A stretch of 64,000 nucleotides of DNA, taken from Dactylosporangium siamense (GTDB taxonomy: Bacteria; Actinomycetota; Actinomycetes; Mycobacteriales; Micromonosporaceae). Location: contig NZ_BONQ01000050.1 in assembly GCF_016862795.1 (NCBI RefSeq), positions 62,001 through 126,000 on the forward strand. The letters are read 5' to 3'. Made by a program: the position numbers and the translations under genes. The notes under the pieces are model-generated. The model was not told the origin of the DNA and made no database searches. It worked only from the letters and a program-made list of their open reading frames with translations. Positions 1 to 64,000 of the stretch are shown one piece after another (the first letter of the stretch is position 1; each line of letters opens with the position of its first letter).

Positions 1-127
1 CACCACACGCCGGGGTCGATGTGGTTGCGCCGTCCGGGGGGTTGCGCCGGCCCGGGGTGCTCGGCACGCTTGATCGGGAGTGCCGCGACCCTGCGGTGCC
101 GAGTGTGGTGAGTCGAGAGGGTGCGCG

Positions 128-463
128 ATGCAACCCGGTGAGCCGCGGCGCAGGTCCGCACAGCTGGTCAGGATCGGCGACGTCGAGTTCTACGCCGAGC
201 TGACCGAGGGGGGTGGCCCGCGCACCGTCGGGGTCCACGACGCGTTCTCCTTCGACGGTGTCCGGCGCACGATCGAGGCGGTGGCCGGCGAGCTCGCCCA
301 GGCGTGGGACGTGGTCAAGCCGGCCGAGGCGACCGTCGAGTTCGGACTGTCGTTGACCGCCCGGGCCGGCAAGCTGACCGGCCTGGTCGTCGAGGGCGGC
401 GCGGACGCGAGCCTGAAAGTGACGCTGGTCTGGAAAAACTCCGAGCGGCATGACGGGGCTTAG
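128..463 (+). CDS. Trypsin-co-occurring domain (Trypco1, CU044_2847-type) protein
   Basis: A 111-aa protein read from the ATG at 128, which follows a GAGAGG ribosome site about 8 bases upstream. An earlier in-frame start near 80 has no such site. The body (VRIGDVEFYAEL near the start, then FSFDGVRRTIEAVAGELAQAW, then a beta-rich tail ending in VTLVWK) matches the small Trypco1 domain family. That family is known from gene neighbourhoods where it precedes trypsin-like peptidases in actinobacterial conflict systems. The end overlaps the next gene by 14 bases, so the two are probably co-translated. Its likely job is regulating or presenting substrate to the protease encoded next. That role is inferred from the neighbourhood, because the biochemistry of the family is not established. 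Confidence 0.75.
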   Translation: MQPGEPRRRSAQLVRIGDVEFYAELTEGGGPRTVGVHDAFSFDGVRRTIEAVAGELAQAWDVVKPAEATVEFGLSLTARAGKLTGLVVEGGADASLKVTLVWKNSERHDGA

Positions 464-3071
464 CTGGCTGGCCAACGAGACCACGGTCGAATCCTGGCAA
501 CTGCGGCGGCACACCGTCCGGATCAACCACCCGCACGGGCGGCTGCTGGGCAGCGGGTTCTTCGTGGCGCCCGGGTGGGTGATGACCGCCGCGCACGTGG
601 TGTACGACCTCGTGGAGGGCGGTGAGCTGCCGGTCGTGTCGGTGACCCCGAGCGACGAGGACGTCGGCACCGACGGCGTCGAGGGTGAGGTCGTGGTGCG
701 GTCCGCGCCGGGCAACGGCACCGGGGTGTGGCCGTTCCCGGACGTCGCGCTGGTGCGGCTGCGCCCGACGCAGGAGTGGGTCGGCCGGCACCCGTGCGTG
801 TGGCTGGACGACCGGCACCCGGTGAAGACCTGCCACGCGTACGGGTATCCGGTCCGCGTGCCGGGCGTGACGCCGTCGGGTGGCCCGGCGACGTTCGACT
901 TCGAGGGCGAGACCAGCGACCGGTACCTGCAGCTGAAGGCGGGCCAGGCGGCCCCCGGGCTGTCCGGCGCGCCGCTGGTGTGCCCGGTGCAGCGGGGGGT
1001 CGTGGGGGTCGTGGTCAGCTCCCGGGACGTGGACACCGACCTGGGCGGCCTCGCCACGCCGGTCGGCGCGCTGCTCGGCGAGCTGACGGGAGTGCCGCAG
1101 GACCTCGCCGAGAAGCTCCGGGAGGTCCGTGGGCTGGGGGTCGCGGCCGTGCTGGCCGACCGCGCGTCATGGCACCGGGTGCTGCAGATGCCGGCCGCGG
1201 AGACGTCCCTCGCCCCGCCCCTGGCAAGGTTCCAGCGCAAGCCCAGGTCGCTGCCGGCGGAGATGCTGCTGGCCGACGCGGGGGTGGTCCCGTACCTGTT
1301 CCGCGGCCATGAGCTGGAGGAGGCGCAGCGCTGGTGCGAGCAGGCCAGCGCCATGGAGGTCTGGCGGTTCACCGGACCGGGCGGCGCGGGCAAGACCCGG
1401 TTCGCGATCGAGCTGTGCAAGATCATGAAGGGTCGGGGCTGGCTGGCCGGGTTCTGGGACGGACCGGCGGCCGCCGCCGACACCGGCTTCGACGTGGCCG
1501 ACGTGCCGCTGCCCCGGCTGATCGTGCTGGACTACGTGGAGGCGTTCGCCGCGGGTGACCTGCGGGTGCTGCTCGGCCGGCTGCAGATCCGCGCGTCGGA
1601 GCTGGCCCCGGTGCGGGTGCTGCTGCTGAGCCGCACCACGGCCGGCGACACCGACGTGCTGCGCGAGATCGGCAAGGCCGCCGGGGTGCAGCTGCGCAAC
1701 GTGCTCAACGACGCCCCGGATCCGCTCGACGTGGGCGGCATCCCGGTCGGGCAGCGGCGGCGGCTCTACGAGGCGGCCGTGATGGCGTTCCGGGCCGCCT
1801 GGTTCCCCGACCCGCCGCAGCTGGCGATCCCCAGGATCGATCTGACCGCCGACCGGTACGCGGTGCCCCTGGAGGTGCTCCTCGAGGCGTTCGACCACGC
1901 GCTGTCCGGCAGACCCGCCGGCGGGGCGCCGGACACCGACCGGATGCCGGTCGAACGGGCACTGGACCACGAGGAGCGCTACTGGAGCCTGGCCGCCCCG
2001 CCGGAGCTGACGGACCAGGAACGGCGCACCGCCGTCGCCCTCGCCACCCTCGCCGGGGCGGACCGGGACAGCCGGGGCGAGGCGCTCCTCGAGGTGCTGC
2101 CGGTGTTCGCCGAGCCCGGCGCGGCGGGGCTGCGCCGGCGGACCGTGCAGTGGCTGCGCGGGCTGTACGACGGCTCCGCGCGGATCAACCCGCTGCGCCC
2201 CGACCGGCTGGGCGAGGTCCTGGTCGCCACCACTCTCGCGGAGCAGGACGACGGCGGCCCTGCGCTGCTGCGCTCGGTCCTCGCGCTGCCCGACGACGCC
2301 CAGGTGTCGCGGAGCCTGGACCTGCTGGCCCGGCTCGCCGCCACGGACGCGGTGAGCGCCGGGCGGATCGCCGAGGCGCTGTTCAGCTGCCACACCGACC
2401 TTGTGGAACGGGCCGAGCACGAGGCGCGCGGCGTCGCCGGGCGGCCCGGCCGGCTGGACATCGCGATCGGCCTGCAGCGGCTGCTGGCCAGTGTCCTCGC
2501 CAAGCGCCTGGAGGTCCTCGCCCGGCAGTCGCCGCGCCGCGTGGCGGCGCTGTTCGACCTGACCATGTCCTACAACCGGATCGGCGACCTGGCCCGCAAG
2601 TCCGGCCGCTTCGTGATCGCCCGGTTCGCCGGGTCGGACTCCGAGCGGCTGGCGGCGGCCGCGGAGCACCTTGCCGCCCTGGTGGGCCGCGACGTGCACG
2701 ACGTCATCGTGACCGAGTTCGTGGACCGGCAGCAGTACGCCGCCTGCCCCGGGGTGTTCCTGGTGGACGCGGCCCTGACCGGCGCGGCGGCGGCGCAGTT
2801 GCGGGCCGTGCTGCCGCTGCTGCCGAACTGGTTCGTGCGGGTGCGCGTCGGGACGCCCGCGCCGCCGGTCCCCGATGAGCTGTGGCGGCGGTTCCAGGTC
2901 TTCGGGGACACCGGCGGGTCCTCCCGGCCCCGGATCGCCGCGCCGCCCGACGCGGCCGCCGGCCGCGAGCTGATCGCGATGGCGGTGCAGCGGCACGAGG
3001 CGGCGCGACGGCAGCACCAGCGGGTCCGGCCGTTCGCGCCCCGCATCCGGATCCTTGACACCGATGAGTGA
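450..3071 (+). CDS. Trypsin-like serine protease fused to P-loop NTPase
   Basis: 873 aa. Residues about 20-215 form a trypsin-like domain with a complete triad: His49 in TAAHVV, Asp98 in PDVALV and Ser172 in GLSGAP. No signal peptide is visible, so it should act in the cytoplasm. A Walker A motif (GPGGAGKT, about residues 309-316) and a Walker B-like strand (RLIVLDY, about 352-358) define an NTPase, followed by a long helical region. The last 42 residues, rich in Arg/Gln/His, recur almost unchanged at the end of the TIR protein at 3571-4281. Starts inside the preceding gene (14-base overlap) and ends overlapping the next start (GTGA). The arrangement fits NTP-dependent, protease-armed conflict systems of multicellular bacteria. 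The target is unknown. Confidence 0.8.
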   Translation: MTGLSWLANETTVESWQLRRHTVRINHPHGRLLGSGFFVAPGWVMTAAHVVYDLVEGGELPVVSVTPSDEDVGTDGVEGEVVVRSAPGNGTGVWPFPDVALVRLRPTQEWVGRHPCVWLDDRHPVKTCHAYGYPVRVPGVTPSGGPATFDFEGETSDRYLQLKAGQAAPGLSGAPLVCPVQRGVVGVVVSSRDVDTDLGGLATPVGALLGELTGVPQDLAEKLREVRGLGVAAVLADRASWHRVLQMPAAETSLAPPLARFQRKPRSLPAEMLLADAGVVPYLFRGHELEEAQRWCEQASAMEVWRFTGPGGAGKTRFAIELCKIMKGRGWLAGFWDGPAAAADTGFDVADVPLPRLIVLDYVEAFAAGDLRVLLGRLQIRASELAPVRVLLLSRTTAGDTDVLREIGKAAGVQLRNVLNDAPDPLDVGGIPVGQRRRLYEAAVMAFRAAWFPDPPQLAIPRIDLTADRYAVPLEVLLEAFDHALSGRPAGGAPDTDRMPVERALDHEERYWSLAAPPELTDQERRTAVALATLAGADRDSRGEALLEVLPVFAEPGAAGLRRRTVQWLRGLYDGSARINPLRPDRLGEVLVATTLAEQDDGGPALLRSVLALPDDAQVSRSLDLLARLAATDAVSAGRIAEALFSCHTDLVERAEHEARGVAGRPGRLDIAIGLQRLLASVLAKRLEVLARQSPRRVAALFDLTMSYNRIGDLARKSGRFVIARFAGSDSERLAAAAEHLAALVGRDVHDVIVTEFVDRQQYAACPGVFLVDAALTGAAAAQLRAVLPLLPNWFVRVRVGTPAPPVPDELWRRFQVFGDTGGSSRPRIAAPPDAAAGRELIAMAVQRHEAARRQHQRVRPFAPRIRILDTDE
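2942..3067 (+). repeat. Direct repeat copy 1: shared C-terminal tail
   Basis: About 126 bases encoding the C-terminal tail PPDAAAGRELIA...RIRILDTDE of the protease-NTPase. Matches 4137-4262 in the same orientation at an offset of 1195 bases, with about four mismatches (by eye), and in the same reading phase of both genes. Confidence 0.9.
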
Positions 3072-3394
3072 GCTGGTGGCGAGGCAGCGGTCTCAACGAC
3101 CGCGACGCCGCGTCCCCGCCGGTGCCAGCCGCTGGGTTCGCGCAGGACGGCCGCATCGACGAGCACCTGCCGGACGGCCTGTTCGAGCGGATCGGCTCGG
3201 GGCGCACCGACGCCGACGCGGTCGCATTCCTCGCCGACACGCAGGTGTCACTGACCCGGGCGCTGGTCGTCGCCGTCGCCGGTGGCGGGTCCGCGACCGC
3301 CGCCGCGGCCCTCGCCGGCTCCGGCGCGCTGACCCCCGCGGGGGAGCAGTTCGTGGCGCACCTGACGCAGACCGTCGACAGCTGGCCCCGATGA
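3068..3394 (+). CDS. Short protein resembling N-terminus of aKG-HExxH peptide hydroxylases
   Basis: 108 aa starting at a GTG that overlaps the previous stop (GTGA). Third positions are almost all G/C, so it looks truly coding. The segment HLPDGLFERIGSGRTDADAV followed by a helix ending LTRALVVAVAG resembles, from memory, the opening helices of HExxH-motif proteins found next to FxSxx-COOH RiPP operons. Those proteins are normally several hundred residues long. Here the chain stops after the first helices and no HExxH is present, so it may be a truncated relative or a trimmed stand-alone helper. The similarity is an inference and needs a profile search. The stop overlaps a possible 39-aa ORF (ATGA). 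Confidence 0.55.
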   Translation: MSWWRGSGLNDRDAASPPVPAAGFAQDGRIDEHLPDGLFERIGSGRTDADAVAFLADTQVSLTRALVVAVAGGGSATAAAALAGSGALTPAGEQFVAHLTQTVDSWPR

Positions 3395-3510
3395 ATCCGA
3401 AGCCCGGGTTTGTCGATACGTCGATCGGTGGACTTCGCCGTCGACTGGATGGTTCGGCACCGTTGATCCTTTCCGGCGCTGGCTTCTGGCCATCACCCAA
3501 CGTATGGTGA
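3391..3510 (+). CDS. Possible 39-aa coupled small ORF
   Basis: An ATG overlapping the stop of the preceding gene (ATGA) opens 39 codons ending FWPSPNVW. The third-position GC is clearly lower than in the flanking genes, so it may be non-coding. The position (between a HExxH-like fragment and FxsC/FxsT-type genes) and the aromatic-rich end make it worth testing as a precursor or leader peptide. It does not end in the canonical FxSxx. Confidence 0.25.
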   Translation: MNPKPGFVDTSIGGLRRRLDGSAPLILSGAGFWPSPNVW

Positions 3511-3570
3511 TGTCCACGCAACGCGCGGGTGACAGCAAGGGCGTGATGTGGATGGCCAGGCCATGAAGTG

Positions 3571-4281
3571 ATGACGGTCGATTCCCAGACGCAGTTGCAG
3601 GCGGACGGTGTGTATTTCTTCCTGAGTCACGGGCACGATGCCGGCGACTCCGCACTGGACCGGGACTACTGGGTGTCGGCCGTGTTCCACGACCTCGTCC
3701 GCGAGATCGACAAGCGGCCCCGGGCGCAGCTCGGCTGGCGGATCGGCGAGGTGCGCTCCTGCAGCACCGCGCAGCGCGAGGACGCCGTGCGCCGCGCCCT
3801 GGAGCGGGCCCGGGTCTTCGTGGCGCTGTACTCCAAGGGCTACCTGAGCGACGAGCAGGCCCTGGCCGAGCGCGACGCGTTCACCGCCGCCGCGAAGGAG
3901 GCTGCCGAGCCGCGCATCCTGCCGGTGGTGTGGGAGCCGGCCCGCGACGGCGGCGCCGCCGAGCTGGCCCAGGCCGCGTCGATGGCACCCACGATCGCGC
4001 AGTACGTCGAATCCGGGCTCCTCGCGCTGAGCCGGCGCAAGCAGACCGAGGAGGTCTACCGCCAGGTGCTCGCGTTCCTCGGCGAGTGGATCGTCGCCGT
4101 CGCCGACGGGCGTCCGCCGCCGGCCGTGGTGGTCCGGCCGCCCGACGCGGCCGCCGGCCGCGAGCTGATCGCGGCGGCGGTGCAGCGGCACGAGGCGGCG
4201 CGACGGCAGCACCAGCGGGTCCGGCCGTTCGCGCCCCGCATCCGGATCCTTGACGCCGATGAATGCGACGCTGACGAATGA
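3571..4281 (+). CDS. fxsC: TIR-like protein of the FxsC type
   Basis: 236 aa from the ATG at 3571. A GTG directly in front (3568) is an equally possible start. The N-terminal two thirds is a TIR-like fold: FFLSHGHDAGD (first strand), a variable middle with ALERARVFVALYSKGYLS, and AERDAF, where the Glu would occupy the position of the TIR NADase glutamate. The closing part carries the same approximately 42-residue tail as the protease-NTPase. FxsC-type TIR proteins are known from FxSxx-COOH RiPP neighbourhoods next to FxsT, and the gene 12 bases downstream is an FxsT-type protein. Whether it cleaves NAD or only scaffolds cannot be read from sequence. Confidence 0.72.
   Translation: MTVDSQTQLQADGVYFFLSHGHDAGDSALDRDYWVSAVFHDLVREIDKRPRAQLGWRIGEVRSCSTAQREDAVRRALERARVFVALYSKGYLSDEQALAERDAFTAAAKEAAEPRILPVVWEPARDGGAAELAQAASMAPTIAQYVESGLLALSRRKQTEEVYRQVLAFLGEWIVAVADGRPPPAVVVRPPDAAAGRELIAAAVQRHEAARRQHQRVRPFAPRIRILDADECDADE
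4137..4262 (+). repeat. Direct repeat copy 2: shared C-terminal tail
   Basis: Near-identical to 2942-3067 and read in the same phase at the end of the TIR-like gene. Differences are clustered: AT to GC in one Met-to-Ala codon change, one Thr-to-Ala codon change (ACC to GCC), and the base that removes the stop. Near identity at DNA level points to recent duplication or gene conversion. Confidence 0.9.
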
Positions 4282-4293
4282 GGAATCGCTGAG

Positions 4294-7200
4294 ATGGCGG
4301 AAAGCCGCAACGGTCAGGTGGTCACCTTCTACTCGTTCAAGGGTGGCACCGGCCGGACCATGGCTCTGGCCAACGTCGCCTGGATCCTCGCCGCGCATGG
4401 GCACCGGGTGCTCGTGGTCGACTGGGACCTGGAGTCACCGGGGCTGCACCGGTTCTTCCGGCCGTTCATCTCCGACAGCATGCTGGCCGGCACCGGCGGG
4501 GTCATCGACCTGATCCGCCGGTATGAGCAGGCCGCCCGGGAGGCCGCGGTCGACGACCCCGACGCGCCGCACGAGCTCGACCACGCCGCCTACGCGCGGA
4601 TCAGCCAGGAGGCGTTCACGATCAGGTGGGAGTTCGACAACGGCGGCATGCTCGACTTCCTGTCCGCCGGGCGGCACAACCACCACTACAGCCGGTCGAT
4701 CTCCGGTCTCAACTGGGACGACTTCTACGAGGAGCTCGACGGCGGCTCGTTCTTCGACGCGCTGCGCGAGGACATGAAAGCCAACTACGACTACACGCTC
4801 ATCGACAGCCGCACCGGGCTCAGCGACGTCGCGGACATCTGCACCGTGCACCTGCCCGACATGCTGATCACCTGCTTCACCCTCAGCGAGCAGGGCATCG
4901 AGGGCGCGGCCAACGTCGCGCAGTCCATCAGCCGCAAGTCCAGGCCCCGTCGCATCCGGGTCCTGCCGGTGCCGATGCGCATCGACCCGGCCGAGCAGAA
5001 GAAGGCCGAGACCGGCAAGCTCATGGCGAAGCAACGGTTCGCCGGCCTGCCGGACGTGCTCAGCGAGGCCGACCGCGACACGTACTGGACGACGGTCGAG
5101 GTGCCGTACCGGGCCTTCTACGCCTACGAGGAGACCCTGGCCACGTTCGAGGACGAGCGCCAGCAGCCCGGGACGATGCTGGCCGCCTACGAGACGATGA
5201 CCAGATACATCACCGGCGGGTCGGTGACGCACCTGCCGCCGATGAACCAGGCGGACCGGGCGCGGGTGCGGGCCCGGTTCGTGCGGACGGTGGCGCTCGT
5301 GGACACCGAGGTGACGCTGCGGTACGACCGCAACGGCGCCGTCTGGGCCGAGTGGATCGGCTGGATCCTGCGCGAGTCGGGCATCCGGGTGAACGACCCC
5401 GGCGCCGGCCGGTCACCGCAGGGCGCCGCGGACGCCGCCCGGCACCTGTTCATCAGCGCCACCGCCGGCGCCGGCGACCCCGGCCGGCCGGACGCCTACG
5501 GCCCGCTCGGCCGGGCGCCGCTCATCGTGTACGTCGCGGGCAACCAGCCGCCCGCCGGGTCCGGTGACGCCGCCAACACCACCCGCGTCGGCGGCTTCGA
5601 CCCCCTCGTCGCCGCGGACCGGATCCTGCGGCTCGTCGGCGTCGCGCCGCCGACCCCCGACCTGCTCATCGGCGCGCCCCGGTTCCCGGCCCAGCCGCCG
5701 GACGTGGTGCAGGCACCGACCCGCAACTGGCGCTTCACCGGCCGGGAGGCCGAGCTGGACACGCTGCGCGAGCGGCTGCGCGGCGACAGCGAGTCGACGG
5801 TTCTGGTCGGCCTGCACGGCTTCGGCGGGATCGGCAAGACCCAGCTGGCGATCGAGTACGCGAACCGGTACCGCAACGCGTACGACGCCGTCTGGTGGAT
5901 CGACGCGGACGCCACCACCGTCGAGGTCGACGAGCAGCTGCAGCAACTCGGCCTGCGGATGGGCATCCCACTGCCCGGCGGCACCACCGAGGCCGCGCAG
6001 GCGGTGAAACAGGCGCTGACCAGGGGTGAGCCGTACCCCCGCTGGCTCTTGTTCTTCGACAACGCCGAGGACCCGGCCAAGATCGAGGGGCTGCTGCCGG
6101 CCGGCCGCGGGCACGTCGTCGTCATCTCCCAGACGACGGTCTGGGGCGACCGAGCCATGCTGGTGCCCGTCGAGGTGTTCAGCCAGCAGGAGAGCGTCGT
6201 GCACCTGCGCTCCCGCCTGCCGGGCCTCCGCGACGCGGACGCCGCGCGCATCGCGGAGCTGCTGGGCAACCTGCCGATCGCCATCGCCGCCGCCGCCGCC
6301 TGGCTCGACGAGACCGGTTCACCGGTCGCGGAGTACCTGCAGGCGATCGAGAAGGGCAACCTCGGGCTGCTCGGCTCCGAGAGCGATCTCGACCGGATCG
6401 CGGCCGCCTGGAAGCTGTCGCTGGACCAGCTGCAACGCCAACAACCGGCCGCGTACCGAATGATGGAGCTGTGCTCCGTGATGGCGCCGGAGATCTCTCT
6501 CGACCTGATCTACAGCCGCGAGATGGCCGCGAAGCTGCTCGGCGATGACCCGACGGTCACGTCCAGCACCATGCTGCTCATGCTGAACCGCCTGGTGCAG
6601 CAGATCAAACGGTTCGCCCTGGTCCGGGTGGACAACCAGGGCGAGTTCGGCGCGCCGGGCGCCGACCGGGTCCGCGGCGGGCACGTCGAGATCCACCGCC
6701 TGCTGCAGTACGTGGTGCGCTCCCGCATGTCCGAGGAGACCCTGTCCAAGACCCGGCACGAGGTGCACCTGCTGCTGATCGCCGACGTCCAGGTGTCGAT
6801 GGAGGTCGACGACCCGGCGCACTGGCCGCGGTACCGGATGCTCTGGCCGCACATCGAGGTCTCCGGCGCGGAGGGCTGCGTCAGCACCCCGGTCCGCCAG
6901 CTGCTGATCGACCGGGTCCGCTACTTCTTCCTGCGCGGCAACCCGGCCCGCGGCCTGGAGATCGCCGAGCAGATCGAGCGGGTGTGGACCTGGGCCCTCG
7001 ACGAGGCCGCCACGACCGACGGCGACGACCAGGCGCTGCGGGCGCTGCAGTTGCAGCTGCTGCAGCTGCGGTTCAACAAGGCGAACATCCTGCGCGACAT
7101 GGGCGCCTTCAAGGAGGCCCTCGAACTGGACCGGCAGGTGCTGGACGACCAGCGCGCGCTGCTGGGCGACGACCACCTCAACACCCTGATGACCGCCGGC

Positions 7201-8244
7201 AGCTTGGCCGCCGACCTGCGCAGCCTCGGCCGCTACGCCGACGCCCTCGAGCAGGACAAGCGGACTTACGACGCGTGGCGCGCCGGCTTCGACGACGACC
7301 ACCCGCGGACCCTGAACGCGCTGAGCAACCTCGCCGTCTCGCACCGGCTGATGGGCAACCTGAGCGAGGCGCTGCGCCTGGACGGGCAGGTGTATCAGGC
7401 CCGCAAGGAACTGCTGCCGGAGAACCACCCCAGCACGCTGCTGTCCGGCACCTCGCTCGGCCGGGACCTGCGGGAGGCCGGCGAGTTCGAACAGTCGATC
7501 AACCTGCTCACCGAGATCCGCGACGCGTACGCCGTGGTCATGGGCGCCAACTCCCGCTTCGTGGTCAACGCCCGGGCCAACCTGGCGATCTCGCTGCGCA
7601 GCGCGGGCCGCCCGGAGGAGGCCGGCCGGCTGCTGGACCAGGCATGGAACGACCTGAAGGCCGAGCTCGGCCCGGACCACCCGGAGACCCTCGCCTGCCG
7701 GCTGAGCCGCTCGGTGACCCGCCTGGAGATGGAGCTGGACGACGCGGGGTCCGAGATCAGGGCGGTCCGTGAGGCGTATGAGAAGCGGCTCGGCTCCCGC
7801 CACCCGCACACGCTGGTCTGCGTGAACAACCTGGCCGCGGCGAGCCGCGCCCAGGGACACCTGCGGGCCGCCCGGGAGCTGGCCCGTGCGGCGATGGAGG
7901 GGATGCGGGAGGTCCTCGGCCCGAAGCACCCCTACTCACTGGCCGCGCAGATCAACCTAGCCGTGGTCGAGGCCGACGACAGCAACTTCGAGACGGCGCG
8001 GACCCTGATGGCGGACGCCGCGAAGGACCTCGCCGACGTGCTCGGCCGGGACCACCCGCACACCCTTCGGTGCGAGGCGAACCTGGCCCTGATCGACCTG
8101 CGGGTGCACGGCCACGCTTACCAGGAGCGGGTGAACGCTGCGATCGACGCGTTCGCCGGCCGGGTCGGCCAGGGCCACCCGGCGGTGAAGGCGCTGCGCC
8201 GCGGCCGCCTCCTGCGCCGCGTCATCGACCCGCACCCGTTCTGA
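4294..8244 (+). CDS. fxsT: FxSxx-COOH-system TPR protein: ParA-like + NB-ARC + TPR (FxsT type)
   Basis: 1316 aa with a good GAGGAA ribosome site. It has three parts. (i) A SIMIBI/ParA-like ATPase with deviant Walker A KGGTGRT at residues 16-22 (Arg replaces the usual second Lys), followed by VVDWDLESPG. (ii) A NB-ARC/STAND ATPase from about residue 480, with GFGGIGKT about 510-517 and LLFFDNAED as Walker B. (iii) Kinesin-light-chain-type TPRs from about 920 to near the end (repeated pattern LGDDHLNTL...LGRYADAL). This layout matches the TPR protein named for FxSxx-COOH systems. Its role is likely a signal-sensing oligomerising ATPase working with the TIR protein just upstream. No FxsB radical SAM gene is in view. 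Confidence 0.82.
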   Translation: MAESRNGQVVTFYSFKGGTGRTMALANVAWILAAHGHRVLVVDWDLESPGLHRFFRPFISDSMLAGTGGVIDLIRRYEQAAREAAVDDPDAPHELDHAAYARISQEAFTIRWEFDNGGMLDFLSAGRHNHHYSRSISGLNWDDFYEELDGGSFFDALREDMKANYDYTLIDSRTGLSDVADICTVHLPDMLITCFTLSEQGIEGAANVAQSISRKSRPRRIRVLPVPMRIDPAEQKKAETGKLMAKQRFAGLPDVLSEADRDTYWTTVEVPYRAFYAYEETLATFEDERQQPGTMLAAYETMTRYITGGSVTHLPPMNQADRARVRARFVRTVALVDTEVTLRYDRNGAVWAEWIGWILRESGIRVNDPGAGRSPQGAADAARHLFISATAGAGDPGRPDAYGPLGRAPLIVYVAGNQPPAGSGDAANTTRVGGFDPLVAADRILRLVGVAPPTPDLLIGAPRFPAQPPDVVQAPTRNWRFTGREAELDTLRERLRGDSESTVLVGLHGFGGIGKTQLAIEYANRYRNAYDAVWWIDADATTVEVDEQLQQLGLRMGIPLPGGTTEAAQAVKQALTRGEPYPRWLLFFDNAEDPAKIEGLLPAGRGHVVVISQTTVWGDRAMLVPVEVFSQQESVVHLRSRLPGLRDADAARIAELLGNLPIAIAAAAAWLDETGSPVAEYLQAIEKGNLGLLGSESDLDRIAAAWKLSLDQLQRQQPAAYRMMELCSVMAPEISLDLIYSREMAAKLLGDDPTVTSSTMLLMLNRLVQQIKRFALVRVDNQGEFGAPGADRVRGGHVEIHRLLQYVVRSRMSEETLSKTRHEVHLLLIADVQVSMEVDDPAHWPRYRMLWPHIEVSGAEGCVSTPVRQLLIDRVRYFFLRGNPARGLEIAEQIERVWTWALDEAATTDGDDQALRALQLQLLQLRFNKANILRDMGAFKEALELDRQVLDDQRALLGDDHLNTLMTAGSLAADLRSLGRYADALEQDKRTYDAWRAGFDDDHPRTLNALSNLAVSHRLMGNLSEALRLDGQVYQARKELLPENHPSTLLSGTSLGRDLREAGEFEQSINLLTEIRDAYAVVMGANSRFVVNARANLAISLRSAGRPEEAGRLLDQAWNDLKAELGPDHPETLACRLSRSVTRLEMELDDAGSEIRAVREAYEKRLGSRHPHTLVCVNNLAAASRAQGHLRAARELARAAMEGMREVLGPKHPYSLAAQINLAVVEADDSNFETARTLMADAAKDLADVLGRDHPHTLRCEANLALIDLRVHGHAYQERVNAAIDAFAGRVGQGHPAVKALRRGRLLRRVIDPHPF

Positions 8245-8256
8245 ACGGCGCCGGTG

Positions 8257-8360
8257 CTACGACCAGTTGGCGAGCCAGTCGAGCCTGGCCGGCAGGATCG
8301 CCACCGCGCCGAAGTGCGCCGCACCCGGCTCGACCCGCAACCGGACAACACCACCTTTGC
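8257..8360 (-). pseudogene. Possible C-terminal remnant of an alpha/beta hydrolase
   Basis: Within the 350-base space after fxsT, the minus strand reads VRLRVEPGAAHFGAV and then a helix ending LDWLANWS before a stop at 8257. This resembles the last strand, the catalytic-His loop and the final helix of secreted lipase-type alpha/beta hydrolases. Nothing upstream of it restores the rest of such an enzyme. Call is tentative. I see no other gene in 8245-8596. Confidence 0.25.
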
Positions 8361-8596
8361 GCATGCCCTTGTCTCGCCGGAGCGCAGGCGCCCCCGGCGA
8401 CCTCATCGCCGACCTGCCCGTCAACGCCTGCATCCATCCCGCCGGCCGACCCATCGACACCTCCAACCTCAAGGTGTTGCGACCATCGGTTGAATCCACC
8501 TGCGCAGCCGCCCATCGGCGGGACCGTCGGATGCTGCCGATGCGCCGGTCGACTCCGCGATCCCGGCGTGACGCCGCGCCTGACGGAGGCAGCGTG

Positions 8597-10162
8597 TCAC
8601 CGGACGTTCGGCATGGACGGCAACGCGTGCTGATCCGGTGGTGCGTGGACGGGACCACGCGGACTGTCGCCGGCCACCACCGCGGCCAGCACCGCGAGGA
8701 TCGCGCCGCCGGCCAGCACCGCCAGTAACGGCGGCAGCGCGCCGGACGGTGGCCGCCAGGCGCCTGCGAACGGGTCGAGGTGCGCGCCCGGGCCGGACTG
8801 GAAACGCGTCATCACGAACGCCAGCAGGTACACGTGCAGGACTGCGGCCACGCCGGTCAGGACGGTGCAGTAGGAGCGTAGCCGGTGCCGCGAGGCAAGG
8901 CGGCGCTCGAATTGCGGCGCGCAGGCGGCGCACAGCACCACGCCGGCGGCTGCCGGCATCGCGTACCGGCCTTGCGCGAACCAGCCGATGATCGGCAGAT
9001 AGTGCAGTTCCAGGGCCAGGAGCAGACCGAGGCAGGCGGTGCCGAGTGAGGCGGCGACGAGGATGAGCCGGCGGCCGCCGTGGATCAGGCTCGGCACCAC
9101 CACGGCGCCCAGCAGCAGGCACCACGCCGCGATGACCACCAGCGGCGGCTTGGTCTCGCCGTAGTCGAACTGGCCGACGACCTGTTTGAGATAGAACGGG
9201 ATGCGCCGGGTGACCAGGACCTGCGCGAGCTCCGACGGGGCGAGGTGCTGGGCGTCGCGGGCGACCGGAGCGACGCCGGCCACGCCGGAGTACGCCATCC
9301 AGCCGAGCGAACCGGCCAGGCCGAGCGACCACGAGCCGGCAACGATCCAGCGCGTCTCGCGGCGCTGCCACAGCTTGGCGATGCGGCCGGGGCGGGCCAG
9401 CGCCAGGCACGCCGCCACGATGAGCATCAGCAGCGCGGGCCCGAGTTGGCGGACGGTGAGCAGCACCAGCGAGCCGACCCCGACCAGCACCAGCAGGCGG
9501 CGCACGGCGCGGTCGCCGAGCCGTGCGTCGGGCGCGCGCAGCAGGGCGAGCAGCGCGCAGCAGACGGCGACGCCCGCGGCGATCTCAAGGCCGTTCGGGT
9601 TGACCGAGCCGGCCAGGTTCGCCGCCATCGGCGTCGCGGTGAGCACGACACCGAGCGCGAGCACCCGGCTGCCGAGCCGCAGCGCGGCGCCGGCCGCGCC
9701 GGCCAGGAGCGCGGCCGCGGCCAGCGCCGAGATGAGCCGCGCGAGCAGGATGCCGGTCCGGTCGGGCGCGAGCACCAGCGGCGCGCCGACGAGCAGGTAG
9801 TAGACCGGGCTGTACCTGGCCGCCCCGCTCGGGGTCAGGACGAGGGCCCGGTCGGTGGTCCAGTGTTGGCAGTCGGCCGAGCGCGCCGGGCGGGGCGCCC
9901 AGGCGCAGTCGACGTTGCTGTTGCTGGGCATCAGGCTCGCCGGCACCAGGAACGCGGGCTTGCGGTCGTCGCGCCGGTCGACGACCGTGCGGTGGGTGAT
10001 GAGCTGTCCGGTGGTCACGGCGTACGCACGGGCGATGTGGTCCTTCTCGTCGTACGTGCCGTTGACCGGCAGCGCGACCGCCCACCCCGCAGCGATCAGG
10101 AAGAACGCCGGCAGGTAGAGCCACCACCGCGGCGCGGGCCCCGCGACGCTACTGCGCCGCAT
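8597..10162 (-). CDS. DUF2142-type multispanning membrane protein
   Basis: 521 aa from the ATG at 10162. The open frame extends further upstream, but that part is low-complexity Arg/Pro sequence overlapping the divergent LCP gene. A hydrophobic segment (WWLYLPAFFLIAAGWAVALP) opens the protein, followed by a periplasmic-type loop with NGTYDEKDH and then about ten further membrane segments. The order matches DUF2142 proteins, a GT-C-like membrane family often found in actinobacterial polysaccharide loci. The extracellular loop contains DCAW and DCQHW cysteines that could form a disulfide. Divergent from the LCP gene at 10399. A function in transferring a sugar from a lipid carrier is possible but unproven. 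No clear ribosome site decides the start. Confidence 0.7.
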   Translation of the reverse strand: MRRSSVAGPAPRWWLYLPAFFLIAAGWAVALPVNGTYDEKDHIARAYAVTTGQLITHRTVVDRRDDRKPAFLVPASLMPSNSNVDCAWAPRPARSADCQHWTTDRALVLTPSGAARYSPVYYLLVGAPLVLAPDRTGILLARLISALAAAALLAGAAGAALRLGSRVLALGVVLTATPMAANLAGSVNPNGLEIAAGVAVCCALLALLRAPDARLGDRAVRRLLVLVGVGSLVLLTVRQLGPALLMLIVAACLALARPGRIAKLWQRRETRWIVAGSWSLGLAGSLGWMAYSGVAGVAPVARDAQHLAPSELAQVLVTRRIPFYLKQVVGQFDYGETKPPLVVIAAWCLLLGAVVVPSLIHGGRRLILVAASLGTACLGLLLALELHYLPIIGWFAQGRYAMPAAAGVVLCAACAPQFERRLASRHRLRSYCTVLTGVAAVLHVYLLAFVMTRFQSGPGAHLDPFAGAWRPPSGALPPLLAVLAGGAILAVLAAVVAGDSPRGPVHAPPDQHALPSMPNVR

Positions 10163-10398
10163 GGAGGGCGGGAAGTACCGGCATGGGATCCCCGTGAGTG
10201 ACGTTCGTTGACGGATACGTGTTGCGAGCGGCCCGTTCGTACCCGGGCACAGACGGGATACACCGGCCGTGCGGACCCGGGCACCGGTTTCGTTGGGGGT
10301 GGAAATCAGGGTTGATGTCGCAAGACGCCGCGGCCGCCGGTCCACCTGATCCGTAGGTTTCTCCTGTCCGACGTACCTCGCGAACAGGAGCCGGCCCG

Positions 10399-11685
10399 GT
10401 GACCTCTCCGGATGAACCGCACCGATCCGGTGATTCGGTCGACGACCGGCCCGCCCCCGCGCGCGGCCGGGCGACCGTGACGACCGACCGGCCCGCCCCC
10501 GCGCGCGGCCGGGCAGCCGTGACGACCGACCGGGATCAGCGCGCACGGCCCAAGGATCCGTCGTGGGCGCGGTGGAGCATCGTGCTCGGCACGATCCTGG
10601 CAGTGCTGGCCGGCGCGGTGCTCGTGGCGAAGGAGGCCCTGTTCTCGTACGCGATGCGCGGCGTCGTCGAGCAGAACCTGCTCGGCGACACCGGCAACCA
10701 GGCCCAGCAGCCCGGCCACGCGTCAGTCACAGGGGCGAAGAACATCCTGCTCATCGGTGTCGACGCCCGCCCCGGCCAGGACCCTCACGAACCCGTACGC
10801 TCCGACTCGATCATCATCCTGCACATCCCGGCGACGTATGACGCCGCGTACCTGGTCTCGATCCCTCGGGACACCTGGGTCGAGATCCCGCCGTACGACA
10901 ACGGGGCCAGGCAGTACCTGGGCGGCGACGACAAGGTCAACGCCGCGTACGCGTTCGGTGGCAACGGCCTCACCGGGCCGGCTGCCCGCAGCCATGCCGT
11001 CGAGCTGCTCGCCCTGACGATCAAGAAGCTGTGCGGGGTGACGTTCGACGGCGCGGCGATCGTCGACTTCACCGGCTTCCAACAGGTCGTCAACGTGCTC
11101 GGCGGGGTCGACATGTACGTGGATCAGGAGACCACGTCCGTGAGCATCGGTCGCAACAGCAAGGGCGGGACCGAGGTCCCCTTCCGGCAGTACACCAGAG
11201 ACGACGGCGGCCAGGGCCTGGACCCGGTTCCGGGCGTGACCCCGGTGGCCTACCACGTCGGCTACCAGCACCTCGCACCGTGGCAGGCCCTCGACTACGT
11301 CCGGCAACGCGAGACCCTGCCCAACGGCGACTACGACCGGCAACGCCACCAGCAGCAGTTCATCAAGGCCGTCTTCAAGGGGATGCTCAGCAAGGACGTG
11401 CTCACCAACCCGATGCGGTTCAACAAGGTCCTCGAGGTCGCCGGCAAGGCGATCACCATCGACAGCGGCGGCATCGACCTGGCCGACTGGGCGTTCGCGA
11501 TGCGCGGCGTGAGCGGCGACGACGTGGTCACCATCAAGTCGAACGAGGGCACGTTCAACCAGTCGCCCGGCAACGGCACCGCCGAAGACCTCGACCAGAC
11601 CACCGTCAACCTGCTCGCCGCCGTACGCACCGACCAGGTCAGGAGCTTCCTCGCCGCGCATCCCCAACTGGTCGCCGGTGGCTGA
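10399..11685 (+). CDS. LCP (LytR-CpsA-Psr) family phosphotransferase
   Basis: 428 aa, GTG start preceded by GGAG at 10387. A cytoplasmic N-terminus of about 58 residues contains two tandem copies of a 14-aa unit (DRPAPARGRATVTT). A single membrane helix follows at about 59-80 and then an extracellular LCP domain with ILLIGVDAR, RSDSIIILHI, the SIPRDTWVEIP catalytic-Arg motif and YVRQRETLPNGDYDRQRHQQ. LCP proteins attach undecaprenyl-linked glycopolymers to peptidoglycan. Only 12 bases separate it from the flippase gene downstream, and it is divergent from the DUF2142 gene, so it probably handles the polymer made by this locus. Confidence 0.88.
   Translation: MTSPDEPHRSGDSVDDRPAPARGRATVTTDRPAPARGRAAVTTDRDQRARPKDPSWARWSIVLGTILAVLAGAVLVAKEALFSYAMRGVVEQNLLGDTGNQAQQPGHASVTGAKNILLIGVDARPGQDPHEPVRSDSIIILHIPATYDAAYLVSIPRDTWVEIPPYDNGARQYLGGDDKVNAAYAFGGNGLTGPAARSHAVELLALTIKKLCGVTFDGAAIVDFTGFQQVVNVLGGVDMYVDQETTSVSIGRNSKGGTEVPFRQYTRDDGGQGLDPVPGVTPVAYHVGYQHLAPWQALDYVRQRETLPNGDYDRQRHQQQFIKAVFKGMLSKDVLTNPMRFNKVLEVAGKAITIDSGGIDLADWAFAMRGVSGDDVVTIKSNEGTFNQSPGNGTAEDLDQTTVNLLAAVRTDQVRSFLAAHPQLVAGG
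10444..10527 (+). repeat. 42-bp tandem repeat, two copies
   Basis: Copies at 10444-10485 and 10486-10527 differ at two bases. They encode the 14-aa unit duplicated in the cytoplasmic tail of the LCP protein and keep the reading frame. Confidence 0.9.
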
Positions 11686-11697
11686 CCGGCCGGCCTG

Positions 11698-13377
11698 GTG
11701 AAGGTCGGCGGGACAGCCGGATCGTCCCTGGGACGCGCGGGCCGGGGAGCGGCCGTGGCGACGCTGGCATCGCGGGCGGCTGGATTCGTCAGGATCCTGG
11801 TGCTGGCGGCCGTGCTCGGACTCGGTAGCCGGTTACTGGACAGCTACAACCTGGCGAACGCGCTGCCGAACGTGGTGTACGACCTGGTGGTCGGGGGTGC
11901 GATGGCGAGCGTCATCGTGCCGATGCTGACCCGGGCGGCGCTGACGGAGCCCGACGGTGGCGTGGTCTACGCCCAGCGGCTGTTGTCGATGATCGGCTTC
12001 GGCCTGGGGGCGGTCACCCTGGTCGCCACGGTGCTGGCCCCTGTTCTGGTGGACCTGTTCACGCCCGGCTTCACCGCGGACCAACGGCATCTGACGGTCG
12101 TGTTCACCCGGTTCTTCCTGCCGCAGATCCTGTTCTACGGCATGAGCGCCGCGGCGGGCGCCGTGCTGAACATCCGGGGCCGGTTCGCCGCACCGATGTG
12201 GGCGCCGCTGGCCAACAGCCTGGTCGTCACCGCGGTCGGGTTGTTGTACTTCGTGGTCGGCGGCGCGACCAGCATGCCGGCGTTGACCACGCCCCATCTG
12301 CTGCTGCTGAGCCTGGGCACCAGCGCCGGAGTCTTCGCCCAGATGGCCATGGTGATGTGGGCGCTGGCCCGCAGCGGTTTTCCGTTGCGGCCCCGGCTCG
12401 ATCCCCGGGGCATCGGGATGCGCCGGATCGGCCGGCTCGGCGGCTGGATGCTGTTCTCCGTCGCCGCGGCCCAGGTGCTGTTCACGGTCGCCACGAGATC
12501 GGCGTCGATCGGCGGGCCGGGTGGGATCAGCGCGTACCAGAACGCGTACGCGTTGTTCCAGATGCCGTTCGCGGTGATCACCCTGTCGGTGATGACCGTG
12601 ATGCTGCCCCGGTTGAGCCGCAACGCGGCTCGCCTGGATCACCGCCGGATCACCGACGACCTGTCGCTGGGCATCCGGTTGGCCGTCGTTGCCCTCGCCC
12701 CGGTCGCGGCGGTCATGGTGGCGCTCGGACCGCAGCTCGCCGCGCTCCTGTTCGCCCACGGGCGCAGCGACGCGTCGACCGTGGGCCTGCTCGGGACGGT
12801 CATGGCGGTGTTCGGGCTGGCCCTGGTGCCGTTCAGTGGGTACGCGATCCTGCTGCGCGGGTTCTACGCCATGCAGGACACCAGGACGCCGGCGCTGATC
12901 GCCAGTGGGGTCAGCGCCGTCGGCGTGGCCGGCTGCCTGGCCGCCGGTGCGTTCCTGCCCCGCGCGGACATCGTCGTGGGCATCCCGATCGCCTACGGGG
13001 CGGCGTACACCACCGGCCTCATCACCGCGGGTCTGGTCCTGCGCCACCGGCTGGGCCGCATCGACGGTCGCAGGCTGGTGAGCACGCACGCCCGGGTGCT
13101 GCTCGCGGCCACGGCCGCCGCCGGTGTCGCCACCGCGGTCGCGCACCTCCTGGCTCCGCTGACCGGGCCGCTCGTCGTCGTCGCCGCGGCCGGCGTGCCC
13201 GGCGGGATCGCGTACGTCGTCGCCGCGCGGCTCCTGCGCCTCACCGAAATCGGCCGGCTGGTGGCCACCGCCACCGCGGGGATCCGGTGCGGAGACGGAC
13301 CGGAACGGACCGGCACCGACCGGCCTGACCGGCCTGATCGGTTGAGCGCGGGTGCGCCTCACGCGCCGGGGAGCTGA
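11698..13377 (+). CDS. MurJ/MviN-family lipid-linked oligosaccharide flippase
   Basis: 559 aa, GTG start 12 bases after the LCP stop. Opens with [21 protein letters not shown] and the substrate-cavity segment [20 protein letters not shown], both characteristic of MurJ-type MOP flippases, and continues with about 14 membrane helices. It lacks the long C-terminal kinase-like and extracellular extensions of the essential mycobacterial MviN. It therefore more likely flips an envelope polysaccharide lipid intermediate than serving as the sole lipid II flippase. Ends in a 19-base convergent overlap with the sugar transferase gene. Confidence 0.85.
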
Positions 13378-14372
13378 CCCGCGTGCTCGATCGGCTCGGA
13401 CGGGCCGCCGGACCCGTTGACCGGATCAGCGGTGGTGCGGTTGGAGGGCACGAGCGGCGGGTCGCTGTGGTACCGGCGCTCGCCGCGAATCGTGGTCAGC
13501 ACCGCGCGGCCGAGCAGCCGCAGGTCGAACATCACGTTCTGGTGCTGGATGTAGGCGAGGTCCTTCTCCAGCCGTTCCTGCGGTGGCATGTGGAACTTCT
13601 CGATCTGGGCGAGACACGCGATCCCCGGCCGGACCGTGTGCCGTTCGGCGTAGCCGGGCACGGTCCTCAGGTGGGAGAGCACCAGTATCGTCCGCAGCGG
13701 GCGCGGGCCGACCAGGCTCATCGTGCCGCCCAGGACGTTGATCAGCTCCGGGAGCTCGTCCAGGTGCCAGCGGCGCAACCGCTGGCCGACCCGTAGCGTG
13801 CGCGGATCTCCCGCGGGTGACGCCACGGGGCCGGTGAGCCTCTCCGCGCCGTACCGCATGCTGCGGAACTTGAACTGCCGGAACGTGGCACCACCCAGGC
13901 CGACGGAGTTCTTGGTGAAGAAGACCGGGCCCGGCTCCTCGAACCAGATGAGCAGCCCGATGATCGGCCACAGCGGCAGCGTGAGGGCGAGCCCGACGGA
14001 CGCGCCGACGATGTCGAGCAGCCGCTTCCCCCGGGGCACCCGGCGGCGAGGGACCGTGCTCGGGGCGTGATAGGCGAGGACCATGCGCTGGACCCCCAAC
14101 GAGGGCGGCGCGTTGTCCTCCACGATCCCGGCCGTGGCGGCGCTGAGCACGATCCCGCCCGCGAACGCCCCGGTCACGATCAGCAGAGCGGCTCGCGCCG
14201 GGACGTCGTAGCCCAGGCGCACCCAGAGCCACGGCGACAGGATCAGCCCCACCGAGACGAGGAAGGCGATCCGGCAGATCCAGGCCCGCGTTGCCCGGGA
14301 GATCAGTGACGTGAGGACGACGGCCGGCAGCAACGCCAGGACGATCGACAGGAGCAACACCCAATAGTTCAC
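13359..14372 (-). CDS. WcaJ/CpsE-type undecaprenyl-phosphate sugar phosphotransferase
   Basis: 337 aa. Four hydrophobic N-terminal segments (residues about 1-90) are followed by the bacterial sugar transferase domain. It opens KRLLDIVGASVGLALTLP with the re-entrant helix, then FTKNSVGLGGATFRQFKFRSMR, and the catalytic DELPELINVLGGTMSLVGPRP. The enzyme starts glycan assembly by moving a sugar-1-phosphate from a UDP-sugar to undecaprenyl phosphate at the cytoplasmic membrane face. The gene lies 40 bases downstream of the asparagine synthase on the same strand and converges on the flippase. The sugar specificity cannot be read. Confidence 0.9.
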   Translation of the reverse strand: MNYWVLLLSIVLALLPAVVLTSLISRATRAWICRIAFLVSVGLILSPWLWVRLGYDVPARAALLIVTGAFAGGIVLSAATAGIVEDNAPPSLGVQRMVLAYHAPSTVPRRRVPRGKRLLDIVGASVGLALTLPLWPIIGLLIWFEEPGPVFFTKNSVGLGGATFRQFKFRSMRYGAERLTGPVASPAGDPRTLRVGQRLRRWHLDELPELINVLGGTMSLVGPRPLRTILVLSHLRTVPGYAERHTVRPGIACLAQIEKFHMPPQERLEKDLAYIQHQNVMFDLRLLGRAVLTTIRGERRYHSDPPLVPSNRTTADPVNGSGGPSEPIEHAGQLPGA

Positions 14373-14412
14373 GGTCTCTTACCCTCAGCAGTACTACTCG
14401 TGACGGCAGGCG

Positions 14413-16296
14413 CTAGAGGTACGCCTTCTCCTGCTCGGCCCACATGGTGAAAAGCAACAGGATCCAGATCTCCCGGGCATGCTCGGCCGTGCCGCTCAGG
14501 TGCCGGTCGACGATCGCGTTCACCTCGTCGAACTGCAGGTAGCCCTGCCGCTCCAGGACATCCCGGCTCAGGTACTCGCGGAGCAACGGTCGGAACACAC
14601 CGCGCAGCCACCTGGGGAGCGGGGCGTTGAAGCCCTTCTTGCGCATCGCGATGATCTCCGGCGGCAGCAGATCGGCCATCGTCCGGCGCAGCAGGAGCTT
14701 CGGCCGCAGACCGGGGGACTTCAGCCGGCCCGGCAGGGAGAAGGCGAACTCGATCATCGAGGTGGCGAGCAACGGGACCCGCACCTCAAGCGAATGCGCC
14801 ATGCTCAGCCGGTCGACCTTGGTCAGCACGTCGTCGGGGAGGTACACCTGAGCATCCGTGTACTGGAACCGGGTCAGCCGGTCGAAGCCGGCGCCGGCCC
14901 GGTCGTGCGGCTCGTGCGTGTCGTAGGTGTCGGTCATCCCGGCGAACACGTCGGGCCGCAGGATCCGCGCCTTGTGCGCCTCGCGGAAGACCACCCGCCA
15001 CAGGTAATGACTGCGACCCGGGTGCTCGACCGCGTTCTCGATGAACCGTCGCGCCTTGAAGTCGAAGCTCGCCCGGGCACTCGAGCGGGGCAGGAACCGC
15101 AGCAGCGAGGGAGCGATCCGCACCGTCAGCGCCCGGGGCAGGTGCCGGTAGTAGCGGGCGAGCTTGTCCGCCTGGTACGTCAGGTAGCCGGCGAAGAGCT
15201 CGTCCCCGCCGTCCCCGCTCAACGCCACCGTCACCTGCCGCCGGGCGAGTTCGCACAGGTAGTAGGTGGGCACCATGGACGGGTCGGCGAACGGCTCGTC
15301 GAAGCAGGGCAGCATGCCATCCGCCACATCCTGTGCGCGTGGTTCGACCAACAGCGCGGTGTGCTTGGTGCCGAACCGCCGCGCGACCAGGGCGGCCGCG
15401 CTGCGTTCGTCGTAGGACCGGTCCGCGAAGCCCACCGAGAACGTCTTCAGGACGGCGTCCGGCTCCGCCAGGCGGGCCGCGGCGACGACAGTGCTGGAAT
15501 CCATGCCACCGCTGAGGAAGAAGCCGAGCGGTACGTCGGCGACCATCTGCTGGCGGACGCTGTCGACAACCAGGTCGCGCAGCATCTGACGGGCCGAGGC
15601 CGCCGTCAGGTCGCGGCGCGGCGCCACGTCGGCGAGGGCCCAGTAGCGCTCAACGGTGTACGCGCCGTCCTGCCACACCAGCGCCGTGCCCGGTTCCAGC
15701 TTGCGAATGTTGCGGTACATGGTTCGGGGCGCGGGCACGTACATCAGCGACAGGTATGCGCTGAACGCCTGCAGGTCCGGCGAGCGGTCGGAGACGGCGC
15801 ACAGCACCGCCTTCATCTCCGAGCCGAAGACCAGACCGCCGTCGCGCTCCGCGTAGTAGAGCGGCTTCACCCCGACGCGGTCGCGACACACCACCAGACG
15901 ACGCCTGGCCTCGTCGTACAACGCGATGGCGAACATGCCCTCCAGGTGCCGCACGAAGTCCGAGCCGTGCTCCTCGTACAGGTGCGGAATGACCTCGGCA
16001 TCGCTGCCGGAAGCGAACCGGTGACCCCGAGCGGCGAGCTCGCGGCGTAGGCGCTGATAGTTGTAGATCTCTCCGTTGAGCACCGCGTGCACGGTCCCGT
16101 CCTCGGACCGCACCGGCTGCTGACCGTGCTCCACGTCGATGACGGCCAGGCGCCGCACGGCCAGGCCGACCGTGTCGCCGAGGTGGAAGCCCTCTTCGTC
16201 GGGGCCGCGGTGCGTCAGGGCGCGGCACATGACACGCAACCGGTCCGGGTCGACCGTGCCCGCGTCGGCGGTCACGATGCCGGTGATCCCGCACAT
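14413..16296 (-). CDS. asnB: Asparagine synthase (glutamine-hydrolysing)
   Basis: 627 aa. Begins MCGITGI, so Cys2 is the glutaminase nucleophile after Met removal. HRGPDEEG and NGEIYNY complete the class II amidotransferase domain. The synthetase half has the PPi loop FFLSGGMDSS. Full length for the family. Lies in the polysaccharide operon between wecB/tagA-type and sugar transferase genes. In such loci AsnB-like enzymes often amidate a uronic acid or another carboxylate rather than make asparagine, which is plausible here but unproven. Ribosome site GGGAGAA lies just upstream of the start. Confidence 0.88.
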   Translation of the reverse strand: MCGITGIVTADAGTVDPDRLRVMCRALTHRGPDEEGFHLGDTVGLAVRRLAVIDVEHGQQPVRSEDGTVHAVLNGEIYNYQRLRRELAARGHRFASGSDAEVIPHLYEEHGSDFVRHLEGMFAIALYDEARRRLVVCRDRVGVKPLYYAERDGGLVFGSEMKAVLCAVSDRSPDLQAFSAYLSLMYVPAPRTMYRNIRKLEPGTALVWQDGAYTVERYWALADVAPRRDLTAASARQMLRDLVVDSVRQQMVADVPLGFFLSGGMDSSTVVAAARLAEPDAVLKTFSVGFADRSYDERSAAALVARRFGTKHTALLVEPRAQDVADGMLPCFDEPFADPSMVPTYYLCELARRQVTVALSGDGGDELFAGYLTYQADKLARYYRHLPRALTVRIAPSLLRFLPRSSARASFDFKARRFIENAVEHPGRSHYLWRVVFREAHKARILRPDVFAGMTDTYDTHEPHDRAGAGFDRLTRFQYTDAQVYLPDDVLTKVDRLSMAHSLEVRVPLLATSMIEFAFSLPGRLKSPGLRPKLLLRRTMADLLPPEIIAMRKKGFNAPLPRWLRGVFRPLLREYLSRDVLERQGYLQFDEVNAIVDRHLSGTAEHAREIWILLLFTMWAEQEKAYL

Positions 16297-16342
16297 CGAA
16301 TTCTCCCTTTCGGTTGATCGGTGACAGCGGTGGCGGGCGCGA

Positions 16343-17218
16343 TCAGACCGGCGGCGGGTCGGGCAGCCGGAACGCCGGTTCCGGTGCGGCCGGCGTCCAC
16401 AGCCGCATCTTCTGCGCGGACAACCGGAGCAGGTAGCCGGGTCCGAGGAGCAGGTAGCGGCGCCAGAGCCGGCGCGGCTCGAACATCAACCGCCACAGCC
16501 AGGCCAGTCCGTACCGCTGCATCGGTCGCGGCGCGGGAGCGAGCCTGCCGGCGTGATAGTCGAACGCAGCCCCGACGGCCAGCAGGGGCATGGCCAGCAG
16601 CGGCCGCATCGCATGGACGAAGGTCTCCTGCCGCGGGCAGCCGAGGCCGACCAGGACCAGGCGGGCCCCCGAGCGGTTGATCCGATCGGCGATCTGCGCG
16701 GGCTCGCCGGGCCGGGCGGGACGGAACTTCGACGCTTCGGCGCCGGCGATCCGCAACTGCGGCAGCATCCCGGTCAGCGACGCCGCCAACTGCTCGACGG
16801 TTTGCGCCGTCGAGCCGTACAGATAGACCGGCAACGCCTCGGCGGCCGCCCGCCGCAGCACTCGCAGCGTCAGCTCCGGCCCGCTGACCCATTCCCGCAG
16901 GCCCGCCGCGTGCAGCAGGTTGAGCGCCCACCGTACCGGCTGGCCGTCCGCCGCCACCACGTCGAAGGCATTCAGCCGGGCGCCGAACACACGGTCCGAG
17001 ACCCCGGTCATCACGCCGTGCACGGCCAGTGCGGTGAGGATGAACGGGCGCCTGTCGACGGCTGCCGCGACCACCTTCTCGACCGCCGCGTCGTAGTCGA
17101 TGACGTCGACCATGACGCCCATCACGCTACGTTTGCCGGCATCGATCCCACGCGGCGCACGCCGCGATGCCGGACCGCCCGCCTCGCGGGAGCGGTCCAG
17201 CTCGAACCCGGTAGCCAA
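16343..17218 (-). CDS. WecB/TagA/CpsF-family glycosyltransferase
   Basis: About 291 aa from a TTG at 17218 that sits 6 bases after an AAAGGA ribosome site. An ATG at 17281 in the same frame would add 21 poorly conserved residues. The GT26 core starts at MGVMVDVIDYDAAVEKV. It has AADGQPVRWAL with the conserved Asp, and LVLVGLGCPRQETFVH, matching the family's G-x-P-x-Q-E signature. A basic, Trp-rich amphipathic C-terminus (WLWRLMFEPRRLWRRYLL) should bind the membrane. It adds a second sugar to the undecaprenyl-PP-linked primer made by the WcaJ-like enzyme. The asnB start is 46 bases downstream, consistent with an operon tagA-asnB-sugar transferase. Confidence 0.85.
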   Translation of the reverse strand: MATGFELDRSREAGGPASRRAPRGIDAGKRSVMGVMVDVIDYDAAVEKVVAAAVDRRPFILTALAVHGVMTGVSDRVFGARLNAFDVVAADGQPVRWALNLLHAAGLREWVSGPELTLRVLRRAAAEALPVYLYGSTAQTVEQLAASLTGMLPQLRIAGAEASKFRPARPGEPAQIADRINRSGARLVLVGLGCPRQETFVHAMRPLLAMPLLAVGAAFDYHAGRLAPAPRPMQRYGLAWLWRLMFEPRRLWRRYLLLGPGYLLRLSAQKMRLWTPAAPEPAFRLPDPPPV

Positions 17219-17576
17219 ACGCGTTCCTTTCGTGTCGCCCACCCGCACGCCGCGCTGACCGTGCGGGTCGCACGCCGGCACATCTCCCGCGCCGGACCCG
17301 CTGCGGGCGTAGCCGAGCCGTACCCCTTCGGCGGCCGATCACGCCGCCCGATGGCACGATGCGGGGTGGCTTCGCGAGGTGAGGTAGCGCACGCCTCGGC
17401 ACACGGCCGACGCCGTCGTGGGGGGCATGACGACCGTGCGGGGCGCTTTCAGCGCAGATCCGGCAGCTGGAGCGAGAAGCTGAGCATGAGGCGTTCGGGA
17501 GGCGCGGGTCGGGGTGCCGGCCGCCGCGTCCAGGAAGCCGGCGCGGACCACCGACCGTCCAAGGAGGGCGCGTCCG
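17219..17576. other. Intergenic stretch, no gene recognised
   Basis: Upstream region of the tagA-asnB-wcaJ-like operon (minus strand) and downstream of the DUF6493-like gene. No convincing coding frame, promoter or hairpin was identified by eye. Confidence 0.5.
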
Positions 17577-20225
17577 TCACTCGCGTGTGGGGTCCGAGTG
17601 GTCAAGCGGGTCGGCGGTGCGTAGCGATCGTGCGGCAGCGGCGGTCCTCGACGTACCGGTGGCCGCGGCCAGCCACTGCTGCAGGCCGGGTGCGGTGACC
17701 GGTGTGCCGGCCCGCAGGTGCTCGTCGCGGAGCAGTTCCACCAGCGAGTACAGGCCTCGGGTGGTCCGGTCCAGGGACGGCAACAGGGTGGTGAGGACCG
17801 CCCGGACCTGCGCGCCGCGCCCGGCGGTGGCCAGGTCGGCCAGCGACGCGCCCCACCGGTTCAGGGGTACCACCGCAGCCAGCGTCGTCATCGCGGACGC
17901 GAGCGCCTCGGGGCTCATCCGCTGGGGCAGCAGGTCCACGGCGGCGTCGACCGCGGCAACACGGTCGCTGACCCTGGCGCTCGCCAGGCCCGCGGCGACG
18001 GTGTACGGGCTCAGTGGCGGCAGCTCGACGACTGTCTGGCTGAGCAGGCGCAAGGCGTGGGCTCCGGCGCCGCCGTCGACGGTGCCGTCGAGGGACGCGA
18101 GCTGGTGCGGAAGTGCGATGGCCAGGAGTGGTTCGATGTTGCCGGGCCAGATCGAGGCCAGCCACGGGTGCCACGGCGCGCCGGGCTGCCGGTCCGACGA
18201 GGGGTTCACGGCGCCGAGCGTCACGGTCGGCAGTGCCGGGTCGGTGGGTGCCGGCGGTGCGGCCGGTCCGAGCGCGGTGACCCGGATCCGGCTGTACTGC
18301 CGTTCCGGGTCGAACGACACCCGCCACGTGGGTGCCCGTCCGGCGCCGGCTGCGTCGTAGCCGGGCCCGAGGCCGATCAGAGATGGATCGTCTCCCCGGG
18401 GTGCACGGGACCGGGCCGCCGCAATCCACAGTGGACGGTCGGCATGGGTGGGTGTCGCCGGTGGCGGTCCGCCGAGGGCGTACCGGAGGGCGGCACCCAC
18501 GGCGCCGGGTACGGCGGCCGCGGCGGCCCGGATCGCCGGGTCCGCGCTTGCCGCGGCGGGTCCGAGCCGCAGCAGCGCGGCGACCGCGTCGAGCGGATCC
18601 GGCGGGGCGCCCGTGGACAGCCGCTGGACGAGCACGGCCGGCGCGATCCAGCCGCCGGCATGGGTCGGTTCCGCGCACGGGGCGTACCGGCGCCCGGCGC
18701 GCAATGCAGACTCCACGGCGGCGGCCCGCCCGGCGAGCAGCTGCAGCTGGGGTGCCAGCGGCGGCAGCCATCGCACCGGCGGCGTATGGGCCGCGGCGAG
18801 CACCACGCCGGCCACGACGTCGAGCAGGTGGTCCGATTCCCAGCTCGGGCCGTCGCGCAGCAGGCGTGCCGCCCGCCGGGCAAGGCTGGCGTACTCGACG
18901 GGATCGGGGCCGAGCCGGGCGGCCGCGCAGAGCGCGCGTTCGAGCAGTTCCGCGTCGGTCGGGTCGGCCAGCAGGACGGCGAACGCTTCGGCCAGCTCCG
19001 CCGGGTCGGTGATCGGCGCCACCGCATCGGGCACTGGCACCGGTGCGGTCCTGTCCGGCCGGGGGACCGGTGCCGCGACCACGGGTGGGGCGTCGTCGCC
19101 GAGCCAGCGGCGGGCCGCCGTCGCGACCGCGGGCGCCAGCGACGGCAACGCGGCCAGGACCGGGCCGGGCTCGCCGCGCACCCGCAACTGCTCGGCGGCG
19201 GCGGCCTGGACGTCGGCGTGCGGATGGCCGAGCGCGGCGGCGACGACCGCGGACGACTGCCCGGCACCGGCCCGCGCTGCGAGGGCGAGCGCCTTCATCG
19301 CGGTGGACTTCGCCGGTGCGAGGACCGCGGCGGCAAGCCCGGCGGCGAGGGCCGCGGCGTTGCCGTCGTGGTCGAGTCGGCCCGCCTTCTCCACCCCCGT
19401 GAGGGCGTCGACGGCGAGCGTGACGGTGGGCCCCACGGAACTGCGCAACAGGGCCGCGTAGCCGGCCTGGCGGGTGGCGCGTTCGTCGACGGACGGCGCC
19501 AGCGCGGCATGCAGGCGGGAGTACCAGCCGGCACGGTACTGCGGGAAGCCGAGCCCGAGCGCGGCGACCGTCGCGTCCAGCACCCGTGCGCGGTCGATCG
19601 TGGCGTCGGAAAGCAGGTCGAGGACCGCGTCGTGCCAGGACTGCACGGTCGCGCCACTGTACTTGTCAACGTTGGCGAGGCTCACCTGCCGGTTGCCCTC
19701 GACCTCGAAGATCCGCCAGAACGCCCGGGCCAGCAGGTCCGGATCGGCCCGAAGCAGGTCCGAGCGGCGTCCACCGGCGCTGAACCGCCCACCGAGCTGG
19801 TTGACCATCGCCAGCACATAGTCGTCGTCGGCGTCCAGCGTGACGAGGCCGTCGCGTTCGGCCCGGCGGATCTCGTTGAAGTCAGGGGCGCCGAAGTCCT
19901 CGGTCGCCATCGTGTGCAGCACGTGCCGGGCGAGCGCGGTCACGAACCGGCCGCCCCGGGATCGGGCGACCCGCAGCTGGTCATCGCCCGGTGGCCAGTA
20001 CAGCCGGTCCGCCGGCGCGGCGGCGAAGACGATCAGATCCAGCCGCCGGCCCTCCGCCGGCGTGTACCGGTCCTTGCGGCCGTCGAGTTCGTCCCGCCAG
20101 CTGTAACGCTCCCAGGCGTGCAGCGCCGGCCGGTGCAGCGTCGCCCGCTCGTCGGCGGTGAACGCGCACACTCGGTCGAGCAGCACCCCGTCGTCGAGCG
20201 CCAGGAGTTCGGTCAACGTCACCAC
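17577..20225 (-). CDS. Large helical-repeat protein, DUF6493-like
   Basis: 882 aa with a GTG start and no signal peptide or membrane helix. It is built of Ala/Leu-rich helical repeats interrupted by a Pro-rich hinge (about residues 390-410) and a beta-rich patch near 640-690. The C-terminal part (ASARVSDRVAAVDA, then VVPLNRWGASLADLA, then VRAVLTTLLPSL) resembles the conserved end of DUF6493 proteins as I remember them. Those are actinobacterial proteins often found with SWIM zinc-finger or VWA partners, but neither partner is adjacent here. Monocistronic in this context. Function unknown. Confidence 0.6.
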   Translation of the reverse strand: MVTLTELLALDDGVLLDRVCAFTADERATLHRPALHAWERYSWRDELDGRKDRYTPAEGRRLDLIVFAAAPADRLYWPPGDDQLRVARSRGGRFVTALARHVLHTMATEDFGAPDFNEIRRAERDGLVTLDADDDYVLAMVNQLGGRFSAGGRRSDLLRADPDLLARAFWRIFEVEGNRQVSLANVDKYSGATVQSWHDAVLDLLSDATIDRARVLDATVAALGLGFPQYRAGWYSRLHAALAPSVDERATRQAGYAALLRSSVGPTVTLAVDALTGVEKAGRLDHDGNAAALAAGLAAAVLAPAKSTAMKALALAARAGAGQSSAVVAAALGHPHADVQAAAAEQLRVRGEPGPVLAALPSLAPAVATAARRWLGDDAPPVVAAPVPRPDRTAPVPVPDAVAPITDPAELAEAFAVLLADPTDAELLERALCAAARLGPDPVEYASLARRAARLLRDGPSWESDHLLDVVAGVVLAAAHTPPVRWLPPLAPQLQLLAGRAAAVESALRAGRRYAPCAEPTHAGGWIAPAVLVQRLSTGAPPDPLDAVAALLRLGPAAASADPAIRAAAAAVPGAVGAALRYALGGPPPATPTHADRPLWIAAARSRAPRGDDPSLIGLGPGYDAAGAGRAPTWRVSFDPERQYSRIRVTALGPAAPPAPTDPALPTVTLGAVNPSSDRQPGAPWHPWLASIWPGNIEPLLAIALPHQLASLDGTVDGGAGAHALRLLSQTVVELPPLSPYTVAAGLASARVSDRVAAVDAAVDLLPQRMSPEALASAMTTLAAVVPLNRWGASLADLATAGRGAQVRAVLTTLLPSLDRTTRGLYSLVELLRDEHLRAGTPVTAPGLQQWLAAATGTSRTAAAARSLRTADPLDHSDPTRE

Positions 20226-20814
20226 ATTGGCAGGTTAGACGCGCCGTGGAGGCCCGGCGGTGCGGCCCCGTCCGCGGGAGTTCGGCGCAGCGGCCGACAT
20301 CATGCCGCCGAGTTCCTGGACAGGGCGATGGGCTGGCCGTCCAGCGACCGGGTCTTTATCGGACTGGTCGAGGCCGGTCTCGTCGGCGCCGGGTTGCTTT
20401 GTCTTGCCGGACTCGCATAACGCGACACCCGACGTGACAGCGATCTGGGAGAGCGACGATGCCGTAGCCGGCGGCCTGGACGTCGCCCTCCAGGACCAGC
20501 CCGCCCGGCGCGGCGGGGTGAGCTGCACGCCCCCGTACGGAGCAGTTGAGCGCGGTGCCGGCAGGCTCGGACCGCACGGTGAGGGTGAGCGTGAGGCGCC
20601 GGCAGCCAGGGCTGCTGGCCACCCGGAGGATCGCCTTCCGGCATGCCGATATGGGGACAGTGGCACGACGTTCGACTGTGGCGAGCCAGCTCCCCGACGG
20701 CCACAAAGTCGATGGCACTTTGAGACGTTAGCCGGCGGTCGCATCGGGTAGCGCGGAACGCCGCGTTCGTACCGCGGCTTGAAATTTGGGGCGATCGGCC
20801 GTGGGGAGTTCAAG
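20226..20814. other. Intergenic, possible decayed coding sequence
   Basis: About 590 bases between divergent genes. Several frames stay open but none has the strong GC third-position bias of neighbouring genes or a credible start. The minus strand near 20450-20700 gives beta-strand-like text (LTLTVRSEPAGTAL, then GDVQAAGYGIVALPD), which could be an eroded gene. The promoter of the carboxypeptidase should lie at the right end. Confidence 0.4.
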
Positions 20815-22059
20815 TTGACCAAGACCAGTGTGGAGCCGGTGGTTGTACCGCGGCAGGCTCGTCGTCGAGGGCTGTGGCTGTCTGTGGCCGCGGTGGTCGT
20901 GGTGCTCGCCGCCGGCGGGTTCGTCACGCTCAGGCTGGTCAGTCCGGTGCCGGCGCCACGGATCGTGCAGACTGTGCCGCGGGTATACGCAATCCCAGGC
21001 GTTCCGCCAGTGTTGCCGTGGCCGGAGGCCGGGCAGGCAGCGGTTGAGATTGACGGGCTCGGCCGGCTGGGCTCCTCCGGTGGTTCCCGACCCGTGCCGA
21101 TCGCTAGCGTCGCCAAGGTGATGACCGCGTACGTTGTCCTGCGGGATCATCCCCTGCGCCTGGACGAGAACGGCCCCACGCTGACCGTCTCGGCTGAGGA
21201 GGCCGCCGCTTATCCGTCTCAGCTCGCCTCCGGCCAGTCGCTGGTCCAGGTTGTGGCCGGCGAGGTGCTCACCGAACGGCAAGCCCTTCAGGCCCTGCTT
21301 TTGCCCTCGGCCAACAACATCGCCCACATCCTCGCCCGGTGGGACGCCGGCAGCAGCGATGCGTTCGTGGCCAAAATGAACCAGGCCGCAGCCGGCCTCG
21401 GGATGGCAGACACGCGCTATACCGACCCGTCCGGGCTCGCACCGTCCACCGTCAGCACCGCTGCCGACCAGGTCACCCTGGGCCGGGCGGCAATGCAGGT
21501 GCCGGTGTTGGCGCAGATTGTGGCGATGCCGCAGGCCACGCTCCCCGTCGTCGGGCCGGCCAGTAACGTCAACACCCAGATTGGTAAGGACGGGATCGTC
21601 GGCATCAAGACCGGCTCCACCGATGAGGCCGGCGGCTGCCTGCTCTTCGCGGCCGAGATCTCCGCAGAAGGGCAGCGGCTCAGGATCATCGGCGCCGTAC
21701 TCGCACCCGGCCCGAACATGGCAGACGCCTTCGAGGCCACCCGTCGCCTGATCCAAGCCAGCAGCGGCCTGCCGCACAAGTACCGGGCCGTGCGCGCCGG
21801 AGATGTTGTGGCGACCGCCCGGGGACCGATGGGCAGGAGTACAACCCTTGCCGCAACCGGCGACGTGGACGTGCTCGGCTGGCCCGGCTTGGCCTACCAG
21901 ATCGATACCCTGACCACCATGCCGCGCCGCCACATTGCAGCGGGGACCCATGTCGGCACGCTCAAGCTCACTGCCTCAGCCACGGCCGTAACCACTGCCC
22001 TGCAGACCACTCAGGCACTCGCACCACCCAGCCGGTGGGAGAGGATCACGCACGGGTGA
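20815..22059 (+). CDS. D-alanyl-D-alanine carboxypeptidase (S11 serine hydrolase)
   Basis: 414 aa from a TTG at 20815 preceded at 6 bases by GGGGAG. An earlier TTG at 20779 lacks such a site. A membrane anchor lies at about residues 19-41. The penicillin-binding motifs are SVAK (Ser98/Lys101), SAN (165-167) and KTG (265-267), followed by a C-terminal beta domain. It trims the terminal D-Ala of peptidoglycan stem peptides outside the membrane. Base use at third positions is less GC-biased than in nearby operons, hinting at a different history. Transcribed alone and convergent with the cytochrome b gene. Confidence 0.85.
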   Translation: MTKTSVEPVVVPRQARRRGLWLSVAAVVVVLAAGGFVTLRLVSPVPAPRIVQTVPRVYAIPGVPPVLPWPEAGQAAVEIDGLGRLGSSGGSRPVPIASVAKVMTAYVVLRDHPLRLDENGPTLTVSAEEAAAYPSQLASGQSLVQVVAGEVLTERQALQALLLPSANNIAHILARWDAGSSDAFVAKMNQAAAGLGMADTRYTDPSGLAPSTVSTAADQVTLGRAAMQVPVLAQIVAMPQATLPVVGPASNVNTQIGKDGIVGIKTGSTDEAGGCLLFAAEISAEGQRLRIIGAVLAPGPNMADAFEATRRLIQASSGLPHKYRAVRAGDVVATARGPMGRSTTLAATGDVDVLGWPGLAYQIDTLTTMPRRHIAAGTHVGTLKLTASATAVTTALQTTQALAPPSRWERITHG

Positions 22060-22175
22060 CTGCCGGCATCCTGCTGTGGCGTCACCCGAACACACCCGCG
22101 CGACGAGCTGCGCGTCGACCCCGTTCACTGCTACGCCCAGATCTTGTGAGAACCGAGAGGTGAGACCCCTCCCGG

Positions 22176-23804
22176 CTACTTGACCTTGCGGCCCGTGGTG
22201 ATCTCCCCGCGCTCTTCGGGCTCACGCCGGGCCGGCTTCGGCGGCGGGGCGGCCTTCTCGATCGGGAACCAGAAGCCCCTCACCGGCGGGGCGAGCGCGC
22301 CGACGCGGTTCATCTTCCTCGGCACTACCCAGCCGGCGTACTCCGGACCGTGCTCCTCCTCGGCGCCCCGCCCGTCGCCGGCCACCGGGAGCGGCTGGTG
22401 GATCTCAACGAAGCGGCCGTCCGGCAGGCGCTGGATGATGCCGGTCTCGATGCCGTGGACCAGCACCTCGCGATCGTGCTGCTGCAGGCCCAGCGCGATC
22501 CGGTATGCCAGGTAGTAGGCCAGCGGCGGCAGGATCAGGATGCCGATACGCCCCGCCCAGACGATCGCGTTGAGGCTGATGCTGAACTTGTCGGCCACCA
22601 CGTCGTTGCCGCCGGAGACCAGCAGGACCATGTAGAAGGCGATGGCCATGGCCCCGAGCGCGGTGCGGGACGGGTTGTCCCGCGGGCGCTGCAGCAGGTT
22701 GTGGACAGCCTCGTCCTTCGAGAACCGCTGCTCGATGAACGGATACAACATCGGCAACATCGCCAGGAGACCGGGCAGCACAACCGTGGGCCAGAAGATC
22801 GGCGGGAGGGTGTAGCCGTTACCGAACAAGTGGAACCGAATCTCCCACGCCGGGAAGAGACGGGCCGCGCCGTCGAGGAACATGACGTACCAGTCGGGCT
22901 GGCTCGCCGCCGACACCACCGCGGCCTTGTACGGGCCGAACAGCCAGATCGGGTTGATCTGGAAGAAGCCGGCCAGCGCGGCCATCACGGCGAACACGAT
23001 CATGAAGAAGCCGCCGGCCTTGGCCGCGAAGCCGGGGACCATGCGCACGCCGACCACATTGTTGTTGGTCCGGCCGGGGCCGGGCCACTGCGTGTGCTTC
23101 TGCTTCACCAGCAGGCCCATGTGCACGCTGATGAGCGCGAGCAGCAAGCCGGGGACCAGGAGCACATGCACGATGTAGAGCCGGCCGAGGATCACCTCAC
23201 CCGGGAACTCACCCCCGAACAGCGAGGTGGTCACCCAGGTGCCGACGATCGGGATGGACAGCATGATCGCGCTCGCGATGCGAAGGCCCGTGCCGGACAG
23301 CGCGTCGTCGGGCAGCGAGTAACCGGCGAAGCCCTCCAGGAAGGCCATCCAGAACAGCAACATGCCGACGATCCAGTTGGCCTCGCGGGGCTTGCGGAAC
23401 GCGCCGGTGAAGAAGACCCGGAACATGTGCACCACGATCGCGGCCACGAACAGCAGCGCGGCCCAGTGGTGCATCTGCCGCATGAACAGGCCGCCGCGCA
23501 CGTCGAACGAGATCTGCAGCGTGCTGTTGTACGCCTGGGACATCTCCACACCGCGCAGTGGCGCGTAGCTGCCGTCGTAGACGACCTCGCGCATCGACGG
23601 GTCGAAGAACAGCCCGAGGAAGGTGCCGCTGAGCAGCAGCACGATGAACGAGTAGAGCGCGATCTCGCCCAGCAGGAACGACCAGTGGTCGGGGAATACC
23701 TTGTTGAGCAGGCGCCGCAGCGGCGTCGCCGCCTGGAAGCGCTCGTCGAGCGCCCCGGCGGACTTGGCCGGCAGGGCCCGGACGTCGGTTTTGCGCCGCT
23801 TCAT
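22176..23804 (-). CDS. qcrB: Menaquinol-cytochrome c reductase cytochrome b subunit (orphan)
   Basis: 542 aa from the ATG at 23804, preceded by GGGAG. Heme ligands appear as His112/His126 (HHWAALLFVAAIVVH) and a second pair in IVHVLLVPGLLLALISVH. The Qo-site motif is PDWY, as in other actinobacterial QcrB. The long hydrophilic C-terminal extension seen in Actinobacteria is present. QcrB oxidises menaquinol in the membrane and normally sits in ctaE-qcrCAB. Here neither qcrA, qcrC nor any oxidase gene is adjacent. It is therefore an orphan paralogue, or a copy that must join Rieske and cytochrome c subunits encoded elsewhere. Confidence 0.9.
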   Translation of the reverse strand: MKRRKTDVRALPAKSAGALDERFQAATPLRRLLNKVFPDHWSFLLGEIALYSFIVLLLSGTFLGLFFDPSMREVVYDGSYAPLRGVEMSQAYNSTLQISFDVRGGLFMRQMHHWAALLFVAAIVVHMFRVFFTGAFRKPREANWIVGMLLFWMAFLEGFAGYSLPDDALSGTGLRIASAIMLSIPIVGTWVTTSLFGGEFPGEVILGRLYIVHVLLVPGLLLALISVHMGLLVKQKHTQWPGPGRTNNNVVGVRMVPGFAAKAGGFFMIVFAVMAALAGFFQINPIWLFGPYKAAVVSAASQPDWYVMFLDGAARLFPAWEIRFHLFGNGYTLPPIFWPTVVLPGLLAMLPMLYPFIEQRFSKDEAVHNLLQRPRDNPSRTALGAMAIAFYMVLLVSGGNDVVADKFSISLNAIVWAGRIGILILPPLAYYLAYRIALGLQQHDREVLVHGIETGIIQRLPDGRFVEIHQPLPVAGDGRGAEEEHGPEYAGWVVPRKMNRVGALAPPVRGFWFPIEKAAPPPKPARREPEERGEITTGRKVK

Positions 23805-24066
23805 GACCGCTCCCGGAGGGCTGGTCCAACCGCAACTTGTTGTAGTCCCTTTCGGGGCTTGCGTACGCTCCAATAGCCGCCACCCGGCGGTGTTCAATAT
23901 TCCCGCTTGCCGGGCTGCGATCGCTCCCGCGTCGGGCCTTGGGGGTTCGTTCTGGGGCTGGTGCGGGTCTACTACGGCGCACCTCCCGTGATCGGAATGC
24001 GACCCCGGCTACCTACATTCTACGAGGTCGGCCGCGCTGAGGCTCCTCGCGGAGGTGGTTGAGCGC

Positions 24067-24317
24067 TGACCCGGCGTGGACGCCGTCGCCTCCACCATCG
24101 GGCTCGGCACGGCGCTGGAAGACAGCACGACCATCGAGGCCGTCGGCGTCACGGCACCGCAGGCACCCGGTGACCCGACCGGCGAGCCGCTGTTCGGCCT
24201 GCGGTAGGACATGACCCAGATCGATGTACCGCAGGCCTACTCGACCAGATCATCGCGGACACCGAGCAGCTGGCCCGGGAACGGGGCCTGAACCCGACTC
24301 CCGTCCCGCGGGGCTGA
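24067..24317 (+). pseudogene. Decayed coding remnant, frameshifted
   Basis: After a stop at 24067 a frame reads DAVASTIGLGTALEDSTTI up to a TAG at 24205. A second scrap in another frame (LLDQIIADTEQLARERGLNP) runs to the TGA at about 24315. Both look protein-like but are short, out of phase and without proper starts, as expected for the eroded tail of one gene. Identity unknown. Confidence 0.3.
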
Positions 24318-24348
24318 GGCACGCGGCGGTTTCAGTCGCGCTTGAACG

Positions 24349-24472
24349 GTGAAGCTCTCGAACCGTCGGCGTCCGTCCCTGCCACCAAGGTCGGCGTTCG
24401 CCGGGCTACGGTTCCCGCCCGACGTCATCATGGTCGCCGTCCAGCTCTACGTCGAAGAGGGTCCGGCGCACC
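24349..24472 (+). pseudogene. Possible IS6-type transposase N-terminal remnant
   Basis: The frame reads FAGLRFPPDVIMVAVQLYV, very close to the opening of IS6-family transposases (F-x-G-x-RFPP-x-VI). Similarity stops after about 25 residues and no DDE core or terminal inverted repeats follow. It indicates a past insertion that has since been lost. Confidence 0.45.
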
Positions 24473-24623
24473 GGCTTCAGACCGGAGCGTGCGGTGCGGT
24501 GCTGACCAGGGGCTCACCGCGAGACTTCCACCGGTGCTACGAGGGCGTGACGCCGGTGCGGCCGCTGACCGCGAAGGTTACCGGCTTGATCGTTCTGTAA
24601 CCCGCTCGCGACCAAGCAACCCC

Positions 24624-24652
24624 TTGACACGGGGCGCGCCCGAAGAGATATT
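24624..24652 (+). promoter_or_regulatory. SigA-type promoter of the substrate-binding protein gene
   Basis: TTGACA at 24624-24629, 17-base spacer, GATATT at 24647-24652. Predicted transcription start near 24659 falls inside the operator that begins at 24656, about 115 bases before the GTG at 24774. Confidence 0.7.
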
Positions 24653-24655
24653 TGG

Positions 24656-24674
24656 CAACCAAGCGCTTGTTAGG
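24656..24674 (+). promoter_or_regulatory. Palindromic operator, copy 1
   Basis: CAACCAAGCGCTTGTTAGG, centred on the perfect 10-base palindrome CAAGCGCTTG, placed just after the -10 box over the predicted start of transcription. The identical 19 bases occur in reverse orientation at 27771-27789, placed the same way behind another promoter. A TetR- or LacI-type repressor is likely, but no such gene is in the window. Confidence 0.72.
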
Positions 24675-24773
24675 TTCGAGGACTCCTCGCCCGACCGCAC
24701 GCAGGAACGACGTGGCGATAGCGACGTAACGGTTGAGCCCAATGCATTTGTCCCGGTGAGGTAAGGGGTAGAC

Positions 24774-25985
24774 GTGGCCACATTCAGGAGATCGGCGACG
24801 CTTGCTGGAGCGCTGATCGCCGCGTTGGTGGTGTTGGCGGGCTGCAGCAAGAGTGGCTCCGACGCACCGAACACCGGCACGGCGACCGGTAAACCCATCA
24901 TCATCGGCTTGGACCAGGACAGCACTGGTCCGGGCGCTTCATACAGCAACATTTCCGGCAAGACGATCCGGCTGGCCATTCAGGACATCAACGACAAGGG
25001 CGGCGTGCTCGGTAGTCCGCTGCAGCTCGTGGTGGGCAACGACGAGAGCGACCCGACCAGGTCGCCGGCCGTGGTGCAGAAGTTGGTCGGCGAGGGCGCC
25101 AAGCTGGTGCTGATGCAGACGGGTAGTGCGGCAACGGCGCAGGCCAAGCCGATCCTCGCCCAGCTCGGCATCCCTGCCATCGCCCCCACCAGCGTGACCC
25201 AGACGCTGGTCGACCCGCCGAACAACGAGTTCATCTACATGCTCGCCAACGCGACCGGCGACTGGGCCAAGGTGTACTGCGGAGCGTTCGAGAAGGCCAA
25301 CATCAAGAAGATCGGCGTGCTGACCGACGACTCCCCGACCATGGCCGCGGTGGACAAGGCGCTGTTCGACGCGATGCCCTGTGTGCAGATCGCAGCGTCC
25401 GAGAAGGGTGCCACCGCGGCGTCCGACCTGTCGGCGCAGGTGGCCCGAATCAAGGACGCGAACGTCGACGCGGTGATGGTGACGAGCCTCGGTGGCGCGT
25501 TCGAGGTGCTCGCGCAGAACACGCTCGCCAGCCAGTTGGCCGCGAAGCCGCGGTTCTCCCTCGCGTCGATCGGCAACCAGCCGGACTCCTGGAAGCTGGC
25601 CAACCCGGGCGCCCTCAACGGTTTGGTGTTCATGGGTTCCATCAACAGCCAGAACCCTCGTACCCAGGAGCTCACCAAGTTCCTGAAGGACAAGAACGGC
25701 GCCGACTACGAGATCACGGCCTACGATGCCCAAGCCTGGGACACCGTGCACATCGTCAAGCTCGCGATCGAGAAGGCCGGCGGCGCGGACGACCCGAAGA
25801 AGCTCAACGAGGCGATCCAGAGCATCACCGGATACCAGGCCTCGTTCGGCCAGGCAAGCTTCACCCTGTCCTACTCCGCCACCAAGCACCTCGGTACGGA
25901 TGGCCTGTGCGGCCTGTCGCTGATCGAGTTCGGCGCGGACAACAAGCCGAAGGGACCGTGGGCGACCTACCAGCCGCTCTGCTGA
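24774..25985 (+). CDS. ABC transporter substrate-binding lipoprotein (branched-chain amino acid type)
   Basis: 403 aa, GTG start after AAGGGG. Signal peptide with lipobox LAGC, so Cys24 should be lipidated. The body is a type I periplasmic binding fold of the LivJ/Peripla_BP_6 class: DQDSTGPGASYSNISGK, then AIQDINDKGGVLG, then VVGNDESDP. The family binds amino acids, amides, aromatic or hydroxy acids. No permease or ATPase genes are next to it, so it must use a transporter encoded elsewhere or act as a sensor protein. A strong hairpin terminator follows its stop. The promoter and operator shared with the hydroxyacid dehydrogenase gene at 26732 suggest that its ligand enters the same pathway. 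Confidence 0.88.
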   Translation: MATFRRSATLAGALIAALVVLAGCSKSGSDAPNTGTATGKPIIIGLDQDSTGPGASYSNISGKTIRLAIQDINDKGGVLGSPLQLVVGNDESDPTRSPAVVQKLVGEGAKLVLMQTGSAATAQAKPILAQLGIPAIAPTSVTQTLVDPPNNEFIYMLANATGDWAKVYCGAFEKANIKKIGVLTDDSPTMAAVDKALFDAMPCVQIAASEKGATAASDLSAQVARIKDANVDAVMVTSLGGAFEVLAQNTLASQLAAKPRFSLASIGNQPDSWKLANPGALNGLVFMGSINSQNPRTQELTKFLKDKNGADYEITAYDAQAWDTVHIVKLAIEKAGGADDPKKLNEAIQSITGYQASFGQASFTLSYSATKHLGTDGLCGLSLIEFGADNKPKGPWATYQPLC

Positions 25986-26001
25986 TCGGACCGGAAGCTG
26001 G

Positions 26002-26030
26002 CCGTGGGGCGGACATCCTCCGCCCCACGG
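26002..26030 (+). terminator. Strong hairpin terminator
   Basis: A perfect 12-bp stem (CCGTGGGGCGGA / TCCGCCCCACGG) with loop CATCC, 16 bases after the stop of the binding-protein gene. It is not followed by a T run, which is common in high-GC actinobacteria. Confidence 0.8.
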
Positions 26031-26100
26031 TCGTCATCCGTCCTGGTTCAGCGGCCATGACGCAGCACCGCATCGACAGACTCGAGGAAGTGGGTGACCA

Positions 26101-26673
26101 ATGCCGCAGGACGACCAGTTCGAGGAATCACGGGTCCGGGTGACCATGGCCGTTACTGACTGCCTGCACCGGTATGCGAGGGCGGTCGATCGGTGTGACT
26201 GGGACTCGGTGCGTGCGTGCTACCACGACAACGCCTTCGATCACCACGGTGCGTACCGAGGAGGGGTCGACGGGCTGATCGAGGACATGAAAGCTCGCCA
26301 TGCACAACTGGACTCGTCGGTTCATTTCATCACCAACGTGATCGTTGACCTGCCTGACCCGGATGTCGCATTGGTCGAGTCCTACTGCCTGTGTTATCTG
26401 AGGCGCCGTGAACTCGAAGCCTCCGGCGCGCAGCAAATGACGACGGTGAAATGTCGCTACCTGGACAAATTCACGCCGGATGCCGTTGGGCGGTGGCGTA
26501 TCGCCTCCCGCATGGTGTTGTTTGACGAACTGTGTGTCGGCGAGATTCGGGACAGCCGGCCACCGGCAGCCACTCGATCGGAGAGGGATCGAAAGGACCC
26601 ATTGTGGGTCTTTCTTGATCGCGGAGCGGACTGGAACTCAGCAGATTATGCCGCTGGGTCGAAACGCCAGTGA
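26101..26673 (+). CDS. NTF2-like / SnoaL-type protein
   Basis: 190 aa from an ATG preceded by GAGGAAG. Its first 140 residues match the SnoaL-like (alpha+beta barrel) fold: an opening helix (LHRYARAVDRCDWDSVRACYHDNAF), HHGAYRGGVDGLIEDM, then SSVHFITNVIVDL with long strands. Relatives act as small hydratase/isomerase/dehydratase-type enzymes or ring-hydroxylating oxygenase-like subunits on aromatic or polyketide substrates. It follows the terminator of the binding-protein gene, so it may have its own weak promoter or depend on read-through. It lies convergent with the dehydrogenase gene. Third positions are less GC-rich than the average of the window. Substrate unknown. Confidence 0.75.
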   Translation: MPQDDQFEESRVRVTMAVTDCLHRYARAVDRCDWDSVRACYHDNAFDHHGAYRGGVDGLIEDMKARHAQLDSSVHFITNVIVDLPDPDVALVESYCLCYLRRRELEASGAQQMTTVKCRYLDKFTPDAVGRWRIASRMVLFDELCVGEIRDSRPPAATRSERDRKDPLWVFLDRGADWNSADYAAGSKRQ

Positions 26674-26731
26674 CCGGGAGCGCGCCGACCCCCGGCAAAC
26701 CCTCGGCGCCGGCCGAGCCCGCCTTCGGCGC

Positions 26732-27694
26732 TTACGCCTCGGCCGGGATTACCCGAACCGGGGTGCCCTGCAGCCATGACACGACGTCTTCCACCACGTG
26801 CGAGAAGAACCGCTCGTACATCGGCACCGAGACATAGCCGATATGTGGTGTCAGGACGGTGTTCGGCGCGTCGCGCAGCGGGTGGTCTGCCGGCAACGGC
26901 TCGACGGAGAACACATCCAGCGCGGCGCCGGCGATGACGGCGTCCGACAGGGCCTCGGCCAGGGCGTACTCGTCCACGATCGGCCCGCGCGAGGTGTTGA
27001 CCAGATAGCCGCGCGGGCCGAGCAGTGCCAGCTCGGGTCGACCGATCAGGTTCCTCGTGCGTTCACTCAGCTTGAGGTGGACGGTTGCTATGTCGGCGCG
27101 CTCGAACAGTTCGCGCTTGCCGACACGCTGCACGCCCATCGCCTCGGCCCGCTCGCTGGTGAGATTCTCGCTCCAGGCGACGACGTCAACGTCGAAGGCC
27201 CGCGCGTAGCGGGCGATCCTCGAGCCGATATTGCCCAGCCCGATGATGCCGAGGGTCGATCCAGCCAGCTCGGGACCGATCGTGGTCTGCCACCGCCCGG
27301 CCCGCAGCGCGGCATCCTCGGCCGGCACCCGACGGGTGACCGCCATGATGAGGGCCCAGGTCAGCTCGGCCGTGGTGTGCGGCACGCCGCCAGTTCCGCA
27401 GACCACGATCCCGCGGGCATGTGCGGCCGCGACGTCGATCGCCGCGTTGAACGGACCGGTGGTGACCAGGAGGGCCAGGTTGGGCAGCGTGTCGAGGACC
27501 GCCGCCGGGAACGCCGTCCGCTCCCGCATCGCCACGACCACCTCGAACGGCTCCAGCCGGCGGACCAGGTCAGCCGGGTCGGTGATGTGGTCGTGAAAGA
27601 ACGTGACGTCGGCCCGGCCGTCAAGCGGTGTCCAATCGGCGCTCGACCGGGCGACGCGCTGATAATCGTCAAGGACGGCGATCCGGATCGGCAT
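26732..27694 (-). CDS. D-2-hydroxyacid dehydrogenase (NAD-dependent)
   Basis: 320 aa with GAAGGAG upstream of the ATG. Classic D-isomer-specific fold with NAD-binding GIIGLGNIGSRIA, and a complete catalytic set: Arg in NTSRGPIVDE, Glu in DVFSVEPLP and His in LTPHIGY. It reduces 2-keto acids to D-2-hydroxy acids or runs the reverse. Expression is probably controlled by the operator 77 bases upstream, identical to that of the binding-protein gene. Substrate cannot be read, though glyoxylate/hydroxypyruvate or aryl-pyruvate are usual choices for this family. Confidence 0.88.
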   Translation of the reverse strand: MPIRIAVLDDYQRVARSSADWTPLDGRADVTFFHDHITDPADLVRRLEPFEVVVAMRERTAFPAAVLDTLPNLALLVTTGPFNAAIDVAAAHARGIVVCGTGGVPHTTAELTWALIMAVTRRVPAEDAALRAGRWQTTIGPELAGSTLGIIGLGNIGSRIARYARAFDVDVVAWSENLTSERAEAMGVQRVGKRELFERADIATVHLKLSERTRNLIGRPELALLGPRGYLVNTSRGPIVDEYALAEALSDAVIAGAALDVFSVEPLPADHPLRDAPNTVLTPHIGYVSVPMYERFFSHVVEDVVSWLQGTPVRVIPAEA

Positions 27695-27770
27695 GGCGCG
27701 GGCTCCTTCGATTGTGGATCCAGTTCGTCGCGGTGGCGCCGCTGACCGTCAACACCCGCTATCGTGTACG

Positions 27771-27789
27771 CCTAACAAGCGCTTGGTTG
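27771..27789 (-). promoter_or_regulatory. Palindromic operator, copy 2
   Basis: On the minus strand reads exactly the same 19 bases as 24656-24674 and lies 4 bases beyond the -10 box of the dehydrogenase promoter, covering the predicted start of transcription. Confidence 0.72.
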
Positions 27790-27793
27790 TGCC

Positions 27794-27822
27794 ATTCTGT
27801 TTCGGCGCTCGGGGCGTGTCAA
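27794..27822 (-). promoter_or_regulatory. SigA-type promoter of the hydroxyacid dehydrogenase gene
   Basis: Minus-strand TTGACA at 27822-27817, 17-base spacer, CAGAAT at 27799-27794. Same -35 box and same spacing as the promoter at 24624-24652. Confidence 0.7.
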
Positions 27823-28032
27823 GTCAGGTCGAGGCAGACGGGAAGGGTCGGTGTCGGCACGTGATATCCACAGTGCGCCTGTGTCCTCGTGGTGGATTAC
27901 AAAGATTGACTTCCGGTGGGCCATCTGCGAGCGTGCGATGGCTGTTCCAACCCGGCGTGATCATCGCCGGCGACGATCCGGACGAGGTCTTCAAGATCCC
28001 CGCGGTTGTCGGCGCCGACCTGGGAGTTCGCC

Positions 28033-28155
28033 ATGTTTGAGACCTCGTCCCTTGCCGTCAACGATGAGGGCACGCGGGCCCCATTCGGCGTGAACACCCG
28101 TCCCGGTCGGCGTTCGCTCGCCGACGTCGCCGGGCACCCGGTGGGCCAGGACTGA
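28033..28155 (+). CDS. Possible 40-aa ORF, perhaps a gene remnant
   Basis: ATG to TGA just ahead of the dehydrogenase start, opening MFETSSLAVNDEGTRAPFG. Preceded in another frame by protein-like text (FQPGVIIAGDDPDEVFKIPA) that ends where this frame begins. That pattern suggests one broken gene across about 27930-28155. No family was recognised. Otherwise the 27830-28156 stretch holds nothing I can name. Confidence 0.25.
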   Translation: MFETSSLAVNDEGTRAPFGVNTRPGRRSLADVAGHPVGQD

Positions 28156-28156
28156 C

Positions 28157-29092
28157 GTGGCCGACGGGACGCGGATCTGCGTGCTGCCGGCCGCACCGCA
28201 CTCCGCTCCGGCCGACCGCGACCAGATCGAGGATGCGGTCCGGGCGGGCGGGGGCACGCTCAGTGGGGTGGCCGACGCCGACGGGATGATCTGGACCGAC
28301 TGGTCCGACCCGGCGGCTCTGGGCGCCACGCTGCGCGAACACCCGCAGGTGCGCTGGGTGCAGCTGGTCACGTCGGGCGTGGACGCGTTCGGGCCACTCA
28401 TCACCGATGACCGGGTGTGGACGTCGGCCAAGGGCGCCTACGCCGAGCCGATGGCCGAGTGGGTGCTGGCCACGCTCCTCGCCGGGTTCCGCGGCGTGCC
28501 GGGCTACGCCCGCGACCGCCGGTGGGAGCCGCAGTCCACCCGCTCGCTGTTCGGCGCGCGCGTCACGATCGTCGGCGGGGGAGGGGTGACCAGCGCCCTG
28601 ATCCGGCTGCTGGCGCCGTTCGGGGTGACCATCGACGTGGTGCGCCGGGCTCCGGTGAACGTACCCGGGGTCCGTCGCACTGTGGGGCCGCAGCTGCTCG
28701 AGGAGCTCGCACCGCAGACGGACGTGCTGGTGCTGGCGCTCGCCCTGACACCGGAGACGGTCGGGTTGGTGGACGCCCGGTTGCTCGAGCGGTTGCCGGA
28801 CGACGCCTGGCTGGTCAACGTGGCCCGCGGCGCGCTGGTGGTCACCGATGACCTGACCGTGGCGCTCGAGACAGGACGCCTCGGCGGTGCGGTGCTGGAC
28901 GTCACCGAACCCGAACCACTGCCGGCCGGGCACCGGCTGTGGCGCCTCGCGAACTGCCTGATCACGCCGCACACAAGCTGTCCGGCCGAGTTGGCCGCGC
29001 CCTTGCTGTTGCGACGAGTTCGGGACAACGTCGCGCGGCGGGTCGCGGGGCTGCAACTCGACGGGGTGGTGGATCCGCGTGCCGGCTATTGA
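28157..29092 (+). CDS. D-isomer-specific 2-hydroxyacid dehydrogenase
   Basis: 311 aa, GTG start. It is a divergent second member of the family: nucleotide-binding TIVGGGGVTSALI, catalytic Arg in NVARGALVV, Glu in DVTEPEPLPAGH and His in ITPHTS are all in place. The N-terminal catalytic subdomain is shorter than in the enzyme at 26732. Overlaps the next gene by 14 bases, so the dehydrogenase and the FMN oxidase should be made together. Likely works on the same 2-keto/2-hydroxy acid pool as its neighbours. Confidence 0.85.
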   Translation: MADGTRICVLPAAPHSAPADRDQIEDAVRAGGGTLSGVADADGMIWTDWSDPAALGATLREHPQVRWVQLVTSGVDAFGPLITDDRVWTSAKGAYAEPMAEWVLATLLAGFRGVPGYARDRRWEPQSTRSLFGARVTIVGGGGVTSALIRLLAPFGVTIDVVRRAPVNVPGVRRTVGPQLLEELAPQTDVLVLALALTPETVGLVDARLLERLPDDAWLVNVARGALVVTDDLTVALETGRLGGAVLDVTEPEPLPAGHRLWRLANCLITPHTSCPAELAAPLLLRRVRDNVARRVAGLQLDGVVDPRAGY

Positions 29093-30170
29093 TTGGGCGG
29101 ACCTCGAGGCGACGGAGGCGGCCGCCAGGCTGCGGCTGCCCGAAGAGGTGTACGACTACTTCGCCGGTGGCGCCGGCGACGAAACGACCCTGGCCGCCAA
29201 CGTCGCGAGCTGGCGGCAACGACTTCTGGCACCGCGCGTGCTGCGTGGCGTGCGTGGCGTGGACGCCGGCGTCGAGGTCCTGGGTTGCCGGATGACCACA
29301 CCGATCGCGGTGGCGCCGATGGGTCTGCAGCGGATGGCCCACCCCGACGGCGAGATCGCCACCGCGGCCGCAGCAGCGGCGACAGGCACCGTCCTCAGTG
29401 TCTCGACCTACGCCACCTCCACTGTGGAGGAGGTGGCCGCGGCCGGTGGCGTCCAATGGTTCCAGGCCTACGTGCTGCGGGACCGCGGCCTGAGCCGGGA
29501 TCTGCTGCAGCGCGCCGCGGCGGTCGGCTACCGCGCCGTGTTGCTGACGGTCGACGCGCCGGTCGCGGGCGACCGCCGCCGCGACCGCCGCCACGGTTAC
29601 CGGCTGCCCACCGGCGCGAACCTGCGGCTGGCCAACTTCCCTGAGCGTGGGCAGGTTTCGGCCAGCTACTCGATCGAACTGGAGAACACCCTGACGCCCG
29701 ACCTGATCGGCTGGGTCGCCGACGTCAGCGGCCTGCCGGTCGCGGTGAAAGGCGTTCTGCGCGGAGACGACGCGAAGGTCGTCGTCGCAGCGGGGGCCAG
29801 CGGGGTCGTCGTTTCCAACCACGGCGGTCGGCAGATGGACGGCGCGGTAGCCACCGCCGACGCGTTGGTCGAGGTCGCCGCGGCGCTGTCCGGCACCCCC
29901 GCGCACGTCCTGGTGGACGGCGGTATCCGCACCGGTGCGGATGCGGTGCGGGCGCTGGCGCTGGGCGCCCACGCGGTCCTGGTGGGTCGTCCGGTCCTCT
30001 GGGCCCTGGCGGTCGGAGGCGAGGAGGGTGTGCGTGGTCTGCTGACCGCGCTGCGCGAGGATCTGCTGCGCACAATGACACTGTGCGGCGTGTCGTCGGT
30101 GGCCGAGATCGGTCCCGACCTCCTGCGCGGACGGGTGATGGCAGAAGCCCCCGTCCCATCATGTTCATGA
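29079..30170 (+). CDS. FMN-dependent alpha-hydroxy-acid oxidase/dehydrogenase
   Basis: 363 aa, GTG start inside the previous gene. TIM-barrel flavoenzyme of the LldD / glycolate oxidase / lactate oxidase family: PEEVYDYFAGGAGDE, AVAPMGLQRMAHPDGE, VAVKGVLRGDDAK with the conserved Lys, the catalytic-His motif VVSNHGGRQMDG, and VDGGIRTGADAVRALALGA for FMN phosphate. It oxidises an L-2-hydroxy acid to the 2-keto acid, in the cytoplasm or at the inner membrane face. Paired with D-specific dehydrogenases, it could invert or interconvert the stereochemistry of one hydroxy acid. Confidence 0.88.
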   Translation: MPAIDWADLEATEAAARLRLPEEVYDYFAGGAGDETTLAANVASWRQRLLAPRVLRGVRGVDAGVEVLGCRMTTPIAVAPMGLQRMAHPDGEIATAAAAAATGTVLSVSTYATSTVEEVAAAGGVQWFQAYVLRDRGLSRDLLQRAAAVGYRAVLLTVDAPVAGDRRRDRRHGYRLPTGANLRLANFPERGQVSASYSIELENTLTPDLIGWVADVSGLPVAVKGVLRGDDAKVVVAAGASGVVVSNHGGRQMDGAVATADALVEVAAALSGTPAHVLVDGGIRTGADAVRALALGAHAVLVGRPVLWALAVGGEEGVRGLLTALREDLLRTMTLCGVSSVAEIGPDLLRGRVMAEAPVPSCS

Positions 30171-30764
30171 GCGGCCTTCGAAGGCTCGCGCGGACTTTCT
30201 GCGGTGGACGCTGTCGGACGGGGCCGGCGCGGTCGTGCTCCAGGCGCGGCCCCGTGCGGACCGGCCGAGTCTGCGGGTCGAGTGGGTGCGGTCGGTGTCG
30301 TAGGCGCACGAGCACCCCGCCTGCATGCGGGCCGGTGAAGGCCGGCTGGACGCGCCGTCGGCCGCCGCGGCTCCGTGAGGTCCGTTGTCGCTGCCGACCG
30401 CCACTCCTTGTTGTTGATGTTTCGATGGAACGCTGCGTCGATGAAGGGCGACGTTTGCGGAGAAATCCGAACTGGCCAGTGGATCTACCCGATGCCACAA
30501 CATTGCCGGCACCGGTCGCAAATCGTATTCCGGGCGCAGAGCGGTACGGGAGCGGACAATTTTCGGTCGCTATTCGTGAGTGCCGCCGTACGGTCCGAAT
30601 TTGGAGTGCTTTACCGAGAAAATGTGCGGTTCAATCGCCCGGCGGCCCGGGGACTTTGGTCTACCCTCTGCGACCGGCGCACGGCCGGGCCGTCACAGAA
30701 CACACCGCGACGGCTCGTCACAGCGTGTGGCCGCCACCTTGGCACGTAGCCGGAGGCTCCGACG
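30171..30764. other. Intergenic stretch upstream of the conservon region
   Basis: About 590 bases with a locally AT-richer segment around 30420-30650 and no convincing coding frame. It probably holds the promoter of the sensor-conservon operon, but no clear -35/-10 pair was seen. Confidence 0.5.
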
Positions 30765-31859
30765 ATGGCACAACACGCGACGCGGTCACGTTCATTGATC
30801 GCCGTCCTTTTGCACTGTCTGCTGGCATTCGCCCTGATGGCGCCGACCACGCTCCTCTTCACCCGGGTCTGGGGCTCGGTCGGGGAGCGGGCCCGGTTCG
30901 CCCAGTCGGAACGCAACGGCATCCAGTACATCCGCAGTCTCGGTCAGCTCACGATCGCGCTGACGGACGCGCAGTCCGCCGCGGTCTCGGGGCGCCCGTT
31001 CCCGCGGGACACGATCACCCGCGCGGTCGAGGCCACCGCTTCGGTCGACGCCCGGCTCGGCGGGGACCTGCGGACCCACGAGCGATGGTCCGGGCTGCGT
31101 GCCAAGATCGAGGCGCTCGCGGCGCTGAGTGCCGTCGACCCCGCCACGGCGTTCAGCACCTTCGGTGAGGCGACCGACATGCTCCTCGCGCTGTACAAGG
31201 AGGTCCGCGACAACTCGCAGCTGACCCGCGAGCAGGACGTCGACGCGTCCTACCTGCAGGACGGCGCGGCGCAGCAGCTGCCCGAGGCCGTGGTGGCCGC
31301 CGGCCGGTTCATGGACCTGGCGGTCATCGCCGCCGGGCGGCCCCGCAACGACCCGGCGGGCACGGCCGCCAACCTGCTCAACGCCCGTGACGCGGTGACC
31401 TACCCTGCCAACGACCTCGCCGCCGGCCTGCAGGCCGCGGTCGACGGCACCAGCAGCCGGACCCTCAGCGGCAACCTGCTGAGCCGGCTGGACCGGTTCC
31501 GGCGCGGCATGGAGACATTGACCGCGACGACGGTGCCGGTCGACGGCCGGACCGCGGTGAACACCGCGGCGCTGCGGGACGTCCGCAACGAGGTCCAGAC
31601 GGCCGCGTCTGAGCTGGCGGCGACGATTCTGGACGAGCTCGACCTGCTGATCAGCGCCCGGATCGAGGACCTGGGCCGGCAGCGGCAGACGGCGGCGGTC
31701 ACCCTGGCGGTGGCGGTGCTGCTGGCGCTGGTCCCGCTGACCGTGCGGCTCGTCCGGCCCCGCCGTCGACCCGTCGCGAACCCACCCGTCCCACCGGCCC
31801 CCCAACCGGCCGAGGACGTGGTCCCCACCTGGCGCCGGGAGCCGACCGGTGCTCGCTAG
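30765..31859 (+). CDS. Two-helix membrane sensor-like protein joined to the conservon
   Basis: 364 aa. Membrane helix at about residues 11-33, then an all-helical extracytoplasmic domain of about 260 residues (helical-bundle pattern like nitrate/nitrite-sensing NIT domains). A second membrane helix follows at about 305-327 and ends in a short basic/proline-rich tail. There is no kinase or HAMP domain. The arrangement equals the sensor half of CvnA without the catalytic half. Its stop overlaps the CvnA start by 11 bases, so it is co-translated and probably forms a mixed sensor complex with CvnA. The NIT label is an inference from pattern and context. Confidence 0.65.
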   Translation: MAQHATRSRSLIAVLLHCLLAFALMAPTTLLFTRVWGSVGERARFAQSERNGIQYIRSLGQLTIALTDAQSAAVSGRPFPRDTITRAVEATASVDARLGGDLRTHERWSGLRAKIEALAALSAVDPATAFSTFGEATDMLLALYKEVRDNSQLTREQDVDASYLQDGAAQQLPEAVVAAGRFMDLAVIAAGRPRNDPAGTAANLLNARDAVTYPANDLAAGLQAAVDGTSSRTLSGNLLSRLDRFRRGMETLTATTVPVDGRTAVNTAALRDVRNEVQTAASELAATILDELDLLISARIEDLGRQRQTAAVTLAVAVLLALVPLTVRLVRPRRRPVANPPVPPAPQPAEDVVPTWRREPTGAR

Positions 31860-34377
31860 GCTCCGCATCCGTGGCAAGCTCGCGGTCCTCCTCATCGCCC
31901 CGCTGGTCGCGATCGTGCTGCTCACGGTCGTCGTCGTGGTCGACCGGGTCGGGCAGGCCGGCCGGGCGGCGGACACCGCCCGGACCGCCCGGGTCGCCGG
32001 TGACGTCGGCGCGCTCATCCAGGACCTGCAGCAGGAACGGCTGATGGCGGTTGGGTACCTCGTCCAGGTGGTCGGCCGGTCGCGGCTGCTGCTGCAGACG
32101 GCGGCGGTCACCGACCGGGTCACCAACCTCAGACTCGACTACGCCGGCGACCTGTCACCGGAGGTGGCGGACGCGATCGACGACGTGCAGTCGCTCGCCG
32201 GGCTGCGTGCCGCACTGGTGTCCGGCAGCGCCGACGTCGACGGGGTGCTGACCCAGTTCACCGCGGTCACCGGCCGGCTGATCGACGCGCTGCGGCTGAT
32301 GGACGCGGCCGACGCGACCACCGCCGAGGGCCGGCAGCTCCTGGCGCTGGACGCGCTGCTGCGGGTCGACGAGGGCAACAGCGCCGGCGCCGCACTGATG
32401 ACCGTCATGGTCGCCACCCGCGCCCAGCGTGATCTCGCCAGGTACGCCGCCAACGCCGCCGCCGTGCAGCCGAACCTGGACCGGTTCACCGCCTCCGGGA
32501 CCCCCGAACAGGTGGACCTGTACGGTCTGGTCACGGCCGCGTTCGCCTCCCGCGTCGGCGGCGGCTTCGTGGAGAGCGTCGGGACCGACCCGGCCGCCGC
32601 GATCGCCGATCTGCGGGTCGCCACGCTGTTCCCGTCGCTGGAGTCCTACATCGCGCTCGGCCGCTTCGTGGAGAAGCGGATCGTCACCGACGTCACCGCG
32701 ACGATGACCGACCTGGAGCGGCGGCAGACCACCACCGCGTATGGTCTCGTCGCCGGCATGCTCGTCCTGCTGCTGCTCGTCATCCTGCTGAGCACGGCGA
32801 TCGCGCGCACGGTCGCGCGGCCGCTGACCCTGCTGACCGCCTCCGCCGCCCGCGTCGCGCAGGTCACCGAGGACGAACTGGTCCGGGTCGCGGACGACGA
32901 GTCCGCCGCGCCCGAGCCGGTGCGACTGGAGCGGATCACCGTCGGCGGCCGGGACGAGATCGGCGATCTGGCCCGGACCTTCGAGCGCGTGCAGCAGACC
33001 GCGGCGCAGCTGGTCGAGCGGCAGGTGGCCAGTCGCCGCAACGTCGCGCAGATGTTCGGTCACGTCGGCCGCCGCACACAGAACCTCGTCGGCCGGCAGC
33101 TCGGCCTCATCGACCAGCTGGAGCGCGACGAGACGGAGCCCAACCGGCTGCGGCAGCTGTACCGGCTGGACCACGTCGCCAGCCGCTTGCGCCGCAACGC
33201 CAGCAGCCTGGTCGTCCTGTCCGGCGGCACCGGCACCAACCCGCACCTGGCGCCACTGGCACTGGCCGACGCGGTCCGCCTGGCGCTCGGCGAGATCGAG
33301 GAGTACGACCGCGTCGACGTGCAGCTCACCAGCACGATCATGTTGGCGCCCGCGGTCATCAGCGACCTGGTCCTGATGCTGGCCGAGCTGATGGAGAACG
33401 CGACCTCCAATTCGCCGCCGCACACCCGGGTCACCGTCACCACCGGCGAGAGCGCGACCGACGTGCGGGTGTCGATCGTCGATCACGGCATCGGCATGCC
33501 GGCCGAGCGGCTCACGGTCGAGAACGCCCGGCTGGAGCGCCGCGAGCGCATCGACCTCGCCCCGACGGAGGTGCTCGGCCTGTTCGTGGTGGGCCGGCTG
33601 GCGCGCCGGCACGGGCTGCGGGTGTCGTTGAGCGACACGCCCGGCGGTGGCGTCACCGCGACCATCGTCGTCGGGCGAGAGCTCCTGGACGGTTCGGCCG
33701 CACCGGAGCCGCAATCGCGGGAGACGATCGCCTCGGTCGTCGACATCGGCGCACTCACCCGGGCCACCCACTCGATCGACGGCCGGCAGCCGTGGAACGC
33801 GTTCGCCGCGCCGCGCACGCTCGCCGCCGTCGCGTCACCGCCGGCCATCGCCGCTGTCGTGGCACCGCTGGATGCCGACGCCACCGCTGAGACCCCCGCG
33901 CTGCTGCGGCAACCATCGCGGCAGGGGCAAGGGTTGCGACGGCGGGTGCCGGGGGCGCAGCTGTCGGCCGGCACCCAGGCCGCCGGGACCCCGGCGCAGT
34001 TCGTGGCGGCTCCTCCCGATCCGAGCAGCGCGCAGGCACTCGTCGAGGCGTTCGAGGATGGTGTACGCCGAGCGCAGCACGACGTCACAGCACCCCCGGC
34101 CGACCAGACGCCACCGCTGCCGCCACCACCGTCACTGCCGCCACCGCCACAGTTTCAGTCGCCGCCACCGCGGCCGGCCACCGCCGGTCGGAACCTGAGC
34201 AGGCGGGTGCCGGGTGCCACGTTGCAGGACCCCGGTGCCATCCCGAGACCGGGGCTCCACCCGGTGGAGAGCCAGTCATCCCACGATCCCGACAGTGCAC
34301 GGAAGCTTGTCGAGGAGTTCGAGTCCGGCGTCCTGCGCGCACTGCGCGAGGTCAGATCAGAAGGATCATCACAATGA
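31849..34377 (+). CDS. cvnA: Conservon sensor histidine kinase-like protein CvnA
   Basis: 842 aa, GTG start. N-terminal membrane helix (about 12-32), a NIT-like all-helical sensor domain (about 40-290), a second helix near 303-323 and a HAMP-like segment. It then has a dimerisation region and a HATPase with N-box ELMENATSNS and G1 box DHGIGMP. Its C-terminal extension holds two copies of a motif, LRRRVPGAQL...ALVEAFEDGVRRA and LSRRVPGATL...KLVEEFESGVLRA. This is the layout of CvnA in actinobacterial conservons, which couple a membrane kinase-like receptor to a small GTPase. ATGA overlap with cvnB. Confidence 0.88.
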   Translation: MLARLRIRGKLAVLLIAPLVAIVLLTVVVVVDRVGQAGRAADTARTARVAGDVGALIQDLQQERLMAVGYLVQVVGRSRLLLQTAAVTDRVTNLRLDYAGDLSPEVADAIDDVQSLAGLRAALVSGSADVDGVLTQFTAVTGRLIDALRLMDAADATTAEGRQLLALDALLRVDEGNSAGAALMTVMVATRAQRDLARYAANAAAVQPNLDRFTASGTPEQVDLYGLVTAAFASRVGGGFVESVGTDPAAAIADLRVATLFPSLESYIALGRFVEKRIVTDVTATMTDLERRQTTTAYGLVAGMLVLLLLVILLSTAIARTVARPLTLLTASAARVAQVTEDELVRVADDESAAPEPVRLERITVGGRDEIGDLARTFERVQQTAAQLVERQVASRRNVAQMFGHVGRRTQNLVGRQLGLIDQLERDETEPNRLRQLYRLDHVASRLRRNASSLVVLSGGTGTNPHLAPLALADAVRLALGEIEEYDRVDVQLTSTIMLAPAVISDLVLMLAELMENATSNSPPHTRVTVTTGESATDVRVSIVDHGIGMPAERLTVENARLERRERIDLAPTEVLGLFVVGRLARRHGLRVSLSDTPGGGVTATIVVGRELLDGSAAPEPQSRETIASVVDIGALTRATHSIDGRQPWNAFAAPRTLAAVASPPAIAAVVAPLDADATAETPALLRQPSRQGQGLRRRVPGAQLSAGTQAAGTPAQFVAAPPDPSSAQALVEAFEDGVRRAQHDVTAPPADQTPPLPPPPSLPPPPQFQSPPPRPATAGRNLSRRVPGATLQDPGAIPRPGLHPVESQSSHDPDSARKLVEEFESGVLRALREVRSEGSSQ

Positions 34378-34856
34378 CGAGTCCGTTCATCCAGGACAGC
34401 ACGCACCGCCAAACCTCTGGTGGGACGCCCAACGCCGCACCGATGAGCACGGAGGTGCAGACCTTCAACTGGCTGCTCGATTCGTTCACGTCCGGCACCG
34501 CCGGCGTGGTGGAGGCCATCGCGGTCTCTTCGGACGGCCTGCTGATGGCTACGTCGGCCTCGAAGGAACGGGCCAACGCGGAGCGCCTGGCGGCCGTCGT
34601 CTCCGGGATGACCAGCCTCGCCAGCGGCGCTTCCGCCTGGTACACCCTCGGCGGGCTCAACCGGGTCATCGTCGACATGGTCGACGGCTACCTGTTGATC
34701 ACCTCCATCAGTGCCGGGTCGGTCCTCGGTGTCATCGCGACCCGCTCGGCCAACCTGAGCACGGTGGCCTACGAGATGACACTCTTCGCCAGCCGGGCCG
34801 GCGCGGCGCTCACCCCGCAGCTCATCGCCGAGCTGAAGAACGCGGTCCTGCGGTGA
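34374..34856 (+). CDS. cvnB: Conservon roadblock/LC7 protein CvnB
   Basis: 160 aa. Roadblock/LC7 core: LDSFTSGTAGVVEAIAVSSDGLLMA, then ASGASAWYTLGGLNRVIVDMVDGYLLI. In conservons this protein acts with the CvnD GTPase, by analogy with MglB-type GTPase-activating roadblock dimers. Joined by ATGA to cvnA and GTGA to cvnC. Confidence 0.92.
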   Translation: MTSPFIQDSTHRQTSGGTPNAAPMSTEVQTFNWLLDSFTSGTAGVVEAIAVSSDGLLMATSASKERANAERLAAVVSGMTSLASGASAWYTLGGLNRVIVDMVDGYLLITSISAGSVLGVIATRSANLSTVAYEMTLFASRAGAALTPQLIAELKNAVLR

Positions 34857-35302
34857 CCGTGCCGCCCGGGCAGGAGCCGCCCGGCATCCGGCCGTATCTG
34901 CGTTCACCGGTCGCGCCGGTCTCACCGGCTCCGCCGGCAGCGTGGAACCGCCCCGCGCACCGCGCACCGGACAACCTGCGGCCGTACGTCCTGACGGCCG
35001 GGCGGGTGCAGGGCGACCACCCGGCGGTGAACCTGGAGACGCAGGTGACGATCCGGCCGGGGGCGCCGTCGGACGTGCGGTTCATGCCGACCGAGCTCCA
35101 GGCGATCCTCACCACCTGCGTTTCCCCGGTGTCGGTTGCCGAGATTTCGGCTCAGGCCCACCTGCATCTCGGCGTGACCAAGATCCTCGTCGGCGACCTA
35201 TGCGCCGCCGGATATCTGGACATCCACCAGCTCGAGGTCGACCCCGTCCACAGTCCCGACGTCATTTTGCGAGTAATCCATGGACTCCGTGCGATCTCCT
35301 GA
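34853..35302 (+). CDS. cvnC: Conservon DUF742 protein CvnC
   Basis: 149 aa from the GTG at 34853, which overlaps the cvnB stop. The frame is open further upstream, but that part lies inside cvnB. The DUF742 signature is clear: IRPYLRSPVAP at the start, RPYVLTAGRV, and a winged-helix-like end with SVAEISAQAHLHLGVTKILVGDL and ILRVIHGLRAI. Acts as the third conservon component, of unknown biochemical role. Overlaps cvnD by 23 bases. Confidence 0.92.
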   Translation: MTVPPGQEPPGIRPYLRSPVAPVSPAPPAAWNRPAHRAPDNLRPYVLTAGRVQGDHPAVNLETQVTIRPGAPSDVRFMPTELQAILTTCVSPVSVAEISAQAHLHLGVTKILVGDLCAAGYLDIHQLEVDPVHSPDVILRVIHGLRAIS

Positions 35303-35864
35303 CGCAGCACCCGTACCAGTCAAGATCGTTATCGCCGGTGGCTTCGGCGTGGGAAAGACCACGACGGTCGGCGCGATCTCCGAGATTCCTCCCCTGACCA
35401 CCGAGGCCGAGATGACCTCCGCGGGGGTCGGCATCGACAACGCCGGGCACCGCGTCGACAAGGTCACCACCACCGTCGCGATGGACTTCGGCTGCGTGAC
35501 GATCGACCGCGCGCTCAAGCTGTACCTGTTCGGCACGCCTGGCCAAACACGCTTCGGGTTCATGTGGGACGATCTCGCCCATGGCGCCCTCGGCGCGCTC
35601 GTGGTCGTGGACAGCTCCCGCCTCGACGACTGCTACCCGGCCGTGGACTACTTCGAGCAGTCGGGGCTGCCGTTCGTGGTGGCGGTCAACGCCTTTGACG
35701 GCGTGCTTGCCAACGACCTGGAGAGCGTCCGGTGGGCACTCGCCGTCGCCGACCACGTGCCGGTGATCGCGTTCGACGCTCGCGACCGCCTGTCGGTGCG
35801 CGACGCGCTGCTCGTGGTGCTCGACCGGGCCCTGGACCGGGCGGTCAGCAATTCCCGTTCATAG
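35280..35864 (+). CDS. cvnD: Conservon small GTPase CvnD
   Basis: 194 aa. Ras-like GTPase of the MglA/CvnD class: P-loop GGFGVGKTT, G3-like region LFGTPGQTRFGFMWDDL (Gln retained), then VVAVNAFDG in place of NKxD, as usual for conservon GTPases. Serves as the output switch of the CvnABC complex at the membrane. It is the last gene of the operon, converging on the GAP1-type gene with 32 bases between stops. A weak stem (GGCGG/CCGCC, 35874-35891) lies between them. Confidence 0.93.
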   Translation: MDSVRSPDAAPVPVKIVIAGGFGVGKTTTVGAISEIPPLTTEAEMTSAGVGIDNAGHRVDKVTTTVAMDFGCVTIDRALKLYLFGTPGQTRFGFMWDDLAHGALGALVVVDSSRLDDCYPAVDYFEQSGLPFVVAVNAFDGVLANDLESVRWALAVADHVPVIAFDARDRLSVRDALLVVLDRALDRAVSNSRS

Positions 35865-35896
35865 CCTCATTTCGGCGGACCAACCAGCCGCCTGAC

Positions 35897-38182
35897 TCAG
35901 CCGTGTCGCGGCACGGTGTGCCACCCGTGCAGCCCGCGCAGCCAGCGTTCCGCGCGCGGCCGGTCGACGATCCACGCCTGCCATCGTCCTTCGAGGCGTG
36001 GGTCGCGCCGGGCGACGGCCGAGTAGAGGCGCATCGCGGCGTCCTGCGCCGCCTGCCGGGCCAGTTCGCCGGTGCGTTTATGCCGGCGGACAGCGGAGGG
36101 TTCGACCAGCCAGAGCGCCACGTAGAACAGCGCGGCGACACCGGCCTCGGGTCCGCGGGTCGTGACCGTGCCCCGCAGCCCGCCGCGGAGCACGAGCTCG
36201 GCCGTCTCGCCCGGGTCGTCGCCGAGGCCCGGCGCCAGGGTGTGGGCGATCTCCGCGACGTCCTGGCCGATCGTCGCGTGCGAGGCCGCGATGTACAGGG
36301 CGTACCGGACCGCCAGGGCCTGGTCCGGGGCCGGGAGCCGGGCAACGGCGTCGGCGAGGGCCCGGGCGTGTTGCGGCCACGTGCCGGGCACCGGTGCGCG
36401 GCCGGTCAACCGGAGAAAGTCCGACCATGCGCGGCCGTCGGGTCCGGCGTCGGTGCGCACCACGGCCGTCAGGTCGCAGCGGGCAGCGCCGACGTTGTCG
36501 AGCTCGTGGGCCAGCCGTTGCCGGATGACCTGGTTGCGCAGGGCCGGCCACGCGCCGGGACCGGTCCCGCTCACGCAGCCGGCGACGGCGGCCGCCGCCC
36601 GCCACTGCTCGCCGTCGGGCAGCCGGCGCGCCACCTGGCGGGCCAGATCCACGCAGATCCCGCAGCGTCGCGGGGCAGCCCATTCGCGCAGCGGCTCCAG
36701 TGCCTCCATCGGGTGCAGCGCGCCGAGCAGCGTCTTGAGCCGGGACGCGGGGAGCGTCGCACCGGTCGCGCGAGCGAGGTTGCCGTCGGCCCTGAGCGCC
36801 CTGGCTGCGGCGGCGACATCGACGAGGCCGTGGTCCAGCGCCGCGGCGAGCATCTGGGCCCACATGTCCGGCGGCATCCGCCGGTTGTCCGCGAGCCACA
36901 GCACGTGCGCCGCGCCGGCGCTGATGACGGCCGCGCGGAGGTCGCCCGTCGCCGGGAGGGCAGCGCCGCGACAGGCGGACGCGATGAGTCCCTCGGGCCA
37001 GTGCCGCACCAGCGCGGGGTCGGTGAGTGCCAGCCGGACCGACTCGGCGACGAACGCCTGGACGCCGTGCCGCGTGGTCGTGTCCAACAGGCGAAACGCC
37101 GTGCGGGACCCGTCGGGCGTGGCGACCGCCCGTGCGGCCAGCTCACCGATGGACGTCCAGGTCTCCTGTTCGAGGGCGGGTCCCACACCCCGCAGCGCCT
37201 CGACCGTCGGCCGGTCTCCCGCGCCGAGCGCGCCGGCAATCACCTCGCGGGCCTGGATGCGGTCGAGCAGGTCGGCGGCGGTGCCAGCGGAGCGCAGGCC
37301 GGGCAGCAGGTCCCGCGGTTTCGGGTCCTTGCCGTCCCGCAGCACCAGCAACGCCCGGCAGGCGCTGAGAAACGTCGCGCGCGGAGACGGTCCGCGCTCG
37401 CGCGCCGCCCAGGAGTGGGCGACGTACGACCGTGACCGCTCGTCGCCGTTGAGGGTCAGCCGGGCCACGTCGCGTGGCAGGGCGACGCCGGCATCGGCGA
37501 GCAGGACCTCGGCATGCAATTCCAACGGGTCGTCGTCCGGAGGCGTGGTCGCGGCGAGTCCGTAGTTCGCCCGGGTCGCCCGCGGCTCGTACGTCGAGAC
37601 ACTCAGATCGTCCAGGACTTCCGGCAGGACCGTGGTCACCCGCTGCAGGGCGCCGACGATCAACGCCGAATCCATCGACAACAGCACCGGCCGGCCGGCG
37701 TGCGCGAGGACCGCGGTCAGCACGGCCGTGGTGACGTCGTCGTCGGCGGGGATGGCCGCGCCGGGCTCGAAGTCGCCGATGGAGACGGCCGGCAGCCACG
37801 CGTCGTCGCCGACGATCGCCGCGCCGGACCACCATGACGGCGATGCCGCGCCGGCGAGCAGTTGCCGCGCCGGAAGCTGCTCGGGCCGGTCGATGAGCAC
37901 GTGGGCGGCGAACACTCCGGGCCGGCCGAACTGGTCGACGCCGTTGTGCACGCGGCGAAACGCGTAGCGCAGACCCTCGACGTCGCGCCAGCCGAACGAC
38001 GTCGGTGCGGTCGCCGGGTCCCGCCACACCGGTGGATACACGAACTCGGTGCACAGCTCGCGCGCCTGCCGCCGGGCGATCGTCAGCCGGTGGAAGAGCC
38101 GCTCGGTCGCGGCCACGATCTGCCACATGCCGCGGCCCTCAAGGCCGTGGTCGGCCCAGGTGAAGTACAGCTGCTCGGCCAA
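35897..38182 (-). CDS. GTPase-associated protein 1 (GAP1-N2 domain)
   Basis: 761 aa. The N-terminus LYFTWADHGLEGRGMWQIVAAT followed by WRDVEGLRYAFRRVHNGVDQFGRPGVFAAHVLI is the GAP1-N2 signature of large GTPase-associated proteins in actinobacterial conflict systems. The rest is helical, with alternating Ala/Leu/Arg repeats and four clustered cysteines near 500-530. The gene lies 15 bases downstream of the GTPase gene and should work with it. Its role may be adaptor or effector, and no enzymatic motif was recognised. Confidence 0.8.
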   Translation of the reverse strand: MAEQLYFTWADHGLEGRGMWQIVAATERLFHRLTIARRQARELCTEFVYPPVWRDPATAPTSFGWRDVEGLRYAFRRVHNGVDQFGRPGVFAAHVLIDRPEQLPARQLLAGAASPSWWSGAAIVGDDAWLPAVSIGDFEPGAAIPADDDVTTAVLTAVLAHAGRPVLLSMDSALIVGALQRVTTVLPEVLDDLSVSTYEPRATRANYGLAATTPPDDDPLELHAEVLLADAGVALPRDVARLTLNGDERSRSYVAHSWAARERGPSPRATFLSACRALLVLRDGKDPKPRDLLPGLRSAGTAADLLDRIQAREVIAGALGAGDRPTVEALRGVGPALEQETWTSIGELAARAVATPDGSRTAFRLLDTTTRHGVQAFVAESVRLALTDPALVRHWPEGLIASACRGAALPATGDLRAAVISAGAAHVLWLADNRRMPPDMWAQMLAAALDHGLVDVAAAARALRADGNLARATGATLPASRLKTLLGALHPMEALEPLREWAAPRRCGICVDLARQVARRLPDGEQWRAAAAVAGCVSGTGPGAWPALRNQVIRQRLAHELDNVGAARCDLTAVVRTDAGPDGRAWSDFLRLTGRAPVPGTWPQHARALADAVARLPAPDQALAVRYALYIAASHATIGQDVAEIAHTLAPGLGDDPGETAELVLRGGLRGTVTTRGPEAGVAALFYVALWLVEPSAVRRHKRTGELARQAAQDAAMRLYSAVARRDPRLEGRWQAWIVDRPRAERWLRGLHGWHTVPRHG

Positions 38183-38197
38183 CAGGCACCGGACCGG

Positions 38198-39526
38198 TCA
38201 GCGCAGTGCCGTGGACAGCCGCCACAGCACGACCGCGAGCGGGTCCAGCACGCGCCGCGGGCTCGGCAGGATCTCACCGTTGGGACCGGGCGTCGCGCCG
38301 ATGGCCGAGACGGCGTGGAAACTGACTCTGCCGTACTGCTCGGCGGTCCGCACCAAGCGCTGCTGGCCGAGCTCGATCAGCAGGCTCCGGACGTAGGCGC
38401 TCGATTCCTGCATCGCCTGCAGCCACGCCTCCTGCGAGCGGACCCGGCCGAGGCCGGGATCGAGCAACCGCGCCCCGCCCGGGAACAGCTGGGCGAGCAG
38501 GTCGGCCTTGGAGATCACCACGGTCACCGGGACCTTCCGGCGGCCGGGCTCGAAGTCCAGCTCGCGCAGTGTGGCCGCGAGCAGGTCACGCTGATGGATA
38601 CTGCGCGCCCTCGGCAGCTGCTCGCGCGGGACACGGGCCCGGACGGCGTCGAACTCGAGCGGGTCGACCAGGAAGATCAGACCCGAGGAGCGCCGCAGGA
38701 ACCCGGCGTTCTGGGCCCGCTTCACGTGGTCCATCAGCGTCTCACCGGCGATGTCGTGCGTCATCACGAGCATCGGCCGGCCGCCGTCGATGTGGGCACG
38801 GAAATTCAACGGCTGCTGGTTCGCTCTGGTCTTCTCGGGTGTCGACTGCAGGCGGGTGTTGTCGCGGTACACGTGGTTGTAGTAGTTGGTGTAGAAGTGG
38901 CGCGCCGTCTCCTCGTCCGGTTCGAACTCGCGGAACCCGGCGGCGTCCAGGCCGTCGCCGTTCATCGCCTCGTTGAACGCGGTCGTCAGGTAGTACGTCT
39001 TGCCCGCGGCCGTCAGGCCGACGATGGACACGATGTGCGCCTGGCGTTCGTCCAGGTCCATCGGTAGCGGCGAGTCGCACTGGGGATTGCTGCAGAACCG
39101 GCGGGCCATCCGCTCCGGCGGGAACGTGTTCAGCGGCACCAGCGGATACTCGCCGGTGTAGGCCGGGGGCGGCGGGGTGAACCACCGCCCCCGGCGCACC
39201 GGATCGGGCGCGCGCGGCGCACGCCAGGACCAGAGCACGTCGGTCAGGCTGGGTTCCGCGGGCCGGCGCGGCGCGGGCGGCATCGCACGCGGCTCCGGGC
39301 GCCGCGATATCCGCGGGGTGGCCGTCTCGCTCTCGAACTCCTGCAGGGCCGCCAGGCCGGCGGCCCGGGCGGGCCTGGCCATGGCTTCGGGCGGCGGCTC
39401 GACCGGGTCGGGGTACGAATACGGGTCCTCGACGGGCGGCGGCGCGTTCGTCGCACGGATCGAGCAGCGGTTCAGCACGATCACCTCGCCGCAGAACGGG
39501 CAGACCCGTCGCACCGTGTAGTCCAC
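38198..39526 (-). CDS. Zinc-ribbon / TRAFAC-type GTPase of the GAP1 system
   Basis: 442 aa, GTG start with GGGAG upstream. It begins with a zinc-ribbon half (CPFCGEVIVLNRC), a Pro-rich linker, and a second ribbon (CSNPQCDSPLP). A GTPase domain follows with P-loop GLTAAGKTYYL (about residue 170), a G3-like HDIAGE and TVVISKADLL as the NKxD-equivalent SKAD. Proteins of this class pair with GAP1 and membrane partners. It probably senses a signal through the ribbons and switches the GAP1 effector. Confidence 0.82.
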   Translation of the reverse strand: MDYTVRRVCPFCGEVIVLNRCSIRATNAPPPVEDPYSYPDPVEPPPEAMARPARAAGLAALQEFESETATPRISRRPEPRAMPPAPRRPAEPSLTDVLWSWRAPRAPDPVRRGRWFTPPPPAYTGEYPLVPLNTFPPERMARRFCSNPQCDSPLPMDLDERQAHIVSIVGLTAAGKTYYLTTAFNEAMNGDGLDAAGFREFEPDEETARHFYTNYYNHVYRDNTRLQSTPEKTRANQQPLNFRAHIDGGRPMLVMTHDIAGETLMDHVKRAQNAGFLRRSSGLIFLVDPLEFDAVRARVPREQLPRARSIHQRDLLAATLRELDFEPGRRKVPVTVVISKADLLAQLFPGGARLLDPGLGRVRSQEAWLQAMQESSAYVRSLLIELGQQRLVRTAEQYGRVSFHAVSAIGATPGPNGEILPSPRRVLDPLAVVLWRLSTALR

Positions 39527-39578
39527 GTCGTCTCATCTCCCGTCGGTGTTGCTGTCGCTGTCCGAGCCGGAACCGGCG

Positions 39579-40247
39579 TCAGTTGTCGAACGGATCCCGG
39601 CGGGCCTGAGCGGGCGGTGGCATCCAGTCGCCCCGCGGTGCGCCTGGGCGGGGCCCGGGTGCACCACCGCCGCCGGAACCGGTGCTTCCGCCGCTTCCGC
39701 CGCTTCCGCCGAAGAGCCGGCGGAGCTGGGACATCCGCCCCTGCCCGACCGGAAGGTCGGGGTCGAACGCGAAGACGATGGTGAGAATGACACCGACCAC
39801 GAACGACACGTTCGGCAGCGCCGCCGCTCCGAGCATCACCCCGCGCGTGTGCGTCGCCTCCGCGTAGATGCCGACGAACGCGGTCGCCGAGAGCATGCCG
39901 ACGAAGCCGAGGACCCGCGCACCGATCCGGGTGCTGCGCTTGTAGGTCCGCACGAGGAAGAAGCCGAGCGCGGCACCGGCGAGCGCCGGGACGACCGCGG
40001 CGCCGACGGCCGCGGCCGTGCTCGGTCCGCGCGCCCCGGCGAGCGCGTCGACGATGAAGAGCGCGTAGCTGGCTCCGGCCGACTGCGCGCCGAGGACGAC
40101 GAGCGCCCCGGCGGCCAGCGCCGCGATGCGCAGCACGCGCTCCCGGCGGTCCGGGTCGGCGAGCGCGTCCGCGACGATCGCGATCACGAACGCCGCCATC
40201 GAGCCGATGAGCAGCACGTGGAGAATGAGATTGAAGACGACTGCCAT
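39579..40247 (-). CDS. Membrane protein of the GTPase-GAP1 cassette
   Basis: 222 aa with about five or six membrane helices in the first 155 residues (LILHVLLIGSMAAFVIAIVAD at the start), and a Gly/Ser/Pro-rich cytoplasmic tail ending PPPAQARRDPFDN. It is first in a three-gene minus-strand operon (membrane protein, GTPase, GAP1; gaps of 52 and 15 bases). Possibly anchors the GTPase or is the membrane effector. No family was recognised with certainty. Confidence 0.72.
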   Translation of the reverse strand: MAVVFNLILHVLLIGSMAAFVIAIVADALADPDRRERVLRIAALAAGALVVLGAQSAGASYALFIVDALAGARGPSTAAAVGAAVVPALAGAALGFFLVRTYKRSTRIGARVLGFVGMLSATAFVGIYAEATHTRGVMLGAAALPNVSFVVGVILTIVFAFDPDLPVGQGRMSQLRRLFGGSGGSGGSTGSGGGGAPGPRPGAPRGDWMPPPAQARRDPFDN

Positions 40248-40662
40248 GCCGGCACCTTTCGTCGTGCCACCGCATCGGTGTTGGTGACCGAGTGTATTGT
40301 CGACGGTTGCGCAGCGCCTCCAACGAACGGCGTCAGTTCCCGATCGGACGTCGTCAGGGACCCGACCTGGTGTTTCGAAGACCGCCGATCATCGAAGCGG
40401 CGTCGATCGTTCGGGTGTGCCGCGATCCTGCCGGCGTCGAACCGCGGCCCAACCGGTCAGCGATCGCCAACGGAACGGTCGTCGACGATTGCGGCGCGTC
40501 TGGTGCCACGTGCTGGCTGCGGTGCGGCGGTCGGCGTGTCCGGGATATGGCGCTTGTGGCAATCGCCTCTCTTGACGTTGGATGCGCAACCAGGTGTCAG
40601 CCGGCCCGACCGCCGGTAGGTTGCGGGTGACCCGCACAGCCCCTTACACCGGAGGGCGCAGC
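40248..40662. other. Divergent promoter region
   Basis: About 415 bases between the minus-strand GTPase cassette and the plus-strand sugar-peptide cluster, lower in GC than its surroundings. No gene recognised. It must carry promoters for both directions, but no high-scoring pair of boxes was identified by eye. Confidence 0.5.
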
Positions 40663-41919
40663 ATGCCGGACGCGGTCACCGTCGTCGGTCAGGGGTACGT
40701 CGGGCTCGTCCTCGCCATGCGAGCGGTCGAGGCCGGCTTCACGGTGACCGCCGTCGAGTCCGACGCGGAGCGCCTCGAGCACCTGCGGGCCGGCCGCTCC
40801 TACCTCGAGGACGTCGGCGACGAGCAGCTCCGCGCGGCGCTGGACACCTGCCGCTTCCACCCTGTCGCCGAGATGCCCGGCGGTGGCCCGGCGACGATCG
40901 TGATCGCGGTGCCGACGCCGCTGGTCGACGGTGTGCCGGACCTCAGCCACGTGCGGGCCGCGTGCGGCGCGGTGGGCGCCCGCCTCGCGCCAGGCTCGAC
41001 CGTGATCCTCGAGTCCACGACCTATCCGGGCACCACCGAGGAGCTGGTCCTGGAGATCCTCGAACGGGTCTCCGGTCTGCGCTGCGGCCGCGACTTCTGG
41101 CTCGGCTACAGCCCCGAGCGCATCGATCCGGGCAACGCGGCCTGGACGTTCACCCGCATCCCGAAGCTCGTGTCCGGTGTGGACGCCGCCTCGCTCGAGC
41201 GGGTCCGCGCCTTCTACGAGCGGCTCGTGGACACCGTCGTGCCGGTCTCCCGGCCGCGCGAGGCCGAGCTGGCGAAGCTGCTCGAGAACACGTTCCGGCA
41301 TGTCAACGTGGCGCTGGTGAACGAGTTCGCGGTCCTGGCGCACGCGCTGGGCATCGACGTGTGGGAGACGATCGGCGCGGCCGCGACCAAACCCTTCGGG
41401 TTCCTGGCGTTCTGGCCCGGGCCGGGCGTCGGCGGGCACTGCCTGCCGGTGGACCCGCTCTACCTGTCGTGGCGGGTCCGGCTGACCGCCGACCGGCCGT
41501 TCCGCTTCGTGGAACTGGCCAACGAGGTGAACCGTCACATGCCCGGCTACGTCGTCGACCGGCTCACCGCCGCATTCAACCTGCGTGGGCTGAGTGTGCG
41601 CGACCGGCGGGTGCTGCTGCTCGGCCTGGCCTACAAACCCGACGTCGGTGACCTGCGGGAGGCGCCGGCGCTGGCCGTCGCGCAGCGGCTCGTCGCGCTC
41701 GGCGCCGACGTGCGCGTGGCCGACCCGCACGTGCGCCCCGCCGACGTGCCGCTCGGCGTGACGTTGGTCGACCTGGACCCCGACGCGCTGTCCTCCGCCG
41801 AGATGGTGGTGCTGCTGGTGCCACACGCCGCGTTCGACCTCGCGCTGGTTTCGGCGCAGGCCAAGCATGTGTTCGACTGCTGTCACCGGTTGACCGGCGC
41901 ACACGTCGAGCAGCTGTGA
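40663..41919 (+). CDS. UDP-glucose/nucleotide-sugar 6-dehydrogenase
   Basis: 418 aa from the ATG at 40663, preceded by GGAGGG. The frame is open upstream but without a ribosome site. NAD fold VTVVGQGYVGLVLA, then VAVPTPLVDGVPDLSHV, GYSPERIDPG, and the catalytic Cys260 in GVGGHCLPVDP. C-terminal domain with LLLGLAYKPDVGDLREAPAL. These enzymes oxidise C6 of a UDP-hexose to the uronic acid in two steps. First gene of the cluster, ending in a GTGA overlap with the bi-domain oxidoreductase. It probably supplies a uronic acid or a precursor sugar for the product. Confidence 0.9.
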   Translation: MPDAVTVVGQGYVGLVLAMRAVEAGFTVTAVESDAERLEHLRAGRSYLEDVGDEQLRAALDTCRFHPVAEMPGGGPATIVIAVPTPLVDGVPDLSHVRAACGAVGARLAPGSTVILESTTYPGTTEELVLEILERVSGLRCGRDFWLGYSPERIDPGNAAWTFTRIPKLVSGVDAASLERVRAFYERLVDTVVPVSRPREAELAKLLENTFRHVNVALVNEFAVLAHALGIDVWETIGAAATKPFGFLAFWPGPGVGGHCLPVDPLYLSWRVRLTADRPFRFVELANEVNRHMPGYVVDRLTAAFNLRGLSVRDRRVLLLGLAYKPDVGDLREAPALAVAQRLVALGADVRVADPHVRPADVPLGVTLVDLDPDALSSAEMVVLLVPHAAFDLALVSAQAKHVFDCCHRLTGAHVEQL

Positions 41920-44066
41920 CGGGAGCCGCCGTGCGCGCAGTGACCTGGCCCGCCCCGGGAGTCGTCGAGGTCATCGACAGCCCGGAGCCCGTGCCCGGGC
42001 CCGGGGAGGCGATGGTCGACATCGCGGTCAGCGTGCTGAGCCCGGGCACCGAGCGGGCCAGGTTCCTCGGCCTGCCGACCGCCGTGGTGCCGTTCCCGCA
42101 CTCGCCCGGATACCTGGCAGCGGGGTTCCTGCGCGGCGACGGGTCACGGGTCGCGGTGCGCGGCATCCCGCATCGCGCGGTCGCTGCCGTGCCGCCGGGT
42201 CTCCTCTGTGCGGTGCCCGGCCACGTGCCGCTCGTCGACGCCGCGGTCTGGCAGCTGGCGCTCACCGCCCGCTACGGCATGGCGGTCGGCGCGCACCGGG
42301 CCGGTGAGCCGGCCACGGTGGTGGGGGCCGGGTTGCTCGGGTTGATCCTGCGCCGGCTCCTGGCCGCGGAGGGCGCCCCCGCTGTCCGCGGCGTCGCGTC
42401 CTCCATGGCGAAGGCATGGGCGGCCGAGGCCGAGCCCGCGACGACGTTCGGGCCGGGGGAGCGTTCGCTGCTGACGTTCGACGCCAGTGGCAGCGCGGCG
42501 GGGCTTGCGGTCGCCGTCGACGCGACGGCCGACGGGGGGCGGATCGTGCTGCTCGGCTCGCCGCGCGCCGACATCGCCGAGGTGCCGCTGCGGGAGCTCT
42601 ACGACCGGCGGATCGCGTTGGTCGGCGCGCACACCGTCAACCTCGACGCCGCCGGGGTGGGTGCCCTGAGCGAGCCGTTCTTCGCGCTGCTGGCCGGCGG
42701 GCGGTTCAGCGTCGCCGACGTCGTCCGCGAGTATCCGGCCGGCGACGCCCCGGCGCTGTACCGACGGCTCGTCGACGACCCCGCGTTCGTCGCCGCGGCG
42801 CTGCGCTGGACCCCGGACCGCGCCGTCCCGCTGACCGCGCCACTCCTGGTGTCGGGCCGCGCCGCAGCGCCGTTGCTCCCGGCCCCGGACCGCATGGCGG
42901 AGGCCCCGGACCGTGCGGAGGAGGCCCCGGACCGTGCGGAGGAGGCCCCGGACCGTGCGGTTCCACGAGCCGTGCCGCGGGATCGGCCGGTGCGGTTCGG
43001 GCTCATCGGCTGCGGCGACATCGGCATCAAGGACGCCGAGGCCCTCGCCGCAGCGTCCGGTGCCGCCCTCGTCGCCTGCCACGATCCCGTCGACCGGCTG
43101 GCCGCCGAGGTCGCGGCGGCCTTCGGTGCCCGGGCCGAGCCCGGTGTCGAGGCACTCCTGGCGCGACCCGACGTCGATGCCGTGCTGATCGCCACCCCGC
43201 ACGACACCCACGAACCACTCGCCGTCGCCGCGCTCGACGCCGGCAAGCACGTCCTGCTCGAGAAGCCCCTCGCCAACGACCTCCGCTCGGCGCGCCGGAT
43301 CGCGGCGGCCGCCGCCACCGCCGCCACTGCCGGCACCGTCACGAGCGTGCTGTTCCCGATGCGCACCGACAGCCGTTTCCTGCAGGCCCACGCGGCGCTG
43401 ACCGGCGGGCTGGTCGGGACGCCGCTCGGCGTGTCGGCGAGCTATCTGGTGGACAAGCCCGGGTCGTACTTCCGCAGCGGGTTCAGCGGCCGGTCCCCGT
43501 CGTCCTGGCGGCTGTCTCGGGCCCGCTCCGGCGGCGGCTTCCTCATCATGAACCTGGTCCACCAGATCGACCTGATCCGGGCGCTGCTCGGCGTCGAGGC
43601 CGATCGCGTGTTCGCCGAGACGAGCCCGTCGGCGGCGGCGCCGGAGATCGAGGACGTGGTGACCGTGGTCATGCGGTTCGGCCCGGTCATCGCGACCCTG
43701 GTCGGCGGCGCCAGCGTGCCCGGCGCCGACGGCCAGCGGCTGCACCTGTGGGGCGACGCGGGGCGCCTGGAGGTGCTTCCCGGCTACACCCTCACGACCC
43801 GCACGCCGCGGCCCGGGCTCGCCGTGCCGCCGGACGTCGACCCGAGGGTGCTCGCGATCGACCGGTTCGTCGCGTCGATCCGCACCGGGGCACCGCCCGA
43901 CGTCACCGTCGACGACGCCCTGGCGGTGCAGGCCCTGGCGGAGGCGGCCTACGAGTCGGCGCGTTCGGGCCGCGCCGTGGCCCCCGCCCCGGACGGCCGT
44001 TTCGCCGCCTCGGACAGCCGTCTCGCCGCCCCGGACGGCCGTTTCGCCGCCGTGGAAGGGCCATGA
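41916..44066 (+). CDS. Bi-domain oxidoreductase: MDR fused to Gfo/Idh/MocA
   Basis: 716 aa. Residues about 1-315 are a zinc-type medium-chain dehydrogenase/reductase, with NAD motif VVGAGLLGLILRRLL but no obvious structural zinc cluster. A linker at about 316-352 is made of Glu-Ala-Pro-Asp-Arg repeats. Residues about 356-690 are a Gfo/Idh/MocA enzyme with FGLIGCGDIGIKDAEAL and the EKP catalytic motif in LLEKPLAND. Two-domain proteins of this kind occur in sugar-modification loci, probably oxidising and reducing an NDP-sugar or a free sugar by turns with shared NAD(H). Two separate blocks of in-frame tandem repeats mark the linker and the extreme C-terminus. Confidence 0.85.
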   Translation: MTGAAVRAVTWPAPGVVEVIDSPEPVPGPGEAMVDIAVSVLSPGTERARFLGLPTAVVPFPHSPGYLAAGFLRGDGSRVAVRGIPHRAVAAVPPGLLCAVPGHVPLVDAAVWQLALTARYGMAVGAHRAGEPATVVGAGLLGLILRRLLAAEGAPAVRGVASSMAKAWAAEAEPATTFGPGERSLLTFDASGSAAGLAVAVDATADGGRIVLLGSPRADIAEVPLRELYDRRIALVGAHTVNLDAAGVGALSEPFFALLAGGRFSVADVVREYPAGDAPALYRRLVDDPAFVAAALRWTPDRAVPLTAPLLVSGRAAAPLLPAPDRMAEAPDRAEEAPDRAEEAPDRAVPRAVPRDRPVRFGLIGCGDIGIKDAEALAAASGAALVACHDPVDRLAAEVAAAFGARAEPGVEALLARPDVDAVLIATPHDTHEPLAVAALDAGKHVLLEKPLANDLRSARRIAAAAATAATAGTVTSVLFPMRTDSRFLQAHAALTGGLVGTPLGVSASYLVDKPGSYFRSGFSGRSPSSWRLSRARSGGGFLIMNLVHQIDLIRALLGVEADRVFAETSPSAAAPEIEDVVTVVMRFGPVIATLVGGASVPGADGQRLHLWGDAGRLEVLPGYTLTTRTPRPGLAVPPDVDPRVLAIDRFVASIRTGAPPDVTVDDALAVQALAEAAYESARSGRAVAPAPDGRFAASDSRLAAPDGRFAAVEGP
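42897..42959 (+). repeat. 21-bp tandem repeat, three copies (interdomain linker)
   Basis: Three 21-bp units encoding EEAPDRA-type heptads (first copy starts AEAPDRA) in the linker between the MDR and Gfo/Idh/MocA domains. Confidence 0.9.
43989..44051 (+). repeat. 21-bp tandem repeat, three copies (C-terminus)
   Basis: Three 21-bp units encoding PDGRFAA, SDSRLAA, PDGRFAA just before the stop of the bi-domain oxidoreductase. The first and third copies are identical. Confidence 0.9.
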
Positions 44067-44614
44067 GCGGCCCGCAGCGCAGCGGCGGCGGGATGGGCCG
44101 CTGGCTGCCGATCAACGGGGAACCCGCCGGTTGGGAACCGGACGAGATCTGCTTCGTCGACGACCCGACGGCCGCGACCGGCTGGGGGCGCGCCTACCCG
44201 GCCGGGTTCCCGGTGGCGGGCGTGACCGGGGAGTGGGCGGCAACAGCCTGGGCGGCGCTCGACGCGGTGGGTGGCGCCGCCGCCGCCGTGGTCGGCGCCG
44301 GTGCTCTCGCCGGGCTGCTCCGCTTGGCCGTGGCGTTCCCGGCGGACCCGCGCCCGGCGGCCGTCATCGAGACCACCGGCACCACCGAGGGCGTCGAGCT
44401 GGCGCTGCGCACCGTCGCGCCGTGCGGCACGGTCGTGCTCGCCGCCCGTCCGCTGTGGCCGACCGCGGCGCTGCGGACCTATCACGACGTGCACCGCAGC
44501 GGGGTGCGCATCCTGCCCGTGCCATGGGCGCCGGCCGACCCGCGGGCGGCGCCGCTCGCGGCGGCCGGGCCGGGACCGGTGCGGTGGCCCAGTCCGATCC
44601 CGGAGGAGCGATGA
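44063..44614 (+). CDS. Orphan NAD-binding half of an MDR-type dehydrogenase
   Basis: 183 aa, ATG overlapping the previous stop (ATGA) and ending in an overlap with the radical SAM start (ATGA). It retains a Rossmann-like core (AAAVVGAGALAGLLRLAV, then VIETTGTTEGVELALRTVAPCGTVVLAARP), typical of the cofactor half of MDR enzymes. It lacks the GroES-like catalytic half and all zinc ligands. The strong codon bias and double translational coupling say it is a maintained gene, not debris. It may be a regulatory or structural partner of the bi-domain enzyme. Confidence 0.7.
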   Translation: MSGPQRSGGGMGRWLPINGEPAGWEPDEICFVDDPTAATGWGRAYPAGFPVAGVTGEWAATAWAALDAVGGAAAAVVGAGALAGLLRLAVAFPADPRPAAVIETTGTTEGVELALRTVAPCGTVVLAARPLWPTAALRTYHDVHRSGVRILPVPWAPADPRAAPLAAAGPGPVRWPSPIPEER

Positions 44615-45561
44615 TCTACATCCATCCGTCGCAGGTGCGCATCCGCCGTCCGTATGACATCGAGGGCGACTGGATCCTGTTCAGCACCTGCAACTACCGG
44701 TGTGCGTACTGCTTCTGGGACGACACCGCCCTGGGCGCGCCGATCCGGCCGATCGCGCCGGTGGAGCAGCTCGCCGGGTTCTTCGACCGGACCGGCCTCA
44801 GCTGGCTGCTGCACCTCACCGGCGGCGAGCCGTTCATCTACCCGGACTTCGTGCGCCTCTGCCGGCTGCTGACCGCCCGGCATCTGATCAGTATCAACAC
44901 CAACGCCGACTCCCCACACGTGCGCGCCTTCGTCGAGCAGATCGACCCGGCGCGGGTGGACTTCGTCAACTGCGGCGTGCACGAGCGGCAGCGTCGGGCG
45001 CACCGCGGCGATCGGCGGTTCATCGCCAACGTGCTGGCGTTGCGTGACGCCGGCTTCGACGCGTTCGCCTCATGCGTGCTGTCGCCGGACCTGTTCGACG
45101 AGTTCCCCGGGCTTTGGCAGCGGTACGCCGACGAGGGGATCGTCATCATCCCCAAGGCGTTCCGTGGCCCGGCCGGCGGCCGGCGCTACCCGGGCGCCTA
45201 CACCGAGGCGGAACGCGCGCTGTTCCACGACTACTCCGCCCGGGCCGCCACCTTCTACGCCGAGCAGTTCGCCCGGCGGGACGAGCCGCCGACGGTCAAC
45301 CCCTTCATGGACGAGCACCTGTTCCTCGACGAGCTGCCGGACTACCGCGGCGACCCCTGCGGCGCCGGGCACACGTTCGCGCGCATCATGCCCGGCGGCG
45401 AGATCCGGTTGTGCGGCCCGGAGGACATCATCGGCAACGTGAAGGAGGGGTGGTTCGAGCGGCGGGACGGCCCGGCGCCGTGCGCGAGCGTCGAGTGCCC
45501 GTACTTCTGCGAGAAGTACCGTCAGCCCACTGTCGGCAGCGTCGGGCGCGGCACCTCGTAG
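44611..45561 (+). CDS. Radical SAM enzyme with C-terminal Cys-rich region
   Basis: 316 aa from the ATG at 44611 (GGAGG upstream). The frame is open further 5' but lies inside the preceding gene. The cluster-binding CNYRCAYC holds Cys27, Cys31 and Cys34. LTGGEPFIYPDF follows as the SAM-binding GGEP motif. The end carries DPCGAGHTFARIMPGGEIRLCG and ECPYFCEKY cysteines, resembling a SPASM/twitch auxiliary cluster. Possible jobs are sugar dehydration/epimerisation, C-C bond formation or peptide modification in this pathway. The last 40 bases overlap the end of the WD40 gene on the other strand. Confidence 0.85.
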   Translation: MIYIHPSQVRIRRPYDIEGDWILFSTCNYRCAYCFWDDTALGAPIRPIAPVEQLAGFFDRTGLSWLLHLTGGEPFIYPDFVRLCRLLTARHLISINTNADSPHVRAFVEQIDPARVDFVNCGVHERQRRAHRGDRRFIANVLALRDAGFDAFASCVLSPDLFDEFPGLWQRYADEGIVIIPKAFRGPAGGRRYPGAYTEAERALFHDYSARAATFYAEQFARRDEPPTVNPFMDEHLFLDELPDYRGDPCGAGHTFARIMPGGEIRLCGPEDIIGNVKEGWFERRDGPAPCASVECPYFCEKYRQPTVGSVGRGTS

Positions 45562-48500
45562 GGGTCGACAACGAACGCACCTTCGGGGTCGGCTTCGAGG
45601 CGTGCGCAGAAGTCACGGAGCGCCTCGTTGGCTGGCAGCGCCAGCAGCGGGTGCCGGCGGAGCCTGCCGCATCCCTCGGTCAGCCAGGTCCTCCAGTCGC
45701 CGAGGCGCCAGCGGCGCAGGGTGCCGTCGCTGCCGACGCTCAGCGCGACGGCGCCGTCGGGTGTGGTCACCACCGACGTCGCCCACGGCGCGTGGCCTTC
45801 GAGCGGGTCGCCGAGCTGGGTGCCGTCGAGGGCCCAGAGCCGGATGGTGCCGTCCCGGGCCGCGCTCAGCAGCATCGTGCCGTCCGGGGTGAAGGCGAGG
45901 TCGAGGATGGCACCCTCATGGCCGATGAAGGGTTCGCCGACAGGGTGCCCGGCAGCGTCCCAGAGCCGCACCAGGCGGTCGTCGCCGCCGGTCGCCAGCA
46001 GCCCGGTGGACGGTGCCGCGGCAAGCGCCCGGACCGCGCCGTCGTGGCTGGCGAACGTCGGCGCGACCGGCTCGGCGGTGGTGCCGGACCAGATGCGGAC
46101 CAGGCCGTTGTCGTGGGCGCTGTACAGCCGCTCGCCGGTGGGGTCGAACAGCAGCTCGGTGACGGCGGCCGGGTCGGGCGCGGTGGCCGTCACCCGGCCC
46201 GTCACGAGGTCGGCGACGCGGACGGTGCCGTCGCTCGCGCCGGCCGCGATCAGTTCGCCGCCGGGCGCGAAGGCGAGCGCCTGCACGGCGGCCGTGCGGG
46301 GGAAGGGGCCGAGCGTGGCGTTGCCGGCGCGGTCCCACAGGCGGACCGTGCCGTCGGTGCCGGCGCTCGCGATCGTGCGGCCGTCGGGGCTGAACCGGAC
46401 CGTCCGCAGCCCCGCCTCATGGCCGGTGAACACCCGGACCGGACCGGTGCCGGCCACGTCGGACAGCCGCACGGTGCGGTCGTCGCTCACGGTGGCCAGC
46501 CATCGCCCGTCAGGGCTGATGGCGAGGCGGTAGATGTGCTCACGGTGGCGGCGCTCGGCGGGTGCGAGCTGGAGCCCGTGCGGATCCCAGCGCCCGGAGC
46601 CGAAGAGCCGCTCCCCTGCGGGGGCGGCGGCGTCCGGATCGGCGTCCGGGTCGCGCCACTGCCACAGCCGCAGCATGCGGTCGGCGCCGCCGCTGACGAC
46701 GCGGGTGCCGTCGGGGCTGGCGGCGACGGCGGTGACCGCGGCGGTGTGCCCGAGCAGCGGGTCGCAGACCGGGCGGCGGGTGTCGATGTCCCACAGCCGC
46801 ACGGCGCCGTCGGCGGAGCCGCTGACGAGGAAGTCGTCGCCGAACGCGAGGCAGTGCACGGCGTCCTCGTGCGCCTGCCAGGCGAGGCCGAGCGGCCGCA
46901 GCATGTCACCGTCGCGGGTCCACAGGCGGATCACGCCGCCGGCCCCGCCGGACGCGACGATCCGCCGCTGCGGATGGTAGGCGAGGACGGCGATGAAGCC
47001 CTCGTGGGCGAACGGAATGCGCTGCCGCGGCACCCAGATCGTGCCGCCCAGCGTGCCGCCGGCCCGCCAGTCCGAGCGGGGATCGACCACCACGCTCGTC
47101 GTCGGGTCCGGGTCCGGGCCGGCGCCGGCAGCGACGGGTTGCGGGTCGCTGCCGCCGGTGAAACCGAGACCGCGGACCGCCGTGGCGAGGTCACGGTCGC
47201 CCAGGTGCCGCCCGTCGCGGCTCCAGGTGGACACTGCGCCGTCCTCGCCGCCGCTGGCGAACGCCAGGCCGTCGGCGCGGAAGGCCAGCGCGGTCACGCT
47301 GTCGCGGTGTCCTTCGAGCGGCTCCAGGAGCGGCTCACCGTCGGACCGCCAGAGCCGCACCAGGCGGTCGTCGCCGCCGGTCACGAAGCAGCGGCCGTCG
47401 GGGGAGAACGCCACCGCGCGCACCGTCGCCCCGACCGGCAGCACGCGCAGCTCCCGCGACCGCCCGGTCGCCAGGCGCAGCGCGGCGAGCACCGGCCCCA
47501 GCGGCGTCGTGCCCGGCAGCATCGACAGGTTGGCCCGCAGCAGCTCGACCGCGCCGGCCAGGCCGCGGACCGGCTCGGTCGGGACGAGCCGGGCGACGCC
47601 CGCCGACCGGTCGCGCAGACTGCGCTCCACCCGCGCGGTCTCGGCCTCGTCGAGCGTGCGGCGCACCGCCTCGCGCTCCAGCTGCTCGTGCTCCCACACC
47701 GCGCCGCTGCGCGCGATGAACTGCCGGGCAGTGGCCTCGATGTCGTCGGGACGCTCCGCGAGGTGGGCCTGCGCGACGGCCAGGTCGTCGCCGCGCAGCA
47801 GCCGGCCGTCGGCGCTCCCGCCGGCCGTCCAGGCGGCGACCCACGACTCGAGCTGCTGGCGCCAGGTGAGGAACGTGCGGTCCTCGGCCAGCCACGCGCG
47901 CAGCCACGCCCATTCGCGCAGGAGCACGTCGTGGATCAGCTCGACCGTCTCCGCGCCGTCGGCGTCGGCGGCCGTCACCAGCAGCCGCCGGGACGTCATC
48001 ACGGCAAGGACCGCGTCCAGGCGCGGGCGCTGCTCGTCGGTGCGGTAAAGCTCGGCCAGGCGTCGCCGGCGCCGGCTGTCCGGCAGGCCGGTGCGCTGGT
48101 CACCCAGGTGCACGAGGCTGGTGAACATGGCGCGGGCCACGCCGAGCAGGTCGGGCGGCAGTGCCCGCACGGCGTCGTCGGCCCAGCCGGTCAGTGCGCC
48201 GGCGACGCGGCCGTTGTCGCGGTACGGCTGCCAGCGCAGCTCACCGTCGACCCGTTGCTGCCACAGCTGGGTGACGGTGAACTCGAGCAGCGGCAGCACC
48301 ATGCTGTGGGCGCCACCGTCGCCGGTCCGGTCGCCGGGGGACGCCTCGATCGCGTCGTCGACGATCGCCTCGGCCAGGCCGGCCTCGAAGCGCAGGTGCA
48401 CCGACCGGGCGGGCTCCCGCACGATGGCGGTCAGCTCCGCGCCGGTGAGCCGGGCGGGGATGTTGACCAGCCCGCGCTCGACCCAGCGGATCAGCGCGGG

Positions 48501-49553
48501 CGCCTCGGCGGCGAGCCGGCTGTAGAAGTCGTCGCGCATCACGAGCACGACACAGACCGACGCGGGGCCGTCGAGCAGCCGGCATAGCCGGTCGATCACG
48601 CCGGCCCGCCGTGCCCCGCTCTCCAGGAAGATCTCCTCGAACTGGTCGAGCACGAGCAGGATCCCGCCGGGGTGCGGGTCGGCGGACAGCAGGCGGTCGA
48701 GCTCGTCCGCGGTCGCCGGCCGGGTGACGATCCGCTCGAAGGCGGCCAGGCGGGGGATCTGGCCCCGGCCGACGGCGGCGAGCAGGCCGGCGCGCACGAC
48801 CGACGACTTGCCGCTGCCGGACGGGCCGAGGACGGTGAGGAACCTCGGCTGGCGCCGGAGCTGCTCCAGCATCAGCTCGATGAAGGCGTCGCGGCCGTGG
48901 AAGAACCGGCTGCGCTCCTCCACGAAGGCGTCGAGGGACTGGTACGGGCAGACGTCGATCAGCCGCAGCTGCGGGCACGCGGCGCGGATCGCCTCGGTGG
49001 GCGTCGCGAGGATGGTCTGGATCTGGCGCTGGTAGGCGTCGCCGGACGTGATCGAGTGGACCATGCCGATCACGTGCCCGGTCGCCAGGTCGAGGACCGG
49101 GCCGCCGCTGAACCCGGTGGTGACGCTGCCGCCGCGCTCGATCTGCAGCACGGGCCGCCCCGTGTCGGGCTCGCGGACGGTGCCGATGACGACACCCTCG
49201 CCGTAGAGCCCGTGCACCGCCGAAGCATCGGGGAAGCCCCTGGTGCGGATCGCCGCTCCGGCGGCGCCGTCGGACGAGGACAGCGTCAGCGCCCGCAGGC
49301 CGTCCGGCCACGCCGCCACGCGGACGACGGCGATGTCGTCGTGGTCGGTGCCGCGCCAGGCGTCCTCGAGCACGGTGCCGGTGGTGACGGTGCCGCCGAA
49401 CGCGACGCTCACCTCCTCGCCCGGCCCGGAACGGGCGTCGCGCACCACGTGGGCGCAGGTCACCACGAGCCCGTCCACGGCGAACCCGGCACCCGCGGTG
49501 CGCCCCGCGCGGTCGACGATCCGCACCACGGCGGCGTCGAGGTCCGCGGTCAC
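45522..49553 (-). CDS. Trypsin-like protease / STAND NTPase / WD40 repeat protein
   Basis: 1343 aa from a GTG at 49553 overlapping the upstream stop (GTGA). Three parts follow one another. The first is a trypsin-like domain with an intact triad (His35 in TCAHVV, Asp73 in DIAVV, Ser149 in GFSGGP) and no signal peptide. The second is a STAND-type NTPase with Walker A GPSGSGKSS at 243-251 and Walker B LLVLDQFEEIF. The third is about 12-13 WD40 repeats (pattern AFSPDG...SGGxDxxVRLW) to near the C-terminus. Such proteins are predicted signal-gated proteases: the propeller senses, the NTPase switches, the protease cuts. It lies inside the biosynthetic cluster but on the opposite strand. Confidence 0.9.
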   Translation of the reverse strand: MTADLDAAVVRIVDRAGRTAGAGFAVDGLVVTCAHVVRDARSGPGEEVSVAFGGTVTTGTVLEDAWRGTDHDDIAVVRVAAWPDGLRALTLSSSDGAAGAAIRTRGFPDASAVHGLYGEGVVIGTVREPDTGRPVLQIERGGSVTTGFSGGPVLDLATGHVIGMVHSITSGDAYQRQIQTILATPTEAIRAACPQLRLIDVCPYQSLDAFVEERSRFFHGRDAFIELMLEQLRRQPRFLTVLGPSGSGKSSVVRAGLLAAVGRGQIPRLAAFERIVTRPATADELDRLLSADPHPGGILLVLDQFEEIFLESGARRAGVIDRLCRLLDGPASVCVVLVMRDDFYSRLAAEAPALIRWVERGLVNIPARLTGAELTAIVREPARSVHLRFEAGLAEAIVDDAIEASPGDRTGDGGAHSMVLPLLEFTVTQLWQQRVDGELRWQPYRDNGRVAGALTGWADDAVRALPPDLLGVARAMFTSLVHLGDQRTGLPDSRRRRRLAELYRTDEQRPRLDAVLAVMTSRRLLVTAADADGAETVELIHDVLLREWAWLRAWLAEDRTFLTWRQQLESWVAAWTAGGSADGRLLRGDDLAVAQAHLAERPDDIEATARQFIARSGAVWEHEQLEREAVRRTLDEAETARVERSLRDRSAGVARLVPTEPVRGLAGAVELLRANLSMLPGTTPLGPVLAALRLATGRSRELRVLPVGATVRAVAFSPDGRCFVTGGDDRLVRLWRSDGEPLLEPLEGHRDSVTALAFRADGLAFASGGEDGAVSTWSRDGRHLGDRDLATAVRGLGFTGGSDPQPVAAGAGPDPDPTTSVVVDPRSDWRAGGTLGGTIWVPRQRIPFAHEGFIAVLAYHPQRRIVASGGAGGVIRLWTRDGDMLRPLGLAWQAHEDAVHCLAFGDDFLVSGSADGAVRLWDIDTRRPVCDPLLGHTAAVTAVAASPDGTRVVSGGADRMLRLWQWRDPDADPDAAAPAGERLFGSGRWDPHGLQLAPAERRHREHIYRLAISPDGRWLATVSDDRTVRLSDVAGTGPVRVFTGHEAGLRTVRFSPDGRTIASAGTDGTVRLWDRAGNATLGPFPRTAAVQALAFAPGGELIAAGASDGTVRVADLVTGRVTATAPDPAAVTELLFDPTGERLYSAHDNGLVRIWSGTTAEPVAPTFASHDGAVRALAAAPSTGLLATGGDDRLVRLWDAAGHPVGEPFIGHEGAILDLAFTPDGTMLLSAARDGTIRLWALDGTQLGDPLEGHAPWATSVVTTPDGAVALSVGSDGTLRRWRLGDWRTWLTEGCGRLRRHPLLALPANEALRDFCARLEADPEGAFVVDPYEVPRPTLPTVG

Positions 49554-50224
49554 GCCGTGCGCACCAGGTAGCACGGGATCCGGGCGCCGGGCACGTCGAT
49601 CCAGCCGGCCAGGACGTTCTTCGGCCGGGAGAACAGCCGCACGCTGAGCACGGCGTCGCCCGCGGTCAGGGTCACGAGCAGCGGATCGTCCGGGTCGACG
49701 GCGCCGGCGAGCGGCAGTGGCCCGTCGCCGGGCCGGTGCACGACACCTTCGACGGCCCGCCCACCGGTGTGCGTGAGCTCCACCCGCACCGGCCCGGCGT
49801 CGCCGCGCAGCGTGTAGCGCCCGGCGAAGTCGCCCGGCTCGACCTCCCCCACCCGGAACGCGGCGATGGGACGCGGCGCGTCGCGCACGGCGTAGAACCC
49901 GTAGCGCTCGTCGCGCCACTGGGTGACGCCGGCGATCAGTGCCCGGCTCCCGGTCCCGACGCACCCGGTGAACCGCTGCGCGTCGAGCCCGTTGAAGTCG
50001 TGGATGTCCAGCGCGATCCCGGTCGGCAACGCGCCACCGACGGTCGCGGTCACCCGGTGCGTCGTGCCGAACCGCAGGCTCGTGTACTGGCCCGAGAGGG
50101 CCGAATCGCCGTGGGCGGACACGGTGAGCGCGCCGGCCCAGCCGTCGTCATACCAGGTGTATTGACCGGCGAACGCGTCGGCGCTCACTGTGGTGAGCGT
50201 GAACTCGGACCCGAAGACGCGCAC
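49550..50224 (-). CDS. Small beta-rich protein with streptavidin-like motif, partner of the protease-STAND-WD40
   Basis: About 224 aa from a GTG at 50224. The frame stays open further upstream, but that part lies antisense to the PIG-L gene. Almost entirely beta-strand. Residues near 15-50 read FAGQYTWYDDGWAGALTVSA...ALSGQYTS, spaced like the first hairpin of streptavidin/avidin (G-x-W-x-N ... G-x-Y-x-S). A second FAGRYTLRGD segment near 130 suggests an internal duplication. The stop overlaps the start of the protease gene, so they form one unit. The function may be ligand binding or control of the protease. The avidin comparison is by eye only. Confidence 0.6.
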   Translation of the reverse strand: MRVFGSEFTLTTVSADAFAGQYTWYDDGWAGALTVSAHGDSALSGQYTSLRFGTTHRVTATVGGALPTGIALDIHDFNGLDAQRFTGCVGTGSRALIAGVTQWRDERYGFYAVRDAPRPIAAFRVGEVEPGDFAGRYTLRGDAGPVRVELTHTGGRAVEGVVHRPGDGPLPLAGAVDPDDPLLVTLTAGDAVLSVRLFSRPKNVLAGWIDVPGARIPCYLVRTA

Positions 50225-50969
50225 CGGGACAACGATAGGGAAGCCCGCCAGGGTCGCGCAATCGCCGAACACGGTGGTGGTCTCGCCGCACCTCGACGAT
50301 GCCGTCCTGTCGTGCTGGCACGCGTTGCGGGCTCCGGCGACAGGACGGCTGGTGACCGCCTTCGCGGGTGTCCCCGCGCCCGGCACACCGCCGTCGGCGT
50401 GGGATCTGCTCACCGGCGGCGAGGAGCCCGGCCCGCGGGTCCTGCGGCGGCGGGCCGAGGACCACCGCGCCCTCGCCGGCACCGGCTGCGAACCGGTGCA
50501 CCTCGACTTCGTGGGCGCCGTGCACCGCGGCGCCGCGCTGGACCCGGCCGCACTGCGCACGGCGCTGGCCGAAGCGATCGGTGCCGGTGATCCGGTCTAT
50601 GTCCCGGCCGCCATCGGCGGTCATCCGGATCATGTGGCGACCCGGGACGCCGCGCTCGCGGTGTGCGCCGACCGCCGGGTGCTGCTCTACGCGGACCAGC
50701 CGTACGCGGTCCGGTTCGGCTGGCCTGCCTGGGTCGGGGGCCGGGCGCCGGCCGGCGGGCTCGACGTCGACCGCTGGCTCGGCGCCCAGCTCGCCGCGCT
50801 CACGCCGGGCCCGCCGGAGGTCGTGCGGCTCGAGGGCACGGCGCGGGCCGCGAAGGTGCGCGCCGTCGTGGAGTACCGCAGCCAGCTCGCGGCGCTGACG
50901 GCCAGCGCCGGCCACGATTTCCCGAATGGTCCGGAATGGGGGTACGAAGTCATTTGGCCGTTGTGCTGA
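50190..50969 (+). CDS. PIG-L (LmbE-type) N-acetyl deacetylase
   Basis: Up to 259 aa. The start is uncertain because the outermost GTG (50190) would overlap the divergent gene by about 35 bases, while a GTG at 50274 just before the first strand is also possible. Metal-binding motifs are intact: SPHLDDAVLS near the N-terminus and GGHPDHVATRDAA in the middle. PIG-L enzymes remove N-acetyl groups from GlcNAc-type sugars (mycothiol MshB, GlcNAc-PI deacetylase, natural-product amino sugars). In this cluster it is the best candidate to expose a free amine for acylation by the NRPS. Confidence 0.87.
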   Translation: MVSVNSDPKTRTGTTIGKPARVAQSPNTVVVSPHLDDAVLSCWHALRAPATGRLVTAFAGVPAPGTPPSAWDLLTGGEEPGPRVLRRRAEDHRALAGTGCEPVHLDFVGAVHRGAALDPAALRTALAEAIGAGDPVYVPAAIGGHPDHVATRDAALAVCADRRVLLYADQPYAVRFGWPAWVGGRAPAGGLDVDRWLGAQLAALTPGPPEVVRLEGTARAAKVRAVVEYRSQLAALTASAGHDFPNGPEWGYEVIWPLC

Positions 50970-51122
50970 TCCGGGCAGAAAGCCCGCGCGAGACTTCAGG
51001 CGCCCTGCGTCTGTTGTTAGCGTGATCGCGCCGAGGCCGGTGACCGAGGGGGCCACGTTCGTGTCGAAGCGCACACTGACCGGTTTCGCTGCCGTGCGCC
51101 GCCGCCGCGCTCCGGGCCGGGC

Positions 51123-54100
51123 ATGACGGCCGTCGGTTCCCACAGCGACATCCCGGCCGACCTGCTCGAAGCGCTCCACGCACGGCTGCACGCCGTCAAG
51201 GACCCCGGCGTGCCCGCTGCTGAGGCCGCCGGCCGGCCCGCCGCTGAGGTGGCCGGCCTGTCCGCCGCTCAGCGCGACATCTGGCTCGCGGACCGGCTTG
51301 CCGGCGCGACGGCGGCGCACACGATGAGCGCCGCGCTGCTGCTGCCCGGCCCCGTGGACCTGACGGCGCTGCGGCGGGCACTGACCGCCGCCGCTGACCG
51401 GCACGAGGTCCTGCGCACCGGCATCGGGGAGGTGGCTGGTGAGCCGGTCGCCCGGACGGTGCCGCCGCCGGTGCCTGAGCTCGCGCCGCAGCCACCGGAT
51501 CCCGGCGACCCGGCCGAGGTGCTGCGGGAGCTGGCCGGGCGGCCGTTCGACCTCACCGCCGAGGCGCCGCTGCGCGTCCATCTCGTGCCTCTCGGCCCTG
51601 GCCGGCACCTCCTGCTGCTGCTCCTGCACCACGTCGCCGGAGACGCGCCCACCCTGCGGATCCTCGTCGAGGATCTCGCGGCGGCCTACCGCGGCGCGGC
51701 CCTTCCACCGCCCGCGACGCGCTACGCGGACCTGGCGCGCCACCACGAGGAGCGGGCCGCACGGTCCGCCGCCCGCGCGGGCGCGTACTGGCGGGATCGG
51801 CTTCGCGGCGCCCCCGCAGTGCTCGACCTCGGCCCGGTCCCGGCCGTCCGCACGTATCGCGGGCTGGTCCGGACGATCGCGCTGCCGGACGAGCTGATCT
51901 CGGCTGCCGGCCGGCTCGGGGTGCGCGCCGGTGGCACCCTGTCCCTCGCGGTGATGGCCGCATGGGTCGCCGTGCTGCGCCGGCACACCCGGCAGGACGA
52001 CCTCGTCGTCGGCACCGCCGTCGACCTTCGCGAGGCGACGGACGACGAGCGCACGGCCGGCCCCGCCGTCAACCTGGTGCCCGTGCGGGTGCGGGTCGGC
52101 CCGATCGCGTCCGCCGACGACCTCCTGGCCGAGACTCGGGCCGCGCTGCTCGGGGCACTCGACCACGCCGCGACACCGTTCGCGCGGCTCGTCGAGGCGG
52201 TCCGCCCGGCCCGGGTGCCCGGCCGCCATCCGCTGCTCCAGACGACCGTCGACGTCACCCGCGCCGGCGCGGACCCCGTCGACTTCGGCGACGTGCGGGC
52301 CACACCGGTGCCCCTCGACGTCGCGCCGGCGCGCGTGGACCTCGCGTTGTCCGTCGACCGCGCCGCGCCGGGCTGGACCGCCCGGCTGGTCGCCGCCGCC
52401 GACCTGTTCACTGTGGACGGCGCCGACGCGCTGCTGGAGGGCTTCGCCGGCACGCTGCGGACGATGACGACCCCGGCGGCCGTGCCCGCACCGGTCGCCG
52501 TCCCCGCGGCGCCGACGGTGCTGGAGGCGTTCGACGCCTGGGTCGAGCGGCAGCCGGCGGCGGTCGCGGTCGAGGACGGCACCCGGGCGCTGACCTACGC
52601 CCAGCTCGACCGGCGGTCGCGGCGGCTCGCCGAGCAGCTGGCCGGACCGGTGGCCGGGCCGCCCGGGACACCGGTCGGCGTGTTCCTCGATCGTGGCGTC
52701 CGGCTCACGACCGCGTTGCTCGGCGTGCTGCGGGCCGGTCGCGCCTACGTGCCGCTCGATCCGGAGCATCCCCCCGCCCGCACCGCCGCGATCCTCGCCG
52801 ACGCGGGCGTGCGGTGCGTCGTCACCCATCCGGGACTGCACGACCGGCTGCCGCGCCGGCCCGCACCGGCGCCGCCGGGCCGGGTCGGGGACGACGCCGC
52901 GTATCTCATCTACACCTCGGGGTCCACCGGCACGCCCAAAGGCGTCGAGGTGACCCACGCGAATCTCGGCACACTGCTGCACGCCATGGCCCACCTGACC
53001 GGCTTCGGCCCGACCGACACGCTGCTCGCCGTCACCACGGTCACGTTCGACATCGCGGCCCTCGAGCTCTTCCTGCCGCTGACCGCCGGTGGCCGGGTCG
53101 TCCTCGCGCCACCCGCCGCGGCCGGGGACCCGGCCCGGCTACGGGCGCTGATCGCGCGCCACGGGGTCACCGTCCTGCAGGCCACGCCGGTCACCTGGCG
53201 CGCGCTGCTCGACACCCCCGCACCGCGGCTACGGGTCGCGCTGTGCGGCGGCGAGCGGCTCCCGGCCGACCTCGCGCGGCGCGTCGCCGCGGCGGCCGAG
53301 CGGGCCTGGAACATGTACGGGCCCACCGAGACGACCATCTGGTCCACGGCGCACCAGCTCGACCCGGCCGAGGCGGAGCCGGTGCCGATCGGGCGGCCGC
53401 TGCCCGGCACCGGCGTCCACGTGCTCGACGACCAGCTGCGGCCGGTGCTGCCGGGCGACCCCGGCGAGCTGTGCCTGTCCGGCGGGGGCGTCGCCCGCGG
53501 CTATCACCGCCGGCCAGAGCTGACCGCGGCGCGGTTCCCGGCCGGGCTCTACCGCACCGGGGACCGGGTGCGGATCCGCCCGGACGGGGCGCTGGAGTTC
53601 CTCGGCCGGCTCGACGACCAGCTGAAGATCCGCGGCCTGCGGGTGGAACCCGGCGAGGTCGAGGCCGCCGCGCGCACCGTCGACGGGGTCCGCGACGCCG
53701 TGGTGACGGCGCCGCCCGGGCCGGACGGTGAGCCGGTGCTGTGCTGCCATGTCGTCGTCGACCCGGTGCGCGGTGCCCCGCCGGAGCGGATCCGGGCCGC
53801 GCTGCGCCGGATGCTGCCCGACCACCTGGTCCCTGGCACGGTGATCGTCCTCGACGCGTTGCCGCTGTCGCCCAGCGGCAAGGTCGACCGCAGGGCGCTG
53901 CCGCCGCCGGCCGGTGCGCCGGCCGGACCGGCCGCGGTGCTCGCGCCGCGCGACGACGTCGAGCGGGCCGTCGCCGAGGCCTGGCACGAGGTGCTCGGCC
54001 GGCCGGCTCCAGGCATCGACGCTGACCTTTTCGCCGGAGGTGGTCATTCGCTGCATGCGATCCGGATCGTGGCGCGGCTGCGCGAGCGGTTCGGCGTCGA

Positions 54101-56621
54101 GCTGCCGCTGCCGCGCGTGCTGGAGGAGCCCACGGTCGCGGGCATCGCCCGGATCCTGGGCAACGGCGACGGCAACGGCAACGGCGACGGCGACGGCGAC
54201 GGCGACCGCCCGCTGGACCTGCCGTCCCTGGACGTCACGGACCACCGCCACGGTGAGCCGGCCCCGCTCACCGCGGCCCAGCTCGCGGTGTGGCGGGTGA
54301 GCCTGGACCCGGCCGCGAGCCTGGCCTACCACGTGCACACCGTCCTGCACCCGCCCGCCGGAGCGCCGGTCACGGCGGCCGTCGCCGCGCTGACGGCCCG
54401 GCACTGCGTGCTGCGGACCCGCTACCTCGACACCGGCGACGGACCCCGCCAGGTCGTGGACCCGTCCGGACCCGCCGACGTCGACGAGGTGATCGTCGCG
54501 GCCGGCGGGGAGGCGGCAGCGATCGCCGCGCACGTCCGCGAGCCGTTCCAGCTCACCACCGCCGCGCCGGTGCGATGGCTGGTCGTCCGCGTGGCCGGCG
54601 GCCCGACCCTGCTGTCGCTCACCGCGCACCACGTCAGCCTCGACGGCTGGTCCGTCGGCCTGCTCGCCCGTGAGCTGGCCGCGCTGTGGTCCGGCCACCC
54701 GCTGCCGCCGGCCCCGTGCTTCATCGCCGTCGCCCGCTGGCAGCGCGCGGCGCAGTCCGCGCCGGTGCTGGCGCGGCAGCGGCGGTACTGGAGCCGCCAG
54801 CTTGCCGGGGCCGGCGCCGCGCCGATCCTGCCCTACGACCGCGAGCCCCCACCGCGGCCCGACTTCCGGGGCGACGTCGTGCACTCGCACGTGCCGGTCG
54901 ACGCCGCCGCACTGGCCCGGCGGCTCGGCGCGACGCCGTTCACCGTCCTGCTGGCCGCCTTCACGACCCTGCTGCGCAGCCGCAGCGGCCGGGACGATCT
55001 GTGCGTGGGCGTCCCGATGGCCGGCCGGCGGCTGCGCGCCCTCGAAGACGTCGCCGGCATGCTCGTCAACCCGGTGGCCGTGCGCTGCGACCTGTCCGGC
55101 GACCCCACCTTCGCCGAGCTGGTCGACCGCCTGCGGCACACCCTCTTCGCCGCGCACGTGCACCAGGAGCTGCCGTTCGCCGAGGTGGCCCGCGGCGGCC
55201 CCCGCGCCGGCCGCAACCCCCTCTATCAGACGATGCTCGGCCTCGACGAGGGCGCGCCGCGGGCGCATCCGGGCGCGGCGAAGCTGGACCTGACGGTCAT
55301 GATCACCCCCGATTCGGGCGCCCGGTGGGAGTACGCGACCCAGGTCCTGGACCGGTCCACAGTGCAGGACCTGGCCAGCCGGTTCAGCGCACTGGTCGCC
55401 GACGCCTGCGCCGACCCGCACCGGCCGCTGAGCGAATTCGCCCCGCCGCGGGTCACCGCACCCCGGGCACGGCCCGTCCCGGCTCGCGACCGGCGGCGGT
55501 CCACCCTCATCGAGGAGATCATCGCTCGCGTGTTCGCCGAGTCGCTCGGGGTGGACGCCGTCGACCCGGACGCCGACTTCTTCTCCCTCGGCGGGCACTC
55601 GCTGTCGGCGGCCCGGGTCGCCGCCCTGCTCGGCGAGCGCCTCGGCGCCGGCGTGGCCCCCCGCACCGTCATGGAGCACCCGACGGCAGCCGCGCTGGCC
55701 GCCGCCGTCACGCGAGCAGCGGCGCCCAGACCGGCGCCCAGTCCGGCGTCCCGCACCGGGCCCCGGCCCGAGGGCCCCCTGGTCCTCGTCACCGGCGGCA
55801 CCGGCCTGGTCGGCGCCGCGGTCGCGGCCGAGCTGCGCCACCGTGGTGCACGGGTGCGCATCCTCACCCGGCCCAGCACCCGGCACCGCGCCGAGGCCCT
55901 CGCCGACGAGGTCGTCGAGGGCGATCTGCGCGGCGACGGCCTGCGTGACGCGACCCGTGGCGTCGACGCGATCGTCCACGCGGCGTGGTCGTTCACCGAC
56001 CCCGACCTCAACGTCGAGGCGACGGCCCGCCTGCTGGACGCCGCCGTACGGTTCGTGTTCATCAGCAGCACCGACGTCTACGGCCGCCCCGGCACCCTGC
56101 CGATCGACGAGTCGTTCCCGGTGCCGGCGGACGGCCTCACGCCGTACGCGCGGGCCAAGGCGGCCTGCGAGCGCCTCGTCGCCGACCGGGCGCGCGCCGG
56201 TCACGCCCTGCTGCGCCCGCCGTACGTGTGGGCGCCCCAGCCGTACTGCCTCTGGCAGCTGCGCGAGACCGCGGCGGCGCCGCTGGAAGCGCCCGGCCCG
56301 CTGGTGGTGCCGCCGCCCGGGCGGGGCCACGCCTGGGTCGACGCCCGCGATCTCGCCCGGGTCGCCGCCGGGTGCCTGGACCGCACGCCCGACGGGCCTC
56401 TCGACGTCATCGGCGGCCACTTCGCCTGGCGGGACCTGGCCATCACCCTGATCCGGCTGCGCGGGCTGGACCGCACCTGGCGGGACGGCACCCCGGACGG
56501 TCTCTACGGCTCGCACCGCAGCTTCAGCGGTGCCCGCGCCGCGCGGCTGGGCTTCCGGCCCCGGCACCGCTGGCCCCGCACCCTGGCCGCGGCGGTGCGC
56601 AGCGCCGGGGTGGACCGGTGA
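51123..56621 (+). CDS. NRPS: C-A-PCP-C-PCP with C-terminal extended SDR domain
   Basis: 1832 aa. First C domain (about 45-455) has HHVAGDA at 169-175, with Ala in place of the last Gly of HHxxxDG. A domain (about 462-955) has YTSGSTGTPKG, FDIAALELF and YGPTETTIW. Reading the pocket by hand gives D-I-L-Q-A-C-M-I-W, closest to glycine-type codes. First carrier Ser976. After a Gly-Asn/Asp repeat linker comes a second C domain with canonical HHVSLDG at 1169-1175, and then a carrier (Ser1493) with no A domain of its own. The chain ends in an extended SDR (TGGTGLVG near 1555, catalytic Tyr1675/Lys1679) resembling NDP-sugar epimerases, not a thioester reductase. No thioesterase. GTGA overlap with the next gene. 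Confidence 0.9.
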   Translation: MTAVGSHSDIPADLLEALHARLHAVKDPGVPAAEAAGRPAAEVAGLSAAQRDIWLADRLAGATAAHTMSAALLLPGPVDLTALRRALTAAADRHEVLRTGIGEVAGEPVARTVPPPVPELAPQPPDPGDPAEVLRELAGRPFDLTAEAPLRVHLVPLGPGRHLLLLLLHHVAGDAPTLRILVEDLAAAYRGAALPPPATRYADLARHHEERAARSAARAGAYWRDRLRGAPAVLDLGPVPAVRTYRGLVRTIALPDELISAAGRLGVRAGGTLSLAVMAAWVAVLRRHTRQDDLVVGTAVDLREATDDERTAGPAVNLVPVRVRVGPIASADDLLAETRAALLGALDHAATPFARLVEAVRPARVPGRHPLLQTTVDVTRAGADPVDFGDVRATPVPLDVAPARVDLALSVDRAAPGWTARLVAAADLFTVDGADALLEGFAGTLRTMTTPAAVPAPVAVPAAPTVLEAFDAWVERQPAAVAVEDGTRALTYAQLDRRSRRLAEQLAGPVAGPPGTPVGVFLDRGVRLTTALLGVLRAGRAYVPLDPEHPPARTAAILADAGVRCVVTHPGLHDRLPRRPAPAPPGRVGDDAAYLIYTSGSTGTPKGVEVTHANLGTLLHAMAHLTGFGPTDTLLAVTTVTFDIAALELFLPLTAGGRVVLAPPAAAGDPARLRALIARHGVTVLQATPVTWRALLDTPAPRLRVALCGGERLPADLARRVAAAAERAWNMYGPTETTIWSTAHQLDPAEAEPVPIGRPLPGTGVHVLDDQLRPVLPGDPGELCLSGGGVARGYHRRPELTAARFPAGLYRTGDRVRIRPDGALEFLGRLDDQLKIRGLRVEPGEVEAAARTVDGVRDAVVTAPPGPDGEPVLCCHVVVDPVRGAPPERIRAALRRMLPDHLVPGTVIVLDALPLSPSGKVDRRALPPPAGAPAGPAAVLAPRDDVERAVAEAWHEVLGRPAPGIDADLFAGGGHSLHAIRIVARLRERFGVELPLPRVLEEPTVAGIARILGNGDGNGNGDGDGDGDRPLDLPSLDVTDHRHGEPAPLTAAQLAVWRVSLDPAASLAYHVHTVLHPPAGAPVTAAVAALTARHCVLRTRYLDTGDGPRQVVDPSGPADVDEVIVAAGGEAAAIAAHVREPFQLTTAAPVRWLVVRVAGGPTLLSLTAHHVSLDGWSVGLLARELAALWSGHPLPPAPCFIAVARWQRAAQSAPVLARQRRYWSRQLAGAGAAPILPYDREPPPRPDFRGDVVHSHVPVDAAALARRLGATPFTVLLAAFTTLLRSRSGRDDLCVGVPMAGRRLRALEDVAGMLVNPVAVRCDLSGDPTFAELVDRLRHTLFAAHVHQELPFAEVARGGPRAGRNPLYQTMLGLDEGAPRAHPGAAKLDLTVMITPDSGARWEYATQVLDRSTVQDLASRFSALVADACADPHRPLSEFAPPRVTAPRARPVPARDRRRSTLIEEIIARVFAESLGVDAVDPDADFFSLGGHSLSAARVAALLGERLGAGVAPRTVMEHPTAAALAAAVTRAAAPRPAPSPASRTGPRPEGPLVLVTGGTGLVGAAVAAELRHRGARVRILTRPSTRHRAEALADEVVEGDLRGDGLRDATRGVDAIVHAAWSFTDPDLNVEATARLLDAAVRFVFISSTDVYGRPGTLPIDESFPVPADGLTPYARAKAACERLVADRARAGHALLRPPYVWAPQPYCLWQLRETAAAPLEAPGPLVVPPPGRGHAWVDARDLARVAAGCLDRTPDGPLDVIGGHFAWRDLAITLIRLRGLDRTWRDGTPDGLYGSHRSFSGARAARLGFRPRHRWPRTLAAAVRSAGVDR
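54159..54206 (+). repeat. 6-bp tandem repeat (GGCRAC)8 in NRPS linker
   Basis: Eight hexamers encode a Gly-Asn/Gly-Asp linker between the first carrier domain and the second condensation domain. Confidence 0.9.
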
Positions 56622-58258
56622 CGGACACAGTCGTGTTCTGCTTCAAGGGCCGGCACGGCCTCGGGCACACCCGCCGCGCCCTGCTCTCGGCCGAGGCCCT
56701 CGCCGCCGCCGACCCGTCGCTGCGCGTCGTGCTCGTCAGCCAGTGCCGGTCGATCGACCTGCTGCGCCGCACCCGGCTGCCCGTCATCAACCTGCCCGTG
56801 CTGGAGCGCCTGCCCAACGACGCGGTCGATGCCGCGTTCCTGCGCCTGCTCGACGCGCTCGGCACCCGGCTCGCCCCGGCGCTCGTGGTCGAAGACACCT
56901 ACCCCGACCCGCGGCACCTGTTCCTGGCGCCGTTCCGCGACGCCGCCAAGGCGCTGCTGATGAGCGGCATGACCAGTGGCACCTATCTGGAGCGCATCCG
57001 CCAGGACGGCCTGCTGCGGCACTACGACCGCATCCTGATCGCCCGGGACGAGGCGTCCGTGGCGGGCATCGGCGACCTGACCCCGCCGATGCGCACCGTC
57101 CTCGGCCACAGCGCCCGCATCCGGTACACCGGCCCGGTCTACGCCGCCCCGTCCACCGACGAGGTGGCCGCGGCCGCCGCCCGCTTCGGCGGCGGGCCGC
57201 TCGTCGTCGTCAACGCGGGCGCCGGCGGCGACGTCACCACCCAGGCGTTCCCGGAGCGCCTCTTCCGGTCCATGACCGAGGTCGCCGCCCGGCTGCTCGA
57301 CGAGCGCACCGACGCCCACGTGGTGCTCGTCGCCGGCCCGTACTACGCGGGTTCCCGCCCCGCGGCCCTGCCCAACGTGAGTTTCGTGCCGTTCGCGCCG
57401 GACCTGCCCGCCCTGCTGCACGCGGCCCGGGTCGCCGTCATCCGGCCGGGCAGCAACGTGCTGCGCGAGACCCTGTCCGGGCCGGCCAGCACCGTCATCG
57501 TCCCCAACTTCTCCTGGGCCGAGAACCAGCAGGACACCGCCGACCGGCTCGTCGCGTCGGTGCCCTACGTGGCGCAGGCCACCTGCGACGACGTCGACGC
57601 CCTGCACCGGCTCACCCGCGAGGGGCTGCGGCACCCGCCGCGGCCGCCGTGGGAGGAGGCCCGGTCGCCCGCCGCCGACCTCGTCGCCGCACAGCTGCTG
57701 GAGGTCCTGCGCGACCCGGTCCCGCCGGTGGCCGATCTGTTCCTGCTCGCGGGCGGCCTCGGCACCGCGGAGCGCCGCGAGGTGCTGGCGCGGCACCTGC
57801 CCGGCGCGGCCGACGCGGACGCGGACACCCGGCTGCTGCTCCTCGACCGCGTGCCGGCGGTACACCTGACACCGGCGCTGCTGCACGAGCGGGGCGTGCG
57901 GCTGGTCGCGGTGCCGGACGGCGCGTCCCACGATCCTCGTCACGGCGTGAACTACGACGACGGCTACGGCTTCGACCTGCCCGTCTGGCAGCGGGCACAC
58001 CGGCTCGCCGACCACGGCCTGGCGAGCGTGCGCGTGCACCATCACCGCGCGGTCGCCGACCGGCCCGAAGCGGTGCGCTACCGGCTCGACCGGCTGCGAC
58101 ACGACACCGCGCTGCCGGCGGTCTGGCTCGACCTGCGCGCCGTGCCGACCGGCGCGCTGCCCGCCTACGCGGCCGGCGTCGGCACGGCACTGTCCGGCCT
58201 GACCTTCGCCACCGTGACCGACCTGCTCGACCGGCAGGTGTCCGCACAGCTTCTGTGA
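56618..58258 (+). CDS. GT-B glycosyltransferase (MurG/GT28-like) with extra C-terminal domain
   Basis: 546 aa, GTG overlapping the NRPS stop. Residues about 1-360 look like a GT-B enzyme: Gly-rich KGRHGLGHTRRALLSAEALA at the start, VVVNAGAGGDVTTQAFPERL at the domain interface, and the sugar-nucleotide motif VIRPGSNVLRETLSGPASTVIVPNFSWAENQ split near 320-350. A further ~180 residues (LFLLAGGLGTAERREVLARHL onward, with a HHH near the end) do not match any glycosyltransferase part I know. It probably attaches a sugar to the peptide or builds a disaccharide. Translationally coupled to the NRPS. Confidence 0.78.
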   Translation: MTDTVVFCFKGRHGLGHTRRALLSAEALAAADPSLRVVLVSQCRSIDLLRRTRLPVINLPVLERLPNDAVDAAFLRLLDALGTRLAPALVVEDTYPDPRHLFLAPFRDAAKALLMSGMTSGTYLERIRQDGLLRHYDRILIARDEASVAGIGDLTPPMRTVLGHSARIRYTGPVYAAPSTDEVAAAAARFGGGPLVVVNAGAGGDVTTQAFPERLFRSMTEVAARLLDERTDAHVVLVAGPYYAGSRPAALPNVSFVPFAPDLPALLHAARVAVIRPGSNVLRETLSGPASTVIVPNFSWAENQQDTADRLVASVPYVAQATCDDVDALHRLTREGLRHPPRPPWEEARSPAADLVAAQLLEVLRDPVPPVADLFLLAGGLGTAERREVLARHLPGAADADADTRLLLLDRVPAVHLTPALLHERGVRLVAVPDGASHDPRHGVNYDDGYGFDLPVWQRAHRLADHGLASVRVHHHRAVADRPEAVRYRLDRLRHDTALPAVWLDLRAVPTGALPAYAAGVGTALSGLTFATVTDLLDRQVSAQLL

Positions 58259-58265
58259 GGTGCCC

Positions 58266-58442
58266 GTGACTGTCATCGAGATCAATGTCCGGACGGACGG
58301 CGACGCTTCGCTGGACGCCGTCGCGGAGCGGGTGGTCGCGCTGCTGGACCGCGGCGAGGCACAGCTGGTCGACTTCGCGGGGTCCAGCGACGAGACCACC
58401 ATCCGCGCGGTCGCGTATCCAGGGCCCGGCGATGAGGACTGA
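58266..58442 (+). CDS. 58-aa protein between glycosyltransferase and NRPS
   Basis: GTG at 58266 with GTGAGG six bases upstream. A GTG at 58260 would add two residues. Sequence opens [20 protein letters not shown] and is acidic towards the end (PGPGDED). Predicted as strand, long helix, strands. The stop lies 11 bases inside the downstream NRPS gene, so it is coupled to it. It occupies the place where MbtH-like partners are often encoded, but has none of the MbtH tryptophans or the SxWP motif. Function unknown. Codon bias supports a real gene. Confidence 0.65.
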
Positions 58443-61400
58443 CCCCGCGCTGCACGACCTCGTCGGTCACGACCCGGAGCGCGTCGCGGTGCGGGCCGGG
58501 GCACGGACCCTCACCTACGCCGCCCTGCACACCGCCGCCAACCGCGTCGCCCACGAGCTCGCCGCGCGTGGCGAAGGCCACGGCACGGTGGTCGCGGTCC
58601 GGCTGCCCCGCGGTGCCGACCTGCCGGTCGCGATTCTGGGTGTGCTCAAGTCCGGCGCCGCGTATCTGCCGCTCGATCCGCATCACCCGCCGGAGCGGCA
58701 CCGCCGGCTGCTCGAAGCCGCCGGCGCGCGGACGGTGCTCGACGGCCCGCTGGCGTTCGACCGCCCCGGCACCGCGCCGGACGTGCCGGTTCCCGTCGAC
58801 GCGCTCGCCTACCTGATCCCGACGTCCGGCACCACGGGCGAGCCGAAGATCGTCGAGATGTCGCACGGCGCGGCCGTCAACACCCTGTCCTTCCTCGGCA
58901 CGGGCTGGGGTGTCGGCCCCGGCGACGTGGTGCTGCAACTCGCGGACCTGGGCTACAGCGCCGCCGTCCGCGACGTGCTCGGCCCGCTCGTCAACGGCGC
59001 GACCCTGGAGCTGCTGGCCGAGGCCGGCGCCCGGGCGGTGCAGCAGGTCGCCGACCGCCTCGCCGCCGGCGGCGTCACCTGCCTGCTGTCCTGCCTGCCG
59101 CAGGTGCTCTCGGCGCTGCTCGACCTCGGCGCCCCGGCCGGCGACCTGCGGCTCGTCGTGACCATCAGCGAACCGCTGAGCGCCGACCTCGCCACGCGCG
59201 TGCGCCGGGCGTGGGGGAGCGGGGTGCGCCTCGTCCACCAGTACGGCCTGACCGAGTGCGCGATGACCTCGCTGCAGATGGACGTGCCGGCCGATCTCGC
59301 CGGGCTCGACCGCCTCCCGGTCGGGCGGCCGCTGCCGGGCACCCGGGTGTACCTGCTCGATCCGCACGGCCGGCCGGTCCCCCCGGACACGGTTGCGGAG
59401 CTCTACGTGGCCGGCGCCGGGCTGGCCCGCGGCTACCGCAGCCGGCCCGTGGCGACCGCCGGCCGGTTCCTGCCCGACCCGGCGCACCCCGGGGAGCGGA
59501 TGTACCGCACCGGCGACCTCGCCCGGCAGCGGCCGGACGGTGTCGTCGAACTGATCGGGCGCGCCGACCGGCAGGTCAAGCTCCGCGGCTACCGGGTGGA
59601 ACTCGACGAGATCGAGCTCGCGCTGCGATCCCACCCGGCCCTGCGCGACGCCGCGGTGCACGCGGACCTCCGGTCGGGGGAGCCGGAGCTGACCGGCTAC
59701 GTCGTCCCACGGGCCCCGACCGTGCCCAGCCCCGCCGAGCTGACCGCGCACCTCGTCCGGACCCTGCCCGAGCCCTGGACCGCGCTGCGCTACGTGACCG
59801 TGCCCGAGCTGCCGAGACTGCCCGGCGGCAAGGTTGACCGCCGGGCCTTGCCGTCCGCCGAGGTGTCACCGGCCACGGCGGGCGACCAGGAGCACGGGCC
59901 GGCGGTCGCAACGGCCGAGGTGTCACCGTCCACGGCGGACGGCCAGCGGCACGGGGCGACGGTCGCAACGGCCGAGGGGTCACCGTCCACGGCGGACGGC
60001 CAGCGGCACGGGACGGCGGTCGAGGCGGTCGAGGCGGTCGTGGACGAGGCGTGGCGGGCTGTGCTCGGGCTGGCCGAGCTCGGCCCTGACGAGGACGTGT
60101 TCACCCGCGGGGCGCACAGCATGCACGTCGTCCGGATCACCGCGCGGCTGCGGCGGGCGCTCGCGATCCCGCTGCGGGTGCAGGACGTCTTCGAGCACCC
60201 CAGTGTCGCCGGGCTCGCCGGTCGACTGGCACTGCTCGCACCGGAGCAGTCCCCGCCACCACCGGCGCCGACCGGCGAGCGGCCCCGGCAGTGGCCGATC
60301 ACCGCGGCGCAGCGTGGGCTGTGGTTCCTCGACCGGCTCCGCCCGGGCGGCGCGACCTACACGATCGCGTTCGCGCTGGATGTCGACGGACCGTTGGACA
60401 CCGGCGCGCTGCGGCGCGCCGTCGAACGGGTGGTGCTCCGACACCCGGCGCTGCGCACCACCTTCACCGACCACGACGGCGAGCCGGCCGCCGTGCCGCA
60501 CGAGGCGGCGGCGTTCGAGTTCACCGTGGGCGACGTCGTCGAGGACACCTGGGTGGCCAGGCCGTTCGACCTGGCGACCGGGCCCCTGCTGCGGGTCGCC
60601 GCCGACCCGGCCGGCGGGACGGTGCGCGTCGCCGTGCACCACATCGTCGCCGACGGCTGGTCGGTCGGTGTCCTGCTGCGCGACCTGTGCGCCGCGTACG
60701 CCGGTCGGCCGCTACCCCCGCCCCCGCCGCCGCCCGGCCCGGAGCCGGAGCCGGCCGACCTGCCGGAGGCGTGGCTGGATCGGCTGCGCGCGGTCCCGGC
60801 GCGGCTGGAACTGCCCGCGGACCGGCCGGTGGTGGCGTCGGACGGCGGCGCGGTGGTGTGGCGGACGCTGCCACCGTCCACCGTGGCCGCGGTCGAGGCC
60901 GTCGCGCGGGCGGCGCGGGCCACGCCGTTCATGGTGGTCCTGGCCGCCTGGTCGGCGCTGCTGGCCCGCTGGACGGGTGCGGGGGACCTGCTCATCGGCA
61001 CGCTGAGTGCCGGGCGGACCGGCCCGTTCTCCGACGACGCCGTCGGCCTGTTCGTCAACACCGTGCCGGTGCCCGTCGCCGTCGCGCCGGACGCCCCGTT
61101 CGACGGGCTCGTCGCCGCGGTCCGGGCCGAGGTGCTGACGGCGTTGCAGCACGCGGAGGTGCCGTTCGACACGCTCGTCGCCCGGCTGGCGCCGGCGCGT
61201 GAGGCCGGCCACGCGCCGCTGGTCCAGGTCGCCTGCGACTGGTTCGACGAGCCGCCCGGCAGCTGGCCGCTCGGCGACGCCACCGCCCGGCTGCGGGACA
61301 TCGAGCCGCCGGCGGCGAAGTTCGACCTGTGGCTGTCGGTGCGCCGCCGCGGCGACACCGTCCGGACCCGGGTCGAGTACCGGACCGACCTGTTCGCACC

Positions 61401-63303
61401 GTCCACGATGGAGCGGTTCGCCGACCGGTTCGAGGCGCTGCTCGGCCACGCGCTCCGCGAGCCGCGGACCCGGGTGTCCGCATTGGACGTCCTGCCGCCG
61501 GCCGAACACGACCTCGTCGTGCGGGACTGGAACCGCACCGCGTCGGCGTGCCGTGCCCGTTCGATCCTCGACCTGCTCGACGGCCACGACGGGATCGCGG
61601 TGCGCCACGGCGAGCGGACCCTCACCTACACCGAGCTGCACGCCGCCGCCGGCTCGCTGGCCGGGCACCTGCGCCGGCTCGGCGTCGCCCCCGACGACCT
61701 GGTCGGCATCCTGCTGCCGCGCACCCCGGAGCTGGTCGCCGCCGTGCTCGGCGTGCTGCGGGCGGGTGCCGGATACCTGCCGCTCGATCCCGCCTACCCC
61801 GCGCCGCGGCTGACCGCCGTGCTCGACCAGGCCCGTCCGCCGCTGCTCGTGACGGCGGGCGACCCGGATCCGGCGATCGACCTGCCGCCCGGCATGCGGG
61901 TCCTCGACCTCGCGGCGCTGCCGGCCGTGGCGGCGCCGCCGCCGGTCGCGCCGGAGGCCGGCCACCTGGCGTACATGCTGTTCACCTCGGGCTCGACCGG
62001 GGCCCCGAAAGGCGTCGCCCTGACCCACCGCGGTGTGCTCAACCTCATCGAGTGGGCGGGCCACGCCTACGACCGGGAGGAGCTCGCCTGCGTCGCCGCC
62101 GGCACGTCGGTCTGCTTCGACCTGTCGGTGTTCGAGCTCTTCGCGCCGCTCAGCGTCGGCGGCACCGTCGAGTTGCTCGACGACCTGCTCGCCCTTGTGG
62201 CCGGTCCGGCGGCGGCCCGGGTCACGCTGCTCAACACGGTCCCCAGCGCACTCGCGGCGCTGCTGGACAGCCGGGTCGAGCTGCCGGCGCTACGCCGGGT
62301 CAACGTCGCCGGCGAGGCACTGCCGGCGGCGCTCGTGGAGCGGGTCGCGGCGGCGCTGCCCGGCCGGCGGCTCACGAACCTCTACGCGCCCACCGAGACG
62401 ACGACCTACTCGACCGCCGCGGACTGCACGGCGGGGAAGCCGGTGACGATCGGCCGCCCGATCGCCAACACCCGGGTGTACCTGCTGGACGAGCACCTGC
62501 GGCCGGTCCCGCCCGGCACCGCCGCGGAGCTCTACCTGGCCGGCGCCGGCGTCGCCCGCGGCTACCACGGCCGGCCCGACCTCACCGCGGAACGGTTCCT
62601 CGCCGACCCGTTCCACCCGGGCGAGCGGATGTACCGCACCGGCGACCTCGCCCGCCAGCGACCCGACGGGATCGTCGAGCACCTCGGGCGCGTCGACCGC
62701 CAGGTCAAGATCCGGGGGTACCGCATCGAGCCCGCCGAGGTCGAGGCCGCGCTCCTGGCGCAGCCGGCGGTGCGGCAGGCGGTCGCCGGCCCCGGCCCGG
62801 AGCCGTCCGGAGCGGCCCGGCTGGTGGCCTGGGTCGTCCTCGACGGTCCGGACCCCGGGGTCACCGTCGCTGATCTGCGGCGCGCTCTCGCCGGGCGGCT
62901 CCCGCACTACCTGGTCCCGTCGGTGATCACCCCGGTCGGCGTGATCCCGCTGAACCGCAACGGCAAGGTCGACTGGCCCGCGCTGCCGCCGCCGACCCCA
63001 CCCACCGACCCCGGGGCGCCGGCTCCAGGGCCGGACCTCTCCGCCGCCGAGCAGGCGGTCGCCCGGCTCTGGCACGACCTGCTGGCCGTGGACGGGGTCA
63101 CCGCGGACAGCCACTTCTTCGAGCTCGGCGCGCACAGCATCACCGCCACCCGCCTCATGGCCCGCATCAACCGGACGTTCGGGGTGGACCTACCCGTGAG
63201 CCTGGTTTTCGCCGCCCCTCGGCTGGGCGAGCTCGCGCGCCGTGTCGAGGATGCCCTCCTCCGTGCGATCATCGAGGAACGCGCCAGCCGGGAGGACGGA
63301 TGA
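58432..63303 (+). CDS. NRPS: A-PCP-C-A-PCP
   Basis: 1623 aa from the ATG at 58432. It starts directly with an adenylation domain and so is a loading module. Its A4 region reads [11 protein letters not shown] (Tyr175 where Asp235 normally anchors the alpha-amino group), and A3 is [16 protein letters not shown]. Lys467 in GGKVDRRAL is intact. A linker of three 19-aa repeats precedes the first carrier (Ser563 in GAHS). C domain with HHIVADG at 736-742. The second A domain has FDLSVFELF and YAPTETTTY; its hand-read code D-L-F-N-N-A-L-T-Y corresponds to Ala-type pockets. Second carrier Ser1569. There is no terminal domain, so the chain should pass to the C domain that opens the NRPS at 51123. Confidence 0.9.
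59857..60027 (+). repeat. 57-bp tandem repeat, three copies (A-PCP linker)
   Basis: Copies at 59857-59913, 59914-59970 and 59971-60027 encode 19-aa units of the type [19 protein letters not shown]. Copies two and three differ at only a few bases. In frame. Confidence 0.92.

Positions 63304-64000: not shown

Follow-up and report, generated by a model that had tools for sequence, protein, structure and literature searches.

KstR2 is a repressor known from bacteria that degrade steroid rings. The consensus of its operator is a 14-bp palindrome, AnCAAGnnCTTGnT, and a Mycobacterium tuberculosis site, CAACCAAGCGCTTGCTCGG, was bound by KstR2 in gel shift assays (PMC3068626). The classical inducer is HIP-CoA (PMC5380842). 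How steroids and their fragments are taken up is poorly understood, and according to a 2016 survey, no uptake systems had yet been identified outside Mce4-bearing taxa (PMC4810484). In Rhodococcus jostii RHA1, cholate intermediates that have been excreted are reported to be taken up again by the ABC transporter CamABCD and by CamM (PMC8399759, PMC6678751). In Nocardioides simplex, the top phytosterol-induced gene (59-fold) is an ABC amino acid transporter gene within a cluster containing kstR2, fadD3, and a second ipdAB (PMC7807495).

Here, we analyzed a 64-kb stretch of Dactylosporangium siamense DNA, which we refer to as the window. We propose, with a probability of roughly 85%, that two identical 19-mers in the window serve as operators for a KstR2-type repressor whose gene lies on another contig, C110, and that a CoA thioester of a ring fragment would release the repressor and raise expression of an importer binding protein and a probably captured dehydrogenase.

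An identical 19-mer follows two promoters

A scan of the window located the exact 19-mer CAACCAAGCGCTTGTTAGG at 24656-24674 on the plus strand and at 27771-27789 on the minus strand, as a preliminary description of the locus had reported. Also as reported there, each copy lies just beyond the −10 box of a promoter that has a perfect TTGACA and a 17-base spacer, with a gap of 3 bases at the promoter here called P1 and 4 bases at P2. The features of the locus are as follows.

24624-24629, plus strand: −35 box TTGACA of promoter P1 (sequence)
24647-24652, plus strand: −10 box GATATT of P1, 17-base spacer (sequence)
24656-24674, plus strand: predicted operator 1, KstR2 type, core AcCAAGcgCTTGtT at 24658-24671 (motif scan; consensus and gel-shift-proven site in PMC3068626)
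24774-25985, plus strand: lipoprotein-type LIV/HAAT substrate-binding protein, 403 amino acids (Pfam Peripla_BP_6, 8e-40)
26101-26673, plus strand: SnoaL-like protein, 115 bases downstream of the binding-protein gene (Pfam SnoaL_4, 3e-19)
26732-27694, minus strand: D-2-hydroxyacid dehydrogenase, 320 amino acids (Pfam 2-Hacid_dh_C, 2e-56; 2-Hacid_dh, 7e-11)
27771-27789, minus strand: predicted operator 2, identical 19-mer (window and genome scans)
27794-27799, minus strand: −10 box CAGAAT of P2, 17-base spacer (sequence)
27817-27822, minus strand: −35 box TTGACA of P2 (sequence)

Both window sites lie in a promoter region near the start of a target gene, the location of a KstR2 operator. The preliminary description had deduced repression from the position over the transcription start, and the 19-mer, which overlaps the two promoters, very probably serves as a repressor operator. 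The TTGACA of P1 is conserved in position before binding-protein homologs in six other Dactylosporangium and two Virgisporangium genomes, and the D. fulvum ortholog of P1 has the same −10 box, GATATT. Judging from its spacing, the SnoaL-like gene is possibly the second gene of the P1 transcript.

The 19-mer occurs at two loci and resembles a KstR2 operator

At the composition of the window (73% GC), about 8e-8 copies of this particular 19-mer are expected, and no third copy was found in the window even with up to 3 mismatches allowed, nor was any found in 100 shuffles. Exact 19-base repeats of any sequence, by comparison, are expected about 0.6 times per 64 kb, such that the pair by itself says little and the weight falls on the identity and distribution of the 19-mer. 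Across the genome (12.7 Mb, 296 contigs), there were 2 exact copies, 4 copies within 1 mismatch, and 7 distinct places within 3 mismatches, where a site at C110:145367 that matched on both strands was counted as one place; a reversed control pattern matched once in the same scan. This genome scan, which the preliminary description had recommended, found no scattered copies, as all 7 places fell in two loci: the window (contig C50) and C110, which holds five of them. The bare 14-mer consensus was not enriched genome-wide (9 places versus 10 for the control), and the discriminating part of the operator is the CG-centered core plus its flanks. Matches to the 14-mer at C10, C96, and C182 were not counted because of this lack of enrichment, and a copy of the 10-base core on C47 was taken as chance because it lacked the flanking bases and had no regulon genes nearby.

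Both window sites match the KstR2 consensus exactly, and the 19-mer agrees with the M. tuberculosis site shown to be bound by KstR2 at 17 of 19 bases. We infer that a KstR2-type repressor binds the 19-mer. The preliminary description had assigned no ligand to the regulon, but the class of ligand can be predicted: since the classical KstR2 responds to HIP-CoA (PMC5380842), we expect HIP or a relative, as its CoA thioester, to be the ligand here.

The genome contains a single strong KstR2 homolog, a TetR-type gene at C110:141380-141970 on the minus strand. The earlier expectation that the regulator gene would carry its own site was borne out by the genome scan, as a site, AGCAAGCGCTTGGT, lies between the regulator gene and ipdA at C110:142086-142099. 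The best PDB matches of the regulator, which span nearly its full length, were 2ibd from R. jostii RHA1 (4.7e-52) and two structures of the M. tuberculosis KstR2, 4w97 (1.3e-49) and 4w1u, all reaching approximately 1e-49 or better, followed by Mce3R (1.3e-22). Moreover, the DNA-reading segment GILSGSLYHHF is identical in the C110 regulator and both solved KstR2 proteins (R. jostii RHA1 and M. tuberculosis). In phylogenetic trees, the C110 regulator fell not within the M. tuberculosis/RHA1 KstR2 branch but in a separate branch, and Nocardia carnea carries both kinds, a classical KstR2 and the sister-branch type. We conclude from these sequence comparisons that the C110 protein resembles KstR2 by operator and neighbors, yet is best named KstR2-like rather than a strict ortholog; because it lies outside the classical branch, its inducer may differ. 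Two other TetR genes on C110 (L017:14617-15243, near the importer, and L019:8235-8792) were rejected as the regulator, as their sole NCBIfam matches were BetI-like and far below the cutoff, and the KstR2-like gene was a far better fit.

The predicted regulon centers on a ring degradation cluster and a LIV-type importer

The C110 cluster combines the KstR2-like gene with homologs of IpdAB, IpdC, IpdF, EchA20, and FadD3, which act in steroid C/D-ring breakdown, and with a complete LIV-type ABC importer. IpdA and IpdB matched the solved IpdAB at 9e-103 and 5e-93, respectively (next family, 1e-19 and 8e-16); the FadD3, IpdF, and EchA20 homologs exceeded their NCBIfam cutoffs; and the IpdC homolog is an IpdC-type nitronate monooxygenase. 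Homologs of the KstR2 regulon genes fadD3, ipdAB, ipdC, ipdF, and echA20 lie near the five C110 sites, within putative operon limits. The LIV permease and ATPase genes are linked to the importer's own binding-protein gene, which carries the same operator. The two window genes are predicted to share one regulon, as proposed in the preliminary description, but that regulon is not confined to the two and is centered on the C110 cluster.

The window binding protein had been called an orphan, and no transporter genes adjoin its gene. It is instead a paralog, 73% identical, of the binding protein from the complete LIV transporter that bears KstR2-type sites on C110. When the 500 bases upstream of 64 named binding-protein homologs were scanned, the motif was found with at most 1 mismatch in 38 and perfectly in 23, compared with 0.8% of shuffled upstream regions, none of which had a perfect match. 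The sites recur before homologs in several genera, a KstR2-like gene lies just upstream of the homolog at 27 of those loci, and EchA20-IpdA-IpdB lies directly 5′ of the homolog in a Microbacterium and in an actinomycete MAG. The 500-base scan found the motif mostly absent from about a dozen Actinomadura homologs, and a search at E 1e-40 found no homolog on plasmids.

The conservation bears on whether the repeat could be a product of chance or a duplication artifact with no regulatory function. At this GC content, it is not rare for some 19-base sequence to recur exactly, and P2 has the look of a copied promoter, but the sites cluster with a regulator gene, match a proven KstR2 site, and are kept at matching positions before homologs in many species. 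We consider an accidental origin very improbable and rejected a chance repeat on the basis of genome clustering, promoter conservation, and conservation upstream of homologs.

The dehydrogenase promoter was probably captured from a lost ligase gene

P2 matches the promoter of an acyl-CoA ligase gene that bears a KstR2 site, with acagaatggcacaACCAAGCGCTTGTT unchanged between P2 and the D. vinaceum ligase promoter. In D. fulvum, an acyl-CoA ligase remnant lies between the site and the dehydrogenase; this is the only other operator-linked copy of the dehydrogenase, and there the operator has decayed and the promoter has been lost. Nine other dehydrogenase homologs, one of them an 88% copy from D. 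fulvum, have no site, and the window dehydrogenase reached no NCBIfam equivalog cutoff. Because P2 resembles the ligase promoter, D. fulvum retains a ligase remnant, and other homologs lack the site, P2 was probably captured from a lost acyl-CoA ligase gene that formerly lay between promoter and dehydrogenase. The earlier claim that the dehydrogenase is controlled together with the binding protein holds insofar as it is a predicted regulon member, but its operator is probably ligase derived, and co-regulation therefore does not indicate a shared pathway.

Alternatively, operator 2 and the dehydrogenase could be a functional pair, in which case the dehydrogenase would act in the ring pathway and loss of the ligase would be incidental. 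P2 is intact in this genome, and the three window genes are kept together in two species despite changes in order and strand, with an 84 to 85% SnoaL-like homolog accompanying the other two in D. fulvum. We find a functional pair unlikely, however, as the dehydrogenase was found in just 2 of 7 Dactylosporangium congeners at the threshold used, the site-free homologs and the promoterless operator of D. fulvum argue against it, and the published list of HIP-pathway enzymes under KstR2 contains no D-2-hydroxyacid step (PMC5380842). If captured as we propose, the dehydrogenase illustrates well how losing the preceding gene can bring a gene into a regulon.

The imported compound may be a bicyclic ring fragment

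KshA (3-ketosteroid 9-alpha-hydroxylase), which we took as the mark of aerobic 9,10-seco steroid degradation, had no PF19298 match in this genome, whereas such a match was present in 36 of the 151 genomes searched. Among seven Dactylosporangium genomes, five, D. siamense among them, gave no match, and the other two gave only a distant match. With KshA absent here, the cell should not produce its own HIP through the aerobic 9,10-seco route, and the pattern across the genus suggests that bicyclic fragments taken up from outside may supply the pathway. An extradiol dioxygenase candidate was closer to BphC than to HsaC, such that it was rejected as an HsaC and is not evidence for A/B-ring breakdown.

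The same operator and regulator family might instead govern a pathway for another cyclic carboxylic acid, such as a terpenoid or naphthenic acid, imported likewise. The KshA pattern and the BphC-like dioxygenase are consistent with such a pathway, as is the separation of the regulator from classical KstR2, both kinds being present in N. carnea. On the other hand, IpdA and IpdB are far closer to IpdAB of the HIP pathway than to other solved CoA transferases, the FadD3, IpdF, and EchA20 homologs pass curated cutoffs, and Virgisporangium has KshA together with, at the threshold used, only the sister-branch regulator type. We regard a different acid as a substantial possibility, if somewhat short of an even chance.

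Returning to a HIP-type substrate, we tentatively suggest, at distinctly less than even odds, that Dactylosporangium species are scavengers: lacking KshA, they would be unable to cleave the steroid nucleus through the aerobic 9,10-seco route, and a KstR2-type regulon would tie the HIP pathway to the LIV importer and its second binding protein, the food being bicyclic acids that other steroid degraders excrete. If so, actinobacteria would have in such a LIV-type HIP importer, controlled by a KstR2-like repressor, a general uptake system that was previously unassigned. The LIV family is a concrete uptake candidate, as it is tied to C/D-ring breakdown by operator, by neighborhood, and possibly by induction in one relative. 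Moreover, because KshA is apparently missing while the HIP gene set looks full, culture experiments could test directly for cross-feeding on excreted fragments.

Proposed mechanism and comparison with known systems

In the absence of inducer, a dimer of the C110 repressor would occupy the site that starts 3 to 4 bases past the −10 box and would block RNA polymerase. Accumulation of the CoA thioester of a bicyclic steroid ring fragment, HIP-CoA or a close relative, would cause the repressor to release the DNA. Release at P1 would supply the LIV-type importer with more of its second substrate-binding lipoprotein and, in turn, lead to greater uptake of the compound degraded by the co-regulated FadD3/Ipd pathway. 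Release at P2 would yield more D-2-hydroxyacid dehydrogenase, which probably came under this control through loss of the intervening acyl-CoA ligase gene.

The closest described system is the KstR2 regulon of Mycobacterium and Rhodococcus (PMC3068626, PMC5380842), with which this one shares the operator consensus, the DNA-reading segment of the regulator, a site beside the regulator gene, and FadD3/IpdABC/IpdF/EchA20-type targets. Unlike the classical regulon, the one described here has a regulator from a separate branch and is predicted to extend to a LIV-type importer and to remote satellite genes in the window, and unlike the classical hosts, this genome lacks KshA and shows no evident complete aerobic 9,10-seco pathway. 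The window binding protein shares fold family and lipoprotein form with LIV/HAAT substrate-binding proteins, but is predicted to bind a bicyclic acid instead of an amino acid. CamABCD and CamM of R. jostii RHA1, likened here by role and not by sequence, provide a precedent for import of steroid breakdown intermediates; the portions of those reports available mention no KstR2 control, in contrast to the site-bearing importer of D. siamense (PMC8399759, PMC6678751). Finally, cluster C of N. simplex VKM Ac-2033D resembles the C110 cluster in bringing together kstR2, fadD3, a second ipdAB, and an ABC amino acid transporter gene, which in N. simplex is strongly induced by phytosterol (PMC7807495). 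Unlike D. siamense, that organism carries kshA genes along with the full steroid pathway, and its KR76_25195 is set beside the window binding protein by description, not by sequence.

Two predicted KstR2-type operators lie behind matched promoters

According to the preliminary description, one 19-base word, CAACCAAGCGCTTGTTAGG, occurs exactly twice in the window behind matched promoters, and a sequence check bore out both the word and the promoters, each with TTGACA, a 17-base spacer, and a −10 box (GATATT in P1, CAGAAT in P2).

24656-24674, plus strand: operator in P1, starting 3 bases past the −10 box
24774-25985, plus strand: LIV/HAAT substrate-binding protein gene, behind P1
26732-27694, minus strand: D-2-hydroxyacid dehydrogenase gene, behind P2
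27771-27789, minus strand: operator in P2, starting 4 bases past the −10 box

No additional copy with three or fewer mismatches was found within the window. Because the window is 73% GC, an exact 19-base repeat of some sequence is not rare (approximately 0.6 expected); CAACCAAGCGCTTGTTAGG itself, a palindrome-bearing word, is rare (approximately 8e-8 copies expected in the window). Its inner 14 bases fit the motif AnCAAGnnCTTGnT of KstR2, the TetR repressor of genes for HIP, a bicyclic steroid C/D-ring fragment, and the word differs at 2 positions from CAACCAAGCGCTTGCTCGG, 19 bases of a site in front of M. tuberculosis kstR2 that was positive in a gel shift (PMC3068626). A whole-genome scan gave 2 exact copies, 4 within one mismatch, and 7 distinct places within three, all confined to the window and to 101.8-157.3 kb of another contig, C110, while the reversed pattern used as a control gave 1. 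The ten-base core CAAGCGCTTG occurs 7 times in the genome, 6 of them in these two loci and the seventh, on contig C47, without flanks. We conclude that the predicted operators and their assignment to the KstR2 family are well supported.

C110 carries a predicted HIP regulon and its regulator

Genes with a predicted site on C110
LIV-type binding protein, then permease and two ATPase genes; site in front
FadD3-type ligase (NCBIfam 766 bits, cut-off 657); site a three-mismatch variant
kstR2-like/ipdA pair, then ipdB and an ipdC-type gene; site
Operon with ipdF first, also MaoC-type, EchA20, and acyl-CoA dehydrogenase genes; site
Further AMP-binding ligase; site

Against the solved CoA transferases of R. 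jostii and M. tuberculosis, IpdA and IpdB scored ~1e-102 and ~1e-92, with the next family at 1e-19 and 1e-15. HIP-CoA, the product of FadD3, is the inducer of classical KstR2 (PMC5380842). An FlK-type thioesterase-like gene (PF22636; 4310-4987 of C110 stretch L019) is divergent from a C110 ligase, shares its operator region, and is retained in several congeners.

A KstR2 query, approximate in sequence and thus in the identity value it returns, found one strong homologue in the genome, C110:141392-141970. By a wide margin, the best matches of the predicted 197-residue protein are 2ibd, the solved protein of R. jostii RHA1 (4.7e-52), and M. tuberculosis KstR2 (1.3e-49), and the DNA-reading segment GILSGSLYHHF is the same in all three. 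Moreover, an operator lies between the regulator gene and the divergent ipdA. Maximum-likelihood trees placed the regulator outside the branch of both named KstR2 proteins, and it is therefore termed KstR2-like; its own branch also takes in Virgisporangium and other relatives, and Nocardia carnea has both kinds. The N. carnea genome encodes 5 KstR2-family regulators, 1 classical and 4 from other branches. Extra KstR2-like paralogues (74-77% identity to the C110 regulator) occur in D. roseum, where two are in tandem, D. fulvum, and D. sucinum, with a perfect ACCAAGCGCTTGTT site immediately upstream.

P2 resembles a ligase promoter

P2 is not a plain copy of P1. From the −10 box onward it matches the promoters of the C110 ligase (155690-157300) and of ligase orthologues; the ligase promoter of D. 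vinaceum shares 27 bases, acagaatggcacaACCAAGCGCTTGTT, without a mismatch. D. fulvum has a 93% identical dehydrogenase with a one-mismatch operator and no promoter in front; also ahead of the gene are pieces of a ligase (VSQFFGSNETGA and the final 51 residues at 71%). The remaining dehydrogenase homologues examined, one of them an 88% copy in D. fulvum, were without a KstR2 site, and at the threshold used the dehydrogenase was present in only this genome and D. fulvum among seven congeners. The simplest reading of these sequences is that a ligase gene that once separated operator from dehydrogenase was lost, which would have left the dehydrogenase under the ligase promoter. The dehydrogenase is thus probably a passenger via promoter capture, and we do not assign it a step in metabolism.

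At window 28157-30170 (plus strand), an FMN-dependent alpha-hydroxyacid dehydrogenase gene is overlapped at its start by a second D-2-hydroxyacid dehydrogenase-like gene (~29% identity to the first), with no KstR2 site nearby.

Binding-protein homologues share the site

The window binding protein is 73% identical to that of the C110 importer, and homologues in relatives have the same TTGACA-spacer-operator layout. A GTDB genome scan gave 64 usable named loci, in genera including Dactylosporangium, Virgisporangium, Micromonospora, Sphaerimonospora, Rhodococcus, Nocardia, Microbacterium, and Nakamurella. Within 500 bases upstream, the motif was perfect in 23 of the 64 and within one mismatch in 38, counts that are not independent as the loci are related to one another; shuffled upstream sequences gave none and 0.8%, respectively. 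Actinomadura homologues in the scan were mostly without a site. Directly upstream of the homologue was a KstR2-like gene in 27 loci, and EchA20, IpdA, and IpdB in a Microbacterium and an actinomycete MAG.

In two Virgisporangium loci, a second perfect motif (L041:3802 and L042:3968) precedes the binding-protein site by ~1 kb. On a Comamonas-labelled MAG contig (L123), a ligase homologue (56%) adjoins a LIV operon with a 44% binding protein, and the motif is absent; transfer or mis-binning is possible.

The substrate is likely a steroid fragment

The steroid-ring gene search covered KshA, the 3-ketosteroid 9-alpha-hydroxylase of the aerobic 9,10-seco route, and extradiol dioxygenase. For KshA (PF19298), matches were absent from this genome, from D. 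vinaceum, D. fulvum, and D. roseum (single-contig chromosomes), and from D. aurantiacum; D. sucinum and strain AC04546 gave only a distant match and Virgisporangium a clear one. The extradiol dioxygenase found was nearer BphC than HsaC. With KshA missing or distant and the dioxygenase nearer BphC, there are two readings: the cells may take up HIP, or a related fragment, that other organisms produce, or the pathway may have another cyclic acid as its substrate. Import has a precedent in R. jostii, in which excreted intermediates are reported to be taken up again, involving CamABCD and CamM (PMC8399759, PMC6678751). The substrate is likely a steroid fragment. In Nocardioides simplex, the most phytosterol-induced gene (59-fold) was KR76_25195, an ABC amino-acid transporter gene that lies inside a cluster holding kstR2, fadD3, and a second ipdAB (PMC7807495) and whose product may be related to the window binding protein.
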